A DNA stretch of 64,000 nt from Ceraceosorus guamensis (taxonomy: Eukaryota > Basidiomycota > Exobasidiomycetes > Ceraceosorales > Ceraceosoraceae). Below, piece by piece: positions 1 through 64,000 of the stretch. Under the pieces are notes generated by a model. That model ran no database searches. It saw only the letters and a program-made list of their open reading frames with translations, and was not told the origin of the DNA. Made by a program: the position numbers and the translations under genes. Location of the stretch: NCBI RefSeq assembly GCF_003144195.1, contig NW_020290020.1, positions 245,055 through 309,054 of the forward strand, given 5' to 3'. Position 1 is the stretch's first letter; each line of letters starts with the position of its first letter.

Positions 1-685
1 ACAGGCGCTTCCTTAAGGCTGTGAGTCTTCCAAACGACCAAAGACGATGCGGGTCACTAGATTACTGACGGGCAGTTATGATTCGTAACCTGCACGATAG
101 TTATTTTCCTGCTTCATGTGCAAAAGCGGCGACAGCCCCAGATTTCCAAGCATTCCAAAAGGCGCAACCGACGCGGATGTGAAGAGAATCGCAGGGTCCA
201 TGCTGGGCAAGACTTCGACGATCTCCGGTACTCGTCATCGCACGCATCGTAGAGGAATCCAGGTCAATGAACTCGAAGTCACCGCGGACCGCGCTGAAAA
301 GCGTGGCGAAAATGGTCAGGTGGGTATCTAGTCAGCGGTATCAGTTCCGAGATGGATAGAAGAGATCGAGCCCGTTGGCTGCGCACTGAGCGACGAAGAA
401 GGACAGCTGAAGGGGAGATGATTGTGGCTAGACCGCCAAAGAGAGTCAGCCTTTCTGCGGCAAACGAAATCGCCAAGCGAACGACTGTTTCCGAATGAGA
501 TGTGTGCCTACGTGTGCGCCAACCCGCCCCCTGAGACTTGATCTTCCACCTTTCAGACTCCAATCTTACAGCGTGCTCATTCTGACTTTCTGCAAAGACG
601 AATGAGGGTGAGTGCTGTAGGGCTAGTCAGCTTGCAGCCTGGCCACGCAGGACTGACTGGTGCGGGTCTCTGAGCTGCCGAGCAG

Positions 686-3423
686 GTCCCAAATGTTCCA
701 GATGATCTGGAAGCAGAGGCCGAGAAACGGGCGCGTCTTGTTACCAACAACTCTTCATTGAGTCGACTCTTCCGCTCTGCATCATCTGCGGCCCAGGATG
801 GTGCCAGCACGCCGCAGCAGGTCGAGCATGCCGTCCGCAAAAGTGAAAGTGGCACTTCTATTCATCATGCTACCCGCAGCACTAGTTCTTTGGAAAATGT
901 CCACAATGACAATGGCCAGAGCTACGGCTTATGGAGATCCTTGAGCACGCGGCTATTTGGAGGTGTGAGTGCGGAGACGTGCCGCAGCCATATTGATTCT
1001 CCTCTGAGGACTATCACACCCAGCCTCCCCAGAACCGACGTCTTCGATCGATAGGGGTCACACCTACGGGAGAGAGACAGGCTAGACGGCAAGCAGCTTT
1101 GAAGGACAGACGAGCAGCCATCGCCCAAAGTCGGAGAGGAGCAAACATCCATCCACAAACTCACACTCCACATACAACATCGACGATCGCTTCGTCGTCT
1201 ACTTTAGAGGACTCGACGCCAGCAGCTCAGGGCACTTATGCTCGTCAGCACGTAGCTGAGCGTATCAGTCTGGACAGCAGCGTGCCGCGACGCCGTCTTC
1301 ATGACGAACGAGGTGACTCTCACATTGATCGGTTCACCTCTCGATCTCGGTATGAAAACGAGCTCTCTGGGCACACTAAAATTGATGAGACCATGCAGCG
1401 CTCCCGAGCAGGAGGGGTGAGCGTCAAGGACCTGACTGATCAGGATGGCGAAACTGCTTCGCATATGGCTGATAGACGACTGGAGCGCCGCAGTCAACAC
1501 ATTTGGTCGACTCTGGAGCGCCGCTTCACCCCAGATGAGGTAGAGCGGCTTCGACGAATGACCTCTGGCATCAACCGCCTTGGAGAGTCTAGCAGCTCCA
1601 GTATGACTCGAAGCCGCAGCAGCGCTCAAGGCCAAAATTACGACGGCCACACCTCGCCTGCTGGCTCCCTAACCCGTGAGTCGCCGGCACCCTCGTTCCC
1701 GGGTAATGGGTTAGACATCTTGACACGTGCTGGAAGGTGACGTGTGTATCTCGATGCAGTACGGCTGATCCACCTCGATGATCATTACAGGAATTCATCA
1801 GAACTCGTATCCCTCGAGGTTGCAGACAACGACGCAAGCATACACACCGGGACTAGGTTGGTTTGCGCACCGTACTTCTTCGGCCACCGCACGAGATAGA
1901 CGGCACGGTGCAGTCGCGGCCGCCGTCGGGGCCCAAGTCGATCGCAGCCGTCAGCAAGAGCTCGACCGCTTGAACCACCTGGACAGCGGCTTCAGTCACC
2001 CTGATCACGAGTATCCTCGCTTCCGCTCGGATGCTGACATTGCCGCGCTGCATGGCTGGCATCACACTCCCTCAACGTCTCGCAGCCCCATCGCACCTGA
2101 CAGTCCGCAGTCAGGTCGCCGAGCGAGCTCAAGCTCTACGCCTTACGAGCGCTTGATGGCGTCGCATGGTGGCAGGCACGGGGAGCCCCACACTGTCTCT
2201 ACATCCAGCACTCAGACCGAGAGTGGTAATTTGCGGCCGAACCGTGGAGCAAGCCCGGGCTCAGGCTCCACGCCTTACGAGCGCTTGATGGCTTCTTATG
2301 GTGAGAGCAGCGTCCATAGCATTCATCGCGGACAAGAACAGCTTCGAGAGAATGCACGCCCCGTCACGCGACATGGTCGTCCCAAAATGGACTTGGATAG
2401 TCACGACGTGCCGCATCATCAGGAGGAAGATGATGGTCGAATGGAAGGACAACTCCATCCGGCGGCTTGGCGTGTCGACGAAATGACTGGCGATAGCGCC
2501 AACGACATTCATCACGAGATGGCTCATGGTGTCCGTGCCGAACGTCATCCCGACTTTGTCCATAAGCCAGGAGCGACTGGCTGGGCACTTTCAAAGCATC
2601 GTCTGAGCAGGCGAAACAGCGGCGATGATATTGCTCGTGTCAAAGGTGAAGATGGACGCAGGGACTTCTCGTCGTCTCAAGCGAAGCTTGCGCTCGAAAA
2701 GAGGGGGCTTTTGGGGGAGCTATTTGGGTGCTTCCGCAGCAGCTCTGGATGCGGCGTAGGATCGTACTCGAGAAAAGCCCAACAGCCACACACACCTGGA
2801 CCATCAGAGCCAGGCTTTCCCAAGCCAGCAGAATGGGCAAGGGCCGAATTACATACCGGCGACGTTCCCAGGAGACTCGAGCCCCAAAAGTCGTTCGACG
2901 TCAAGGGTCTGCCGATGTATGCCAAGCTACAGCAGTGGCGAGCTGAAGAGGTGAGTCACTAGCTTGAGGTGAATAGTGAATGTTCGTTGCGCTATGTACT
3001 CACATTCTCTCGCGTGAAAAATTCCAGAGCGCTGCATTAGGCAAGGGCAAAGCGACCATGCCTAGCTCGTCACACAGCCCTCCCAGGGCCAGTCTCGCAG
3101 AAGCGTCGCATGGCGAGTGGAGGGATGATCCGGACACGATGATAGTGCACAAAGATTCTTTGCGTGAGCGCACCAGCACTTCCCAGAGACGCGCTCTGCC
3201 GTCTGAACAGGCAGGATCATCCGCACCGACGCATACTCGACGACCCTCTTTCGATCCCGACTCCATCTATATTCACAAGTCTATGCTGCCAGAGGTGCCT
3301 CATAACCTCGCGGGAGATCCTAGAATGATGCTGCACTCTGGATCTCTGCGCCAGCTTCAGGGATCTTCGAGCGGGCGTCGAAGTTTCAGCCGATCTTCAT
3401 CCCGATCAAGCCGAGGAGGTTGA
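686..3423 (+). CDS. Ser/Arg-rich hypothetical protein, 5' end unresolved
   Basis: Spliced model: 686-962, 1055-1702, 1791-2950, 3028-3423 (826 residues from 686, stop TGA at 3421). Every junction has GT..AG ends and keeps frame. I do not recognise the family. The product is polar and probably disordered, rich in Ser, Arg, His and Pro. The element STPYERLMAS occurs twice (about 2135-2163 and 2267-2294). Near the C-terminus a DPDxxxxHKxxL-like motif occurs three times in degenerate form (about 3130-3340), followed by an SR-rich tail. Upstream, open stretches at 116-320 and 352-495 (starting MDRRDRARWL) look coding-like and may be earlier exons, but I could not find a convincing donor joining them to 686. 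The true start is therefore unknown and may lie before the window. Function unknown; a scaffold or regulatory role is only a guess. Confidence 0.6.
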
Positions 3424-4715
3424 TATGCTCGACAAGACCTCTTGTCTGTCATCACATCACTTACGGCAGTAAGGGGAGCAATATTTCGTTGGGTCGGGAC
3501 TGCCCATGCTTCCTATCACTGGCGCATCGATCACCAAGTTTGTCTACATAAAGGCTCTCATACTTGATTACAACAAGACTTGAGACCAATGCGAAGAATA
3601 CTTGCTGCGCATGAGTATTTCGCTTTGCTCCCCGATTCTGTAGCTTCAATTGGGCCCTGAATGGCGACAATCACTTGCTGGCCATCATCAACGTTGCCAA
3701 AATTTGAGGCCATAATGCGCCATAACTCGTGGATGGAGCGATGGCGTTTTGACCATCACCTTGAAATCGGCACGTTGCCCGCTCTTGTCACCACTCTGAC
3801 TACGACTTGCGACCAACCCTTCATGTATGTTACGTCCTGAAGCTTGTCGTGCGCCAGTCAGAGTGCGACCCACGACGGACCGGATTTTGTCTCGTGACTC
3901 CCTCGGCCCGAGTCGTGAGTGTGCGGAGCAGGCAATCGTTGTGACGAGCAGCATGAGTCGTGATCGAGTGACCGGCAGCGAGGAGGGAGGAACGCGCACG
4001 CGGCTGTGCCAACCCGCATGATTGAGCTTGCGAGTGCACCGGCAGAGGCGCGCAGCCCATGCATCAGCAGAGATCATGCAGCCGGGATCCGCTCGTGCGC
4101 CGCGGCGCAAGGCTGTGCTCCCTCCCGCGCGCGCGCGTAGCCCGGCTCAGATGCCCCGCGTGCCCTCACTTTTGAAAAGACTGCTGAAGTACCGTTGAAT
4201 TAATCGTGAATTGATGCTACACGACCGTGCAGGATCGAACTGCGCCTCATCCCCTCCTGCATGCTGCTGCTTAATTGGTGTTCGCGCCGGCTGGTTGAAT
4301 GCTTTTGATGACTTGGCAGCAGCCAAGCTATGAGCACGAGCACACACAGCAGCCATAGGTACGCGGCGCATGCGTGCGCTTGCAGCAGCCAGCTATCGCC
4401 TTGCCCGGCCTCGACGCAGCCAAACGGTGTGCGCCCACTCGTGATTCATCATGCACAGCACTAGGCACGATCCAAATCGAGCAGGTCGGTCGATGCTTGC
4501 TGCACGTACTGGCTTGGATGAGAACGTCGATCAAGTCTGAGTCGCTTCAGAGCCATCAGACTGTTTTGCATCTCTATCATCGTCATCATCATCTTACGCC
4601 TCTTCCACGATCCTATACGTTCACACTCGTCTCCACTGCTCTGATTTCTTGGCCGAGCGCTACTGGTCCCGATCTCCAGCCAAAGCACCTCTTGCTTTAT
4701 CCTCACTAAGTCAAC
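3424..4715. other. Intergenic, snc1 promoter side
   Basis: No gene is supported. The last 150 bases before the snc1 start are rich in CATC/CTTC pyrimidine tracts, as in many fungal promoters and 5' UTRs. A copy of the recurrent word AATCGTGAATT lies at about 4202-4213, and an alternating CGCGCGCG stretch at 4128-4136. Open frames here lack ATG context or conserved character. Confidence 0.5.
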
Positions 4716-5918
4716 ATGTCGGAGCCTTATGACCCATACGTTGCGCCCTCGGGCAGCGGTGCCCAGGGTAACAACAGGACTGCGGGTAAGTGGATCAGAT
4801 GATGCGGTTCTGCCTCTCTGAGGTGCCGGGCGCATCCAAGCTGGATTGCTCACTCGACTTCTACTTACTTTCTCTGCTCTCCTACGACTTCTCGATCCGA
4901 CCAAACCTTATTCGCATGCCACCTCACGATGCATCTCGGGAACGGTGCTGCTCTGCAATGGTCGTGCGGGCGATTTGCGAACTGCAGCTATTCAGCAGCA
5001 GATTGATGAGACGGTTGGAGTGATGAGGGACAACTTGCAGAAGGTGTCGGAGCGTGGCGAGGGACTCAACGACTTGCAGGGCAAGACTGGTAAGTAGTCG
5101 GACTGTCACGGTCGTCTTAAGTAGGGCAGGATCGGCAGGATGAAAGCAAGAGATGAGCAATCAAGCCGGGATCGCCCAACGCAAAGAACCGCAAGGAGCG
5201 CACGCGAAAGCGCATTGCTGGGGAAGTGAGGGAGGAAGCAACGTAGCCCACGTTTGTTTGGTTTTGGGGGAAGGGGAGGCGAGGGGGACAAAGCACCTGC
5301 GATACCAACCGCATCGTCAGTGTCTGTCATATTGTCCATCCACACCAAGGCATACCGGTGCGGCTGCACGACCCGCACGCTGGCCTCGAGGTCAGCCTTG
5401 TATAGCGAGAGGGCGCTCCTGCAGTGTGCGCTCCTTTCGACCTCCTCGGAGCATGAAAGCTAAATTGAGGCGAAGACCGATTTAGAACGCGAGCAATGGC
5501 GTTTGCTCGAGCGACGAGCGCGTGGAGGTCTTCGGCGCAGAAGACAAGCTATGCGAGCCTTCGGCGGAGAGGCTGTCGGGATGGCATCTAGCGCTGTCGC
5601 ATTGTTGCTTAGGAGCCTTTGCTGACCAGGTTGCTTATGCGACTTTTTGCTTTGCAGATAACCTCGCGGTTTCAGCGCAAGGTTTCCGTCGTGGTGCCAA
5701 CCGAGTCCGCAAGCAAATGTGGTGGAAAGACGTGAGTGCTGAAGATTATGCGACAAGCGAAAGCCCACAATACGCCAGATGGAAGCTGATGAGCGTGCGC
5801 TTCTACTGTGTCGCTCATCGTCTTACAGATGAAGATGCGCATCATCATCATTGTGGGCATCATCATCCTGCTTTGCATCATCATCATTCCCATCGTCGTC
5901 AAGACTTCTGGCAAGTAG
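4716..5918 (+). CDS. snc1: Synaptobrevin/VAMP v-SNARE (Snc1/2 type)
   Basis: R-SNARE on secretory vesicles that pairs with plasma-membrane Sso and Sec9 SNAREs to drive exocytosis. Exons 4716-4785, 4988-5089, 5658-5731 and 5829-5918 give 111 residues. A short variable N-terminus is followed by the SNARE motif from about residue 25 to 82 (starts IQQQIDETV). The zero-layer arginine is R46 in VSERGE. The juxtamembrane QMWWKD sequence precedes an Ile-rich tail anchor (87-106) and a short KTSGK lumenal end. Length and layout match fungal Snc proteins. Intron 2 (568 bases) is long for this locus and contains nothing I could recognise. The SM protein Sec1, which acts at the same step, is encoded at 45949-49154. 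Confidence 0.96.
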
Positions 5919-7201
5919 CGCTCTTGCCCATTCACCTGTGCAATCGTCAATATGCGGGTCCTGTTAGGCGAAATCTGTCCGACATCCCTCCCTTGATGAA
6001 GTTTCGGCAGCCTTACGAGTGCCTTTACTGCCTGTGGTGCCGCATTGAGCGCCTAGGACCTGATTCTTCGCCGTCGTGGTCGCCACTGCGGCTCTATTCT
6101 TGTTGTCGGCAAGTGCACCCTTTTACGTTTCGTAGCTCGAGAGATGATCTTCAATGTCATATCGCGGACCGTGTTCTGACGAGGCATTGGGTGAGGATGA
6201 GCTTGCCAAGTGCTGAGCGAGCAGCAGCGTTGCCGTGTTTGGGTTCAGACTGCAGTTCAAGCTCGTTACAAAAGTGCACGAGTATTTGCAATCAAAGAGT
6301 CCGAGCAAAGTCTTTCCCAACATCAAGATTGCGCCGTGTCCCAGGTTCGAGTCTTCCTGGCTGCCCATTGGCGAGACACTCAAGACTCGACTCGATACAC
6401 ACGACTCACGATGTTTGACTGACTCAACTGAAATAGGGCGCGAAGCTGAAGACTCGTGACTCATCAAGACTCAAGACTCACACTCGTCACTGATCTGACC
6501 CTCTCTACCCATGCACGACTGTTGCGCCAGTGTGTATATGCGTCCCGCTCAGTCGGCACGGCGCGCCCGACACGACCGATTCACAACTTATTATTGCTGC
6601 CTGCTGCTTGGGATGACTTCTGTTCGCTGCTTATTGTCGATCTGCTCTGCTGCATCAAAAATCAAGAAAGGCGCGCGCGCGCGTGCATGCACTCACTCGT
6701 TCACGACGACTCGCCATCACGCTCACGATCGACATCAGGCACCCGCTAGCTGGTGCTGTTTGTTTGAATGCAGGACCATCAATCACGCTTTCGACACGCT
6801 TTGATTGCTAGCTGCGAACCATCCACCACATCGCTCTTGACCTGGACCGAGCTTGCCAAGGACTGCTGGGTGGCTGCGCGGTCGTGCTTCATACCCTGCA
6901 AGATACTCCACGCCCTCCTCGACGCCGACGCCGACGCCGACGCCTTCGACGCATTGCTCCACCGACTTTGCACGACTTTCGCCAGCAACGACATTTTCGC
7001 GCCGATTGTCTCCATCCATTCGCATTAGATTGTATCCTGGACTCGCTTACATCGCAAGATAATTGATCACGGGTCTTCGCGCTTCTCGGAGGATCTACGG
7101 AAAGCCAACCTCTGGAAAGGTCTGGCGGAAGTTCTCTTCATAGGCACGAGCAGGGTGACGTTCAGGCACGCACGCTTAGCAACAGGGTCACGAGCGTAGA
7201 G
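5919..7201. other. Intergenic between snc1 and ckb1
   Basis: No gene is supported. It contains a (GACGCC)n run at about 6920-6948, a CGCGCGCG stretch near 6672, and repeated GACTC/AAGACTC words at 6375-6480. Several short open frames show no conserved character. Confidence 0.45.
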
Positions 7202-8661
7202 ATGAGTGCTCGTGAGTGCAGCACCTCAAGCAGGAGCATTGACAGCAGCAGCAGCAGCAGCAGCAGCAGCTTCCCTTCCAAGTCACGCGTCTCCTCGCTC
7301 CCGCTGACCCTGCTTCGCCCCCTCCCCCCTCCGCAGTCGACGATCTCTCGTCAGGCTCGTCGGACTATGCAGCAAATAGCTGGGTGACGTGGTTCTTGAG
7401 CACAAAGGGCAACGAGTACTTTTGCGAAGTGGATGAAGAGTATATTCTGGACAGGTTCAACTTGACGGGACTGAATGCCGAGGTGCAAAACTACCCTCAG
7501 GCTTTGGACCTAATCACTGATGCGCTTGGTGAGTTGTGAAGTTGGAAGCTGCAGGCTATTGGATTGCTGGAAGGTGCAGGTCTTTCAAAGTGGCTTGACT
7601 GGCCACATCAACATGCTAGACGTGGGCTGGTAGACAAGTCATGGTCGCCGCCGGGTTTGCGCGCGTGTCATGCTGGCTCACTCCTCGATCCCAATGCACC
7701 CAGAGGAGGACTTGGAAGACGAAGCGCGTGACCATGTCGAGAATCAGGCAAGATTACTGTACGGTCTAGTGCACGCGCGATTCATTGTGACCACGAGAGG
7801 TCTGCAAAAGATGGTGAGTGCGCGCCGCGTCCCACAACAAGTTCCTTTCTTAGCACGCGTCCGTGGACGCCGAAGCTGACGCAGTCTATATCGGCACTTT
7901 TGCTAGGTGGACAAGTACAAGAGAGACGACTTTGGACGATGTCCGCGCGTGCTTTGCTACCAGCAAGCGCTACTGCCCGTCGGTTTGTCCGACTTGCCAT
8001 TCCACAAGGCCGTCAAATTGTTTTGTCCACGATGCGAGGATATCTACTCGCCCAAAAGCAGCCGACATGGGACAATCGATGGGGCATTCTTTGGCAGTAC
8101 TTTTCCACACATGCTTGTGAGTCGAGCACTTGGCAGACAATTGGCAAGTTGCTACTCGTATGCGCGCCATTTGCTGAGCAGTGTCTCTTTGATTGCCCGA
8201 TAAACATACGGCGTTCCACGCAGTTCATGGCGTACCCACACTTGCTCCCATCAAAGTCACCCTCTGCGCCGTCTCCCTTCTTGATCAATGCGCGCGATCG
8301 AGACGGATACGGAAGGGAGGGGTCATTGGGTCCCGGTGGTGGATTGACGCCCGATGGAGGTGTCACGAGCGGAGCAGGCGGTTCGACGCCCGGTCCTACG
8401 GGCGCTTCTGGAGTCAGCACATCCAACGCAGCTTCCAAAGTGGAGCGCTACAGACCTCGAATTTTCGGCTTTCCTACTCACGAGACTGCCAAATTGCACA
8501 GGTGGCAGGAAGCGGTCAGGGATTTGCAGATTGAGAGGTTGGAAAGATCAGAGAATAGGCAAGCCTTGTTGAATGCTCAGGCTCATCATAGTAGGACCGC
8601 ACCTACGGGAGCCAACCCTCCCACTACTACAGCATCCGGACATTTTGAGAACCTCGACTGA
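7202..8661 (+). CDS. ckb1: Casein kinase II regulatory subunit beta
   Basis: Dimeric regulatory subunit that assembles the CK2 holoenzyme. Exons 7202-7211, 7337-7528, 7704-7813, 7907-8116 and 8224-8661 give 319 residues. The first exon is only 10 bases (ATG AGT GCT C), spliced to an exon reading [11 protein letters not shown], then the conserved [18 protein letters not shown] block. Zinc-finger cysteines C116, C121, C144 and C147 have the same spacing as in human CK2-beta (5, 23, 3). The holoenzyme-contact region ([20 protein letters not shown]) is present. A Gly/Pro/Ser-rich insert of about 55 residues splits the end of the domain between FMAYPHLLP and [11 protein letters not shown]. The tail after it is charged. 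The start rests on the splice fit and a (CAG)n-bearing first intron. Confidence 0.95.
7243..7271. repeat. (CAG)n microsatellite in ckb1 intron 1
   Basis: About nine uninterrupted CAG units directly inside the first intron. They are read as poly-Ser if the intron is retained. Confidence 0.85.
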
Positions 8662-9089
8662 TCAGGTGTCATCTGCTGGTCATGCGTCGGCAGCGCTTTG
8701 ATGAAGTCCAACTCTTCTCACCAGTCCAGCTTATAGGCTGAAAAGTCTAGACCTAGTATTCGAGTCTTCAGCTTGGCGACGAATGCGCAATCTCATGTTA
8801 GATTTCGACCCCATGCGAACGACACCACATCACTGCTTTGATCGGCGTCCCCATCAAGAACGTGCTCGGTATGTGCACCCGCTACTTTTGCGCTCAGCAA
8901 ATCACAAGAGGCGGCCAAAGTCCTGTGCATGTCTGACGGCCTGACACTCCTGGCTCAAACAAGAGCTGCAATCGTTTCAACTGATTCTCAAACGAGTTTT
9001 ATTACCTCCCGCGTCGAATCCTATCATTCGCGGGTTTTGGATATTGATACAAGGTGACAGTCGCGACCGTGCAGACTTTGTCTGCGATC
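8662..9089. other. Convergent 3' intergenic spacer ckb1/rna15
   Basis: 428 bases between two converging stop codons. It presumably holds both 3' UTRs. I see no gene or strong hairpin. Confidence 0.5.
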
Positions 9090-10751
9090 TTATTGACCCA
9101 TTTGAGCTTTGAGAGCTAGCACGCCGGCTCTCTGATCCTCTGGAAGCGCATTGATCTGTTCGGGCGTGAGTTGGAGGACTTGCAAAAGTAGCGCCTGTAA
9201 CAAGGAGCGATTAAGAGGGGGGGAAAGGGAGAGGGGGGCGCCATGTTAGAGTGGGCTAATCGATACCTTGGAGACCGGAAGCTTGCACGCAAGCAGACTA
9301 ATAAAGAGAGATGAAAGACACACCTTTTGATCCTCTGGCAAATCCGCGTTGCCGAGGCCTTGTGATGCAGCGGCAGCTGGTTGACTAGGGGCTGGCACGG
9401 GGGCCTGAGCAGGCGCGCCGTACCCGCCGTAGCCAGATTGAGGTGCTTGAGGTGCGCCTGCTCCGTAAGCGGTCATAGGCACTGGTGCTTGGGCGGGTGC
9501 CGGTGCTCCGTAAGTCGGCACGCCTGCTTGACCTCCAGCTTGAGCGGTGATGATCCTCTACGACATGAGAGAGCGAGCGCGTTTTCTGTCAGCATCGAGC
9601 TACACTGCGAGAGGGAATAGCAGACTCACTTGCAGGACTGCGGGATCTACAACGTTCATCATCAGCATGGCTTGAAATACCGCATAGCTGATCTGAGGAT
9701 TGCTGGCCAACAAACTTCGCGCTTGGTCAGGCGAGTTGTTCACCAGGGCCTAATGATGCGAACAAAGATTGAGCACACCAGGGTGCGTGTCAGCAAAATT
9801 CTGGAACCAACGCTTTGCAGCACACACCTTGAGGTGTCCAATGATCTCTAGCAATTGACCCGGCGGAAGAGCGGCCAGTGTTTGGGAAATGGCATCGGTA
9901 GGATCCGCACCTGGTGGTAGCGCCTGACCCTGGGGTAAGTTAGTCGGAGCAGCCTGCCCAAATGGCCCAGTAGATTGTTGTGCCCCTCCCCAGCCCTGAG
10001 CAGGTGCACCTCTAGGCGGTGGCCCTCCCGTGTTGCCGACCCTGCCTCTCTCGACCGAGTTTGGCATTCTCTCCTTTCTGCTGCTTCCAGGAGGTAGCTC
10101 GTTCGCTTCCATGTGTCCCATGGAAGTAGTCTTGCCTTCGAAGAGAGGATCTACGTCGGCGTAGTCTATTCTTAATGTTCGTCCGCCTACATCCACGTCG
10201 TGAAGGTTCCGAACAGCAGAGGCTGCAGTCTCGACATCTTCGAACTCGCAGAACCCATAGCCCTTTGGTTTGCCTGTGTCCCTGTCAAATACTAATCTGC
10301 AAATTCCGCAGAATCAAAAGAAGTTGGTGTGCTTTAGATAGGGCCGCAGAAGCGTATATGTGCGTGGAGACTCACCGAAATCCAATCACTTTGCCAACCT
10401 CTTGAAACACCCCGATGAGCTGCTCCTCTGACATATCATAGGGAATGTTTCCCACTGCAAGACGATGCATCGGAGTTGAAGAGTGGTATGGCAACACGTG
10501 TGATCGGTCACGAAAGATCGAGGCGGAGGTAGCATAGCCTGGTCAGCGATGCACGCTAACAAGAGCAAAAGATCTAATTCCAAATGCAATCAATGATCTC
10601 TCAAAAAGATGTGGCAGAGCCACGCAGGCAGCATGGTGCCGGGTCTTCCTCAAGACTAGTGAGGCATCCGTCCCGAGAAGCGACGTCCAGCAAAGAAGGC
10701 GAGCCGATACTAACCGAAGATGACGCGAGAGCCGCGTCCCGGTGCCGCCAT
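9090..10751 (-). CDS. rna15: mRNA 3'-end processing factor Rna15 / CstF-64
   Basis: RNA-binding subunit of cleavage factor IA/CstF; binds U-rich elements near poly(A) sites. Minus-strand exons 10751-10715, 10454-10376, 10296-9828, 9749-9630, 9557-9324 and 9194-9090 give 347 residues. The RRM lies at the N-terminus, with RNP2 (VIFVGN, residues 10-15) and RNP1 (KGYGFCEF, 50-57). A Pro/Gly-rich linker leads to the hinge that binds the Rna14/CstF-77 partner (residues about 170-245, [23 protein letters not shown]). A PQ/Gly-rich stretch follows, then the C-terminal three-helix domain ([17 protein letters not shown]) ending at TAA. Domain order and length match the fungal family. It is divergent from the mL41 gene. 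Confidence 0.95.
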
Positions 10752-11613
10752 GTTGAGTGCAAGGGAAGCGAGACAAGTAGCAGCTCGGAGACGGGTCCGA
10801 TGTATGTATGCAGGCGCTTAGAGTGTCCAGCAGGTCTTCGTAAGGGTCTGGCAGCTAACCGGACGTCCCTATTGGGCGAATTGGACGGCTTTGGTTGTGC
10901 GCGGCAGACCAGGAGCGGTGAACAGGAGCCAATTGGCTTCAGCGTGCAAGAGAGAAATCGACGTGGATCCCTCACGCAATGCTCAAAGCTAGGATGAAGG
11001 AGCGAGCGTCTTGAGTGAGCCAGCGTATGCGTAGTCTGCTAGACAGGGTGAGCCGCGGAGAGTCTCGAAGGTTGTGGGTGATTGAATGCATGTTTGATGC
11101 TCGGATGCGAATTCATATTTCGATTCGGCCAAGATCGATCTTGAAGTGCGCATTCAAGGTTGCATGGCCTGGGACCCGCGAATAAGTCACGAGTCTGAGT
11201 TCAATCGATCGCCCGCAGGACCATCAAACATGCAGCCACGCCGCGTGAATTTTCTCGCGCGAAAGGCACATCGAGCCAAGGCAGCGACGCCACGGCCACT
11301 CGCAGCTCACCAAACCGTGGTGTACCGGCTCTCCATTTCCTCTTTTCAACATTCACCACTCGTCACTCGTCACTCACCCTCTCCCATCGCAACACACGGA
11401 CAAGCTCACGTCCACTTCGCGCTTCTTCTCTTTGTCCAAGCGTCCTTGCACTCTCGTACCACGAATCGCCTTGACAGCCTTTCCAACCCTTGCCCGCTAC
11501 AGACCTTGCGCTGCGCTCTTCTGGACATTCGTCGACCTCAAGCTGAACTCCGCGCCGGTCGATCTGTCTCATCTGCGGAAGCTGACTGACTGTTCAGCAA
11601 AACCGCACAGATC
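10752..11613. other. Divergent promoter region rna15/mrpl27
   Basis: 862 bases between two divergent starts. No gene is supported. The last 250 bases before 11614 are rich in CTCGTCACTC and CTTT tracts, which suits a 5' UTR or core promoter. Open frames on both strands have no recognisable features. Confidence 0.45.
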
Positions 11614-12291
11614 ATGTTTCGGGCCACCTCTGCTCTATTTTCGAAAGCTTCCAGGTTACCCTTGACCTCGAAGAAAGCTAACAAAGATTTCTACAAGGGT
11701 GCGTAATTGAGACCAGTCCCGAGCTTCTGCGCGAGTGTAGAGATATGCACAGACTGCTACGTCAAGGGCTGTCCTCTTGGTTGCTACGTCGCCAGCTGAC
11801 ATCATGACTTCTCCATGACGCAGGTACGGGAGCGCTAAATGTCTTGCGAAGGAAGAGGATAGCATTGGCCGACCGCAAAGGTCAACAGCTGGATAAAAAG
11901 ACGTGGACCTTGATGACGCACAGATTAGACGAGCTGCGCGTTCCAGCGTACATCGTTCCACCTGGTCTGAACGACACGAACGTGAGTGGCTGATCGCCTC
12001 GGAACTCAATGTACATCGACGAGAGCAGCAGACCATGCGCTGGAACCAGACATTTCTCGCGTGCCTTGGACTTGCATGCTTACGCATTCTTATCCTACAC
12101 AGAACCTCAGACCTTATGTGTACAGAGGTTCCGAAGAGGCCGGCGGTACACCTGTCAACCCAAAGTCAGGCTATCCTGATGGCCCACGCATGACATCAGC
12201 AGGGTTCGATGCGGCGTACTACAGAAAGGTTTCGGGGGGCGTGTACCAGAGGAGAGCGGTCAAGGATGGAGTGGCGATCGAAGAGAAATGA
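11614..12291 (+). CDS. mrpl27: Mitochondrial large-subunit ribosomal protein mL41
   Basis: Component of the mitochondrial 54S ribosomal subunit. Exons 11614-11698, 11824-11981 and 12103-12291 give 143 residues. The basic N-terminus (MFRATSALFSKASRLPLTS) looks like a mitochondrial targeting region. It runs into KKANKDFYKGTGTGAL, which matches the TTKQGNKxxYKGxxxxG block of yeast Mrpl27, followed later by the conserved LRPYVYRG element. The C-terminal region (PRMTSAGFDAAYY) is less conserved, as usual in the family. Assignment rests on these two blocks and on length. Confidence 0.8.
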
Positions 12292-13361
12292 GAATCATCC
12301 AAATTGAGACGATCTATCTTAGAACACTGGCGTGAAAGTTATGGAGCAGCTTCATTCATCGGCTTCCAGGCCAAGAGCAGCGGTTTAGCGCTGACCTCGC
12401 GGCATTGTCGAGACTTGACTGGACGCTTGGGGCTCGAGCAGGATCACCGTCTTAACGGGGGAGGATCGAGGGGAGTGCGGCACCATATTTATGTCAAAGC
12501 TCCCCTGTGATCTTCGCGGACGACGCAGCACGCTTCCATCTCGTGTGACCGAGGCTTCGCGGTTGTGTGCGGCTTGTGTTTTGGCTGCAACGTGCTCGCA
12601 TCAGGGCGACTGTCTTGAACACTCGGCGCCGAATTCGGGACTCGGAAAGCCAATTCAAACGACACACGACTATGACAAGTCATTTCGAAAGCTGGTTGGA
12701 TCTTTCAAAGTCATAAAGTCAGCTAGGCTATAGACGACTAATGCAAAAGGAGGGACGCATCAGAGCTAATGAGGCGTGGATCAGCAGTCGTTATTCTTGA
12801 TTTGCTTGGTTCGCAGCTGATCGTACCGAGCACGCGCTGCTTCCAGCTCAGAGTGACCTGAGCCACGAAGCAGCCTCATGGCCCCAATTTCCGTGAGCTC
12901 AAAATGGGCTCAATCGCGAGTGTTGACGAATGAGCGGATTGTAAATGATCGAGTTGCATCAAATTGCGCGAACGAGCGCAGAACATACTTTTGCACGCGT
13001 GCATTCACTTTCCAGACTGGCGATATTCTTGATTTGATTCCTCGTGCAGCAGGCTTTACGCTTGATCGTCCAGACCGCACCCATCATTGACAAACAAGCA
13101 AGCAGCTATCATCGGCATACTTTTGACTTAACGACCTCTTACTTGACGACCTATCAACGAGACCAGTGGGCGTCAAGCGATTCAGCTACCGCTACGCGTG
13201 CGCTTCACTCCGTCTCAAAACCCATCTGCGGCGGGGCTCACTTGACGTGAATGGCGCTCGCACGTCCGAGTCTAGCTGGTGTGAGCCTCTAGTGATCTTC
13301 GAGATCATACCCACCTTTCTTTGCCGGAATGCTACACACCTGAGTGACAAGTGATAAGGCT
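12292..13361. other. Intergenic upstream of mot1
   Basis: No gene is supported across 1,070 bases. Short open frames are present on both strands but show no splice continuity or recognisable motifs. CGACCTCTTACTTGACGACC-type pyrimidine-rich sequence near 13130 may be promoter. Confidence 0.4.
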
Positions 13362-16300
13362 ATGAAGGAGCAGAAAATGGCCATCGGAGAGGTCAAAGGA
13401 GGAGGGCAAGTGGCGGGTGCTTCCCAAGCTCCTCCTCCTCAGCAGCAGCAGCAGCAGCAGAGAACCAGTCAGAGCCGTGAGTGGATCAGGATCAGCTCTG
13501 TCGATCATAAAGAGTAGGAACAAGCTCCAGGGATGTGACAAGCTCACTTGGACGTCCTTCCTTGATGGCTATGTTTTCATCGTAGGCCTGGATCGTCTCG
13601 TAGGTCTGCTCGGTACTGGCTCCAATCCGACAGTCAGGAACATTGCAGCTCAGCAATTAGGTCAAATATGTGCTCTACGCATGCATGGTGGAGGAGGCCC
13701 GAATCAAGCAGGCTCGTCGTCCTCCTCTTCAGCCGCCACTCGAGCAGAAGTCATAGCGTCATCATCTGCCAGTTCTTCGAGATTTGACTCTGCTCGCAAT
13801 CTCTCGAGAACTGGCCCGGAGGCGGATTGGAACGAAGCTCTTTCTCTGCTGGCTAGAATCTTACCTTCTCTGAGAAGCAATGCGTGGGACACTAGGATTG
13901 CGGCTGCTTCAGCTGTGGAGCTTGTATGCGCCGCTGCGGGCACATGGGACCCTTACTTTGGTACAACCGAGACCAGGGAGAAGCAGAAAACGCCCAAGGA
14001 AGAGGGTTTCGTGACAACTCAGCCCAGCGACAGAATGTCCTTTGAAACATTTGCCATTGCGAATGTGCTTTCTACGGGTAAGAAACTTCTCTCATCAACT
14101 GGCACGGAATACGACGTCGGCTCGCATCTAAGCGTGGAAGAGCGCCTTGCTAATGCTAAAAAGGACATGGAACGATTGGGACTGATCGGCATGGCAGGCG
14201 AAGAGATGGACATCGGAGTCGACGTAGAGAGTGAATTGAAGGGCGCGTCAGATACCGCTACTGTCAAGATGGGAGCTTCAAGCAGCGTTCCAGAGTCTAC
14301 TGTCAAACATGAAGAATCAGCATCTCAATCACCTGCTGCTCCACCTGAAATTGATATGAGCAAGTTGTCAGCTCGCGAACGGAATCAGCTCAAGAGGAAA
14401 AGGAAACTGGGCGTTGCGGACTCGACTCCCTCATCTTTGGAGCGCTCTTCGTCGGACAACAAGTGATTGCAACTGTCACAATTTCAAACTCGTGATCGCG
14501 AACGCTAACCATCTTTTCTCACGCAGGAAACGGATTTTGGAGACGTCGAGCGGTAGTGCTTCGCCCAGCGTTGCTCCGGGAGCCGGCGCGAACCAATCCT
14601 CGACTGTCCCAGCCGGGGGCACGCCCGGCACCTCTCCAGCCCCGCGGCCAACCTCGCTGACTTCGCCGGACGGCGAGTGGCCTTTCAAGGTTCTACATTC
14701 GCTCTTGCAGGCTGATCTCTTTGCAGCGAAATGGGAAGTGAGACACGGGGCAGCTCTTGGACTAAGGTCTCTGTATGCCACTCAAGGATCTGGCGGAGGC
14801 ATGTGCCTATTCAACAGCTTGCAGTCCAACGTCGTCGGTCACGAAGAATGGAGCAACGATGCTGCGCTGAGGCTTGCTTGCGTGCTAGCGCTTGACAGAC
14901 TAGCGGACTTTGTCTTTGATCATGTGGTCACCCCTGTGAGGGAAACGGCTGCACAAGCCCTCGCGGCGCTTCTAAGGCATATATCCAAGGAGGGAGTAGA
15001 GGCTGTTCAGAGAGTCCTCGTCGATATGGTCAAGCAAGACTGGGTGGTGCCTGCATCCGACCCGAAATCTGACGTTGCGTGGCAGGGGTTGAGGAAACTG
15101 GACGCTGGTAGACGGTACAAGGGATACGCCTGGGAAGCTAGACACTCTGGCCTGCTCGGCATTCGATGGCTCGTCAGTGTTCGTACTGACTTGCTTGAAG
15201 CCGGACAATCTCAGAATGACAATGCCAAGAAGGAGAACGGCCCAGGTCTCACTGAGCATCATGCCTCTCCTAGCGATCTGTTGAAGCGCAGCGTTCAGGT
15301 CGCTGTTGCTTGGTGAGTGGCGTCCTCATGCTACGAGGAGAAATCACTGCACAAGGCAAGACAGCTGAGTTCTGTTCCTTGCATCTTGCCTCCAGCTTGC
15401 GAGACGAGGATGATGATGTTCGCCACGTTGCTGCTCAAGCGCTTCTTCCAGTTGCAGAACAAATTGTGAAGAGTATGCCGATGGAGCTCGATATTGTCTT
15501 GTCAGAATTGTGGGCCTGCCTCGGCGACCTCAAGGACGACCTCTCTAGCAGCGCAGCCGGAGTCATGGATTTGCTCTGTGAGTATGAGCGGATGCAGACG
15601 CGCTGACCGACTTGTCAAGAAGCCACACTGAGCAAGATCTACCTGCTTCTCGGTAGCCAAATTGGTATCACAACCAGCAGTCATTCAGCGGATGGCTGCA
15701 AGCGGCGCGGATTCATTGTCTTTGCTTGTGCCTAGCCTCTTCCCATTCTTCCGACACACAATCTCATCGGTTCGGCAAGCTGTTTTGAACGTGCTCAGCG
15801 CACTTTTGGACAATTCGTCCGCCTCGACGCACCTCATCGATGACAAGCTACTTCGCTTGCTCTTTCAGAATCTTATAGTCGAGGAGAAGTCGAACATTCG
15901 AGCTCTGTCCGCCACCATGTGGGAGAAGGTCTTGGTCGCTTCTCTAACGAGTGTGAAAGGCGGCGCATCTGGGACGCTGGCCGACCATCTCGCCCCGCAT
16001 TTGGACACTCTGTTCCAAATTCTGATGACACCCATCGGCATGCCTTTCAACCTGTCTCTGTTCTACCGTGCCTCGGGCCGATCAACGCAGGGTCACGACG
16101 TAGACAAGCATGCATTGGCACAAGACCTCAGCCTGGTCGGAGTCGATGTCGTCATCCGGAGCAGGTTAGGCGCTGCGAAGGCTCTTGGTGGTGTATTTGC
16201 ATCTTGGAAGGAAGATGACGCCGTGAGTATAGCTTGGTATCTGTGTCATGAGCTATTACTGACGGTTGGCTACGGCGCATCTTTCGTCGCCACAGGATGC

Positions 16301-19300
16301 GTTTGGTCGGCATCTGAAGCAGTATCTTGTCTCTGCAAGCGCTCTGCAACGGTGCCTCGCATATGCCGTGATACAAGAATGGGCAGTCTTTGCCAAGTCA
16401 CGGAACGTGTTCGAAGTATTGCGCTCAGGTAGTGTAGCACATGACATCTCCTCCATTCTGTTTGACCAAGTCGCTGCTCCGCCACCTCCGACTTACGGCG
16501 AAATGTCCGTAATGTTGCAGCGCATCCAATTGGAGTGCCAAGGACTCTTCAACACGGCTGCGAGAGAGGTCAAGGTTCCAAAAGCATCTGTTCCAGAGCT
16601 TCCGAGCACTGTCGATCCACTGGGTACCAACGCGAAGGCGTTTACTGTGGAACTCGCCAGATATGTTGTCAGTACGGGCCTACAAGAGCTCATCGACACC
16701 GGCGCGGCGTCATCAAAAGCGAAAAAAGTCGCGTTAGAGGGTCTCCAAGAAAGAGTGCGAAAACTTGTAACCTTGCTTGGCAGATATCAAGCTACCAAAG
16801 AGCAGCAGGATTGTCAGGTCTTTGCTGGGTGCGCGACAGCTCTGGTTGCTCTTGAGACTGTTCCTGCGAAACTCAATCCGCTCATCAAGAGCTTGATGAA
16901 TGCAGTCAAGGTGAGTGGATGATGATGGTCAGCGAACGAAGTCATGCTCAGACAACATCTTTCTGGTTTGACAGTTCGAGGAGAACATCGACCTACAGAT
17001 GCGAGCTGCGCGAGGGGTAGCCTGCCTGATCGCTCTATGCAGCAGACCAGACGCTCGTGCAAATCCTTCCGACAAAATCATCAAGAATTTGTGTGCTTTC
17101 GTCTGCCAGGACGTGTCAAAGACCCCTATCTTCACCGCCGTCAAAGCGGACCACCACGGCGTGCTCTTCCTGCGCGAGCAATCCTCGGTGCCGAGCGGTG
17201 CGCATGCTGCTGCGAAAACGGAGCAGCCCGACAAGACGGAAGAACAAAGGCAAGGCGAGCTTATTCGGAGAGGTGCTGAGGCCGCTTTAGGAGAAGTCGC
17301 AGAGGTCTTTGGGAAGGAAGCCTTCGCCCAGATCCCAACATTGTGGGACAACGCTTCGGGCGGACTAGCTTCAGCGCCTGCCACCGAAGACGATTTGGAT
17401 GATGCGAAAGGACAGGCAATCCTCGATTCTTGCACGCTGATCGGCGTACTGGTGCCACGACTGCACACGGGCCTTCAAGGCAAGGCTCTGGAGGTTCTCT
17501 CGCCGCTTACGCAGAGGCTGCGCAGTCAGTACACGGCTATTCGCGGCGCTGCCGCACGCACGTTGAGCATCCTTGCCAACAACTTGACCGAAAGGACATT
17601 GCTGCACATTGTCGAGCATGTTCTACCTCTGCTCGGGGATGCCACACATGCTGCCACACGCCAAGGTGCCGTCGAGACCTTGGCACAGGTCATCAAGGTG
17701 CTGGATGTCAAAATCCTGCCATACGTTATCTTGCTCGTTGTACCGGTCTTGGGACGCATGAGCGACGTGGACGAGCAGGTCAGGCTGACAGCGACCAGCT
17801 CGTTTGCCTCTCTCATCAAGATGGTCCCTCTCGAGGCTGGTCTTCCCGACCCACCGGGCTTCTCGAAGGAAATCTTGCTTCGCCGTGAGCAGGAAAGAAC
17901 CTTCTTGGCTCAGCTTCTCGACGGGTCCAGGGTGGAGCCTTACGAGCTGCCCGTCAAGATCAATGCTGACCTCAGGTCTTATCAGCGGGACGGAGTCAGC
18001 TGGATGGCCTTCTTGTCCAAGTTTCAGCTCCATGGCATTCTTTGCGATGATATGGGCCTCGGCAAGACACTGCAGTCCATATGCATTGTATCAGCTCGCC
18101 ATCATGAACGAGCTCAGCGATTCGCGGCAGGTCAGCCTCCAGACGCCGCGCCGTTGCCTTCACTCATCGTGTGCCCGCCTACCTTGGTGGGACATTGGCA
18201 CCACGAGGTGCAGAAGTACGCCAACAACTTGCGGCCTGTTATGTATGTAGGACAACCACAGGATCGGCGCTCGCTGCAAGCTCGGATACGACAATTTGAG
18301 GTTGTGATCACGTCATACGACGTCGTTCGCAATGATGTCGACTTCTTGTCGAGCATCGATTGGCTTTACTGCATCCTCGACGAGGGCCACGTCATCAAGA
18401 ACGCCAAGACGAAGACGACGCAGGCGGTGAAAAAGATTCGGGCTCAGCATCGATTGCTTTTGTCCGGCACGCCTATTCAGAACAATGTCCTTGAATTGTG
18501 GAGTCTCTTTGACTTCCTCATGCCTGGTTTCCTGGGCACCGAGCAGAGCTTTCAAGTGCGATACGCCAAACCTATTGGCGCCGCGCGAGAAGGGAAGGTT
18601 TCAAGTCGCGAACAAGAAGCTGCTACGCTTGCGCTTGAAGCGCTCCACAAGCAAGTGCTGCCATTCCTCCTTCGACGCCTCAAAGAGGATGTTTTGGACG
18701 ACTTGCCGCCGAAGATCATCCAGGATATCGAATGTGAGCTTGGACCCGTTCAGCGGAAGTTGTACGACGACTACCAGCGATCCGCGAACAGGCAGGAGCT
18801 CGAAGATGCATTGAGCTCCGAGCAGAAAAGTTCGGAGAGTGACAGCAAGCAACAGCACGTCTTTCAAGAACTGCAGTATTTGCGCAAGCTTGTCAACCAT
18901 CCCACACTCGTGTTCGACCAAGCCCGCGCCAATCATCGCGAAATCGAGAAAGAAATAGTCGCGGCGGGAGGATCGCTTCAGGACATCAGCCACGCGCCCA
19001 AGCTACTTGCTCTTCAGCAATTGCTCAATGACTGCGGGATTGGCGTCAAGGTGAAGACAGAGGCGTCAGACACGTTTGCGGAAGGCGCTGTGGCTCAACA
19101 TCGAGTGCTCATCTTCTGTCAGCTGAAGCAAATGCTAGACATTGTGGAGCAGCAATTGTTCCGAGTCCACATGCCGGATGTTTCCTACATGCGTTTGGAC
19201 GGAAGTGTCAGTGCAGACAAGCGCCATGGCATCGTGCAAACCTTCAACTCGGACCCAAGCATCGATGTTCTGCTTTTGACCACATCCGTGGGCGGCTTGG

Positions 19301-19775
19301 GCCTCACGCTCACCGGCGCTGACACAGTCATTTTCGTGGAGCACGACTGGAACCCTATGCGAGATTTACAGGCTATGGACCGCGCGCATCGTCTTGGTCA
19401 AAAGAAGGTCGTCAATGTGTACCGTCTCATCACCAGAGACACGCTCGAAGCTAAGATCATGGGGTGAGTACCCCAAAGTGATGACTCGAAAGGACCCCGG
19501 CTAACGGCATTCTCCTCCTTCGAATCTTCAGTCTGCAGCGCTTCAAATTGAACGTCGCGCACTCGGTTGTGACGCAGCAAAATGCTGGCCTAGAGAGCAT
19601 GGAGACAGACCAAGTTTTAGACCTGTTCGGAAGTGCGGATGAGGCGCAGCCGAATGGTTCTGGCACTGGTAAAGCATCAAGTAAAGGAATCAGTCAGCAA
19701 GCGCTGCTCGATGCCATCGAAAATGCGCCCGATACAGGCGACGACTACCAGTCGTCTAGCACTTGGACAATCTAA
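13362..19775 (+). CDS. mot1: TATA-binding-protein-associated Swi2/Snf2 ATPase Mot1 (BTAF1)
   Basis: Removes TBP from DNA with ATP hydrolysis. Exons 13362-13476, 13586-14462, 14527-15312, 15396-15577, 15657-16222, 16296-16910, 16975-19463 and 19532-19775 give 1,957 residues, the usual Mot1 size. A polyQ N-terminus (CAG repeat at about 13441-13461) precedes SRLDRLVGLL, the conserved Mot1 start. The HEAT-repeat half spans roughly residues 40-1330. The Snf2 ATPase follows: Walker A DMGLGKT (about 1405-1411), Walker B DEGH (about 1516), SGTPIQN, and motif VI RAHRLGQ (about 1850). A second in-frame ATG at 13377 could also start translation. The intron 2 donor (AACAA|GTGATT) is weaker than the others but restores the KKRILETSS reading frame. 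The gene converges on the gelsolin/GART gene with 127 bases between stops. Confidence 0.96.
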
Positions 19776-19902
19776 AACACTTTCTCACACATCGCTGGAC
19801 TCAGCCGGCGCATCAACAATTGATTGGGAATTGTGCGGGTGCGTGCCACCAATCGGATCAAATGTCATAATGAGCATTGCAGATCTTTGAGCAGGTTGAT
19901 CT

Positions 19903-22900
19903 TCAGAAAAGACCCTCCACGTTGGACGGGGCGACGCCACAAGGCAACCAGGTCGGATCTCGAAGCTCTCGAGCATCGAAGCTATGTCGTTCCAATTCTG
20001 TCCGCGCTTGTCTGAGGTTGAGCACGTTCATGAGTGATGTCGAGTCAAGTTCGAGGAGGCTAGGAGGCGCAGCATTCCATCCTCGAAGGAGTTTTTTGAG
20101 CTCAAGGGGGAGCGCACTGGGATAGATGACGACATGGGCAGGTGTTTCGGCCGCTTTATCACTGGACTCGGTCGAAAGGGTCGAATTCGAAGATGCTAGA
20201 GTTTCTGCAGCTCTCAATGCCAGATCGATGTCTTGGCGCGAGCTCCGAGCTTCTTGACCAATCAGTACGTACGTCTCTATTGACGAGTGCACAATCTGTA
20301 CAGTCGCTGGATCCAAGTCGTGCGCGCTTGCTGACTTTAGAGCATAAGTCTGGTCCAGACGAGGGGTGACCTTTGCATCCCTTACATCGTAGAGGATGGC
20401 TCCCTTTGCAGTGTACGAATCGGCGGATGCCACAGCATGCAAAGCCGATCGAGCATACGGTACTTCCTGGTCAAAGTAGGCCCAGAAAGTAGCATCTTCG
20501 GATCCTTCAATGTACTCCGCCACGTCAATTTCTGCCTCGTCGTGGCTGAACAAGCCAGGAAAGAGGGGAGCCACAAGAGCTCGCGTCGATTCGCGCTCAT
20601 TCTCCGTGGTGCCGAGCCCGTGCCAGAGGAAAGGGGTCCCCACCACACTAGCAATGTAGCCAAAAGCTGAGCACAAACTCGAAGTTTCCTGATGCGTTGT
20701 GTTCCAGCGCAGGAGCGAGCAAAGTCCAATCTCGGATCAACAAATGCAGCTTGAACCGGTGAAATTTTTGGAACAAACTCACCAAGTCCACCTGCTCAAT
20801 CAGAGTAGCGCCGTTCGGAAGAACTCTAATCTCGTACAAGATGGTGCTTTGTTCGTCCCACCTGGCTCTACTTCCAAATCTCGAGACGATTCCGTGCGGA
20901 AATGCATTCACCAAACCCTTGGGTTCATCGCCTACCCTAACCTCGACAACACTAGTGTTGAAGCGTTTCGCCAGGTCCTGAATCCTAGCCGTTTCCGCCG
21001 GACTCCTATTGATAGCTGACGAAGCTCTTCCTGTACGAATGAACAGCTCAGTGCGGACCAAAGAAGCTTCTCTTCGTCGATGTATCACTGCCAACGTCTC
21101 TCCTTCGTACAGGATGTGCTGCTCCGCTTCCGGAATGGTCACTGTGGATCCGGTAGGAAGCACAGAGATGACCTCGACGCTGAGAGTGTTCCGAGCATCT
21201 TCGAGCTGTTTCAAAGAAGCGCTGCGAGATTGCATCAGGCGCGCGTGCTCGGACGCAAAGGCCTTGGCGTCGAATGGGGCGGGAGAGATAAGTAAGAGAT
21301 CCAATTTGACGAGATTTTGGCTGGTGGGCGTAGCCACGACGGGCGAGACGGGCGAAAGGCCGACAGTCCCTGACCGATGATTGACAAATGCGCCAAGTTG
21401 AGCAGCCTGCGTCTCAAGCTTCCTGACGCTATCCGATCTGGTTGGCGCAGCAGATGCGTCTCTGGGCGCGGCAAGCTGATTCTGGGCCGGCACCGCTGCG
21501 TACATAGTCTGCGGTCTGTTTGCGCTCGAAATCTTCCTCGTTCGAACTGTCGATTGTTGAGCAGAGCTTGATTGGTCGCCCCATCTCGCAGCGGCCTCAG
21601 CTACGCTTCCTTCTGGCTGTTCGATCAAATCCGGCAAGGGCGATGATCCTCCATACACGCTTGATGGCCGACTAAGAGTGCGTCTTCGCGGCCGAGGTAC
21701 TGCGCCGCTCCCTGCGCTGCCTGAAGAGCTAGACAGGGGCGGTAGAGAGCCAGATGCAGCGGGTGCAATCGCGCTTGTAGGCGCATTGACATCGTCTGGA
21801 GAAACTTGCGTAGGTTGACCCCATGCGGCAATGGAATCCCTGACGCTTGCAAATTGAGCGTTCGAGTCCACTGTCTCAGATGCAGACTCTGTATGAGGCC
21901 TTGCGTACGCAAATGTAGCAGAGACGGGTGTTGGTGCTGATGGGCGAGGTGGCAAGTTCTGAGTTGGGGCCTGATACGCGCTCTTTTCTTCAAGTAGAGG
22001 GGAGGCTTTGGCCCGCACCGTCGACGTAGCCCACGGATTGACGATCTCCTGGCTCTGCACCTTCACCTTTGACTGCAGTTCTCGCTGCAGAATTTCTTTC
22101 GCTCCAGCAACGATGAGACCATGTTCCACGCTGTGCATTCTTTCCTGAAGTTCCTGCAAGCTCTCTCCTTTGCGCATGGGTATTTCCTGCACAATCACGG
22201 GTGCACCCCTATCCACCTCCGCAATGACTTCGTGCACCATGATGCCAGTCTTGTCCACTTTCCCGTCCTTGAAAGCTTCGTAAGCCCTCTCGATGGCCCC
22301 TGCTCCGTCGAACGCACCGGGTAAAGCCGGATGAAGGTTGATGATGGGCACAGCGCGAGCAGGTGCCCATGCAGGGACTATGCCCGGCGCTTCGTTCGTC
22401 TCGTGTCCAAAAGCTCTGAGGAAGGTGGGAGAGACGATGTGCATAAACCCAGCTAGGACGATGAGATCGGGAGCGAGCCCTTCGTGAGCGTTCATGACCT
22501 TCAATGCCAAATCCTCGTCGTAATCGTCCCGCGTTGCTCCCGGGTTCTTATTCTGATACGTCTTGAGCGCACTGACGAGCGTCGGAATAGGCGGATTGGC
22601 ACCCGCAGCTCTTTGCAATCCATACGCAGCCTTGCGGTTCGAAACGACCAGTGAAATTTGAGCGTTTGGCAACTCATCCCGATCGAGCAGGGTAGCGTCA
22701 ATTAGAGCTTGCAGATTGCTTCCGTTACCAGAGATCAACACGCAGATTCTCTTGCCACTTGTCGATCTCTGCTTGCCAGCTTCCGGAAGACCCGTTCGAA
22801 TGCCTTCTTCGACCTCTCGCACGCTCATCCGACCTGTAGAGTCTGCGCTCGCACGGTCCGAAGGTTTGATAGCTTGAAAAGTATCCTGCTCGCTTCCCAA

Positions 22901-24769
22901 TAAGCGCGAGATCGTCGGATCATCATTTTGCGGTGGTAGCGCAAGTATAGATGATATCGTGCGCTGATCTTCAGTCTGTGTATGTGACGCACGGATAGAC
23001 TCGCCAACTGGCGTGGACACCGCGTCACTTGCCGCACCTTGCAAGATAGTGCTGTCCGTAGCCGTAGCTTGTGTCGAAGGCTGTTTCCTAGCGCTCTTCT
23101 TTGGTCCCTTTGCTCTACCCGCGGCCAGATGTGTGAGTTTTTGCTCCGAAGTCTCTTTTTGCGCGGCCATTTGCTCAGCCGGGTCCGGATCGACTGGCGA
23201 GCGAGGTTTAAAGGGGCTGACAGCGCCGCCCATTCCGGGAAGCCTGATGGGCGCAACATTGACTCGTTCCGGGCTCGGGTCTCGTACAGGGGGCGGATGT
23301 ATGCGCGTGGGGCTGGGGCTCCTACCTGCCGCCGCACCCTCTGTCGCACTGCGAGGGGCTCCAAGGCCAGGCAGCATTTGCGCGCCCTTTCCAGGTGTCC
23401 AAGCTTTCTGGCTCGATGTCTGGGAAGCTTCATCAGCTTTGACAGCTGGCACTGTCCATTTCCTCGTCTGCGTGGCTGCGGGAGTGTTGGATTGGCTCGT
23501 CGGTGGCTGCATGGGCACCGGCAAGCTGCTGGCCGACGCAGTCTTGACAGGTGGTGTCCACTTTTTAGCACCGCTCCTCTGTGGAGGATCGCCAACCAGA
23601 CTAGGTGCAGCATCCGAATCGTTCGAGCCCGCTTCCCTCTCTTGAGCTTCTCGAAGGCGCTGCTGCACCATCGATCGACCTCTCAATCGTGTTATGCTAG
23701 CGCTTGGGGGCTTATCCGCGCTCGAAGGTGTCTGCGGAGAAAAGGCGGGCGAAACCTTTTGCGTGTTGTTCAAATTGGGACTTGCGATAGCTGAAGGGGA
23801 AGGTGATTTGGGCTGGGCTAGCGCGGGCGTCTGAACTTTGGGTTGCGAGTGTCGCTCGGGAGACGCGGGACGCAGAGGTGTCTGCCAAGAGCGCGTTGGA
23901 GATGTGGCGGTCCTGGTCGGAGACGGTGATCGAAGCGTGTTGGATGTGGTCGAAGTGCTCGACCCACCGCCAAGCACAGCGCCAGAAGCTCGTAGCGGAG
24001 CGTCCCAAGATCGTTTGCGCTCGGGAGAAGCAGGCCTAAGCGGCTCGGACTTGAGTATACTGGGCGATTCGGTGCGAATAGTGGTGCTGCTTGTCGTCGA
24101 AGCCCGTATAGGTTCTGGCAATTCGGGTCGAGCGGAGGCCATGGGCGTTGGACGCGTTGGGCTGGTCTGCCTTCTTTCCAAGTGCGTTTTGCCAACCACA
24201 TTACCAGCGCCTTGACCGTCTCTGTTCGCCAACTCCCTTTTGCGCGCTTCCATCATTCCCGCCATGCCTCCAGCAGGTCCGACGACCATTCCGTGCAGAG
24301 CCCTCTTTTGTTGAACTTCGCTTGCGCTCGTAGCACCTTGACACTCAGGAGGAGCGCTCCTTCCATCGCCTGCCAGCTTGCCCAACCTGGGACCTGCTGC
24401 TTTGCCTCCGATAAAGGAAGCAAGAGATGTGGGGCCTGCAGCGTTGACTGAAGCGTGGCCTGTCGGGCCCGCAGCTCCCCCATAGCGGGCCAAGAGACCA
24501 GCGCTAGATCGATTCGCACCCGTGACCGCGCCCGCACCCGCATCCATGCTCGAAGCTGCGAATGTTGAGGACGGCAGACCATCTGTACGGTTGGCAATAC
24601 CGCTTCCCATCGCAGCTCCTCCGCTCAACCTGCTACGCCTCTTGGCCCTATCTGCTCTGCTCCGAGCCACCTCCTCTTCAAGCTCTTGCTGCGTTTGCGT
24701 CCCGCTACCTCCCGTCTTGTGAGGACTGAGGGTCGAGTAACCGGCTGGGGATGATTGAGGAAAGTCCAT
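19903..24769 (-). CDS. DUF4045/gelsolin-repeat protein with embedded GAR transformylase
   Basis: Two minus-strand exons, 24769-20783 and 20688-19903, give 1,590 residues. Residues 1 to about 560 are disordered and rich in Ser/Pro/Arg, with the conserved DUF4045-like end (LTHLAAGRAKGPKKSARK). Residues about 674-885 form a complete phosphoribosylglycinamide formyltransferase domain: folate/substrate loop ISGNGSN (679-685), and catalytic N811, H813 (NLHPALPG) and D853 (EVDRGAPV). A second disordered linker follows to about 1145. Gelsolin-type repeats then run to the end (LSVEVISVLP, LYEGETLAVIHR, FLWHGLGTTENERE, WLPCGVAP). The open frame is continuous for about 4 kb, and the single intron restores the gelsolin frame (VDL|ETSSLCSAFGY). 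Known family roles: third step of de novo purine synthesis, and actin filament capping or severing. Whether one polypeptide does both here is inference. Confidence 0.88.
22115..22750 (-). other. GAR transformylase (Ade8/PurN) domain segment
   Basis: Segment of the fusion gene encoding the GART fold (about residues 674-885). It transfers formyl from 10-formyl-tetrahydrofolate to GAR. All key residues of the family are visible: the GNGSN loop, the AGFMHIVSP core strand, N811/H813 and D853. A short insert relative to E. coli PurN lies before INLHP (GHETNEAPGIVPAW). An in-frame ATG (22828, M648) sits 26 codons before the domain. A shorter Ade8-like product from an internal promoter is therefore possible but unproven. 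The flanks lack splice-site pairs that would obviously detach the domain. Confidence 0.9.
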
Positions 24770-25428
24770 GGTTCGTGTGACTTGCCACGCTTACACTTAG
24801 CGCGTCGAAGGAATGGGGAACTGTTGGAATGTGAGCGGGAGTGTCACCGTGATCGTTGGCGCAATTGCAGTTGCAGTTGTAATAAAGCTGGTGATGCTGG
24901 ACTCGACCGCGAATCTTGAATGGAGGGCTGCACTGCACGGCCATGTATATACAGCGGGGACACCTATGCAGTCACGAGCGTCGCCAGCCCATAATCGTGA
25001 AGCGTGAATCGTGAATTCCGCCGCCTGCGCCCCTGATTTTGACGCGTCACGTGTTGCGTTGCACGTGGCTGATCACGGCCTCAAGACGCGCGCGTAACAC
25101 AACCCATCACTCAGACTATCGTATACATGCCCACGCTCCACTCTCTCTCCTCCTGCTGTCTAGCCCCTCAAGTTGACTTCACGGCTTGTGGCTAGACTCT
25201 GACTCTCACACTTGCCGACACACTTGACTCACAGACACACTTGGACGCTAGCGCATCTCGACTGAGACCAGACGCATCCTCGAAGCTGAAGCGACGCGCG
25301 TGTAAATGCCTCGGTGAGACCGATAGTCACTTGATTGCCATTTCCACTTTCAAAGGACTTGCAATTGAGATCGGAAATCGAGCATACCTTCGGTGCGTCC
25401 TGCGCCAACTTCAAGCATCGCGAGCAAG
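24770..25428. other. Divergent promoter region gelsolin-GART / eaf6
   Basis: 659 bases between divergent starts; no gene supported. It contains a TATATA element at about 24944-24950 and a cluster of the AATCGTGAA/GTGAATCGTGAATT word at 24991-25018. CT-rich tracts at 25139-25160 and repeated CACTTG/GACTC words at 25190-25235 lie before eaf6. Confidence 0.5.
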
Positions 25429-26145
25429 ATGCCAGCAGCGTCATCCATATCCGCGGCATCGATAAAGTCAGGGGCAGGAGCATCTACCGCCACCACCTCG
25501 TTACCCGGCTCGCTAGAAGAGGCCAAAGAGCGCTACGAGTCGACCAAGTCCACGCTGCGCTCCGGCCTTTCCAAAAAGCGACAAATCGATCGAACATTGA
25601 CGGATCTCGAATCTCAGATCTACCTCTTCGAAGGCAGTTATCTATCCAGCACAGCTTCTAGCGGTGGGAACATCATTAAGGGATTCGATGGCTATCTAAA
25701 GTTGGCACATGGTGGGAGGAGCGGGGCGACTGGAGGAGGAGGAGGATCAGGAGGCATCTCGGGATCCATGTTAGGACTCGCGCCTTCTGAAATTCCAATC
25801 GAAGACAGATTGTTTAGCACTTCATCAGCAACCTACACGCGTTCGCTGGAGCTCAAGGCTAATGAGGGCAAAAAAGCAGCGAGTCACGCAACGGCTTCAT
25901 CCGCACGCAATTCTGTCGCTGGGACAGGCGCGGACGACGCTCCGCCGCCCTCTTCCAAGAAGGGGTCAGCGGCTGCCAACAAGGCTGGTAGTCCAACTCC
26001 CTCTACTACACACGACGAACCTTCACAGAGCACGAGCACGGCTACGAGCACCAAAAAGAAGAGGAAAGAAGCCCCCAATGCTTCGGCGGGAGCGAATGCG
26101 AGCGGAGAGACGAGCAAGAAGAAGAAGAAGAAAGAGGAGGATTGA
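25429..26145 (+). CDS. eaf6: Eaf6, NuA4/SAS-type histone acetyltransferase subunit
   Basis: Small coiled-coil subunit of NuA4 (and NuA3-like) histone acetyltransferases. Single exon, 238 residues. The first true ATG is 25429; the frame is open further upstream but without ATG. The conserved Eaf6 core is at residues about 30-88: LEEAKERYESTKSTLRSGL, then DLESQIYLFEGSYLSST and GNIIKGFDGYL. This is the family's coiled coil plus the invariant G-N-I-I-x-G-F-x-G-Y-L motif. After residue 95 the protein is low complexity (Gly, Ser, Ala) and ends in a Lys-rich nuclear-localisation-like tail (KKKKKKEED). It is longer than yeast Eaf6 (113 residues) because of this tail. Confidence 0.93.
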   Translation: MPAASSISAASIKSGAGASTATTSLPGSLEEAKERYESTKSTLRSGLSKKRQIDRTLTDLESQIYLFEGSYLSSTASSGGNIIKGFDGYLKLAHGGRSGATGGGGGSGGISGSMLGLAPSEIPIEDRLFSTSSATYTRSLELKANEGKKAASHATASSARNSVAGTGADDAPPPSSKKGSAAANKAGSPTPSTTHDEPSQSTSTATSTKKKRKEAPNASAGANASGETSKKKKKKEED

Positions 26146-27260
26146 GACAGTAAGAGGCCGTCGAGAGGAGAGATCTGTGTGCCATATCCACATCTCCAGA
26201 TGGTCCAACGCAGATTTTGGCGCAAATTTTCTAGCCGGAGGAAGCGCAGCCTTGCGGACTTAGAAAGCACTTCAACATGGACTTCCAAGTGACATCAAAT
26301 GATAGTTGCATCGAGCATCACGGCATTTCAGTGTCTATTACATCAAACGCGCTCGATGCTTGGATCCGGGCAGAAGGAAGCGAGAGGGCTCCGGCCTGCG
26401 CTCATAGCTTCGGCTCGCCTCACCGGCGCAGCAATCGTGCTGCTACACCGCCACTGAAGACACCAGCCCTGACCTTTTCCGACTCCCTTTCCGGATCTTT
26501 TCATGCAGGCTGATCGGCCTGTGCTTCCAGACGATTGGGCTGACCCTGCGCAGGGACACAAGCATGTTTTGCTTGGAGCTCTCGAATCGACCCTGCCTGT
26601 GCTACGGGTCACAGCACGAAGCACCTTCTCGAATGTGCCAAAGTCATCCATCAAATAGAACATGGGCCCGACCGCAACGCAGCACGTCAGTACCATCCGT
26701 CTCTTCTCCCAATCATGCGAAACGCCGCGTTGCCTTGCCTTGCGCATGCGCCACTGCAGCAAGTCGAACAAGCCCCGCACTGTGCACCCTCACATCCTTG
26801 CGCAAGAAACTACGTTGACATCGGCAAATGACACATGGCGGCTGCAGAGACTATCCTGCTGCAGAGCGAGAGTTGGCATGAGTGCTTGGCCCCTACTTGC
26901 TGCGCGTCTATCACTCGCTACGTCCGTCCGCGTCGCGTCGCGTCGCGTCACGCTGCACTTGCAAGCCCGGGTTCACAAGCGACAGCGAGAGCGAGGCGTT
27001 ACGTTGCTCCCTTGTAGCTGCCCACGATGCTTTTGGTGATCCTTTCGACTATGCGTGCTGCGTCGGCGGCGATCATCATGAAGCCAAGTCCGTACATACC
27101 ACGCATGAATATTTGTCCATCTGACTCCTTGGTGGTGGACGTCAGAGCGTGTAGCAAATGTCTGAAAATTCGCAGCAATGATAGCATGGGAATACACCGA
27201 TGGACTGGCGACCTCCTTCTCCATTCAATGGGCATGACCTTATTCAAATGGGCGCGATGA
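26146..27260. other. 3' spacer with possible small ORF
   Basis: 1.1 kb between the stops of eaf6 (+) and the SUZ gene (-). It contains a (GCGTC)n array at about 26931-26950. A minus-strand open frame with hydrophobic character is listed separately (26999-27235). Another open stretch on the minus strand near 26580-26780 (…EKRRMVLTCCVAVGP…) lacks a convincing start. Confidence 0.4.
26999..27235 (-). CDS. Possible small membrane protein ORF
   Basis: Minus-strand frame of 78 codons plus stop, ATG at 27235, immediately downstream of the SUZ gene on the same strand. The predicted product has a basic N-terminus, a leucine-rich helix (LSLLRIFRHLLHAL), then GMYGLGFMMIAADAARIVER, which could be a membrane or amphipathic helix, ending SYKGAT. 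I do not recognise it. It may be a real small gene, an exon of an undetected gene, or chance. No splice partner was found. Confidence 0.22.
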   Translation of the reverse strand: MPIEWRRRSPVHRCIPMLSLLRIFRHLLHALTSTTKESDGQIFMRGMYGLGFMMIAADAARIVERITKSIVGSYKGAT

Positions 27261-28676
27261 TCAAACACCGCTACCTCTAGACATCTGCGACTCCTCTATT
27301 GTTCCTGCTCCCGCTCTATTTCGTGCTGGTTGTCGATTGTAATTTTTGAATCCTATTGATCCAGAGGATGCGGATGAGGGCAGTGGCGCACGAGGTTGTG
27401 CTTGACCGGCATGCAAGATCCTAGCCTTTTGCGAGCCGAGGACTGCTGCTTCTTGCAGATCAGAAGGGACTGAACGCAGTCGGCTTTGTGCTTGTCCCTC
27501 GAGATTGCGCGCCGGTCTAGGAGCGCCTTTCTTGTCCATGTTGCGTTTCGCTCCCGTGCTTGAGACAGTAGTGGCAGTGGCAGTGGCAGTGGCAGTGGCA
27601 GTGGCAGCAGATGTAGATGTAGATGTAGATGTAGATGTAGAGCCACGCGTCTCCTTCGTCTGCTCCTGCGTACCACCAGCAGCAGCCCCAAATATCCTGT
27701 CTCTAGCTTCCCTATACTCTTCCTCTCTCTCCTTCAACGTCTTTTTCTTTGCTGCTCCGCTCCCTCTCTCATCCTGTTTCAGCCCCAACACATTACCGTA
27801 TTGATCTTTTGGTCGACTGAGAATCTTGGGAGGTTGGCGCGAGACGTCTGATGTGTTCAGAGAGGGACCCAAGAGGGATGGAAGTGTGCCTCGCGAAGAC
27901 AAGGTGGGTGCCAGTGTGGGTAATTGAGAATTGCTTCATGACGCAACGATAAGACCAGAGTCGCGGGAGCACATGAAGCGTCAATTTAGGTGCAGGAAGA
28001 GCACAGTCAAACCCCAAGAGCGGACTCACGCAGCGTTCCATTCCTTCGAAGCCCATTCTGCAGCTCCACCATTGATGTCTCCTGGCCCACGTGCCTGCGC
28101 AGGTCCACTTGACCCACCCGGTGTATTGAGGTGCGCGTCCACCTCATACGCTTGCTCATCATCCCATGCGTCAGCGTACCCAGCAGGAGCAGCAACGCTG
28201 CCAGTACTGCCTCGCAATTTGGTGGATGTTGATGTGAGGCCAGCTAACGCTGAGCCACCTCCACCCGCCAAGATTCTTATCTTCTGTTCAGAGCGTGCAG
28301 TAGAAGGCGCTGATGTTGATGTCTGCGCGGATTGGGTATGCTGGCCAGCAGCTTCTGCCCTAGGTTCAGCCCCAACGTCAGCTTTCGGCGGCTTCACTCT
28401 ACCCGTGTCTCCGCGGGACCCCGACCCAGCAGCCGACTTTCCAGCAACAGCTCCAGAACCAGCTCCAGCTCCAGCATCGACGCTTGCGCTCGCACCATTC
28501 GCATATCTCGTATGCTCATGCCGCGCATTCAGTCGAGCACCGGCTTGCGCACCTCCATCAGACCCTGATCCAGATCCAGATGCGCAATCCGAGTCTGATT
28601 GTTGCGCGTCCCAATCCTCCGGCACCTCTTCGTTCGCTTTCTTCCTCGCCTTGACCAATACCGTTTGTCGTGTCAT
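27261..28676 (-). CDS. SUZ-domain RNA-binding protein (SZRD1-like)
   Basis: Minus-strand exons 28676-28030 and 27933-27261 give 439 residues. The order of motifs follows human SZRD1: an acidic tryptophan motif near the N-terminus (EEVPEDWDAQQ), QKIRIL in the middle, the SUZ core TLKEREEEYREARDRIFG, and a GSIGFKNYNR element near the C-terminus. SUZ segments bind RNA in poly(A)/decay-related proteins. Long Ala/Gly/Ser and (AT)n/(ST)n tracts pad the protein and come from hexanucleotide arrays in the DNA (27566-27642). The frame stays open upstream to an ATG at 28991, which would add 105 residues with a hydrophobic segment. I prefer 28676 because it starts next to the first conserved motif, but the longer form is not excluded. 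Confidence 0.75.
27566..27642. repeat. Two adjacent hexanucleotide arrays in the SUZ gene
   Basis: (GTGGCA)n at about 27569-27606 is followed by (GATGTA)n at about 27610-27640. On the coding strand they read as Ala-Thr and Ser-Thr dipeptide repeats. Length changes would keep the frame. Confidence 0.9.
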
Positions 28677-29628
28677 GCTTTCTCCTTGATTTCCAGGCTC
28701 GTTCGTTGATGCTTTCTCGAGGTGACTCAACAGCCGGATCGCAGCGAGGAAGATGAGCGAAGCGACCGAGGAATCGTTCGTATCGATCCTTTGTGCGTGC
28801 GCTTGCGCTTGCGCTTGTGTTGCCGGCGCTGGTTGCTCGACGTATGGAAGCAGGATCAGAAAGAGGCTCAAGATCACGTCTTCCTCCGTATAATTTCGAG
28901 GGTTTCCTTTGCTTGGGAGTATAGTGGTTAGCTTTGGAAGCGAGGCGGTGCGGTGCGTACCTGTGTATCGGCACACCTTGATGTCGCTCATGCTCGAGAA
29001 ACCACAAACTCAAATCGTCTTCGAGCACGTGACGCTCCCCACAGCCCTTCCAATTGGACTAAATCCAGCGTGCACGGCGCACTCGACTCGAACCGAACTT
29101 CGTGCATGCAGCATGAGACCTGCGTTGCGCTACGTTGCATTCACGAATGGTGAATGCGAGGACGCCGACCTTCAACACCGAGCACGAAAGAGGCAGACCC
29201 AGCAGTCTTTATCTCTACGCATACATCCCACACGCACCCATCGCCCATCACTCGTTACTCTCTTCTGCACTCGAATTCGAGCATTTGATCCTTGGCTATT
29301 TCATTCACGAGTAATCTCTGGATCAAAGCTTCGCGACTCCCGCCCAAGCTGAAACAAGACAATCAGATCGACGATTAGGAAGAGTGTGACGCGGCAAGAG
29401 ATTGCCGACGGCATACACGCTCCAGCGTCACTCTGATACCATTCGGGACAGCTTGTAGATGTGCGTGTCTTGTTCTTCCAACGTGTACACCTGCCAATCT
29501 GTCATCATCACTTCTCTGGCTGCCTAGCACAAAGTTCAACTTTCCGTCGCAGCTAGAATCAGAAAACCAGCATCGCCCCCATCCACCGGTCCAAGCACAG
29601 CATACAAGCGAGGGACTGCGTCGACGTC
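28677..29628. other. Divergent promoter region SUZ gene / avt gene
   Basis: About 950 bases. The part at 28677-28991 is open in the SUZ frame and may be 5' UTR or an N-terminal extension. A perfect-arm inverted repeat GCATTCAC-GAATG-GTGAATGC lies at 29138-29158. No RNA gene was found; a tRNA A-box-like string at 28922-28934 has no matching B box. Confidence 0.45.
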
Positions 29629-32380
29629 ATGGATATTTCAGAGCGTGCCAGCGGCTCCAACCTGGTAGCAGATGATCCGATCCACCCATCTCGCTCCGTA
29701 CGTTTCGCTAGCACAAACGATTTCCATTCTCCCAATTCGCCTCCATCAAGCGCTTTATTCTCCTACGACGTCTCGGACGAGTCGGCTGACGAGGGGGATG
29801 CTCTTTCCGGCACCGGCAATCGAAAAGGAGAAGCGAGCGCAAGTGGGAAACGATCAAATTCAAGTGGAGGTGGTGGAGGGGTAACGACATTGGGATTGAA
29901 AAGTACGACTTCTTCTAAAGAGGCGCAGTACGATGCGGATAGCGATGAGCTGGGAGATGAAGATCTGGACGCTTTGAGCGTTTCGACAGCTACGTTGAAC
30001 CAAGATCCATCTTCACGAGGTGGTGCAGGATCAGGTCGGAATCGATCAGCTCGCGCCGGTGCTGGTACCTCCTCAGCATCAGGCTTGGCATCAACGTCAA
30101 CATCGGGATCCAGATCCATACCCCTCATAGATCGTATACCTCTGCCTGCTGCCTTGTCTAGACACTCGACCGATGGCATAACCGAAGGACTGGTGGAGAT
30201 CAGGAATCAGCTGAGGGATATCGAGCTCCCGGATTGGCTCAGAAGAGGAGCTGGAGTCTTCGAAGCCACTGTCAATATGGCGAATTCTATCCTAGGTGCA
30301 GGAGTGGTCGGTGAGTCATGTGTGCTGCGTCAGCTGCAGTGGTTCGGACGCGCGCTCTATAACCGGCGCACGATACTGCGATTGCGCTTGAGGCTTCTCG
30401 GGGCAGAGCAGCTGTTTGTTCTCTGACCTTCTCATCCCCTTGGACACATCGCCCCCTCTTAGGTCTTCCCTACTCGCTTCGCACTTCCGGTTTCGTGGCA
30501 GGCCTCGGTCTCTTGGCAGGTCTGGCCTTATTGACAGATTGGACCATCCGTCTGATCGTCCTCAACGCCAAATTGAGCGGAAGAACGACGTATATCGATA
30601 TCATGCAGCATTGCTTTGGAAACCATGGAAGAGCTGCCGTGTCTCTCTTCCAATTCGCTTTTGCTTTTGGTGGAATGTGCGCTTTCTGTGTAAGTGTAGA
30701 ACGTGGCAGATTTAGAACGCGAAGACATTGGACGATTCATCATGGCTCATGCTGCAATTCTCTGCTGGCTTTCGAATTGCAGGTCGTGATCGGTGCGTGT
30801 TTCTATGTGCTCGGATCTGTTCGTAAGGTCGCAACAGCTCACAACATGAAGGTATTTTGCACACAGGCGATACTATTCCGAGCGTGCTCAAACAGCTGCT
30901 GCCCTTTTTGGCAGACTCGTTCTTGACGGGTAGGATGTTCATCATCACAGTCTGCACGCTAGGCATCTCCTACCCGCTATCGCTGTATCGAGACATCGAG
31001 TCTCTCAGTCGCGCTAGCGCAGTGGCCCTCTTTAGTATGGTCCTGATCATTGTGGCCGTCATTGTTAGGGGGCCAGCGATGCCTCCTGAATTGAAGGGAG
31101 ACCCTGCTCAAAGGGTGAGTTATAGTCGGCAGGAAGACTTGATCGTGGCGCGCTTCTCGGCTAACATCATGATCACGTGGCTGGACCTTCAGTTCACCAT
31201 CATTGCCCCCAGCGGCATCGTACGCTCCATCGCAGTCATTTCCTTCGCTTTCGTCTGCCATCACAATTCGCTGCGTGAGTATGTGTTCTGGGTGGTAGTG
31301 CTGTCGCGAAGCTGCTTGCTGACCTTGACCCTGAGCGCGCGGCAAGTCATCTACGGCTCGCTCAAGGAACCATCGATGGATAAGTTCCAGCGAGTGACGC
31401 ACTACAGCACAGCTATTGCTGCAAGTGCTGCCATCGCGATGAGCATCGCTGGATACTGGTCCTTTACAGACAAGACCCTGAGCAATGTCCTTGTGAGCCT
31501 TTCGCGCGAGCTGCACACAAGCTTGCTTGGCTAAATTCACGTCAACTCATATCTCGTCGCCCCTCCTTCTGCTCGCAGAATAATTTTCCTCACGAAGACA
31601 CAATGGTCAACGTGGCTCGATTTCTGTTCGGCGTCAACATGTTCACCACGCTACCGTTAGAAGCCTTTGTAGCTCGCGAAGTGCTCGAGACCTACTTTTT
31701 TGCGGGCGAATTTGATCAGACCCGGCACATCATCTTCACCTCTGCCCTCGTCGTTTCGGCCATGATAGTCAGCCTATCCACGTGCGATTTGGGAATAGTG
31801 CTGGAATTGACAGGAGGCCTGAGCGCTACTACCCTCGCCTTTATTTTTCCAAGCATCTGTTTTCTCAAGCTGGCCAACGATAGCTCGTCCAGCGCAAGGG
31901 TGGATCGAGTCGTGCCAGAGCTGACGAGCGAGAGCAATACGACTTCTCGAGGACGGACGACCAGAAGATCAGGTGGTGATGGAGAAGGCGAAGAGAGCGA
32001 AGACGAGGATGCGCAACTGAGCGATTTGGAAGGCGAAGCTGGAATGAACGAGGCGGATTTGACGGTGGATGAGGTGGAATTGCCACTCAGACCGGGAGCT
32101 AGAGCTAGGCAGCGACCACCCGGATCTCAAAAGAGACCATGGTGGGCCTCTACCAAACCTTTGGCCGTCGTCACTGCCCTCTTTGGGCTTGCAGTTCTCG
32201 TCATCAGCGGTAAGTCTTGCGGGCGCTTGTCCAACTCGCAATCAACGCGCTCAGCAACCACGCGCCAGAGGCCAATTCCCTTGCAAGCTTACACGTATTC
32301 TTCATGGGTCTGGGTTCACAGTCATGCAAGCTTTGGGCGATGCGGCTGAGGGACGTGCTGGGGCCGTACATCAATGCTAG
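29629..32380 (+). CDS. Avt/SLC38-type amino-acid transporter
   Basis: Amino acid/auxin permease (AAAP) family transporter of the vacuolar Avt type. Exons 29629-30310, 30463-30689, 30783-30792, 30867-31114, 31193-31274, 31347-31492, 31579-32209 and 32322-32380 give 694 residues. A disordered acidic/Ser-rich N-terminus of about 200 residues precedes the first membrane helix. ANSILGAGVVGLPYSLR spans the first splice junction and is the family signature. GGMCAFCVVIGDTIPSVL, SFAFVCHHNSLLIYGSL, DKTLSNVLNNFP and TTLPLEAFVAREV are further hallmark blocks. About ten or eleven membrane helices are expected. An acidic loop of about 100 residues (near 31900-32090) interrupts the last helices. Exon 3 is a 10-base microexon (GTCGTGATCG). 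Closest functional group (Avt2, Avt5/6 or Avt7) cannot be decided. Confidence 0.93.
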
Positions 32381-33482
32381 ATGCTCCCGAGGTGCGCCCG
32401 CTTGATTGAGTTCAAGAGGGGGAATAGATCGCTACCTGTGCGCTATTAACATAATTAGAGTGGACGATCAAATGCGAGCGGTGAAGAGCTAGAGCTTAAG
32501 TACATCCTGGATGGGGCGTCCGAAGCTGTACTTCTCGGTCGTGGAAGAAGGTTCAGGTAAGATGAGCAGACGCAGCGTACAGTCACGAATACGTGCGAAT
32601 ATGAAAGTGTGGACGAGCAAGATGGAATGGGAGGTAGGCGATCTGCACTCCGTGACGTGGGCTTGTGCGTCGCGTTCTTTGACCCCGAAGAAGAGGTTCT
32701 CTGAACTCAGAGATGCAGCGTCTTGCAATGCCGGCTCGTGTGCTTCAAGCTGTGCACGACGTTCAAGAAGCTTCGCTCGGCGGTCATGTGAAATGGGCAC
32801 CAACGAAAGCGTACCAAGCCGATCGAGCAGCAAAGGATCTTGAACGAAGACTATCACGATCGACTTGGCTTCCAATTTTGGTTCACCGTGATGCTGGTTT
32901 GATTATGGTGCGCGCATGCTGAATTACGCGCGTGCCCGCGCACCATGCAGGCCGTGCGGGCCGCGCACAAGGACTGCATGGCAGCAAGCAGGGTGCCACG
33001 TGGTTCGTGCAGGTCCATATCCCTGCAAGCTGCAACGCACAGCCCTCATCACACGCACAAGCCCGCCGAGCAACTCATCACGACGGTGTGACTGGATCAG
33101 TGGAACGGCAAAACATCAACTTCGAGCGATCGAACGTCGTACAAGCCGAGTTGCACGCAGCAGCACGTCGTCAGCGACTCAGGTTGCATTCAAAAGGTGC
33201 GGATCAGACGCTTTTAGTGACAGAGTCGGACATCTACATCGTCATTGCGACAATCACCGCACTGCCTTGAGCGGCGTTGTAGCTGCCCATTTCTTTCGCA
33301 GCTTGTCAGAGCATACACACGCTGCATTCAGCTCACCAGCTCGACAAATTCGATCGGCTCATCGCTCGGCTTCGACCCCATCCTGGCTTCAGCTCTATCT
33401 ACCAGTTTCCCTCATCTTGACCACATTGAGCACACGTAGCCCTCAGCAAGCAGCTTTGGCTCTCATCACAGCCCGCTCAATC
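32381..33482. other. Intergenic avt/not2
   Basis: 1.1 kb. A minus-strand frame at 32489-32875 is open for 128 codons but starts without ATG and has no recognised motif, so it is not called. The region before 33483 has GCACTGC/TTTC-rich sequence consistent with a promoter. Confidence 0.4.
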
Positions 33483-35848
33483 ATGTCTAGGCCGACTTCT
33501 GTTCCTGGATCAGCAGCGCCTGGGACGAGCGGCTACAGCTCCTACACATCCGCGGGTGCGCCTGGCTTGAGCGGATTCGGGAGAGGTGCAGCGGCTTCAG
33601 GCAATGCTTTTACCGGTGGAGGTGCACCCGGCTTGACCCTAGGATCGGGCAGCGAAGCTGGCTTTGGTAGAGGTGCGTTTGCGCTCAGCAGCCCCTGCTC
33701 TGTCTGGGATTGACTCTAGCCAGAGAGGGAGCAGAGATCAGAGCGCCCTAGACGCTAAGATATGCTGACCGCGCCACACCTTCACTCGTCTACCTGTCTC
33801 TTGAGGCCATAAAGGCAACGCCAGTGGCTTTTCGGGAGCAGCTTCAGGAAATGGAGCTTCCAATCTTGGAGGTCTACTCAACGCTCAACAATTTGCAGCT
33901 GCGCAAGCTCAGGCTCAAGCGGCGGCAGCAGCAGCAGCAGCTCAGCAGCACGGGCTAGGCAGTAATACGCAAAGGTTCGGGTCGGAGCTCTACAGTAGCA
34001 CATTGAGGAATGGAGCATTAGGAGCTGCAAGTGGAGCGGGAGGAGCAGGTGGATCATTGAACAATGACGACTTCCCAGCATTGGGTGCGCCTTCCAATCC
34101 AGCTACCGCTGCGAGTGGCAATGCAGGGGTCAGGGAGACGAGCGAAACATTGAGCAACGCAAATAGCGCTGCTACCGCATCTGCTTCACTGGCGAATGTT
34201 GCGGCTGGTGGTGCAAACGCTGTGGGAGGCGCGGGTGCGGGCGAACAAGCTTCGGCGGCGGCTGCCTTGCATGCTCAGCATGCTGCGAGGGAAGCGCATA
34301 GACTCAACTTGCTCGGCAGCTTGTCTCCTTCTGTCGCCAACGCGCAGGGCGTAAATGGTTCTACAAACGCCAACGGCATCGCCAATCCCTTGAATGCGGC
34401 TCGCGGCGGTTTCGGAGACGCAGAAAGGGTGAGTGAGAAGCAGGGTGGCAGGCTGTCGCGAGGATCCAGACAGCTAGGAGGAATGTGCCCTTCTGCGGGT
34501 CGGGGCGGCCCGAGCATGTTTGGCTGAGCAGGATTGGGTCGGCTTGGCGACAAGGGAAGGTTACCTGGCCACACCAATCTCTGCTTCGCGAATGCTTCAG
34601 CTGAGAGCACGGCTGCGTGCTGACTAGCACTCGCCCACCCTCACTCAGAATTACGCGGCGAAACCCGGCATGGGAGCGTCGCCCGGCATGGCGTCTGCTT
34701 GGCCCTCAGGAGGTGCGTGTTGGCGAGAGGAGCTGCGATGATGGGTGCTCAGGCTGAAGCGCCCTTTCTTGCGGACTCGCCCCGCGCAGGGACACTATCG
34801 AGGTTGGATGACGGCTCTGCAGCCTCGCAGCACGCGCAGCAGCAGCATCAATTGCAGCAGCAACAACAGCAGAGGCAACAGCAGCATCAGCAAGCGATAC
34901 AGGCCGCAGTGATGAGGTCTGCTCCCGTGTCACAGGTCTTGTCTTCTCCGGCGGATAGATTTGGGTTGTTGGGCTTGCTGAGCATCATCAAGATGCAAGA
35001 TCCTGATGTTCAAATGTTGTCTCTGGGGACTGATTTGCAAGCGATGGGACTGAGCTTGGAGGCTCCGGAGTGAGTCACGGCTCACTAGCGACTATCATAG
35101 ACTCGGCGGAAGATGGTGGACCACTCACGCTGTTGCTCTTCACTCTTGCTCTTGCCTTTGCCTCACGCAGAGCGCTGTACTCGTCTCTTATCACACCGCT
35201 GTCGGACAACAACATGGCCGCAGCTTTGCAAGTGGAGCCAGAGTTTCACTTGCCGTCATGTTACAATGTCTCTCCTCCTTCGCCAGCACATCACAAGGTG
35301 GACAGCTTCAGCGACGAGACCCTCTTTTTCATCTTCTACTCCATGCCTAGGGACGTAATGCAGCAGATTGCCGCTGCCGAGCTGTGAGTTCAATGATAGC
35401 TGTTACCTGTGCTTGAATCGTTATTCGAGGCATTGTATCACTCACACGCCCTGCTACGCTGCTTTTGCGATAGCTACCAACGCAATTGGCGATTTCACGT
35501 CGAGCTGCAATTATGGCTCACGCAAAATGGCGAACCAACGCAAAAGACGCCGACGTACGAGAGGGGCTCTTACGTATTCTTCGATCCGCGGACTTGGGAC
35601 AAGGTGTCCAAAGGTGAGGCCACGAGATCCGGAGGGCGCGCGCTCGAGTATGGTGCTTAGTGCTCTCCCCCTTCTTTTTCGTGCGGCTCCCAGATATGGT
35701 ACTGATGTACGACGCGCTGGAAGAGAAGCCGTCACAAGCGGCCATCTTGGCTCTGCAGTCTGCCCAGCAACCGGCACCACAACAGTCCGCGCAAGCAGGC
35801 GCACCAGCACAACAACAGGTACAGACACCGTCCTTGGCACAAAGGTGA
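33483..35848 (+). CDS. not2: CCR4-NOT complex subunit Not2 (Cdc36/CNOT2)
   Basis: Core scaffold subunit of the CCR4-NOT deadenylase. Exons 33483-33672, 33815-34428, 34649-34712, 34790-35069, 35171-35383, 35474-35613 and 35694-35848 give 551 residues. The N-terminal half is Gly/Ala/Asn-rich with poly-Ala (GCAGCAGCA tract at about 33920-33950). It includes the short conserved NNDDFPALG segment, then a polyQ stretch (about 34830-34895). The C-terminal NOT-box region begins DRFGLLGLLSIIKMQDPDV and continues through LGTDLQAMGLSL, the short exon joins ALYSSLITPLSDN, QRNWRFH and TYERGSYVFFDP, and ends after MYDALEEKP with a PQ-rich tail. Every junction restores the NOT2/3/5 family sequence. Confidence 0.95.
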
Positions 35849-36302
35849 AAGGAGTTCGTGGACACGTGTGACCCTCGAAAATTCTACCCTGCTCTGTTCG
35901 TTCACAATTGATGCAGCACCCCTCTCAGCTCTGATTTGATCTGAACTGACGCAAGTTGCTTGTACTAATTACAATCCCAAATCAAATCTTGTGGACTTTG
36001 TATCCCCGCCACACCAATCAAGCCCAAACCGTTCATCGCCTCGAGCGTACTCGACTTTCTCTCGTGCTATATGAGTCACACTTGCCTCGACATGCAACGA
36101 ATGAAAGCCAAAAGAAGACAAGACTATTGCGATTGCGCATGGGTGACTGAAGACAGATACAGGGATGGCGCGAGTAGAGCAGGGTAGAGAGGAGACCCGG
36201 TGGCGTAGATGGCTTCTTACGTAGCAGTCACGAGTGTAGGAGTGCGCACTAGCAGCGTCAAAGAAGTCACGCCACTAACCGACTCGCTCATCTCGACTCA
36301 GT
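35849..36302. other. Convergent spacer not2 / Zn2Cys6 gene
   Basis: 454 bases between converging stops. I see only AT-richer sequence near 35940-36000, which is likely 3' UTR, and no gene. Confidence 0.5.
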
Positions 36303-38618
36303 CTAGGGTTCAGCCAATAGACTTTTGAGCGCATGTTGTAGCCTCTGATCCACCTCTTCAGCCGTCACTCTAAAGTGCTCCGCCGTGATGCGAGCCACAC
36401 ACGGAGTATCTGCCATATCAGGCACTGCGAAAGAGAAGAATAGGAGCCAGAGAGACCTGAAAATGAGCACGAGGTCTTTCGTTGTGTGACAGCAGCTGAT
36501 ATGTCGACGACTTACCGGTGCGGGATGCCAAAGGCGCTTCGTCGCGGTGCAAAGAGCTTGCCGTGTTGGGCGCTGGCGCTGCGAGACCGTTCGGAATGGG
36601 CAAGGCGCCATTGTGCTGGTGTGAAAGTTGATTGACACCGTTGCCAGTATGCAGCCTGTTGGACGACTTGAAATGGCTCCTCAACGCAGATCTTTCGCAC
36701 CTTCGCATCACACTGCAAAAGGTCTGAGCTAGAGTGCGCAAGATCTGCAAGACGGTGGCTTGGCGACTCTGATCGTTCCTTCTTCTGGCTGCTTGCGCTT
36801 CGACGTCGTCCAATGGCAGGTCATCCCAGATAGAGGTGGCTGTGATGTCGTTGCACAAGGAGGCTGCTAGCATGGACGCCTGTCCGCCGGATTGCGAAGT
36901 GCAACTCGACTGCGGCGATCTTCCAGGCACACGAGGGCTATCACGTCTCCGTGATTGCGCATCGTCAGACTCGTCGCTGATCTTGAAATCTATGCTCTCG
37001 AGTATGGCTGCACAGGAAAGCTGAGCAGTGACGAGGGGAGAGCAGTAGGCAAACAGCTCCATTCCACCAAGGATCTTCAGGTGGGACGGTGCGTTCGGGC
37101 AATGATCTCGAGCGATGCAAGCGCCAGCCAGTCTGACCAGTGCGCTCGTGGTGAGTGAGGCCTGAGTCATCCAGAGCATACCGCTCGTCGCAGTAGGTGG
37201 TGCTTGATTCGGAATAGGCCGACTGGTCGATCTCGCAAGATGGCTGTTGCTCTCTATCCACACGATCGTAGTCGCGAGGTGATTGATGGACTCTCCGAGA
37301 AGTCCAAACAGCGTTTGAACCGCCGCACGCCGCTCTTCTTTGCTGAACGACATTCGATCTTGCAAGGGGGCATGCGCGAGACCCACTGTGCCCTGTGAAT
37401 AGTCGTCCGGAGGGCTTGAAAAGATCTGTTGGAAATCTTCGGTAGCCTCTTGTATCTCTCTGGACAATCTGGTAGACTGCGAATCCAGCGACAAAGTTGG
37501 CGAACCATGTCGTATACTCGAAAGGCTGCTGCGACGGTCGCTCGCGACAGGTTGGGTCGTAACACTTGCGCATAGAGGCTCTAGCAGGAGCACGTCTTGC
37601 ACAGAATGTAAGTCGTCACGTTTCGATTGAGATCGCCGGCGCGGACAAGAGATGTGCGGCTCACCTGGTGGGCTGTTTTCTAATTGTGTCGATTCGGATT
37701 TCACGACCGTGGGATAGAGTGCGCCAGAATGGGTGGTAGAAAGTTCGATCTCGGCCGGTACGAAGTTGGACGCAGGGGCTGTGGTTGACCAGTCGCGAAA
37801 CGTCGATACGGCGTCTTGACTGGTGGGAAATTGACTGGCGACGCTCGGTGGGTTTGAGGGGTCCAAAGGCTGCCACCATTGCTGCGGCGGAGCAGATGAT
37901 TGGCTCAAGATGCCAGCCATCTCTTCTTCGAGACTTGCCGAGCCACGAGAGGACAAAGCTGCGTTTGTGCCTGGATCGCTCGAGCCGTTGAGAGCAAAGA
38001 TCGCCATGGTCCTAGCGGACCAATTCGGTGGATCCCTGCGCTGAACAGCGTCTGGCAAGCCTGGGAAAGCGTTGGGGATGAAATCACCATAGTATGAGTC
38101 GGAGCTGGTCGCCGCAACTTCGGCGGGTTGCAAAGCGACGGTCGAGCCGTTGTTTGATGTCCAGGATGGAAAGCTGAGATGAGATTGCTCCGATAGCGCG
38201 CTGCTAAAGCGCCGATGTTGTGCGAAGTTGTGCTCGTTCTCCGAGGCAGTGCTTTCATCGTGCGTACTGTCGCGTCTGCTGTCATCTTCCTCGCTTCGTC
38301 TTCGCTTCTTTGTCCGACGCGGATCGGGAGGCGAAAAGTGACAAGGGATGCCCAGACGAATGCATCGTACGCAAGACGCCGTTGGTGCAGCTCCGTCCGG
38401 AGCGGGTACAGCACCTGGACCAGGCAGGCATTTGACCTTGTTGGCGTGACACTATGACGGTCACACCAGCGATACGATGAAATAAAGAGGTGCCGTTTCA
38501 GCATCGAGATGTGCAGTGGATGCCAAAGCTGGAATGTGGGAGCCTTTTCACCACTCACATCGTCACATGCCTTTCTGAATTTTGCCGGTGGCTTTGGCAC
38601 CATCTTGGGCACGGTCAT
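36303..38618 (-). CDS. Zn(II)2Cys6 transcription factor
   Basis: Minus-strand exons 38618-38559, 38451-36516 and 36424-36303 give 705 residues. The fungal binuclear zinc cluster is split by the first intron: KACDD|CHANKVKC from exons 1 and 2, then SCVRCIRLGIPC. Cysteine spacing is C-x2-C-x6-C-x18-C-x2-C-x6-C; the 18-residue loop is longer than the usual 5-12. A basic NLS-like RRTKKRRRS follows. The rest is Ser/Gln-rich with helical stretches (RRAAVQTLFGLLGESINHL) and a conserved-looking C-terminal helix (TAEHFRVTAEEVDQRLQHAL). A possible 69-base in-frame intron at about 37604-37672 would shorten the protein by 23 residues; I cannot decide. Target genes unknown. Confidence 0.88.
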
Positions 38619-38775
38619 ATGTTCAGGCGCAGCGATGAACCGTCAAACTTCCTAAAGATGTCTCCCAAGCCAGTCGTGGTGGTGATGGACTTCGCTGAGA
38701 TGTGTCAGGAAAACCCAATGGACGTTGTGATGAGGATGCGGATCGGACTCCGAGAGCCTGCAACTCAGTGATCCT

Positions 38776-38783
38776 CTTATATA
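38776..38783 (-). promoter_or_regulatory. TATA box candidate
   Basis: TATATAAG on the minus strand, about 158 bases upstream of the Zn2Cys6 gene start. Position and sequence fit a fungal TATA element. There is no other evidence. Confidence 0.4.
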
Positions 38784-39617
38784 TGACGGCTGCTTTCCGC
38801 ATCAAAGCTGCCTTACGAGTGCACCGCATCGTGCCTGCAGCGCATGTGCTGCATCCCCTATCGGACACATCCACGGCTTGTGTGAGAGAAGAGCAGCAGC
38901 AGCAAGGGAATGGCGCGCCTGCTGACCCCTCTTTCACACCAGAGGAGGACCGCGCACAACAGAGATGGACCATTGTCTCGGTACGCGTAGCCAACGCTCG
39001 ATGTAGCAGCGTGTGTCTTCCGGCAGCCAAGAAAGGCACGAGCCGGTTAAACTCTGACAATCTGGCTAAAATCAAAATGCGACTGACGTTTCATCCCGCG
39101 TCCGCAGTCGGCGGCGCCTTTTCCCGACTCTTGTCTCATTCGATCGTAATTTTCGGCAGACGGGACTTTGGCTATCTCTACCGTCATTGTAATTGCTTCT
39201 CTTCCCTCGCCACCGACTTCTTCTTCTCTGATGGTAAGGATGCCTGCCCCTCACAAAGTACCCACGACACGACCGTGACCGTGTGTATGTACACCATCGT
39301 GCATGCAGTCCGCAGGCTCGAGGGCTGTTGTGGCTGTGGTCCAAGTCCTGAGCGGACATATGTACCGGTACCTGTACCTAACTGCACGCAGTTTATCCAT
39401 CGCGAACATCTCTAGGGCGTCCAGCCGCATGCATGGACCCGAAGACGCACCGCATGGCCATGCGCGCAGAACATGTGTGGATCAACGACTATGTTTCCAT
39501 TCAGATTCTCTAGAGCTGCTGCTCGACACGCAACAGTCACCTGACCCACAACGGTCACGGTTTTTCGGAGTCGCGCCCGTTGGCGTAAGGCTCGATCTGG
39601 TCAAGAAGCACATGCTG

Positions 39618-39653
39618 CATGCATGCATGCATGCAGCAGCAGCAGCAGCAGCG
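39618..39653. repeat. Compound (GCAT)n-(GCA)n microsatellite
   Basis: Four GCAT units run directly into about six GCA units. Confidence 0.9.
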
Positions 39654-40054
39654 CATTCCTGCTGATTGAGCCCAGCAATCAGAATCATGCACAATCGTGA
39701 GTATTGCGCAATGGCGCGGCTCTCCTGTACACAGTCAGTCAAGTGCCAGCAGCTATCATAATGACGAAACGATTGAATGTGAGTCTGTGACTCTAGATCG
39801 CTTGGTTGGGTGCGAGAACGCCGCTGCTTGTCCAAGGCATCAGCCAGATGATCAGAATCATCGCCTGCAGAACACTAGTCGCGCTGCTAGGCCGAGCGTT
39901 GCTCATAGCGATTCGAGTTGGACCCACCTGGTTGATCCAGTCCAGCGAAGCACGCCAAGCACGCCAGGCACGCCCGCCATGAGAGCGCTTCTTACTGCTT
40001 CCGATGTAGTTTATCCTGATTTACACATCAACGAATACCAATACACGAGCAGGA

Positions 40055-40086
40055 GCCTCAGCCTCAGCCTCGGCCTCGGCCTCGGC
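40055..40086. repeat. GCCTCA/GCCTCG hexamer array
   Basis: Five or so hexamer units with one variable base (A or G), a degenerate simple repeat. Confidence 0.85.
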
Positions 40087-41339
40087 GATACGCGACGACG
40101 CCCTTTGCCCCTAGCTGGCCTGTCAAGGTGATTTCGCAAAGGCCCCCTTCGATCGGTCGCCATCCTTCCCTTTCTCCCCGACCGGTCCGGCAATTTGTAC
40201 CTCGACGCTTGCAGCAGTACTGTCATGCCTCGCAACGCTCGCCGCCCGCACTCGGTGATAGCGAGCCATAGCGAGTGTGTCCCACGTTCTGGCTGGGCCA
40301 CCCATCGAAGCCCAAATTGGCGCCTCGCAAGCAGCGAGCTATAGAACACTAGCCGAAAAGGGATCGTGTGAATGCGTGTCAATAGCTGAATCTTGGGGCT
40401 GGAATGCGCTTGCTGCTGCATGCTCGCACGTGTCGCTGCTGGAGCACACCAGCATGCATCCAATTCAACGGATATTCATCCACAGCATGTACCGTACCGT
40501 ACCGCAGCTGACGCGAAACGCTACTCTGTACAGCGAAACGACTGTACAGCACATCAAGAGCGTTTCGAGCCTATCGAAGCATGGCCATTCGCGACGCATC
40601 CCCAATCAGGAAAGGAAGTTCCTCAGGCCCTGAAAGAACGGATTGGATTGGATTGGATTGCATAGTTCAACGTCACGGCAGATAAGCTGGCCGTCAGTGC
40701 TCCACTCAGCACGATGCGACGATCAATCTGCCTGCTAAACAAGGGCAGCACACCTGCGCCAGGCGTTATCAGCTCTCGGAACGAAGTCGGAGGTGGGATG
40801 TTGAACGCGCTTGATTTCATGCTGTTCCTGAAGCTCACTCGTAGGTGGAGGATAAAGAGTCGCCCTGAACGCTTGCGTGCGCGCTTTCGAAGTTTCAAAA
40901 CGTCACAAAGCCGCAAGATGGCGCTTTACTCGACATATATGCCGCTTTTGACGCAAAGCGACTCATCACGCTCGACTGACATGACCCCGAGTCCGAGCTT
41001 TTCTTTCCCAAGCATGGCCTCTGTTCGTGTCCGCCCTGCCTCCACCTTACGCGAATTTGAGGGTTCGTACGAAATTACGAAAGACACGATTCCTCACCGA
41101 CCACCAACGACGGTAGGACAATTGTGAGCACCACGATAAAACGTCATAGAGCCTGAACACCAGTGTGCCACTCAGTGGGTACGCGAAGCCGACGATACAA
41201 CAGTCAGTCAACCAGTCCTAAACTTGTGGAAGGCGGCGAATGGAAGGTAGCTGAAACAATTCGCTTTGCATGCGGCCTTGTTGGCGTCATTATCGAGCTC
41301 GATTGATTGTGGGCCTGGCTTTCCTATACAGGGTAAGGA

Positions 41340-41356
41340 GGGGGGGGGGGGGGGGG
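41340..41356. repeat. Poly(G) run of 17
   Basis: Seventeen consecutive G on the given strand, just after GGTAAGGA. Exact length is prone to sequencing error. Confidence 0.9.
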
Positions 41357-42162
41357 CTCGGAGGCCGAACGAGCCGTCATGCGTGCCTATCGATCGCGGT
41401 GACGCATTGCTGCGGGCGCAATCGACCGTCGCGGCATGTGCTAGTCACGAGCCACTTAGCGCACGAGTAAAGCTGTAAGGGCCAAGCTTACTGTAGGGCC
41501 GTAGGTCTTATTCGGGTCGAACGATTGATGCAAAGTACGCCTAGAACGCCTAGCATGATGCCAAGCGCTCTCTCATGGAACAAAAGTGACGCTATTTGCA
41601 CCAATTGAGAAGGGAGAAGAGATAGCAGCTCTATAGGGGAGAACCCTCGATTCAGAAAGAAAAGCAGCGATGAGCGTCCTTTTCCTTTTTCCCGCGGATT
41701 GCACGGGCGCGCCCGCGGCCCAGCCATAATTCCACGCTGCCGGCGTTGACGCCTGCATTGACGACCGTTCACGTGTGAATCACGAATCACGTGAATACTT
41801 TCCTCCTGATTCTTGATTTGCACGCCGCACGCCGCACACCGCACGGCACATGGATTCACGAATTGGAATCGTGAATGGATTTTTGATTGTGATTCAAAAT
41901 TGCATGTTTTAGCGTCGCTTCGTACTCAATGACTACTGTCGTACTGAGTGGTACACTGACGGTGAGGTTTCTGACGTCTCACGGGGAGCTGAGTAGTGTC
42001 GTTCTGTTGGTGGTCGGTGAGGAATTTGTTTCTTTCGTAGCTAGTAAAGTATCATGCAGAGGCGTCATGACAACGTGAAGGCATGGAACGCAGCGCAGGC
42101 GAGGGAGGGATGGAGTGTTTTGCAGATGGAGGCACCTATACACTCAGAATGCTCGTCGTCAT

Positions 42163-42167
<5 letters not shown>

Positions 42168-42194
<27 letters not shown>
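42168..42194. repeat. Poly(C) run of 27
   Basis: Twenty-seven consecutive C on the given strand, flanked by ATCGGCG and ATCCCG. It is the longest homopolymer in the window; exact length is prone to sequencing error. Confidence 0.9.
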
Positions 42195-42816
42195 ATCCCG
42201 TCTGAGCTATCGGTGGCCTTCCCTTCCGCGTCGCTCGGCGCGTTCGCAGAGGCAAATGCCAGAGCGACACTTGGTGGTGAAGGCCTGCTTCTGTCGGAAA
42301 CGTGTGTTTGTCTGCCGCGGGGTGAGTTCGCGGAGTGGGACATTGTGTTGACAAAAGCGCACACAAGAAGCGTATAGACGCCGATCCTGCGTGGTTCGTT
42401 CTTGCCTGTAGCACGAAGCGATGCGTATCGACACAGCTTTCCGACTTGATGTAAGCGAAGAGCCCACGTGCACGGTCTGGATGCAGGTACGTGTGTAGCC
42501 AAGACCGCCCGAACAGTCTGTGTCCTAAAGGTTCAAGACGGTTCAACGAACATATTTCGCAACACGTATCGACTCAACTGAAAAGCGGCTAAAAATACAA
42601 TCAGACAAAGGGTGCGAAAGCCTTGGGAGGTGGGACAACAAGATCAAAGGAGGAGGTTTGCGCGATCGTGGAAAAGATAGCACAAGACCAAAATGAGCGT
42701 GGGGAATCGGCGGCTCGAAAGCTTGCTCAGATCTGATTTTCGCTTAGAAGAGTCGAGAGAGATGTTGGTATATTCAAAGCAAGGCGTCGGAGAGCTGCTG
42801 CTTTGTGAACGGTTGA

Positions 42817-43803
42817 TCAGAGGGCAGCACCATAATGCGACATCCGATTCGAAGGCTGGCCGTATGACATGGGCCTTTGATACTGGGGCATCGGCATACC
42901 GTACCCTTCCGCAGGCTGAGCGCCGTAAGCAGAGATGGGCTCATGAGCCGATGTGTGCTCTTCCGCGTATGGGTTCGACATGCCACCTTGATATCCGTAC
43001 TGCGGCGCTGGGGCGCGAGGGAGTGGCACATGGCTTGAGCGAGGAGGTGATCGAGAGATGGCCAATGGCAGAGGCTCTCGGAGGTCCACAGATTGCGGCA
43101 GAGGTTGATCGGGATAGACTACCTGGTGATACGAACGTCTGCTGTTGGGCGACGTAGCTTCCATGCCGTACGATGGGCCTTCGTGATGTTGCGCATAAGG
43201 CGTAGCGGCAGATGCGTGAAAGGCGGCGGAGGAGATGTTGGAATGCGCCAATTGAGCTTGGTGCCCTTTGGGTGATGGAGGCAGGAACGGGTCGCGAGGA
43301 CCAGGACTGCGTGGCGAGTGAAGGTCTTGTCCCATCTTGGCAGCGCTCGCAGTGTTGACGCGTAGGTCCTCCCTGGCCATGCCAGCAGGCGCTGCATTAG
43401 CGAGCAAGGACTTTCGTTGAGATTGCGACTCTTTGGATCCATGATGACCGTGAGAAGACTGCGTCATGGTGTTTGTCCTCCTCAGCTTTTCAGCAGCGGC
43501 AATCTCCTCTTCCTCCTTTGCTTTGGCTGCTTCCCTTGCTTTGCGCTTTCTGTTGCACACGAGCCAGGTCCAAGTGCAAACGAGGGCGATCAAAGCGACA
43601 CCAGCTGCTGCGACGGCCAGGATTTCCCATTGATTAAGACCAGAAGTGTAGGAAGAAGCCTTGTCGCCTGCTTTGTTAGCACCGCTCTCCAACCCGCTCG
43701 TCACGCCTGTGAGAGCACCTTGTCTTTTCTCCAAGTGAAGAGCGAGCTCATCGAGAGAGCCTGCGGCGCGAGAGCGAACGCGTTGCATTCGCTGAGTCGA
43801 CAT
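42817..43803 (-). CDS. Single-pass membrane protein with long Pro/Ser/Tyr-rich tail
   Basis: One exon, 328 residues, ATG at 43803. The frame is open further upstream to 44160, but that part is compositionally unlike a protein and probably 5' UTR. Residues 1-60 are polar with no signal peptide. One strong membrane helix spans residues 61-83 (ILAVAAAGVALIALVCTWTW). It is followed at once by a basic stop-transfer NRKRKAR, then a charged helix with an EEEE patch. The remaining 220 residues are rich in Pro, Ser, His, Tyr and Gln (PQYGYQGG, PQYQRPMSYGQP). The positive-inside rule puts the C-tail in the cytosol. It resembles fungal wall-sensor or Wish-like tails in layout only. No family recognised. 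Confidence 0.72.
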   Translation of the reverse strand: MSTQRMQRVRSRAAGSLDELALHLEKRQGALTGVTSGLESGANKAGDKASSYTSGLNQWEILAVAAAGVALIALVCTWTWLVCNRKRKAREAAKAKEEEEIAAAEKLRRTNTMTQSSHGHHGSKESQSQRKSLLANAAPAGMAREDLRVNTASAAKMGQDLHSPRSPGPRDPFLPPSPKGHQAQLAHSNISSAAFHASAATPYAQHHEGPSYGMEATSPNSRRSYHQVVYPDQPLPQSVDLREPLPLAISRSPPRSSHVPLPRAPAPQYGYQGGMSNPYAEEHTSAHEPISAYGAQPAEGYGMPMPQYQRPMSYGQPSNRMSHYGAAL

Positions 43804-45948
43804 TGATGATCCGTACGAGAGATGTGTATAGGTGTAGAGAGAAGTACGAGGACGCTGTGGAGATCGGGTAGCCAGATGAACCGTTGTGGTGGAGCGAGGA
43901 GCGAGTCGAGAGACGAGGAACAATACCTTAAAAGTAGTCGCTTGATGCAAAGAAAACTGTCGTCCACCTACGCAAGAGTTTCCGTGCGGAAGTAGAATCG
44001 AGTACGTGCGACGAAGCTGTGATCCGAAGCGGCAGTGCAACGGCCGGGCGGTATGAGTGGGAGCTGACCGGCTGAGAAACGTGGCCCCCGAGTGATGTTT
44101 AGATCCGAACGTCGTCAGACTACAAAAGTGAGTACGGGCTGCTGCTTGCACGTTTGACACTAATGAATAGCGCCAAGTGAGATGCCAAGCTGGCGCTTTC
44201 GGAATGTAGGTGGACGCTACGCCGCGGAGACTGTTCGTCGCTGTGGACGGATGCGGCAGTGGCGCGAAAGAACGAGTGTCGGTATCGCGGAAAGGCGAAG
44301 TGTATGAGAAAGGAGTGTGTGTTATGGAGTGATCGGGAGCAAAGTGATTAAATTCCGTAGGTGGTGATGTGGGGAATTAGTAGTAGAGGAGCGAAAAGCG
44401 TTTGGAAGTCGGAGGCGCCCGATTTTGCAACCGGAGGTGGTCAGAGAAGGGGCGCGTCGCTGCATCATGGTGGGAGAGCAAACATCACATATGGCGCGGG
44501 GGTGTGGTGCGCGCGCCTTGCTCATGCAAACGCGGGCTTCTCCCTTGGATAGAGCGCTGCGGGCACCTGAGCAGCATCTTCCCTCGAATGCAGAAGAGCG
44601 CGCTAGCCGCGTCGTATTCGATCCGCTGCAAGACTGGTTCAGTGCTCGTCCTCTCTTTGCCTCGCTGCAGGTGCCGAGACACGCGCCCCGCCGCGCAGTG
44701 CGTGTAAATTAATTGCGTGGACTCCGATTTGGGTCCGCGCTTCGTATCCGCCCCTTATTTGCATGGCATCTGCTGCTCCCGCATGCCTATAGCTAATCCC
44801 GCCATCTATCTGTCCCAGACGCTGAGCCCTCATATAGCGTTCAGAGCGAGCTGCCTACCGAGAGTCCGTAGGCTTTTGAAGCAAGGCCTCACAAGTAGAC
44901 GCCTCACGGCAAGTGAATTCGCGCCCGGGACAGCCAAAGTCAAGCGCAAGAGACAACCATAGATGAACCTGACGTCACCCGTCCCAACGCCTGGACGATC
45001 AGGCGTAGTGCGCGGACGAAGTTCTGGCTTTACAGCGTAGCTATAGACGCAGGCACGGAAGCAGTGCGGCAACCTCCAGGCCAGGTTCGTACAGACTCGG
45101 GTGCGGTAGCCCCAGGGCGAGGGTCTCACCTAAGCAGACAGAAAGAAGCGCGCGCGCGCGTTGGAACGTGACGGTAGTCGTGAAGACCAGAGCAAGAGAG
45201 AGAAGATCATCGTGCATTAGCCCAGCATCAGCTCGCAGCTTGCATATATGATGCAGATGCCTTCTGGCCCCGAACAGCAGCAGGTGAGTCGACGAGCGCG
45301 GTCCCATGGCGACATAGCAGCATTTTCGAGCATCAAACCGACGGGTGTATTCTGGTGCATTCGACTACTCTTTGCGGGGAACAGCAACGCGGTCCGTCAT
45401 GGTGTCAAGTCGCCGTACTGCACAGTGCATGGTGAGTACTTCTCGCTCGCGCGCAGTCGGTCGACATCCACGCACCTGGCGCGCATCACTGCACGCGCCC
45501 TCTTTCACGCTCGCTCATGGCAGCACGCATTTCCTCCTGCGCCGTCGCTTTAATGTCTAGGCAATGGAGGTTTGGACTCTGCTCAAGCTAAGATCCCATT
45601 TGATAGCTTTCTTTTGCTCTCATTTTGGGGACCCAAAGCGACGATGTGGCAAGTCGGACATATCGCAAGCTGCCTGGTCCCAAAGTGCCCAGTCATTCTT
45701 ACAGGCAGCACGTGTCGACACCGTCCGTGATCCAAGGGCAGAGCCGCTCAACAAAATAATGCAATAGACATTGGGTAACAGACGCGCACGCTGTGATGGC
45801 GCTCGTAACGATAGCTTGTGAGAAAATGACAGACAGGACGCAGTGGGAAGCCGACCGTTGTCAGGGTGGAGGGAGTGCAAGAAGTGTGCGCAAAGGCGAA
45901 TGACGAGTGCAAGCCACGCGAGAGACGCAGAAGTTGCCAGGGGCTGCA
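43804..45948. other. Intergenic between membrane-protein gene and sec1
   Basis: 2.1 kb. The first 350 bases are likely promoter and 5' UTR of the membrane-protein gene. The rest shows a CGCGCGCGCG tract near 45151-45161 and scattered short open frames without support. I see no RNA gene. Confidence 0.4.
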
Positions 45949-48900
45949 TTACTTTTTGGAAGAGAACAAATTCTAGGACAAAGCCGGCAATCAATAGTCA
46001 GCAGCAACTCTTCTCACAGTCGCATCCTACATCCATCCCGAGGGCGCGCGACTCACCTTGAGCCTCTTTTTCTCCTTGCCAGCTGCTCCAACAGGGTTGC
46101 TTTGAATGGAATAAGTAGCGGAAGGAGCTGGACTGAGGGACCTGCCGTCTGCAGACTGGTGACCCGACGTCGAAACGGCGCCCGAGGCCTGATGGTGCGA
46201 GTTATACAAGGAAGCGCTCGAAGATGGTCCATATGTCTGAGGAGCACGTGAAGCTTGCGGCCGAGAAGCCGAGCTATGGTTTGATTGAGCGCTCGATTGT
46301 CCGTATCCGTGATGAGAAGTGTCTTGCGGAGCAGGCGCAGCTCCTCCCCCATAGCGACGCTCGTATGCTCCTTGATCAGCCTCGAATCGTTGAGATGGAA
46401 CCGAGGCTGAATGGCCATTGCGCCCGCCTCCGTAACCCTGCTGATGTGCACTATCTCCATAATCTGCATACTGACGAGATCCTCCTCGACCGGAGCGCGC
46501 AGCGGCAGCACTAGATCGCAAGCCGCTCGCATCGTTATCCGGCTTCGAAAATTGATTTGCGCCGGTCGGAAGACCGCTCGCAAGGCCAGGTCGACCGCCA
46601 GAATGATGCTGGCCTGCACCTTGGTGATGATGTGCGCCAGCTCCACTCGCCTTGCCGAACCTTTTCAGCGAGTCGAGGAAGGAAGCAGGAGTAAAAATGT
46701 GCGAAGAGCCTGGAGAGGCGTCAAGATATCAGGGTGAGTCGCGTGTTCCCGCGCAGAGCTCTTCTCTGTGGGTTTGACTCACCAATATAGACGTCTTTGG
46801 CCAACCTATCTGAGATTTGATAGGCGCTGCGGACCTCAGAGTAAGTCATGCCACCAGCAACGAACACGAGCACTCTCTGCCTTGTAATGTCAGCCCGTTC
46901 CGCGTGGTTGCTGCTGCCCCCGCTATGTCCTCCACCTCTGCCTTTCTGGGCCCACGTGGGCTTTGCAGATCTCAAGCTAGTCGGGGGTCCTCGGGGCGCA
47001 GCTGCATTGCCGCTCAAAGCAGGGCTTGCGCCCCTTGAGATGGCCGATGCCGCATCTCTCAGGCTGCCCAGTCCTCCGGTGCTCGCTGCGCTAAGCGAGG
47101 ATGCGGACGCAAAGTCGGGGGGCGCATCCTTGACGTAGGGATAGGTGGTCTGGTCCAGCCTTCCCGCAAAGTGATCCTCCAGCATGAGCTTGACCAAAGG
47201 CTGGTACCTGCTCAGCTCGTACTCGTTTTCGCCCGGCGCTTGCCTCCTCTTGCCCTTCTTGAACCACGCGTCCCACCCACTGTTCTGGGGATCCTTGAGT
47301 ACTCTAGCCCCCAAGTGCACCAGATTGTCCACTGCGTCCATCTCGTGCAGACCCAGCCTGGCGTGCTGAAACAGCCGTTTCCGGTCCTCGTCCGGAACGC
47401 CTTCGCTATACATGATGTAAAGCGCGATGATACGGACCTTGTCCGCGTTGCTGATCTCTCGATCATCCAACAGTGGCACCATATCCTCGACCAAGGTCCG
47501 CGGTTTCGCTCCATCGGGCGTTGTCCTCGTTGCACAGTTCTGTTCAACCATGGCCTGCTGTGGTAGTCTGCTTCTCTCGAAGATGTTCATGCACTCCTGT
47601 GCCATAGTCAAATGCAGACTCAACGCCTCTTTGGTCTCTTGCATCTCAGGCAGAGTCGCGAGCATGTCCCTCATGTCATGCAGACTGCTCGAATTTTGAT
47701 GAGCTGCTGCGGTTCCTGCGTGCTGCGTGAAATCCTTCGTCAACCTGTCGATTGCCTCGGCAATGTGAAGGTGCCTGATTGCCCTCCACACACTCTCTTC
47801 GTCGGACAATCGTGCTCTTCTGTCCTCCTTCTGGCCGACAGCGTTCAGGAACTTGTAAGAATAGACTGTCCCGTCTTCTTCGAGAGGCAGCAAATCAGCC
47901 ACCATTGCTTGGTATGAGAATTCGTGCAGGAAGGGTGACACTGTATCCATAGTCCGGTCCGTGATGAACAAGACACCCCTTGGCCTCGTCGAGTCGGGCT
48001 TGGGCTGATTATCGGCCACGTAGGCATCGATGGCTTCTTGCAATCGGAGCGCCAGCTTGCGGGTGAAATGATCCGGACCCGACGCAGCACCCGGCCTGCC
48101 CGCTGCGCTCGAATCGCCTCCCGCTCGTAGTCGGGCCATGCGCATGCTAGAGGCGTAGGCGGAAGCTGGCGCGGGTGCGGGGATCGTCCCGCTCGACTCT
48201 CCTTGTTGATTTGCCAGAGGTCCCAGCGGCGGGTGAGAAGGATTGTAGTATCGTATCAAGGGAAACTCGTTAAGAGAGACGCATACATTGAGCAAAGTCT
48301 GCACGCTGAATTGCAGTTCCTCCTCGATGCCTTTGAGGGCTTCGGCCGAATCCACTCCCCATGCTCCTCCAGGAGGCTGAAAGATGGTGAAGAATGATTC
48401 TGGCGTCTTTAATGAGAATACCTGAGCCTCGAGTGCTGCATTGCATGAGGGAGAGGCGGGGCCCTAGTCAGCACCGAATAGGGAATAGGACGCGCAGGGC
48501 ACGCATGTACGCACCCCAGAAGTTGTTGTACAATTCGATGACTTGCCGCAAGCGCGGCTCAGCGGGTGAGCTCGTCAGTCGCTGCAGCAAGGCGTCAGAG
48601 AGAGCTGCGAGCAGGAGGGTCGTCGGTCATTGTGTTCAAGGTCAATTGGGCCACAGTCTATGAGCGCGGCCTTCCAGCCTTAGTCTTATTACGAACGCCC
48701 TTGCCCGTTCCCGTCGGCATCGAAGCCACTTCATTACTCACCATCAACGAAGAAAACATGACCCGCGCTGTACCTCGTCGATCCCGTCGCATGATCAGGT
48801 GTCAGGTCCCTGATGATCCTCTCGATGTTGCTTGACGTGGGCGTTACAAAGTACGCAGCCTCGTAGTTGGGCTGCGCTTCTCTGTTGCCATTCTCCAAGT

Positions 48901-49154
48901 TTTCCACAAGCGTCACATTCTCCCGCAGTATGGTGTCCAGCTTCAAGAGGCTGTTCAAATGTTGGCGTACAAAATTGTCCACGACCAGAATCTTCCATCT
49001 CGTCGATGGCTGCACAGAGCGGATAGTGTTAAGGTAGCCTGGATGCGTGGATTCGCAAGCGGCATGATCAGCTAGCTCCCTTGCTCAGTGCGCCTTGCTT
49101 CTGATCGCAGGACTTACGCTCTCTCGAAGCTGCTATCAGCGACTTGGGAGCCAT
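45949..49154 (-). CDS. sec1: Sec1/Munc18-family protein Sec1
   Basis: SM protein that binds exocytic SNARE complexes at the plasma membrane. Minus-strand exons 49154-49118, 49038-48742, 48604-48515, 48435-46783, 46709-46057 and 45972-45949 give 917 residues. The N-terminus MAPKSLIAASRERYLNTIRS leads into RWKILVVDNF and LRENVTLVENLE (domain 1), then FVTPTSSNIERIIRDL. Later blocks include RGVLFITDRTMDTVSPFLHE, the helical hairpin with DMRDMLATLPEMQE, and VFVAGGMTYSEVRSAYQIS near the end of the SM fold. An Ala/Ser/Gly insert (about 46900-47110 in the DNA) and a His/Gly/Ser-rich tail of about 200 residues extend it beyond yeast Sec1 (724). The last exon is 24 bases and encodes NLFSSKK. Its R-SNARE partner is encoded at 4716-5918. 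Confidence 0.95.
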
Positions 49155-50962
49155 GGCGCCTCGTGTCGCCGAGATCGCCTAAGTGATGACTGTGTGATTG
49201 CAGTCTCGTCTTCCGGCGGGGGGCTGATGACTGGTTCCCTGAAGTCTCCGCCTTCCTCTGTGGCGGAGAGCGGATAAATTTGTTGGGCCTGTCTCAATTC
49301 CAGCTCCAAAGACAGCGCAGCACACCTTCAGGACGGCCCACTATGCGTACCCGATGTTGTAGGTGTTCCTCTGAAAGATGATCCTTGCGGAAAGAGGATG
49401 CCAGAGATCGACGAGGTTGGTGGAGAATCTCTGTAATTTGAGGTCCGGGATCGCATGGGCTCCAAAAGAGGCTAGCTCTACCACCACTACCACTGACAGC
49501 TACTCAAGATGTGGCCGAGGATGGAGTCGCGAATTGAGCGCGTCTTCAACTACCTATAGTGATGTGATTCAAGATTGTGAACAGCGAGTCAAGTGTCTTT
49601 GGTATCGACTCCATGCACTCGTCATTCGTGTGAGCGTACCTAGCACATCGTACCGTATCATGCGCATCCATCCAGCAGCAGCGCGCTACTCAAGACTACG
49701 CAGGCGGGTGCGAGGACCGCTACACACGGTGCGGATCGATGCAGGATACGTGACACAAGACTGCATGGTCACCGTGCGCGCGTGCAACAGCCGCGATGAT
49801 GACGCCCTGCTCTCGGACGATCCGCGCACGGCGCTAGTCATAGAGACACGTGACCCGCATCCACACACACTCTACAGATTCAAGATTAGTCTCGACTTTC
49901 TGCGCACGCTTGTCCTCGATTGAGCGTAGCAAGCACCGCCTCGCCAGCCGATGCAACAAGCCATGCAGCGACCGGAGCGTAGGCTTTGAGGCTCCGCAGG
50001 CGAATTCGAGCATAATTCTCCCCACACCCACCACGTCTCAATCCTGGAGGAATGGCTAGGAGCACAGAAGCGTCTCAGAACGCACCTTTTCAGAGAAGAA
50101 GACAGTCGGATAAATGCTATATGCGGAAAGGGGCACGCCAAGAGATGCGGGTCAACAGAAAGCAATCCAAGTGGCTTGGATCAAGCTCTCGAGCTCCTTC
50201 GCAGGGAGGCCTTGAGCGCAGAAGAAGCGTTCACACAACGAAAGGGCTCACAAGCGGGATGCGTGGGAATGGCATAGCCTTCGGCAAGTCATGCAAGCAT
50301 GTATGAGAGGTGTTTTGTAATGCCTCATCCTTTGCTGCTCGACTGAGCGTGTCTCTTCTTGCTGACGTGATCATTTTTTCCTGTCAAAGAGGCAAGCCCG
50401 GCTCACCTAACGATGACCCGACTCTTGAATAGGCGCCTTCGCGAAGCGGCTCGCCCACAGCACCGCCGCCGGCTTCTCGCAAAGTAATGAATCACGGTGC
50501 ATTGGCTGACACTTGAGGAGACGAGCGTCGTTGAAACGAGCAGGGGCGCAAGTCGAACAGGGGCAACGGTGTGCCGAACCTTTTGCAAAGCGCTGTTGCC
50601 TACGGCTCTCGGCAGCTCCTAATCTTGCACTTGCAGCGATAGCGCCAATGTCGACTGCGCTTGCTCGCAAATACGTTGACCCTCGTTGGTCCTCAGAGTC
50701 CAACGGCTGTCGTCGTCTGAGCTCAAGGCCCAAGAATGCGCAGCTGGTCTTCACAGCATCGCGGCAACGCGGCACCTGTTATTGGGCAGGCGCTGGCAAC
50801 CAGAAAATGACAAAGAACGCAGCTCGTATGGTTTGCGTCAATCGCTTCACTGTAGCGAAGGTATAAAGGGAGCCCAAGTTGAGAACACTCTTTCAGCTTT
50901 TTCCTCATACACACCACTTGATCTGGACCTGAACCTCATCTCTCACACCATAAACACCGTTC
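49155..50962. other. Divergent region sec1 / intradiol dioxygenase
   Basis: 1.8 kb with no supported gene. A plus-strand frame at 49378-49923 (181 codons, ATG start) has no family features and unusual composition. The 3' part holds the dioxygenase promoter with a TATA box at 50862. Confidence 0.4.
50862..50868 (+). promoter_or_regulatory. TATA box of the intradiol dioxygenase gene
   Basis: TATAAAG, 95-101 bases upstream of the ATG at 50963 and followed by a CT/CA-rich leader. Spacing fits a regulated, TATA-containing fungal promoter. Confidence 0.6.
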
Positions 50963-52595
50963 ATGTCTAAGATGCAGCTCCTTACTCCCACCTTACTCCT
51001 TGCCCTGGCTCTTGCCGCCACAGCTCATCCGCACCACTCCGTGTCGAAGCGTGAGCTTGCTCACATGCGTCGAGCCGATGAAGCTCTTCAAGCTCGTGCA
51101 GCCCATTGTTCCCACAAGAGTAGAGCTTATAAGGAAGCTAGAAAGCTTCATAGTCGGCGCGGACTAGGCAACGCAAGCATCCGTAGCGTGATGGACGAGC
51201 ACTTCGGCGACCTTCTGCAGAAGCGCGTCGAACGTGAGTTGCGAGGCGTATCTTGAGAGTTCATATGTTGATGACTGACTCAGACCCTTCATTGCAGCTC
51301 ATATGAACCCAATCACGCAAAATGACACTTGCGTTCTTAGCCCAGAGATGACCGAAGGTCCTTACTATGTCGTTGGCGAACTGATCCGTCAGAACATCAC
51401 CGAAGGTCAAGCAGGCGCCGCTCTCCATCTCAACATGGGCTTTCTCGACATCGAAACCTGCCAACCGGTGCCCAACGTCTATGTAGAATTCTGGCACGCA
51501 AACTCGACAGTGAGTCAGGCTGATCATCTTTGCAAAGCAGAACGCATCGCTGACCACCTTGCCGAATGTCATCGGGATGCATAGGGCTACTATTCTGGTT
51601 ACACGGCCAGCAACCCAGGTGGTGGAGGTGGCGAATCCAGCCCTGGGACCAGCGCCTCGGACTCCTCAAGTGCTCTTTCCGCATCAGGCAGCTCCTCTCA
51701 AACCATCTTCTCTGCCACTGGCTCACAATCGGCGTCTGCGTCTGCAGCGAGTGGCATGCCTTCGGGCACGCCGCCGTCCGGCAGCGGTAACACTACCTCA
51801 AGCTCTGGAGCACCAGGCGGATCTGGATCTAGCGGTGGGCCTGGCTCTTCCTCAGGACCCACCGACAACACCTCCTTTTTACGTGGCATCTGGCCAACCA
51901 ACGAGGATGGAGTCGTAGAGATCTACACGCTCTTCCCAGGTCATTACTCGGGACGCGCGGTTCACGTGCACTACAAGGTCCACGCAAACGTGACTCTCAA
52001 CGCCAACGCCACCATCCAGAGCAACACTCTGCTTCACACTGGCCAGCTCTTCATTAGCGAAGACGAGACTCAGGCGTATCTTCAGAATGCGGCGTATGCT
52101 TCGAACACGGGTACAAGGACAACGAACGATGAGGACAACATTCTAGAGGCGACTGCCAATTCGGGTGCAAGCTCCATGCTCGATATCGAAGCTTTCGATG
52201 GATCTGACATTGCCAACGGGGCTTGGGGTTGGATCACAATCGGAGTGAATGCCTCTGCCGTTGCGTGAGTGTAGAACACTAGCAGTAGGATCTTCGAGTA
52301 GCGCCGGAGCCGAAGCTGAACCTTTTCGCGCACCCTTGTGATGATCAGATCGGGCGCTGTAGCAGGTAACAGCGTGGACACGACCAACATTACGACTTCT
52401 CGAGACTCGACGCAGGAGCAGGCAGCACTCTCAGCCCTCTCGGCGGACTCGGACTCGGTCGCTACCAGCATCGCTGGCGCCATTGCTGCAGCTCCAACTT
52501 CCAGCTCCGAAGAGGCTTCTTCTGGCCAGGCGGACTCTGCCAGACGCTCTCTTCATCTCGGTATGTGGAGGGCCCTTGGCTTCGGCCGTCGTTAG
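50963..52595 (+). CDS. Secreted intradiol ring-cleavage dioxygenase-like protein
   Basis: Exons 50963-51233, 51298-51509, 51585-52264 and 52349-52595 give 469 residues. The N-terminus is a signal peptide (LLTPTLLLALALAATA), probably followed by a KR propeptide site. The dioxygenase fold shows TEGPYYVVGELIRQNITEG, PVPNVYVEFWHANSTG, and FLRGIWPTNEDGVVEIYT. Predicted Fe(III) ligands of the family are all present: Y164 (GYYSG), the tyrosine of FPGHYSG, and both histidines of RAVHVHYKVH. A Ser/Gly-rich insert of about 80 residues sits inside the domain, after YTASNPG and before TDNTSFLRG. The C-terminus is another Ser/Ala-rich extension. Relatives cleave catechol-type aromatics outside the cell. 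Activity here is inferred from ligands only. Confidence 0.9.
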
Positions 52596-54564
52596 AGCTT
52601 GCCCACTTGAGGATGCGGGCGGCTACTGTGCCGCGCGAAAGTTGCGTGGATATTCAGATCCGTCGCATCATTCGACTGCTTCGTCTTTTCGAGCCCCGTC
52701 CCTACCACACAATAATGTGATTGTTGGCAAGTATACATGGAATAGCAATCATCTTCTAGCCACTTCGTTGGGTTGAGCTTCTCAGCAGCACGCAAGTAGA
52801 TGACTGGCGCGTCTGGAGTGCGGAAATGAGCCCTGGACGCCATGCCAACGCTATATGCCCTTGACTGACTGAAGCGGCGTCACTCAACTCTTGACTCTTG
52901 ACCACCGTGCTTGAGCAAGCAGGGGGAACACGTGAGTCCAAACGGAAGCGGCTCGATATGTTGTCTCGAGCTTTGGCACTCAAGACTAGAGGATTCATCT
53001 TCTGGCCTCTTGACTTAAGCGTCAGATCCGAGATCCGCAGCCGTTTTCGGCACGAATTAAAGGTCCGTGGTGAGGCAACCCCATACTCAACGACTCAGTG
53101 ACTATACCTATATACCTACACGGGCACGCTACCCGTACACTGTGTAGTAACGCCGATACTGTAGCAGAGCACCAGATGCAGGCACTCACGACTCGTCGCT
53201 ATGGCTCTGACTCTTCTGCTGTGTATCAGGGTCACGAGTGGAGCACTTTGGAATGCGAAATTGCGAGTCTTGACTGAGTGTGACTTACTGCCATCCCGGA
53301 TCACGAATCACCGAATCACAAAGCACGATGCTGGCGTTTTTTATGGGCTGACAAGTTCCAACCAACAGCAGGCGGGAAGCATGCAGCCGGTGCTTGTGCA
53401 GGGCTTTCAGCAGGCAGCATCTCGCCCGTCTTGGCTTATGCGCGCTTGCTTCGAAATGGGTCGATCGTGGCAGGTCGATCGTGCATCAGCAGCGACCGTG
53501 GAGCATCGAGGCGGGTCGCGGTCCAAAGAGAGGAGGCGCATGCAGCAGCAGCTGACTTGAAGCTCGTGTTTGCTGCCTGCTGCTGGGAACAGAGATCTCT
53601 AGCCACTCAAGCCAAGCATCACAAAAGTGGCCAAGAATAGTGACCAAGCTTTCGCCTTGCCTTGGCCTTGGCCATGTCGCTCCCCTCTGACACTGCCCTG
53701 CCCCCTCCTCCTGCGTCTCGTGTAGATGTCCCATCGAGACCTGTACGCGTTCAATGACGTGCAGCAGGCGTGTAGTGCTCCAATCGTGAATCACAATCGT
53801 GATCGCAGGTGAGGTGCATCCCTGACCAATCGGCAGCCAACGACTGGCTGCAGCTTTCTCAGAGATGGTCAAATGGTCCCGCACCAGCCTCCGACACTCG
53901 CTGAAATCAGTCGAATGCGGTCGATATCGTGAACGTGCCAGATCCAACGCTTCCGCTTATTGTAGCTCCGATTGATTTTCAGTGATCTCCTAAGCAGGGG
54001 AAGCATCCAGCAGTTGGCCCCGCAGATCGGCTAGCCGAGGTGAACGCTCCAGACCCAAAGGCCCAACGAGCGGTCATGCGTTGGGATTCAAAATTTTGAT
54101 TTGAAATCAAGAAAGTCATGAATGACCGCCGCCCAGGCAGGGCCACCAGAGAGAGACTCCCCACTCACGACTGCAGATGCCTGCCGGGCCAGCAGGCGAT
54201 GCGGCATCACCAAATGAGCTGATTTCGTTGCTCACGCGCCTGGTTGCATCCTGCGACTGTTGCGCTCTGCGGCTCCTCTTGGCAAGCCTCTCTCCCTGCC
54301 ACTCTGTGACTGCTTTTTCTGGCCTACAGCCTCTCTGTTGGAGCACGTATCCGTCCAGCAGCTACGAATGGTCATAACCCACCTGATGAATGAAATGCAT
54401 TTAAAGTTTTCCCCTCCCCTTCCATGCTTGTCCTGCCTCCTTTCCGACAACAATCCTTGTTCCATCATATTTCTGCGCCGCCCTAGTGTCGCGTGACAGA
54501 AGGATCCACAAGCAACATCAACAGCGGCAGCTGCATTCCATTGCCTCCTTGTCTTGCACTCACG
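52596..54564. other. Intergenic dioxygenase / DOMON-b561
   Basis: Nearly 2 kb without a supported gene. It carries copies of the TCACGAATC word (53301-53320 and 53781-53803) and GACTC-type words near 52885-52905. Direct ATACCTATATACCTA repeats lie at 53104-53119. A CAACAGCGGC leader precedes the b561 start. Confidence 0.4.
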
Positions 54565-55916
54565 ATGCGCACCGGTCTCTTGACGGCGCTCAGCGCTCTT
54601 GGGCTCGCGACCCTGGCGCAAGCCCAAGTCCCAAGGGCAGCTGGCATGACGTCTGACAGTTTCTGCAGCACAGCGGGCGACTTTTGCGTTACGGGATTGT
54701 ACCTGCCCGAACGGCAGGCCATCAACTATACTCTGGTCGTCGCTCAGACTGGACAGTACGGATGGACGGGTATCGGACAAGGAACGCAAATGTCCGGAGC
54801 CAACATCTTGGTGACTTGGCCCAATGCGGATGGAAGCGTCACCACCTCGCACAGATCCGCCCCTGGTGAGGTGATGCCTACCGAAGCTCGCGTCAGCGCA
54901 CAACAAGCGCAGGGCTTCGAAAGGAACGCTGCACAATCCGTTCAGACGCAGCAGCACACCATCAGTAGTTGGCTCTTCGGTCAAGCCGAGGCTCCCGGAA
55001 CCATCGATCACATCTTTGCCTACGCTGGAGCGGCCAAGGCTCCAGCTTCGGCAGACTCCGCCGCCACCATCCGTTACCACGACAGCCGTGGATTTTTCAC
55101 CCTCGATCTGACCAAGGAGTACACCGGCGCTGCACCCGCTGGCCTTGCTGGCGGTCAGGGCGCAAGCACGGGAGATGGAGGTGCAGGCACTGCCGGATAC
55201 GGCCCCGCGCAGCGAGACCTGAGCAACAAGACGACTCAAATCTGGTTCGCTCACATGGTGAGTTCTGATGTGGCGCTTGCTGCTCATACGTGACCGAGTG
55301 TAGGGGAGGGCTGACGTCCAAGCTTGGAATTGGTGTCGTGACACAGATGTTCATGGTACTGGGCTGGATGCTGCTGGTGCCCCTGGGCGCCTTCATCGGC
55401 CGATTTGGACGCACAATGTTCAAGTGGTTCCCTTACCACAGTGCCGTTCAAAGTTTGGCAGTCGTCTTCGTCATCATCGGTTTCGCTCTCGGCGTCTACA
55501 ACTACCGTCAGCGCGGCACACCACAGTGGAGATTGCTGCACCACAAGCTCGGTCTTGCGCTCTTCATTCTCATCCTCATTCAAGCCATCCTGGGAGCAAC
55601 GACGCACGAGATCCGCAAGCGAACAGGCTTCAGATGGGTCGGTTTCTTCCACATCTTCAACGGTGTCGTCATGTTCGGTCTGGCAGTCTGGAACATCAGC
55701 GAAGGCTTCAAACTGTGGACTTGGCAACCTGGAAATGCGCCTCGCATTGTCATTTGGGTCTGGGCTGGTGTGGTCGGTGTGGTGTACCTCGCCGGACTGG
55801 CTCTGGTGCCCAGGGAGATCCGACAGGACAAGGAGAGAAAGGAAACCGCGTCGCACGGTGAGAAGGGCTCGGATGAGCACCTCACGCACAACCCTTCGCC
55901 CTCTCAAGCTGCTTGA
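54565..55916 (+). CDS. Secreted DOMON domain fused to cytochrome b561
   Basis: Exons 54565-55257 and 55347-55916 give 420 residues. The signal peptide (LLTALSALGLATLAQA) is followed by a DOMON domain, residues about 25-200 (DFCVTGLYLP, YGWTGIGQGTQM, ANILVTWP, SWLFGQAEAPG). After a Gly/Thr-rich linker comes a b561 core of five or six membrane helices. Heme-ligand histidines H230, H262, H296/H297 and H333 are in the expected helices; the first lies at the exon junction (AHM|MFMVLGW). The short C-tail is charged and cytosolic. Such CDH-cyt-like proteins move electrons across the membrane to extracellular iron, copper or quinones. The gene converges on the phosphatase gene (286 bases between stops). 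Confidence 0.93.
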
Positions 55917-56202
55917 ACGACGGGAAAAAAGACACACCAAAGGTTCCAGAGTCTACTCCGCTGTGCCCCCCTTTCGACCGATCGCTTTTTGCTGCCCCTC
56001 TCATCGTCTAAGTTACTATTGTATCATCATTACCTCCAATCGACTGACTGCTGCATACCACCGTCGAATGATTATTGATGCAAAGCTCTTCCGCTCCAGT
56101 CGTGCGCTTCGCACAAAAAATGAATCGGCTTGACTGCAGAGAGTTGCTCATGGTGCGCGAGTGGCTTGTATCGAATAATGGTCCTTGAACATCTTGACGC
56201 GA

Positions 56203-57138
56203 TCATTTCATCTTGTCCGTCTCGGCTGCCAATGCTTGCATGATGGCATCGGCATGCTTGAGCGCCTGAGGTGCATCCATTCGCAACTCGAGCTGATTGA
56301 CTCGAAGCCATTGCTGCAGTCTGCCAAGCACAAGGGCAGCGCCGCCGCAACCCAGCTCCTTTGACAAGCTGAGCAAGATGTGTAGCAGCACCTTGACCGC
56401 GGCTTCGTGCTGAGGTCTGAACCCGACAGCGTATTGCTCCAACATACACAAAACGTCCTTCTCGAACGTCTGATCTCGCTCAAAGCTGCTCGCAAGCTGC
56501 AATGCGACGCGATCCGCTTCTGGATAGAACCCTTCGACGGCTGTAGGCTCCGACGCCGCTCGAGCGAGTAATCGTGCAATGTCTTCTCGGACGCTGTGCT
56601 CAGCGATCGGCGACCTACAATCGTCCAGTCTGGTGAGTTTGTTTGCTGAAAATCTGCCAAAGAGTCGAAGTTCCAGCTGCCTGAGCTCGTGGAGAAAGGA
56701 GGGGTTGGGCTCCACCTCGACGGGAGCTCTGCATCTTCTCATCTGCTCGATCGCCTCGCTCAGACCTTTTCCGTCCAGTATGAGCACAGCAGCCAGGGCC
56801 AAAGTAGCGCTTCTGGAGATGCCTTCGTGACAATGAATCAGTACTTGGGCCCCTTTGGCGCCTCTAGCCTGCCTGATCAGCTCTGCTATCCGCTCGAAAT
56901 GAGGAGAAAGCCTTTCTTGAGCATTATCGCTAGCCGCGATCCGTACCCTCACAAAACCTTCATCCGGAAATACGTCTGCATGTTCTCTCGTCGCGTTGAC
57001 AATGTGCGTAATGCCGAGCTGCTCGAGCTGGCTGGCTGAGCGAAGCTGATCAAGACCTGCTAGCCACAAATTGGCAGCTACCCTTGTGGGGGTCCCTTTT
57101 GCACCATCACCAATGCCTCCGTCCTGGCCCGTGCGCAT
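56203..57138 (-). CDS. Dual-specificity protein phosphatase with helical C-terminal extension
   Basis: Single exon, 311 residues. Residues 18-160 form a DSP domain: VAANLWLAGLDQL at the start, ITHIVNATRE, general acid D71 (IAASDNAQERL), and the signature HCHEGISRS with C103 and R109, so the catalytic residues are intact. PSFLHELRQLE closes the fold. Residues about 175-311 are predicted to be all-helical with no recognised family (EDIARLLARAASE, FEKDVLCMLEQYAVG, ALVLGRLQQWLRVNQLEL). They look like an ARM- or MIF4G-like helical unit. Substrate unknown; MAPK or RNA phosphatase roles are known in the broader family. Confidence 0.88.
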   Translation of the reverse strand: MRTGQDGGIGDGAKGTPTRVAANLWLAGLDQLRSASQLEQLGITHIVNATREHADVFPDEGFVRVRIAASDNAQERLSPHFERIAELIRQARGAKGAQVLIHCHEGISRSATLALAAVLILDGKGLSEAIEQMRRCRAPVEVEPNPSFLHELRQLELRLFGRFSANKLTRLDDCRSPIAEHSVREDIARLLARAASEPTAVEGFYPEADRVALQLASSFERDQTFEKDVLCMLEQYAVGFRPQHEAAVKVLLHILLSLSKELGCGGAALVLGRLQQWLRVNQLELRMDAPQALKHADAIMQALAAETDKMK

Positions 57139-58113
57139 TCTGACCTCTGCTCAGCCATCTGCCAGCGTGATCTTTGTTATGCACCATGCAGGAGGCTCGG
57201 TCGTAAATCACGAATGCAGAGGAAGATGGAACAGTGAGTGGGTGGGTGATGGTGGGACCGCGTCACGAGAGCTTGGACAGCCCAAGTCTTCCGCACCAGC
57301 GAGGCATCGAGCATCAGCGAGCCGATGCACCGAACGCTCTCAACGAAGAGCTTGCCGCCCAAGAACTCCCGACTCCGCACTCACACTCTAAAGACTCGTG
57401 ATTGTGACTGTGATTCACGCTCAAACTCCCAATCCTAATCGTTGTGGAGCATCTTGATTGTGGTGACTGATCAGATAGCTCTCCCTTTTGATCAAATTCT
57501 TTCTTTGGATGCGCTCGCACGACGCCGCACCATCCCAGCAGGCGCTGCATCGCGTCCGCATCCTCATCTTCATCAGCAGCAGCAGCAGCAGCAGCAGCAG
57601 GGATCGCTTTCTCCGCTCGGCCCTCTTCGAATCCTGCCTGGCAGAGTCTCATCAAGTCACGAGTAGTAGCGCGGCAAATATGCTGTGCCGGCATCTGTAC
57701 AAGCTGGCGCGGGCGAACCGCAGAAGCGAGGCTGCATGGTGGGGCCTCCACTCTAACACGGGCTTGTAAAGGGCCTACCGGTACAGCATGCTTACAGCCC
57801 ACGTACGGATAGCCCTCTCGTCCCGCCATGCACGCTCAGCCCCCCTCCCCGACCCGGAACTTCGTTTCTTGCATGCACCGGTCCGGTGTCCATCCTACAG
57901 CGGGTCCTCTGCAATGCCCTCGGATGGTAGCGAAAGCTTGAACAACAGGTCGAGTGTTGACGTGCTGCCTCTGCCCCTCTTGACACCACATCCATCACTT
58001 ACGACTTGCGTCAGACATCAAGCCGAGTCCCATTCACGATTGACTTGTAAACTCCAAGCGCAAGCCACCCCGGTCCACCTCGACTCATAACAACTTCAAC
58101 ACTTCAGCCCAGC
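57139..58113. other. Divergent promoter region DSP / ABM gene
   Basis: No gene supported. It contains (CAG)n at 57569-57600, TAAATCACGAAT at 57204-57215 and a cluster TCGTGATTGTGACTGTGATTCACG at 57396-57419. The ABM leader ends CACTTCAGCCCAGC. Confidence 0.5.
57569..57600. repeat. (CAG)n microsatellite
   Basis: About ten CAG units in intergenic DNA. Confidence 0.9.
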
Positions 58114-58860
58114 ATGGCGCTCAAGAGCGATGATCTCATGTCTCCACCCTCGGGTGTCACTCCCCTCATCCTCAACGTCACCATCGTGGGACGCGACAGC
58201 GGCAAGACGGACGAGATCGTTCGTCTCTTGAAAAAGATTCAGAGCAAGGCTCTTTCGGACCAGGAGCCTGGAACTTCGGTGGTGAGTTTTCCATAACGAG
58301 TGATGGCAGAGCTTTGTACTTGCGCCTCGGAGCGCGCCGATAGGCTGCTGTGACGTGCAGAGCGCTCCACACAGCCCCCGCAGAGTGACTTCAAGCTGCT
58401 CAAGAATTCAAGGTCCTGTATTTGACCTGCCGAGTATCGTCCCGCGAGTGACTAAGCTGACACCGCGCCCTCGCTTGTGCATATTGTGCATCTCGTCTTG
58501 CTAGTACCGCATCACTCGCGGAGCTCTCGATAAGAACGTGGTCAATGTCTACGAGGTCTACAACGATGCTGCTGCCATGGCTGTGAGTAGCTTGGAGCAC
58601 AACGTCACTGCCGTTTTGGGAACATGTCTTGCATGCCGCGCCGCTGAAGCGTTGCATGGCTTCCTCTACTCGTGCTCTGCAGTTCCACACGGAAAATGCC
58701 GACTTCAAGGAGCTCGTCTCGCGCAAGGATGAGCTCAGCTCGGAGCTTCACACCAAGGTTCGTGCTCAGATATTTCGATGCGTGAACGGTTCGCCTGAAC
58801 CACGTAGCTGACGCGTCCCACCCTCTTGAATTTTTCCAAAAGTTCTTCAGCGATGTCTGA
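58114..58860 (+). CDS. ABM-domain (antibiotic biosynthesis monooxygenase-like) protein
   Basis: Exons 58114-58281, 58505-58582, 58683-58757 and 58843-58860 give 112 residues; the last exon encodes only FFSDV. The small dimeric ferredoxin-like fold is seen as a first strand (LILNVTIVG), a helix (KTDEIVRLLKKIQSKAL), then TSVYRITRGALDKNVVNVYE and a helix with MAFHTENADFKEL, the typical ABM H-x(n)-F end. There is no signal peptide, so it is cytosolic. Members oxygenate quinones or degrade heme, but many have no known activity; the function here is unknown. It converges on the MDR gene. Confidence 0.8.
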
Positions 58861-59014
58861 GAAGCGTCATCGTAACGCTCTTCGGGCGACTCACTTCCTC
58901 TGTGGCGTTGTAGCACCAGCAGATGTGACATATGATAGCATGTTCGACGAATCTGGCAATTGCTCGCAATCAGATGCTTTTTGCGTGCTTCGCTTTGCAA
59001 AGCTTTCAATGCCC

Positions 59015-60172
59015 CTAGTGCGCTTCATCAAAGACGATGCAGTACTTTTTGCCGGCTCTGCCTTGTTTGCCATTGAGCAGATCGTAGGTCTGCTTGGCTA
59101 GTCGGAGTGGCACCTCTTCAATCTCTTCCTGTGCCAACAAAGGTTTCGTGTGGTCGATAAGGGCAAGGGAATGATTGAGCTGCGCGTTCGCCTGAGCCAC
59201 GTCGTACAGTAGACTATTGACGCCCAACAAAGACTGGCCCAGTCTGTACATCCTCATCATGTCTATGCCCAGCACTGTGGAACCGGGCGCACCGCCTTTT
59301 GGAGCGGCGATGAAGAGGAACTTGCCAAATTTCGCCAAGACGCAAAGAGAGGCGGATTGCACTTCAAAATTGCCCGTGCAGTCGAAGATGATGTCTGCTC
59401 CTTTTGATCCTGTCAGTTCTTTGAGCTGTTCGGTCCAGCTTGGAGAGCCTTCATCAGCACCTGCAGCGCTGGCTAGGTTCAGCATGGCGCCGGTCCCGCG
59501 AGCGGCAGTGATGATGTTATGACCCGTGCTTCTGAGTAGTTCGACCAACATGCGACCTACATTGCCCGAACAGCCTAGCACAAGCATGTCGAGCTTCTGC
59601 TGTTGTCGACCCTCTTCATAGGCTTGGATCTGCGCTCGTTGGATCATGAGCGAAGCTGTCTGCAAGGGCACGCCAAGCAGAGCAGCTTGTGACCAGCTTA
59701 GACTCGACGGCTTCTCTACCAGAGCCGAGAGGGGAAGCACGACGTATTGCGCAGAGGTGCCGTGCCGAGAGAAAGATAGATCGTAGCCAGAAGTGCAGAC
59801 AACTTGCTTGTTGATCCATGTTTGTGCAGAGAGGGAAGCGCCTCGAGAGACGCTCTGCACCACGCCTGACAAGTCTCTTCCCAGCACTCGGTAGGGTCCT
59901 TGATGCCCAACGTTACTCGTGCCTGTCTGCTGGAAGGTGGTGTAGGGAAAGCCACCTCGGGAATTGAGCAGGTCGGAAGGATGAATAGCGCTGGCATAGA
60001 CCTTGATCACAGCGTGACCGGATTCCTCTTGCTGATGATGCTGTGATGCCACCTCGACTTGCGAGCTGCGCTCTTCCTCCTCCAGACTGGGCAGAGGAAG
60101 TTCGCGAAGATCGTAGCTTAGCTCTTTCGCCCCGTCATTCGAGACTCGCTGCTCTAGCACCAAGGCCAACAT
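59015..60172 (-). CDS. Quinone oxidoreductase-like MDR protein
   Basis: Single exon, 385 residues. Medium-chain dehydrogenase/reductase fold without the structural zinc cysteines. The N-terminal GroES-like part includes VIKVYASAIHPSDLLNSRG and YRVLGRDLSGVV. SQAALLGVPLQTASLMI is followed by the Rossmann NAD(P)-binding loop VLGCSGNVG (198-206). It then shows GADIIFDCTGNFEVQ and the C-terminal substrate-side segment. The layout is that of zeta-crystallin/quinone reductase-like enzymes, with the acidic residues typical of the family. Exact substrate unknown. A Glu/Gln/His-rich insert (residues 31-52) is unusual. Confidence 0.88.
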   Translation of the reverse strand: MLALVLEQRVSNDGAKELSYDLRELPLPSLEEEERSSQVEVASQHHQQEESGHAVIKVYASAIHPSDLLNSRGGFPYTTFQQTGTSNVGHQGPYRVLGRDLSGVVQSVSRGASLSAQTWINKQVVCTSGYDLSFSRHGTSAQYVVLPLSALVEKPSSLSWSQAALLGVPLQTASLMIQRAQIQAYEEGRQQQKLDMLVLGCSGNVGRMLVELLRSTGHNIITAARGTGAMLNLASAAGADEGSPSWTEQLKELTGSKGADIIFDCTGNFEVQSASLCVLAKFGKFLFIAAPKGGAPGSTVLGIDMMRMYRLGQSLLGVNSLLYDVAQANAQLNHSLALIDHTKPLLAQEEIEEVPLRLAKQTYDLLNGKQGRAGKKYCIVFDEAH

Positions 60173-61397
60173 TCTCGCGTCGCCTGCCTCAAATCGATGT
60201 TCCCGCCCCTCCCCTCTTTCCGATCACGCAAACAGTCTTGACGCTGCCCTCCTGTCTGACAACTTGCGTTGACCTGATGCGATGGATCTTGAACGGTGAA
60301 TCGTGAAGCGCCCAAATTGCCTCTCCTCTTCGACAAAGTTCCGAGCCTTGCCTGGCTCAAATCACGAATCACTGAATGAAGACTCGTGACTTGGGGATCT
60401 GATCGTCACTCGCGACTCACAATGTACGTACCCATCTCGCGATTCCAGCATACAGCACATACCGCGCGGTATGTATACTCACACTCTTGACTACTGGGAC
60501 GGCATGCACACATCCAGCCATGCACATACAGTCACGAGTATACAGTCGAGAGCCATATGGTGGTCCACTCCCGCGCGACTGCTATAAGTCGTGAGTTCGA
60601 ATATCGCGCACCGCTCATCGAGGACGTGCCGGCAGGCCGACCGACCGGCGGAACACGATAATAATCCGGCGCACCTGCCCACCATGCATGCATGCATCCA
60701 TGCAGCCGTTTAATTGCTGTGCGCCATGCATCGTCGCCCGTCCACCGCTGGGATGCACAGCGCGAGGATGAATGAACGCGAATGGCTGGATGGCTGGATG
60801 GCTGGATGGCTGCGATGGCTGCGATGGCTGCCTGCATCTGCTGCAGTCGCAATGGCATGCTGGCTGCAAGGCAATCAAGACCTTCGAAGCACGTCTTAAT
60901 TTGAACTTTTGCGCGTGGACTGCAGCATGGATGTGTACAGAGTACCTGTACAGTCACACAGTGTGTAGCGGGCATGTGTGGCTTGTTGGTACTCAAGACT
61001 TTTTGAGCACTTGAGCAGTCTTGCGCTGCCCTGTAGGCGTGGGTGCGGCTTGGAATTGGACGCGCTGTGATTCGTTGCATGGGGAGGGGAGGAATGCGTG
61101 GTTAATTGTTGCGCGCAGATTCGAAAAGATGTTTCCGAGATTCGAGTCGGCAATTTCATTCTGATTGCAATCGTGAATGCTTCGAAAAGCCAATCGATCA
61201 AATCTCGCGAGAGAATGGTTGCGTTCCTCCTCGGATTCCTGTAGCATACACACCCCATCATCACCACCACCACCACCAGCAAACACGCCAGGTTCACCTG
61301 CGCCCAGCCGCTCGAATCCTCGATCAAACGAGCATCTTCTAGCGTCCCCTGCCTTCATCGCCCTCACCCTCGCAGTCGCATTCATCGATCGCCCGGC
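60173..61397. other. Divergent promoter region MDR / ccc1
   Basis: No gene supported. It holds an ATGGCTGG minisatellite (60782-60830), a CATGCATGCATGCATCCATG tract (60682-60702), (CAC)n at 61262-61275, and the words GAATCGTGAA and AATCACGAATCACTGAAT (60297-60307, 60360-60377). Confidence 0.5.
60782..60830. repeat. ATGGCTGG/ATGGCTGCG minisatellite
   Basis: Four ATGGCTGG units followed by three ATGGCTGCG-type units in tandem. Confidence 0.88.
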
Positions 61398-62836
61398 ATG
61401 CCTTGCGCAAATTGTAAATGCGGTGCCAATGCCGGCTCGGGTCCATGTGCGCGATCCAAAGGTGCTTCATCTAGCAAAGCCGAAGAGGCGCGAGGACCCA
61501 GCATGGCGCTACCTCGTTCCTCCGCTCGCAATGCCCACGATCCTGAAGCTCAGCAGCAGAACAACAGAGCGTCGGTATGGAGCACCACTACGACAAACAC
61601 CACCTATGTTCCTCCTACCGAAGAAGAAGAAGGAGTGGAGAGCACCCCATTGTTGAAGGCTGCAAATCAAAATTCCCCCGCCTCTTCTTCCGATACCGCA
61701 CTCGAGCCTGAACATCAGCACAGTGTGACCTCTGCCTGCGAGGCGAGAAACGGAGAGAGGGGCATTTGCTGCAAGGAGCTGAAAAAGGAAGAAGCTACGC
61801 TGCTCAATCCTGATCTGGTTCGAGACTGCATCATCGGTCTGAGCGATGGTCTGACTGTGAGTAGTGGGCCTCGCTTGACTCTTGCCTCGTCACTACTCGG
61901 CGCGCTAAAGAACGCTACACATCCCAGGTCCCCTTTGCACTCACTGCTGGATTGTCCGGCATTGGCTCCAGTCGCATCGTCGTCGTGGCTGGAATGGCTG
62001 AGCTGGTGAGCGGTGCCATCAGCATGGGCGTAGGTGCGTAGTGCCTCACGAGTAGCTCTCGACGTAGGTACATGCTTATCCCTTTCTCGCATCTCGTCGC
62101 TTCCCAGGTGGTCTACTGAGCGCTCAAGCCGAGCTGCAACACTACCGCTACCTCTCTCGTGCCACGTCGGACCGAGTGCGTCAATCGTGCGCCGGCGAGA
62201 TGGAGAGGGAGGTCATCTCCATCCTTTCACCTTTTGGTGTGCCTGCGGACGTGGCGGGCCTGGTGGCCGACAAGCTGTTGAATGTGGAAGAGAGGGAATG
62301 CTCTCATGTAGCCGACCTGCCTAGGCCCGTCTCTTCTCGACCCGAGCGGTTTGTGAGGAGCGATGGACTCAAGGGACCTTCGAGAGGCTTGACGCCTTTT
62401 ATACTTCGATTGGGAGAGGGACTAGAGGAGGTGCAGGATGGGAGGGTGTGGCAAAGCGCAATCACCATCGGAGCAAGCTACTTGTGAGTCTTTCGAAGCC
62501 TATTGTATGTCTCCAGAGTGCCTGCATCGGGGCGCCGCGGCTCACACACAACTGCCCCGCATTTATCTTTTGCTCCCAAACATCAGCATCGGGGGTTTCA
62601 TCCCGCTCTTGCCCTACATTTTCATCACGACGGTATCCGAAGCATTGACTTGGTCCATCATCATCACCGGCATCATCCTGCTCCTCTTTGGCGTGGCAAA
62701 ACAGAGATTTGCGGGAGGAGCGACCGATGTGAGAGGTTTGGCTTGGGGCGCCATCTCTACGCTGGCCGTGGGCGCTTCGGCTGCAGCGGCTAGCTTTGCC
62801 ATCGTTAGAGCTCTTGAAGGATCTGGATCTGGATGA
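61398..62836 (+). CDS. ccc1: Ccc1/VIT1-family vacuolar iron/manganese transporter
   Basis: Exons 61398-61856, 61928-62033, 62108-62483 and 62587-62836 give 396 residues. The family core begins VRDCIIGLSDGLTVPFALTA, continues GMAELVSGAISMGVGGLLSA and the cytosolic metal-binding helices (QAELQHYRYL, EREVISILSPFGVPADVAGL). It ends with three membrane helices (FIGGFIPLLPYIF, SIIITGIILLLFGV, WGAISTLAVGASAAA). Such transporters move cytosolic Fe2+ or Mn2+ into the vacuole. The unusual N-terminus has a Cys cluster, C3, C6, C8, C17 (CANCKCGAN). An ExxxLL-type signal (ESTPLL, residues about 81-86) could direct AP-3 sorting to the vacuole. A CC pair (GICCKELK) lies at about 123-124. Confidence 0.93.
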
Positions 62837-63122
62837 AGATAGAGAGTTGCATACGAGCTCTTGGCGCTCTTTCGCTTTTCCACTTGACCCACCACTTCTG
62901 CCCTTGCACGTCTTCCTCTCCATGTCCTCGCTCCGCCATCTGACACTACAAGTCTCACTCATTCAGTTCGACACGACGCGCCACTTTCTTGCCTCGAGTC
63001 TGTGTCGCTCTCCGACTGCCTATCATGTACTCCAATCTTCCACGTCACCAAAATAAGATTCACGCCCAGTCGGGACGATGCCAATGCGATCTGGGCGCAC
63101 AAGCGGGGAATCTATGCTGCGT
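62837..63122. other. Convergent spacer ccc1 / CMLE-like gene
   Basis: Spacer of 286 bases (62837-63122) between ccc1 and the tandem repeat; it holds the ccc1 3' UTR. I see no further gene. Confidence 0.4.
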
Positions 63123-63186
63123 ACAACGTTTGATAAGAAAATCAACTGAGCCATACAACGTTTGATAAGGAAATCAGCTGAGCCAT
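63123..63186. repeat. 32-base tandem duplication overlapping a stop codon
   Basis: Two head-to-tail 32-base units (63123-63154 and 63155-63186) differ at two positions. The right unit contains the final codons and TGA of the minus-strand CMLE-like gene. The left unit is a copy of the same 3' end just downstream. Confidence 0.9.
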
Positions 63187-63983
63187 ATGGCATGGCTAGC
63201 TCCTACCTGTTGACCCTCTTCCTTGCCCGCTTCGCCACCGTATGCACCTCGAAGAGTGACCCTCGACACTTCCTCCAGATCTTTTCCCGTCCAGCGCAGC
63301 ACCAGCACATGTCCCTCTTCATCGTCCGTCAAGACTGCCCAATCCTCTTCTTGATCTTCCTGCATCTCGCTGTTTTGCTGCTCTCCAGATTGGGCAGACG
63401 AGATGGGGAAAGAGGAGGAATCTTGCGCCGTGGTGAGTGGAGCATGGCGATGGAGCGCGAGGGAAGAAGAGTACCTAGGCGCCCATTCGATCGCATTGGC
63501 TTTCCCGCCCGAAGTGGGCGTGCTGTACGTGTGCAGAACCTCGCCCAACGGACCTGCCGCTCCCAATCCCTCCACTTGCGAACCCGTGCTGTCCCACGAC
63601 CAAGCACGAACGTATCCCCGCACGGAAGAAGTCTTGCCGCGCGTCGTTGCTAGGAGCGCCCGACCGGACGGGGAGAGTCGCAGCGTGTCGCCGCGATATG
63701 CTGAACGGTCCGAACCTGATTGAGAGGGAGAAAAGTAGAGAGATTGGGGCATGCGGGGTCAGGGCCTTAGCGCAGGCGGCAAAGGGAGCAAAAGGCCCGC
63801 ACGCATTTCCTTGGCGAAACCTGGCGAGCAAGCTTGTTCAAGCACCTGATCGAACGCACCTGAGGGTAAAATGTCTGCCCTTTGAACGTGAAAGATTTTG
63901 CCCTTCTTTGCAGCGGGCACGGCGAAAATGTCGACGTACGAAGCTATGGGATGGGTCATCGGGAGATGCGTATCAATGTAATG
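63174..63983 (-). CDS. Carboxymuconate-lactonizing-enzyme-like beta-propeller (3' part)
   Basis: Partial gene, 5' exons beyond the window. Visible minus-strand exons: 63983-63860 (starts HYIDTHLPM, after a CAG acceptor) and 63715-63174. The junction uses a GTGCGT donor and restores ILPSG|SDRSAYRGDTLRL. The product matches the C-terminal blades of fungal 3-carboxy-cis,cis-muconate cyclase and related 6-phosphogluconolactonase-like 7-bladed propellers: LSPSGRALLATTRGK, RAWSWDSTG, ADWAVLTDDEEGHVLV-like segments and a final GASHAIWL. Known members convert beta-carboxy-cis,cis-muconate to its lactone. The active-site residues lie mostly upstream, so function is inferred from similarity only. Confidence 0.78.
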
Positions 63984-64000
63984 CTGTCATGCCGAAGAAG

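Follow-up and report, generated by a model that had tools for sequence, protein, structure and literature searches.

The GAR transformylases of fungi are described as proteins in their own right. The part of PMC9502316 that concerns the pathway gives the yeast Ade5,7 and Ade8 as two proteins and names MoAde8 in M. oryzae, and the gene table of PMC10879430 likewise gives the fungal enzyme as a separate protein; both descriptions agree with the first-pass annotation of the locus studied here, which had held that Ade8 is normally separate in fungi. In vertebrates, according to the section of PMC10912719 that deals with the enzyme, GART is trifunctional, with GARS, GART and AIRS activities. The gene described below resembles vertebrate GART in that a GART domain lies inside a multidomain protein, but the partners of the vertebrate domain belong to its own pathway, in which they carry out steps 2 and 5, whereas the partner here resembles a cytoskeletal protein. 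With fungal Ade8 and bacterial PurN (TIGR00639), it shares a near full-length domain, the N-H-D residues, the phosphate loop and a score above the equivalog cutoff. Unlike Ade8, which is a separate protein, the enzyme sits here in the middle of a chain of 1590 residues.

Natural fusion of a biosynthetic gene has a fungal precedent in SPDS-SR, which the pertinent passages of PMC10051792 present as a natural chimeric metabolic gene in basidiomycetes that corresponds to separate genes in ascomycetes. This precedent speaks for a natural chimera here as well, with the difference that both halves of SPDS-SR are metabolic enzymes. A literature search for papers with both gelsolin and phosphoribosylglycinamide formyltransferase found none among the matches listed, most subscription journals lying outside the search.

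The locus lies in a stretch of DNA of 64 kb, which we call the window. The predicted gene is read from the minus strand and has the following parts:

20783..24769, minus strand: exon 1, which carries the first 1329 codons of the predicted fusion in an open frame from the ATG at 24769
22772..24769, minus strand: N-terminal 666 residues, of low complexity and rich in P, S and A, with 16% order-type residues and no Pfam match
22076..22753, minus strand: GAR transformylase (PurN/Ade8) domain, residues 673-898, with TIGR00639, PF00551 and PDB matches and N811, H813 and D853
21335..22054, minus strand: low-complexity linker, residues 906-1145, with 19% order-type residues in a stop-free frame
20783..21319, minus strand: gelsolin-like region from exon 1, residues 1151-1329, with DUF7904 at 26.8 bits, below its cutoff of 30, and gelsolin/villin matches that take it in
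20689..20782, minus strand: predicted intron of 94 nt, GTGAGT...CATCAG, which restores the frame and leaves an ungapped villin alignment across the join
19903..20688, minus strand: exon 2, which encodes residues 1330-1590, the remainder of the gelsolin-like tail, and ends with the stop; the gelsolin/villin matches run into it

The frame that starts at the ATG at 24769 is free of stops to 20648, and a second open stretch, which ends at the stop at 19903, lies in a different frame. Splicing out one intron gives a continuous frame of 1590 residues from 24769 to the stop at 19903, with a predicted product of 167.9 kDa and a pI of 9.1. The first-pass annotation had described an open frame of about 4 kb spliced once to a tail and had expected a product of about 170 kDa, and both are borne out by the prediction (exon 24769-20783, predicted 94-nt intron, exon to 19903). 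Judged by base composition, a stop-free run of 1329 codons has a probability of about 7e-22. Many in-frame GT...AG pairs are present near the junction, one of which was compared by PDB search with the preferred pair, GT 20782 / AG 20689. This pair is preferred because its donor, at 20782, is the only GTGAGT in the gene and because the tail joined in this way matches villin-1 with E=5.2e-5. With the alternative junction, the best tail match weakens to 0.009, with one villin among four sequences, whereas the preferred splice gives gap-free alignments with two villins across the join.

Under the pattern used, the preferred intron contains no CTRAY branch match, and a search for introns with a GTRNGT donor, a CTRAY branch and a YAG acceptor returned zero candidates. 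As the accepted intron itself was missed, this search is no evidence against further introns. When exon 1 was searched for the donor patterns GTRMGT and GTATGT, only GTGCGT turned up in addition to the GTGAGT at its end, once around residue 592 and once around residue 817, so that the stretch from the end of the enzyme to the accepted intron holds no donor of the searched patterns.

Coding bias was scored with a codon table built from the 2864 codons of five other long ORFs of the window, which were assumed to be coding; of the four scanned with Pfam, three carry domains and one has no match at 0.001. Stops were treated as neutral, z values were taken relative to base shuffles, and all six frames were compared. 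The frame of the ORF ranks first in every section of exon 1, with z values of 5.1 for the N-terminus, 6.6 for the enzyme, 2.2 for the linker (the weakest) and 4.4 for the gelsolin part. At a resolution of sixty codons, it outscores the other five frames in 35 of the 43 segments and is outscored in the remaining 8. In four control stretches, presumed to be mostly non-coding, an arbitrary frame was best in 1/5, 2/13, 3/16 and 4/11 of the segments. Past the intron, the coding bias switches to the predicted frame of exon 2. Over much of the N-terminus the GC content is about 0.60; it is 0.52-0.57 across the enzyme and 0.55-0.59 across the linker, and most of the gelsolin section has about 0.52-0.54. 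In our own reading, this unevenness reflects the composition of low-complexity coding DNA, and it is no evidence for a single origin.

The TIGR00639 (PurN) model matches residues 673-898 with 158.4 bits, against a curated cutoff of 150.1, over model positions 1-189 of 192, and PF00551 matches residues 673-887 with E=1.2e-33. A PDB search with this part found 18 sequences at E up to 0.001, the best at 1.1e-20, and all 18 are PurN or GART by name. N811, H813 and D853 align with N106, H108 and D144 of a PDB GART chain, which we take to be the human enzyme with these three residues as catalytic ones, and H846 aligns with H137 of the same chain. The GSN loop is kept. R90 and H121 of the chain correspond to His777 and Ile826 in the fusion protein, and differences of this kind are probably usual in fungal Ade8. 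A complete PurN/Ade8 domain with N811, H813 and D853, as first annotated, is thus recovered, with TIGR00639 above its cutoff and the residues in place. The domain appears complete and is probably active.

The sequences on either side of the domain are of a different character. Order-type residues make up 16% of residues 1-666 and 19% of residues 906-1145, compared with 31% of each folded part. Residues 1-666 are probably disordered. Their disorder had been called DUF4045-like, a likeness that was not recovered: with the threshold set at E=10, residues 1-666 matched no Pfam family in a library assumed to include DUF4045, HMMER filters removing most weak matches. Because of these filters, a very diverged DUF4045 may still be present. 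For the linker, a PDB search at E up to 10 yielded one match, with E=0.25. The linker has no in-frame stop, whereas the other five frames hold 2 to 12 each, and by base composition its stop-free run has a probability of 3e-4. Since no in-frame stop separates the enzyme from the gelsolin part, a ribosome translating the enzyme would proceed into the tail, barring RNA processing.

The spliced tail, comprising the last 440 residues, resembles the gelsolin/villin superfamily in that much of it aligns with villin and gelsolin. It differs in that the similarity is remote, in that the Pfam Gelsolin model (presumably PF00626) is not among the reported matches, and in its unusual N-terminal partner. 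The best PDB match is villin-1, with E=5.2e-5, and a second villin alignment spans tail residues 92-338. At E up to 10, 18 of the 22 PDB sequences found were gelsolins or villins; the other four were chitinase-like, with E of 1.3 or more. By our own reading, the tail holds three gelsolin-like repeats. Among Pfam models, DUF7904 (PF25480) scored 22.2 and 26.8 bits, under its 30-bit cutoff, and the Gelsolin model was absent from the matches at E up to 10, HMMER filters discarding weak ones. As this model was not reported, the assignment depends on PDB sequence matches; the gelsolin repeats of the first-pass annotation find support in villin-1 and the 18 of 22 PDB sequences. AlphaFold, run without an alignment on two pieces, gave models with mean pLDDT values of 39.3 and 36.5, which are unusable. 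A fungal protein with a gelsolin-type part has reportedly been described before, by Mamun et al. in Mol Microbiol in 2020: a Pezizomycotina-specific gelsolin-domain septum protein of A. oryzae, said in the title to act in assembly of the contractile actin ring. The weak points of reading the locus as one chimeric gene include the low z value of the linker, the section-dependent GC content, the missing CTRAY in the intron and the remote gelsolin similarity.

The continuous frame, the identities of both domains, the N-H-D residues and the codon bias of exon 1 are established at the level of sequence. We consider it likely that one gene encodes a genuine chimera of about 168 kDa with a disordered N-terminus, an active Ade8 domain, a flexible linker and a gelsolin-type tail. 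In the model that we propose, a long disordered N-terminus would be followed by a GAR transformylase with its N-H-D residues, then by a linker of some 240 residues, also disordered, and finally by the gelsolin/villin-type tail. The enzyme part would catalyze step 3 of purine synthesis (GAR + 10-formyl-THF -> FGAR), folding independently and working as an autonomous unit on a flexible tether, and the tail would bind actin as other gelsolin repeats do. The tail may chiefly fix where and when the enzyme is produced, through co-expression and loose co-localization, and neither channelling nor regulatory coupling would be necessary. The gene probably arose when an ade8 coding sequence was fused in frame to a gelsolin-repeat gene or was placed inside a disordered stretch of it. 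As both families are already known, what would be new is their combination, which is unusual and unproven.

The same DNA could also be used differently. Promoters or start codons inside the gene, alternative splicing or early polyadenylation might give rise to separate short Ade8-like and gelsolin-like products, the full-length chimera being rare or absent. One in-frame ATG, at residue 648, precedes the enzyme, and two, at residues 1089 and 1179, follow it; the low-complexity flanks would accommodate separate products, and mammalian GART is also made as a short product by alternative processing. However, M648, which would permit a shorter start, stands in a weak context, with C at -3, compared with A at -3 and G at +4 for the ATG at 24769. 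Translation of a short enzyme would moreover run on through the gelsolin part if no undetected intron or poly(A) site lay in between, and the stretch from the enzyme to the accepted intron lacks the donor patterns searched for. We regard nested or alternative transcripts of this kind as unlikely. It appears very unlikely that the enzyme domain is surplus, carried as a passenger or left as a regulatory remnant in a protein of the gelsolin family, in a species with a normal, separate ade8 elsewhere. The score above the equivalog cutoff and the conservation of N-H-D, the GSN loop and H846 oppose decay, though not duplication, and tblastn at E up to 0.1 found no second ade8 within the window, a small part of the genome.

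That adjacent ade8 and gelsolin-type genes were falsely joined in the assembly is, in our judgment, highly improbable. The variation in GC content among the sections of the gene would fit such a join, as would the lack of relatives in viral and prokaryotic collections: neither the exon-1 ORF, exon 2 nor the enzyme region had a confirmed relative in viral contigs (8, 10 and 6 short-pattern stretches, respectively, none confirmed), nor did the enzyme region in bacterial and archaeal genomes (92 such stretches, none confirmed). These collections are viral and prokaryotic, and a query with one protein detects close relatives only, so that the zero count has little bearing on fungi. A false join would have to preserve the frame through the N-terminal part, the enzyme and the 240-codon linker, in spite of the low probability of the latter being stop-free, and the window contains no ambiguous bases (N). 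A true fusion thus seems likelier than two misjoined genes, as far as can be judged from the DNA.

The first-pass annotation had suggested that the fusion might anchor the enzyme, and perhaps a purinosome-like assembly, on actin. In the parts of PMC10912719 that bear on this point, the purinosome marker FGAMS co-localizes with microtubules but not with actin filaments, and purinosome formation is altered by nocodazole but not by cytochalasin D. With FGAMS on microtubules, a connection between actin and purinosomes lacks outside support from this source; microtubule-linked FGAMS neither refutes nor supports an actin link in the present species. It seems quite unlikely that the chimera is a conserved fungal protein that links purine step 3 to actin, with the sole GAR transformylase held or switched at septation rings or growing tips. 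Should the chimera be produced and be the cell's sole GAR transformylase, a purine enzyme would be borne obligatorily by a protein of actin-binding type, and the species would offer a natural test of whether the location of a purine enzyme matters. A clade-wide fusion would also serve as a clean evolutionary marker, and one confined to a single species would be a curiosity, showing how readily flexible linkers can take up an enzyme domain.

No RNA genes were found in the window by Rfam at gathering thresholds or by ARAGORN. The style of the genes and what they encode point to a eukaryotic source, probably a fungus and perhaps a basidiomycete. The predicted fusion gene is flanked by two genes on the plus strand:

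16972-19464, plus strand: MOT1/BTAF1-like ATPase gene, with SNF2 and DUF3535 domains
25369-26142, plus strand: NuA4 subunit-like gene on the other side

For the ATPase neighbor, the top four PDB matches bear the title 'Helicase-like protein', and we take these entries to be Chaetomium Mot1.

The fusion gene, a predicted minus-strand gene that joins a GAR transformylase to a gelsolin/villin-like tail, is divergent from the NuA4 subunit-like ORF on its 5' side. As the two ORF starts are about 600 bp apart, both may use a common promoter region. This and other ORFs of the window are:

16972-19464 (+), MOT1/BTAF1-like SNF2 ATPase (sequence matches)
25369-26142 (+), NuA4 histone acetyltransferase subunit-like ORF (PF09340)
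36421-38451 (-), long ORF whose opening cysteine pattern resembles, in our reading, a Zn2Cys6 transcription factor; zero matches in a Pfam search at 0.001
46724-48463 (-), Sec1/Munc18 family ORF (PF00995; syntaxin-binding protein matches)

The ATPase gene and the fusion gene form a convergent pair, with the ATPase gene reading towards the fusion gene's 3' end. Windowed codon bias stays positive in one plus-strand frame over 19460-19819, suggesting an additional exon. Within the fusion gene's tail, some of the first gelsolin-like stretch (20783-21319, minus strand) aligns with DUF7904 at 26.8 bits, slightly under the 30-bit cutoff. This match suggests that the DUF7904 family may represent a divergent form of the gelsolin repeat.
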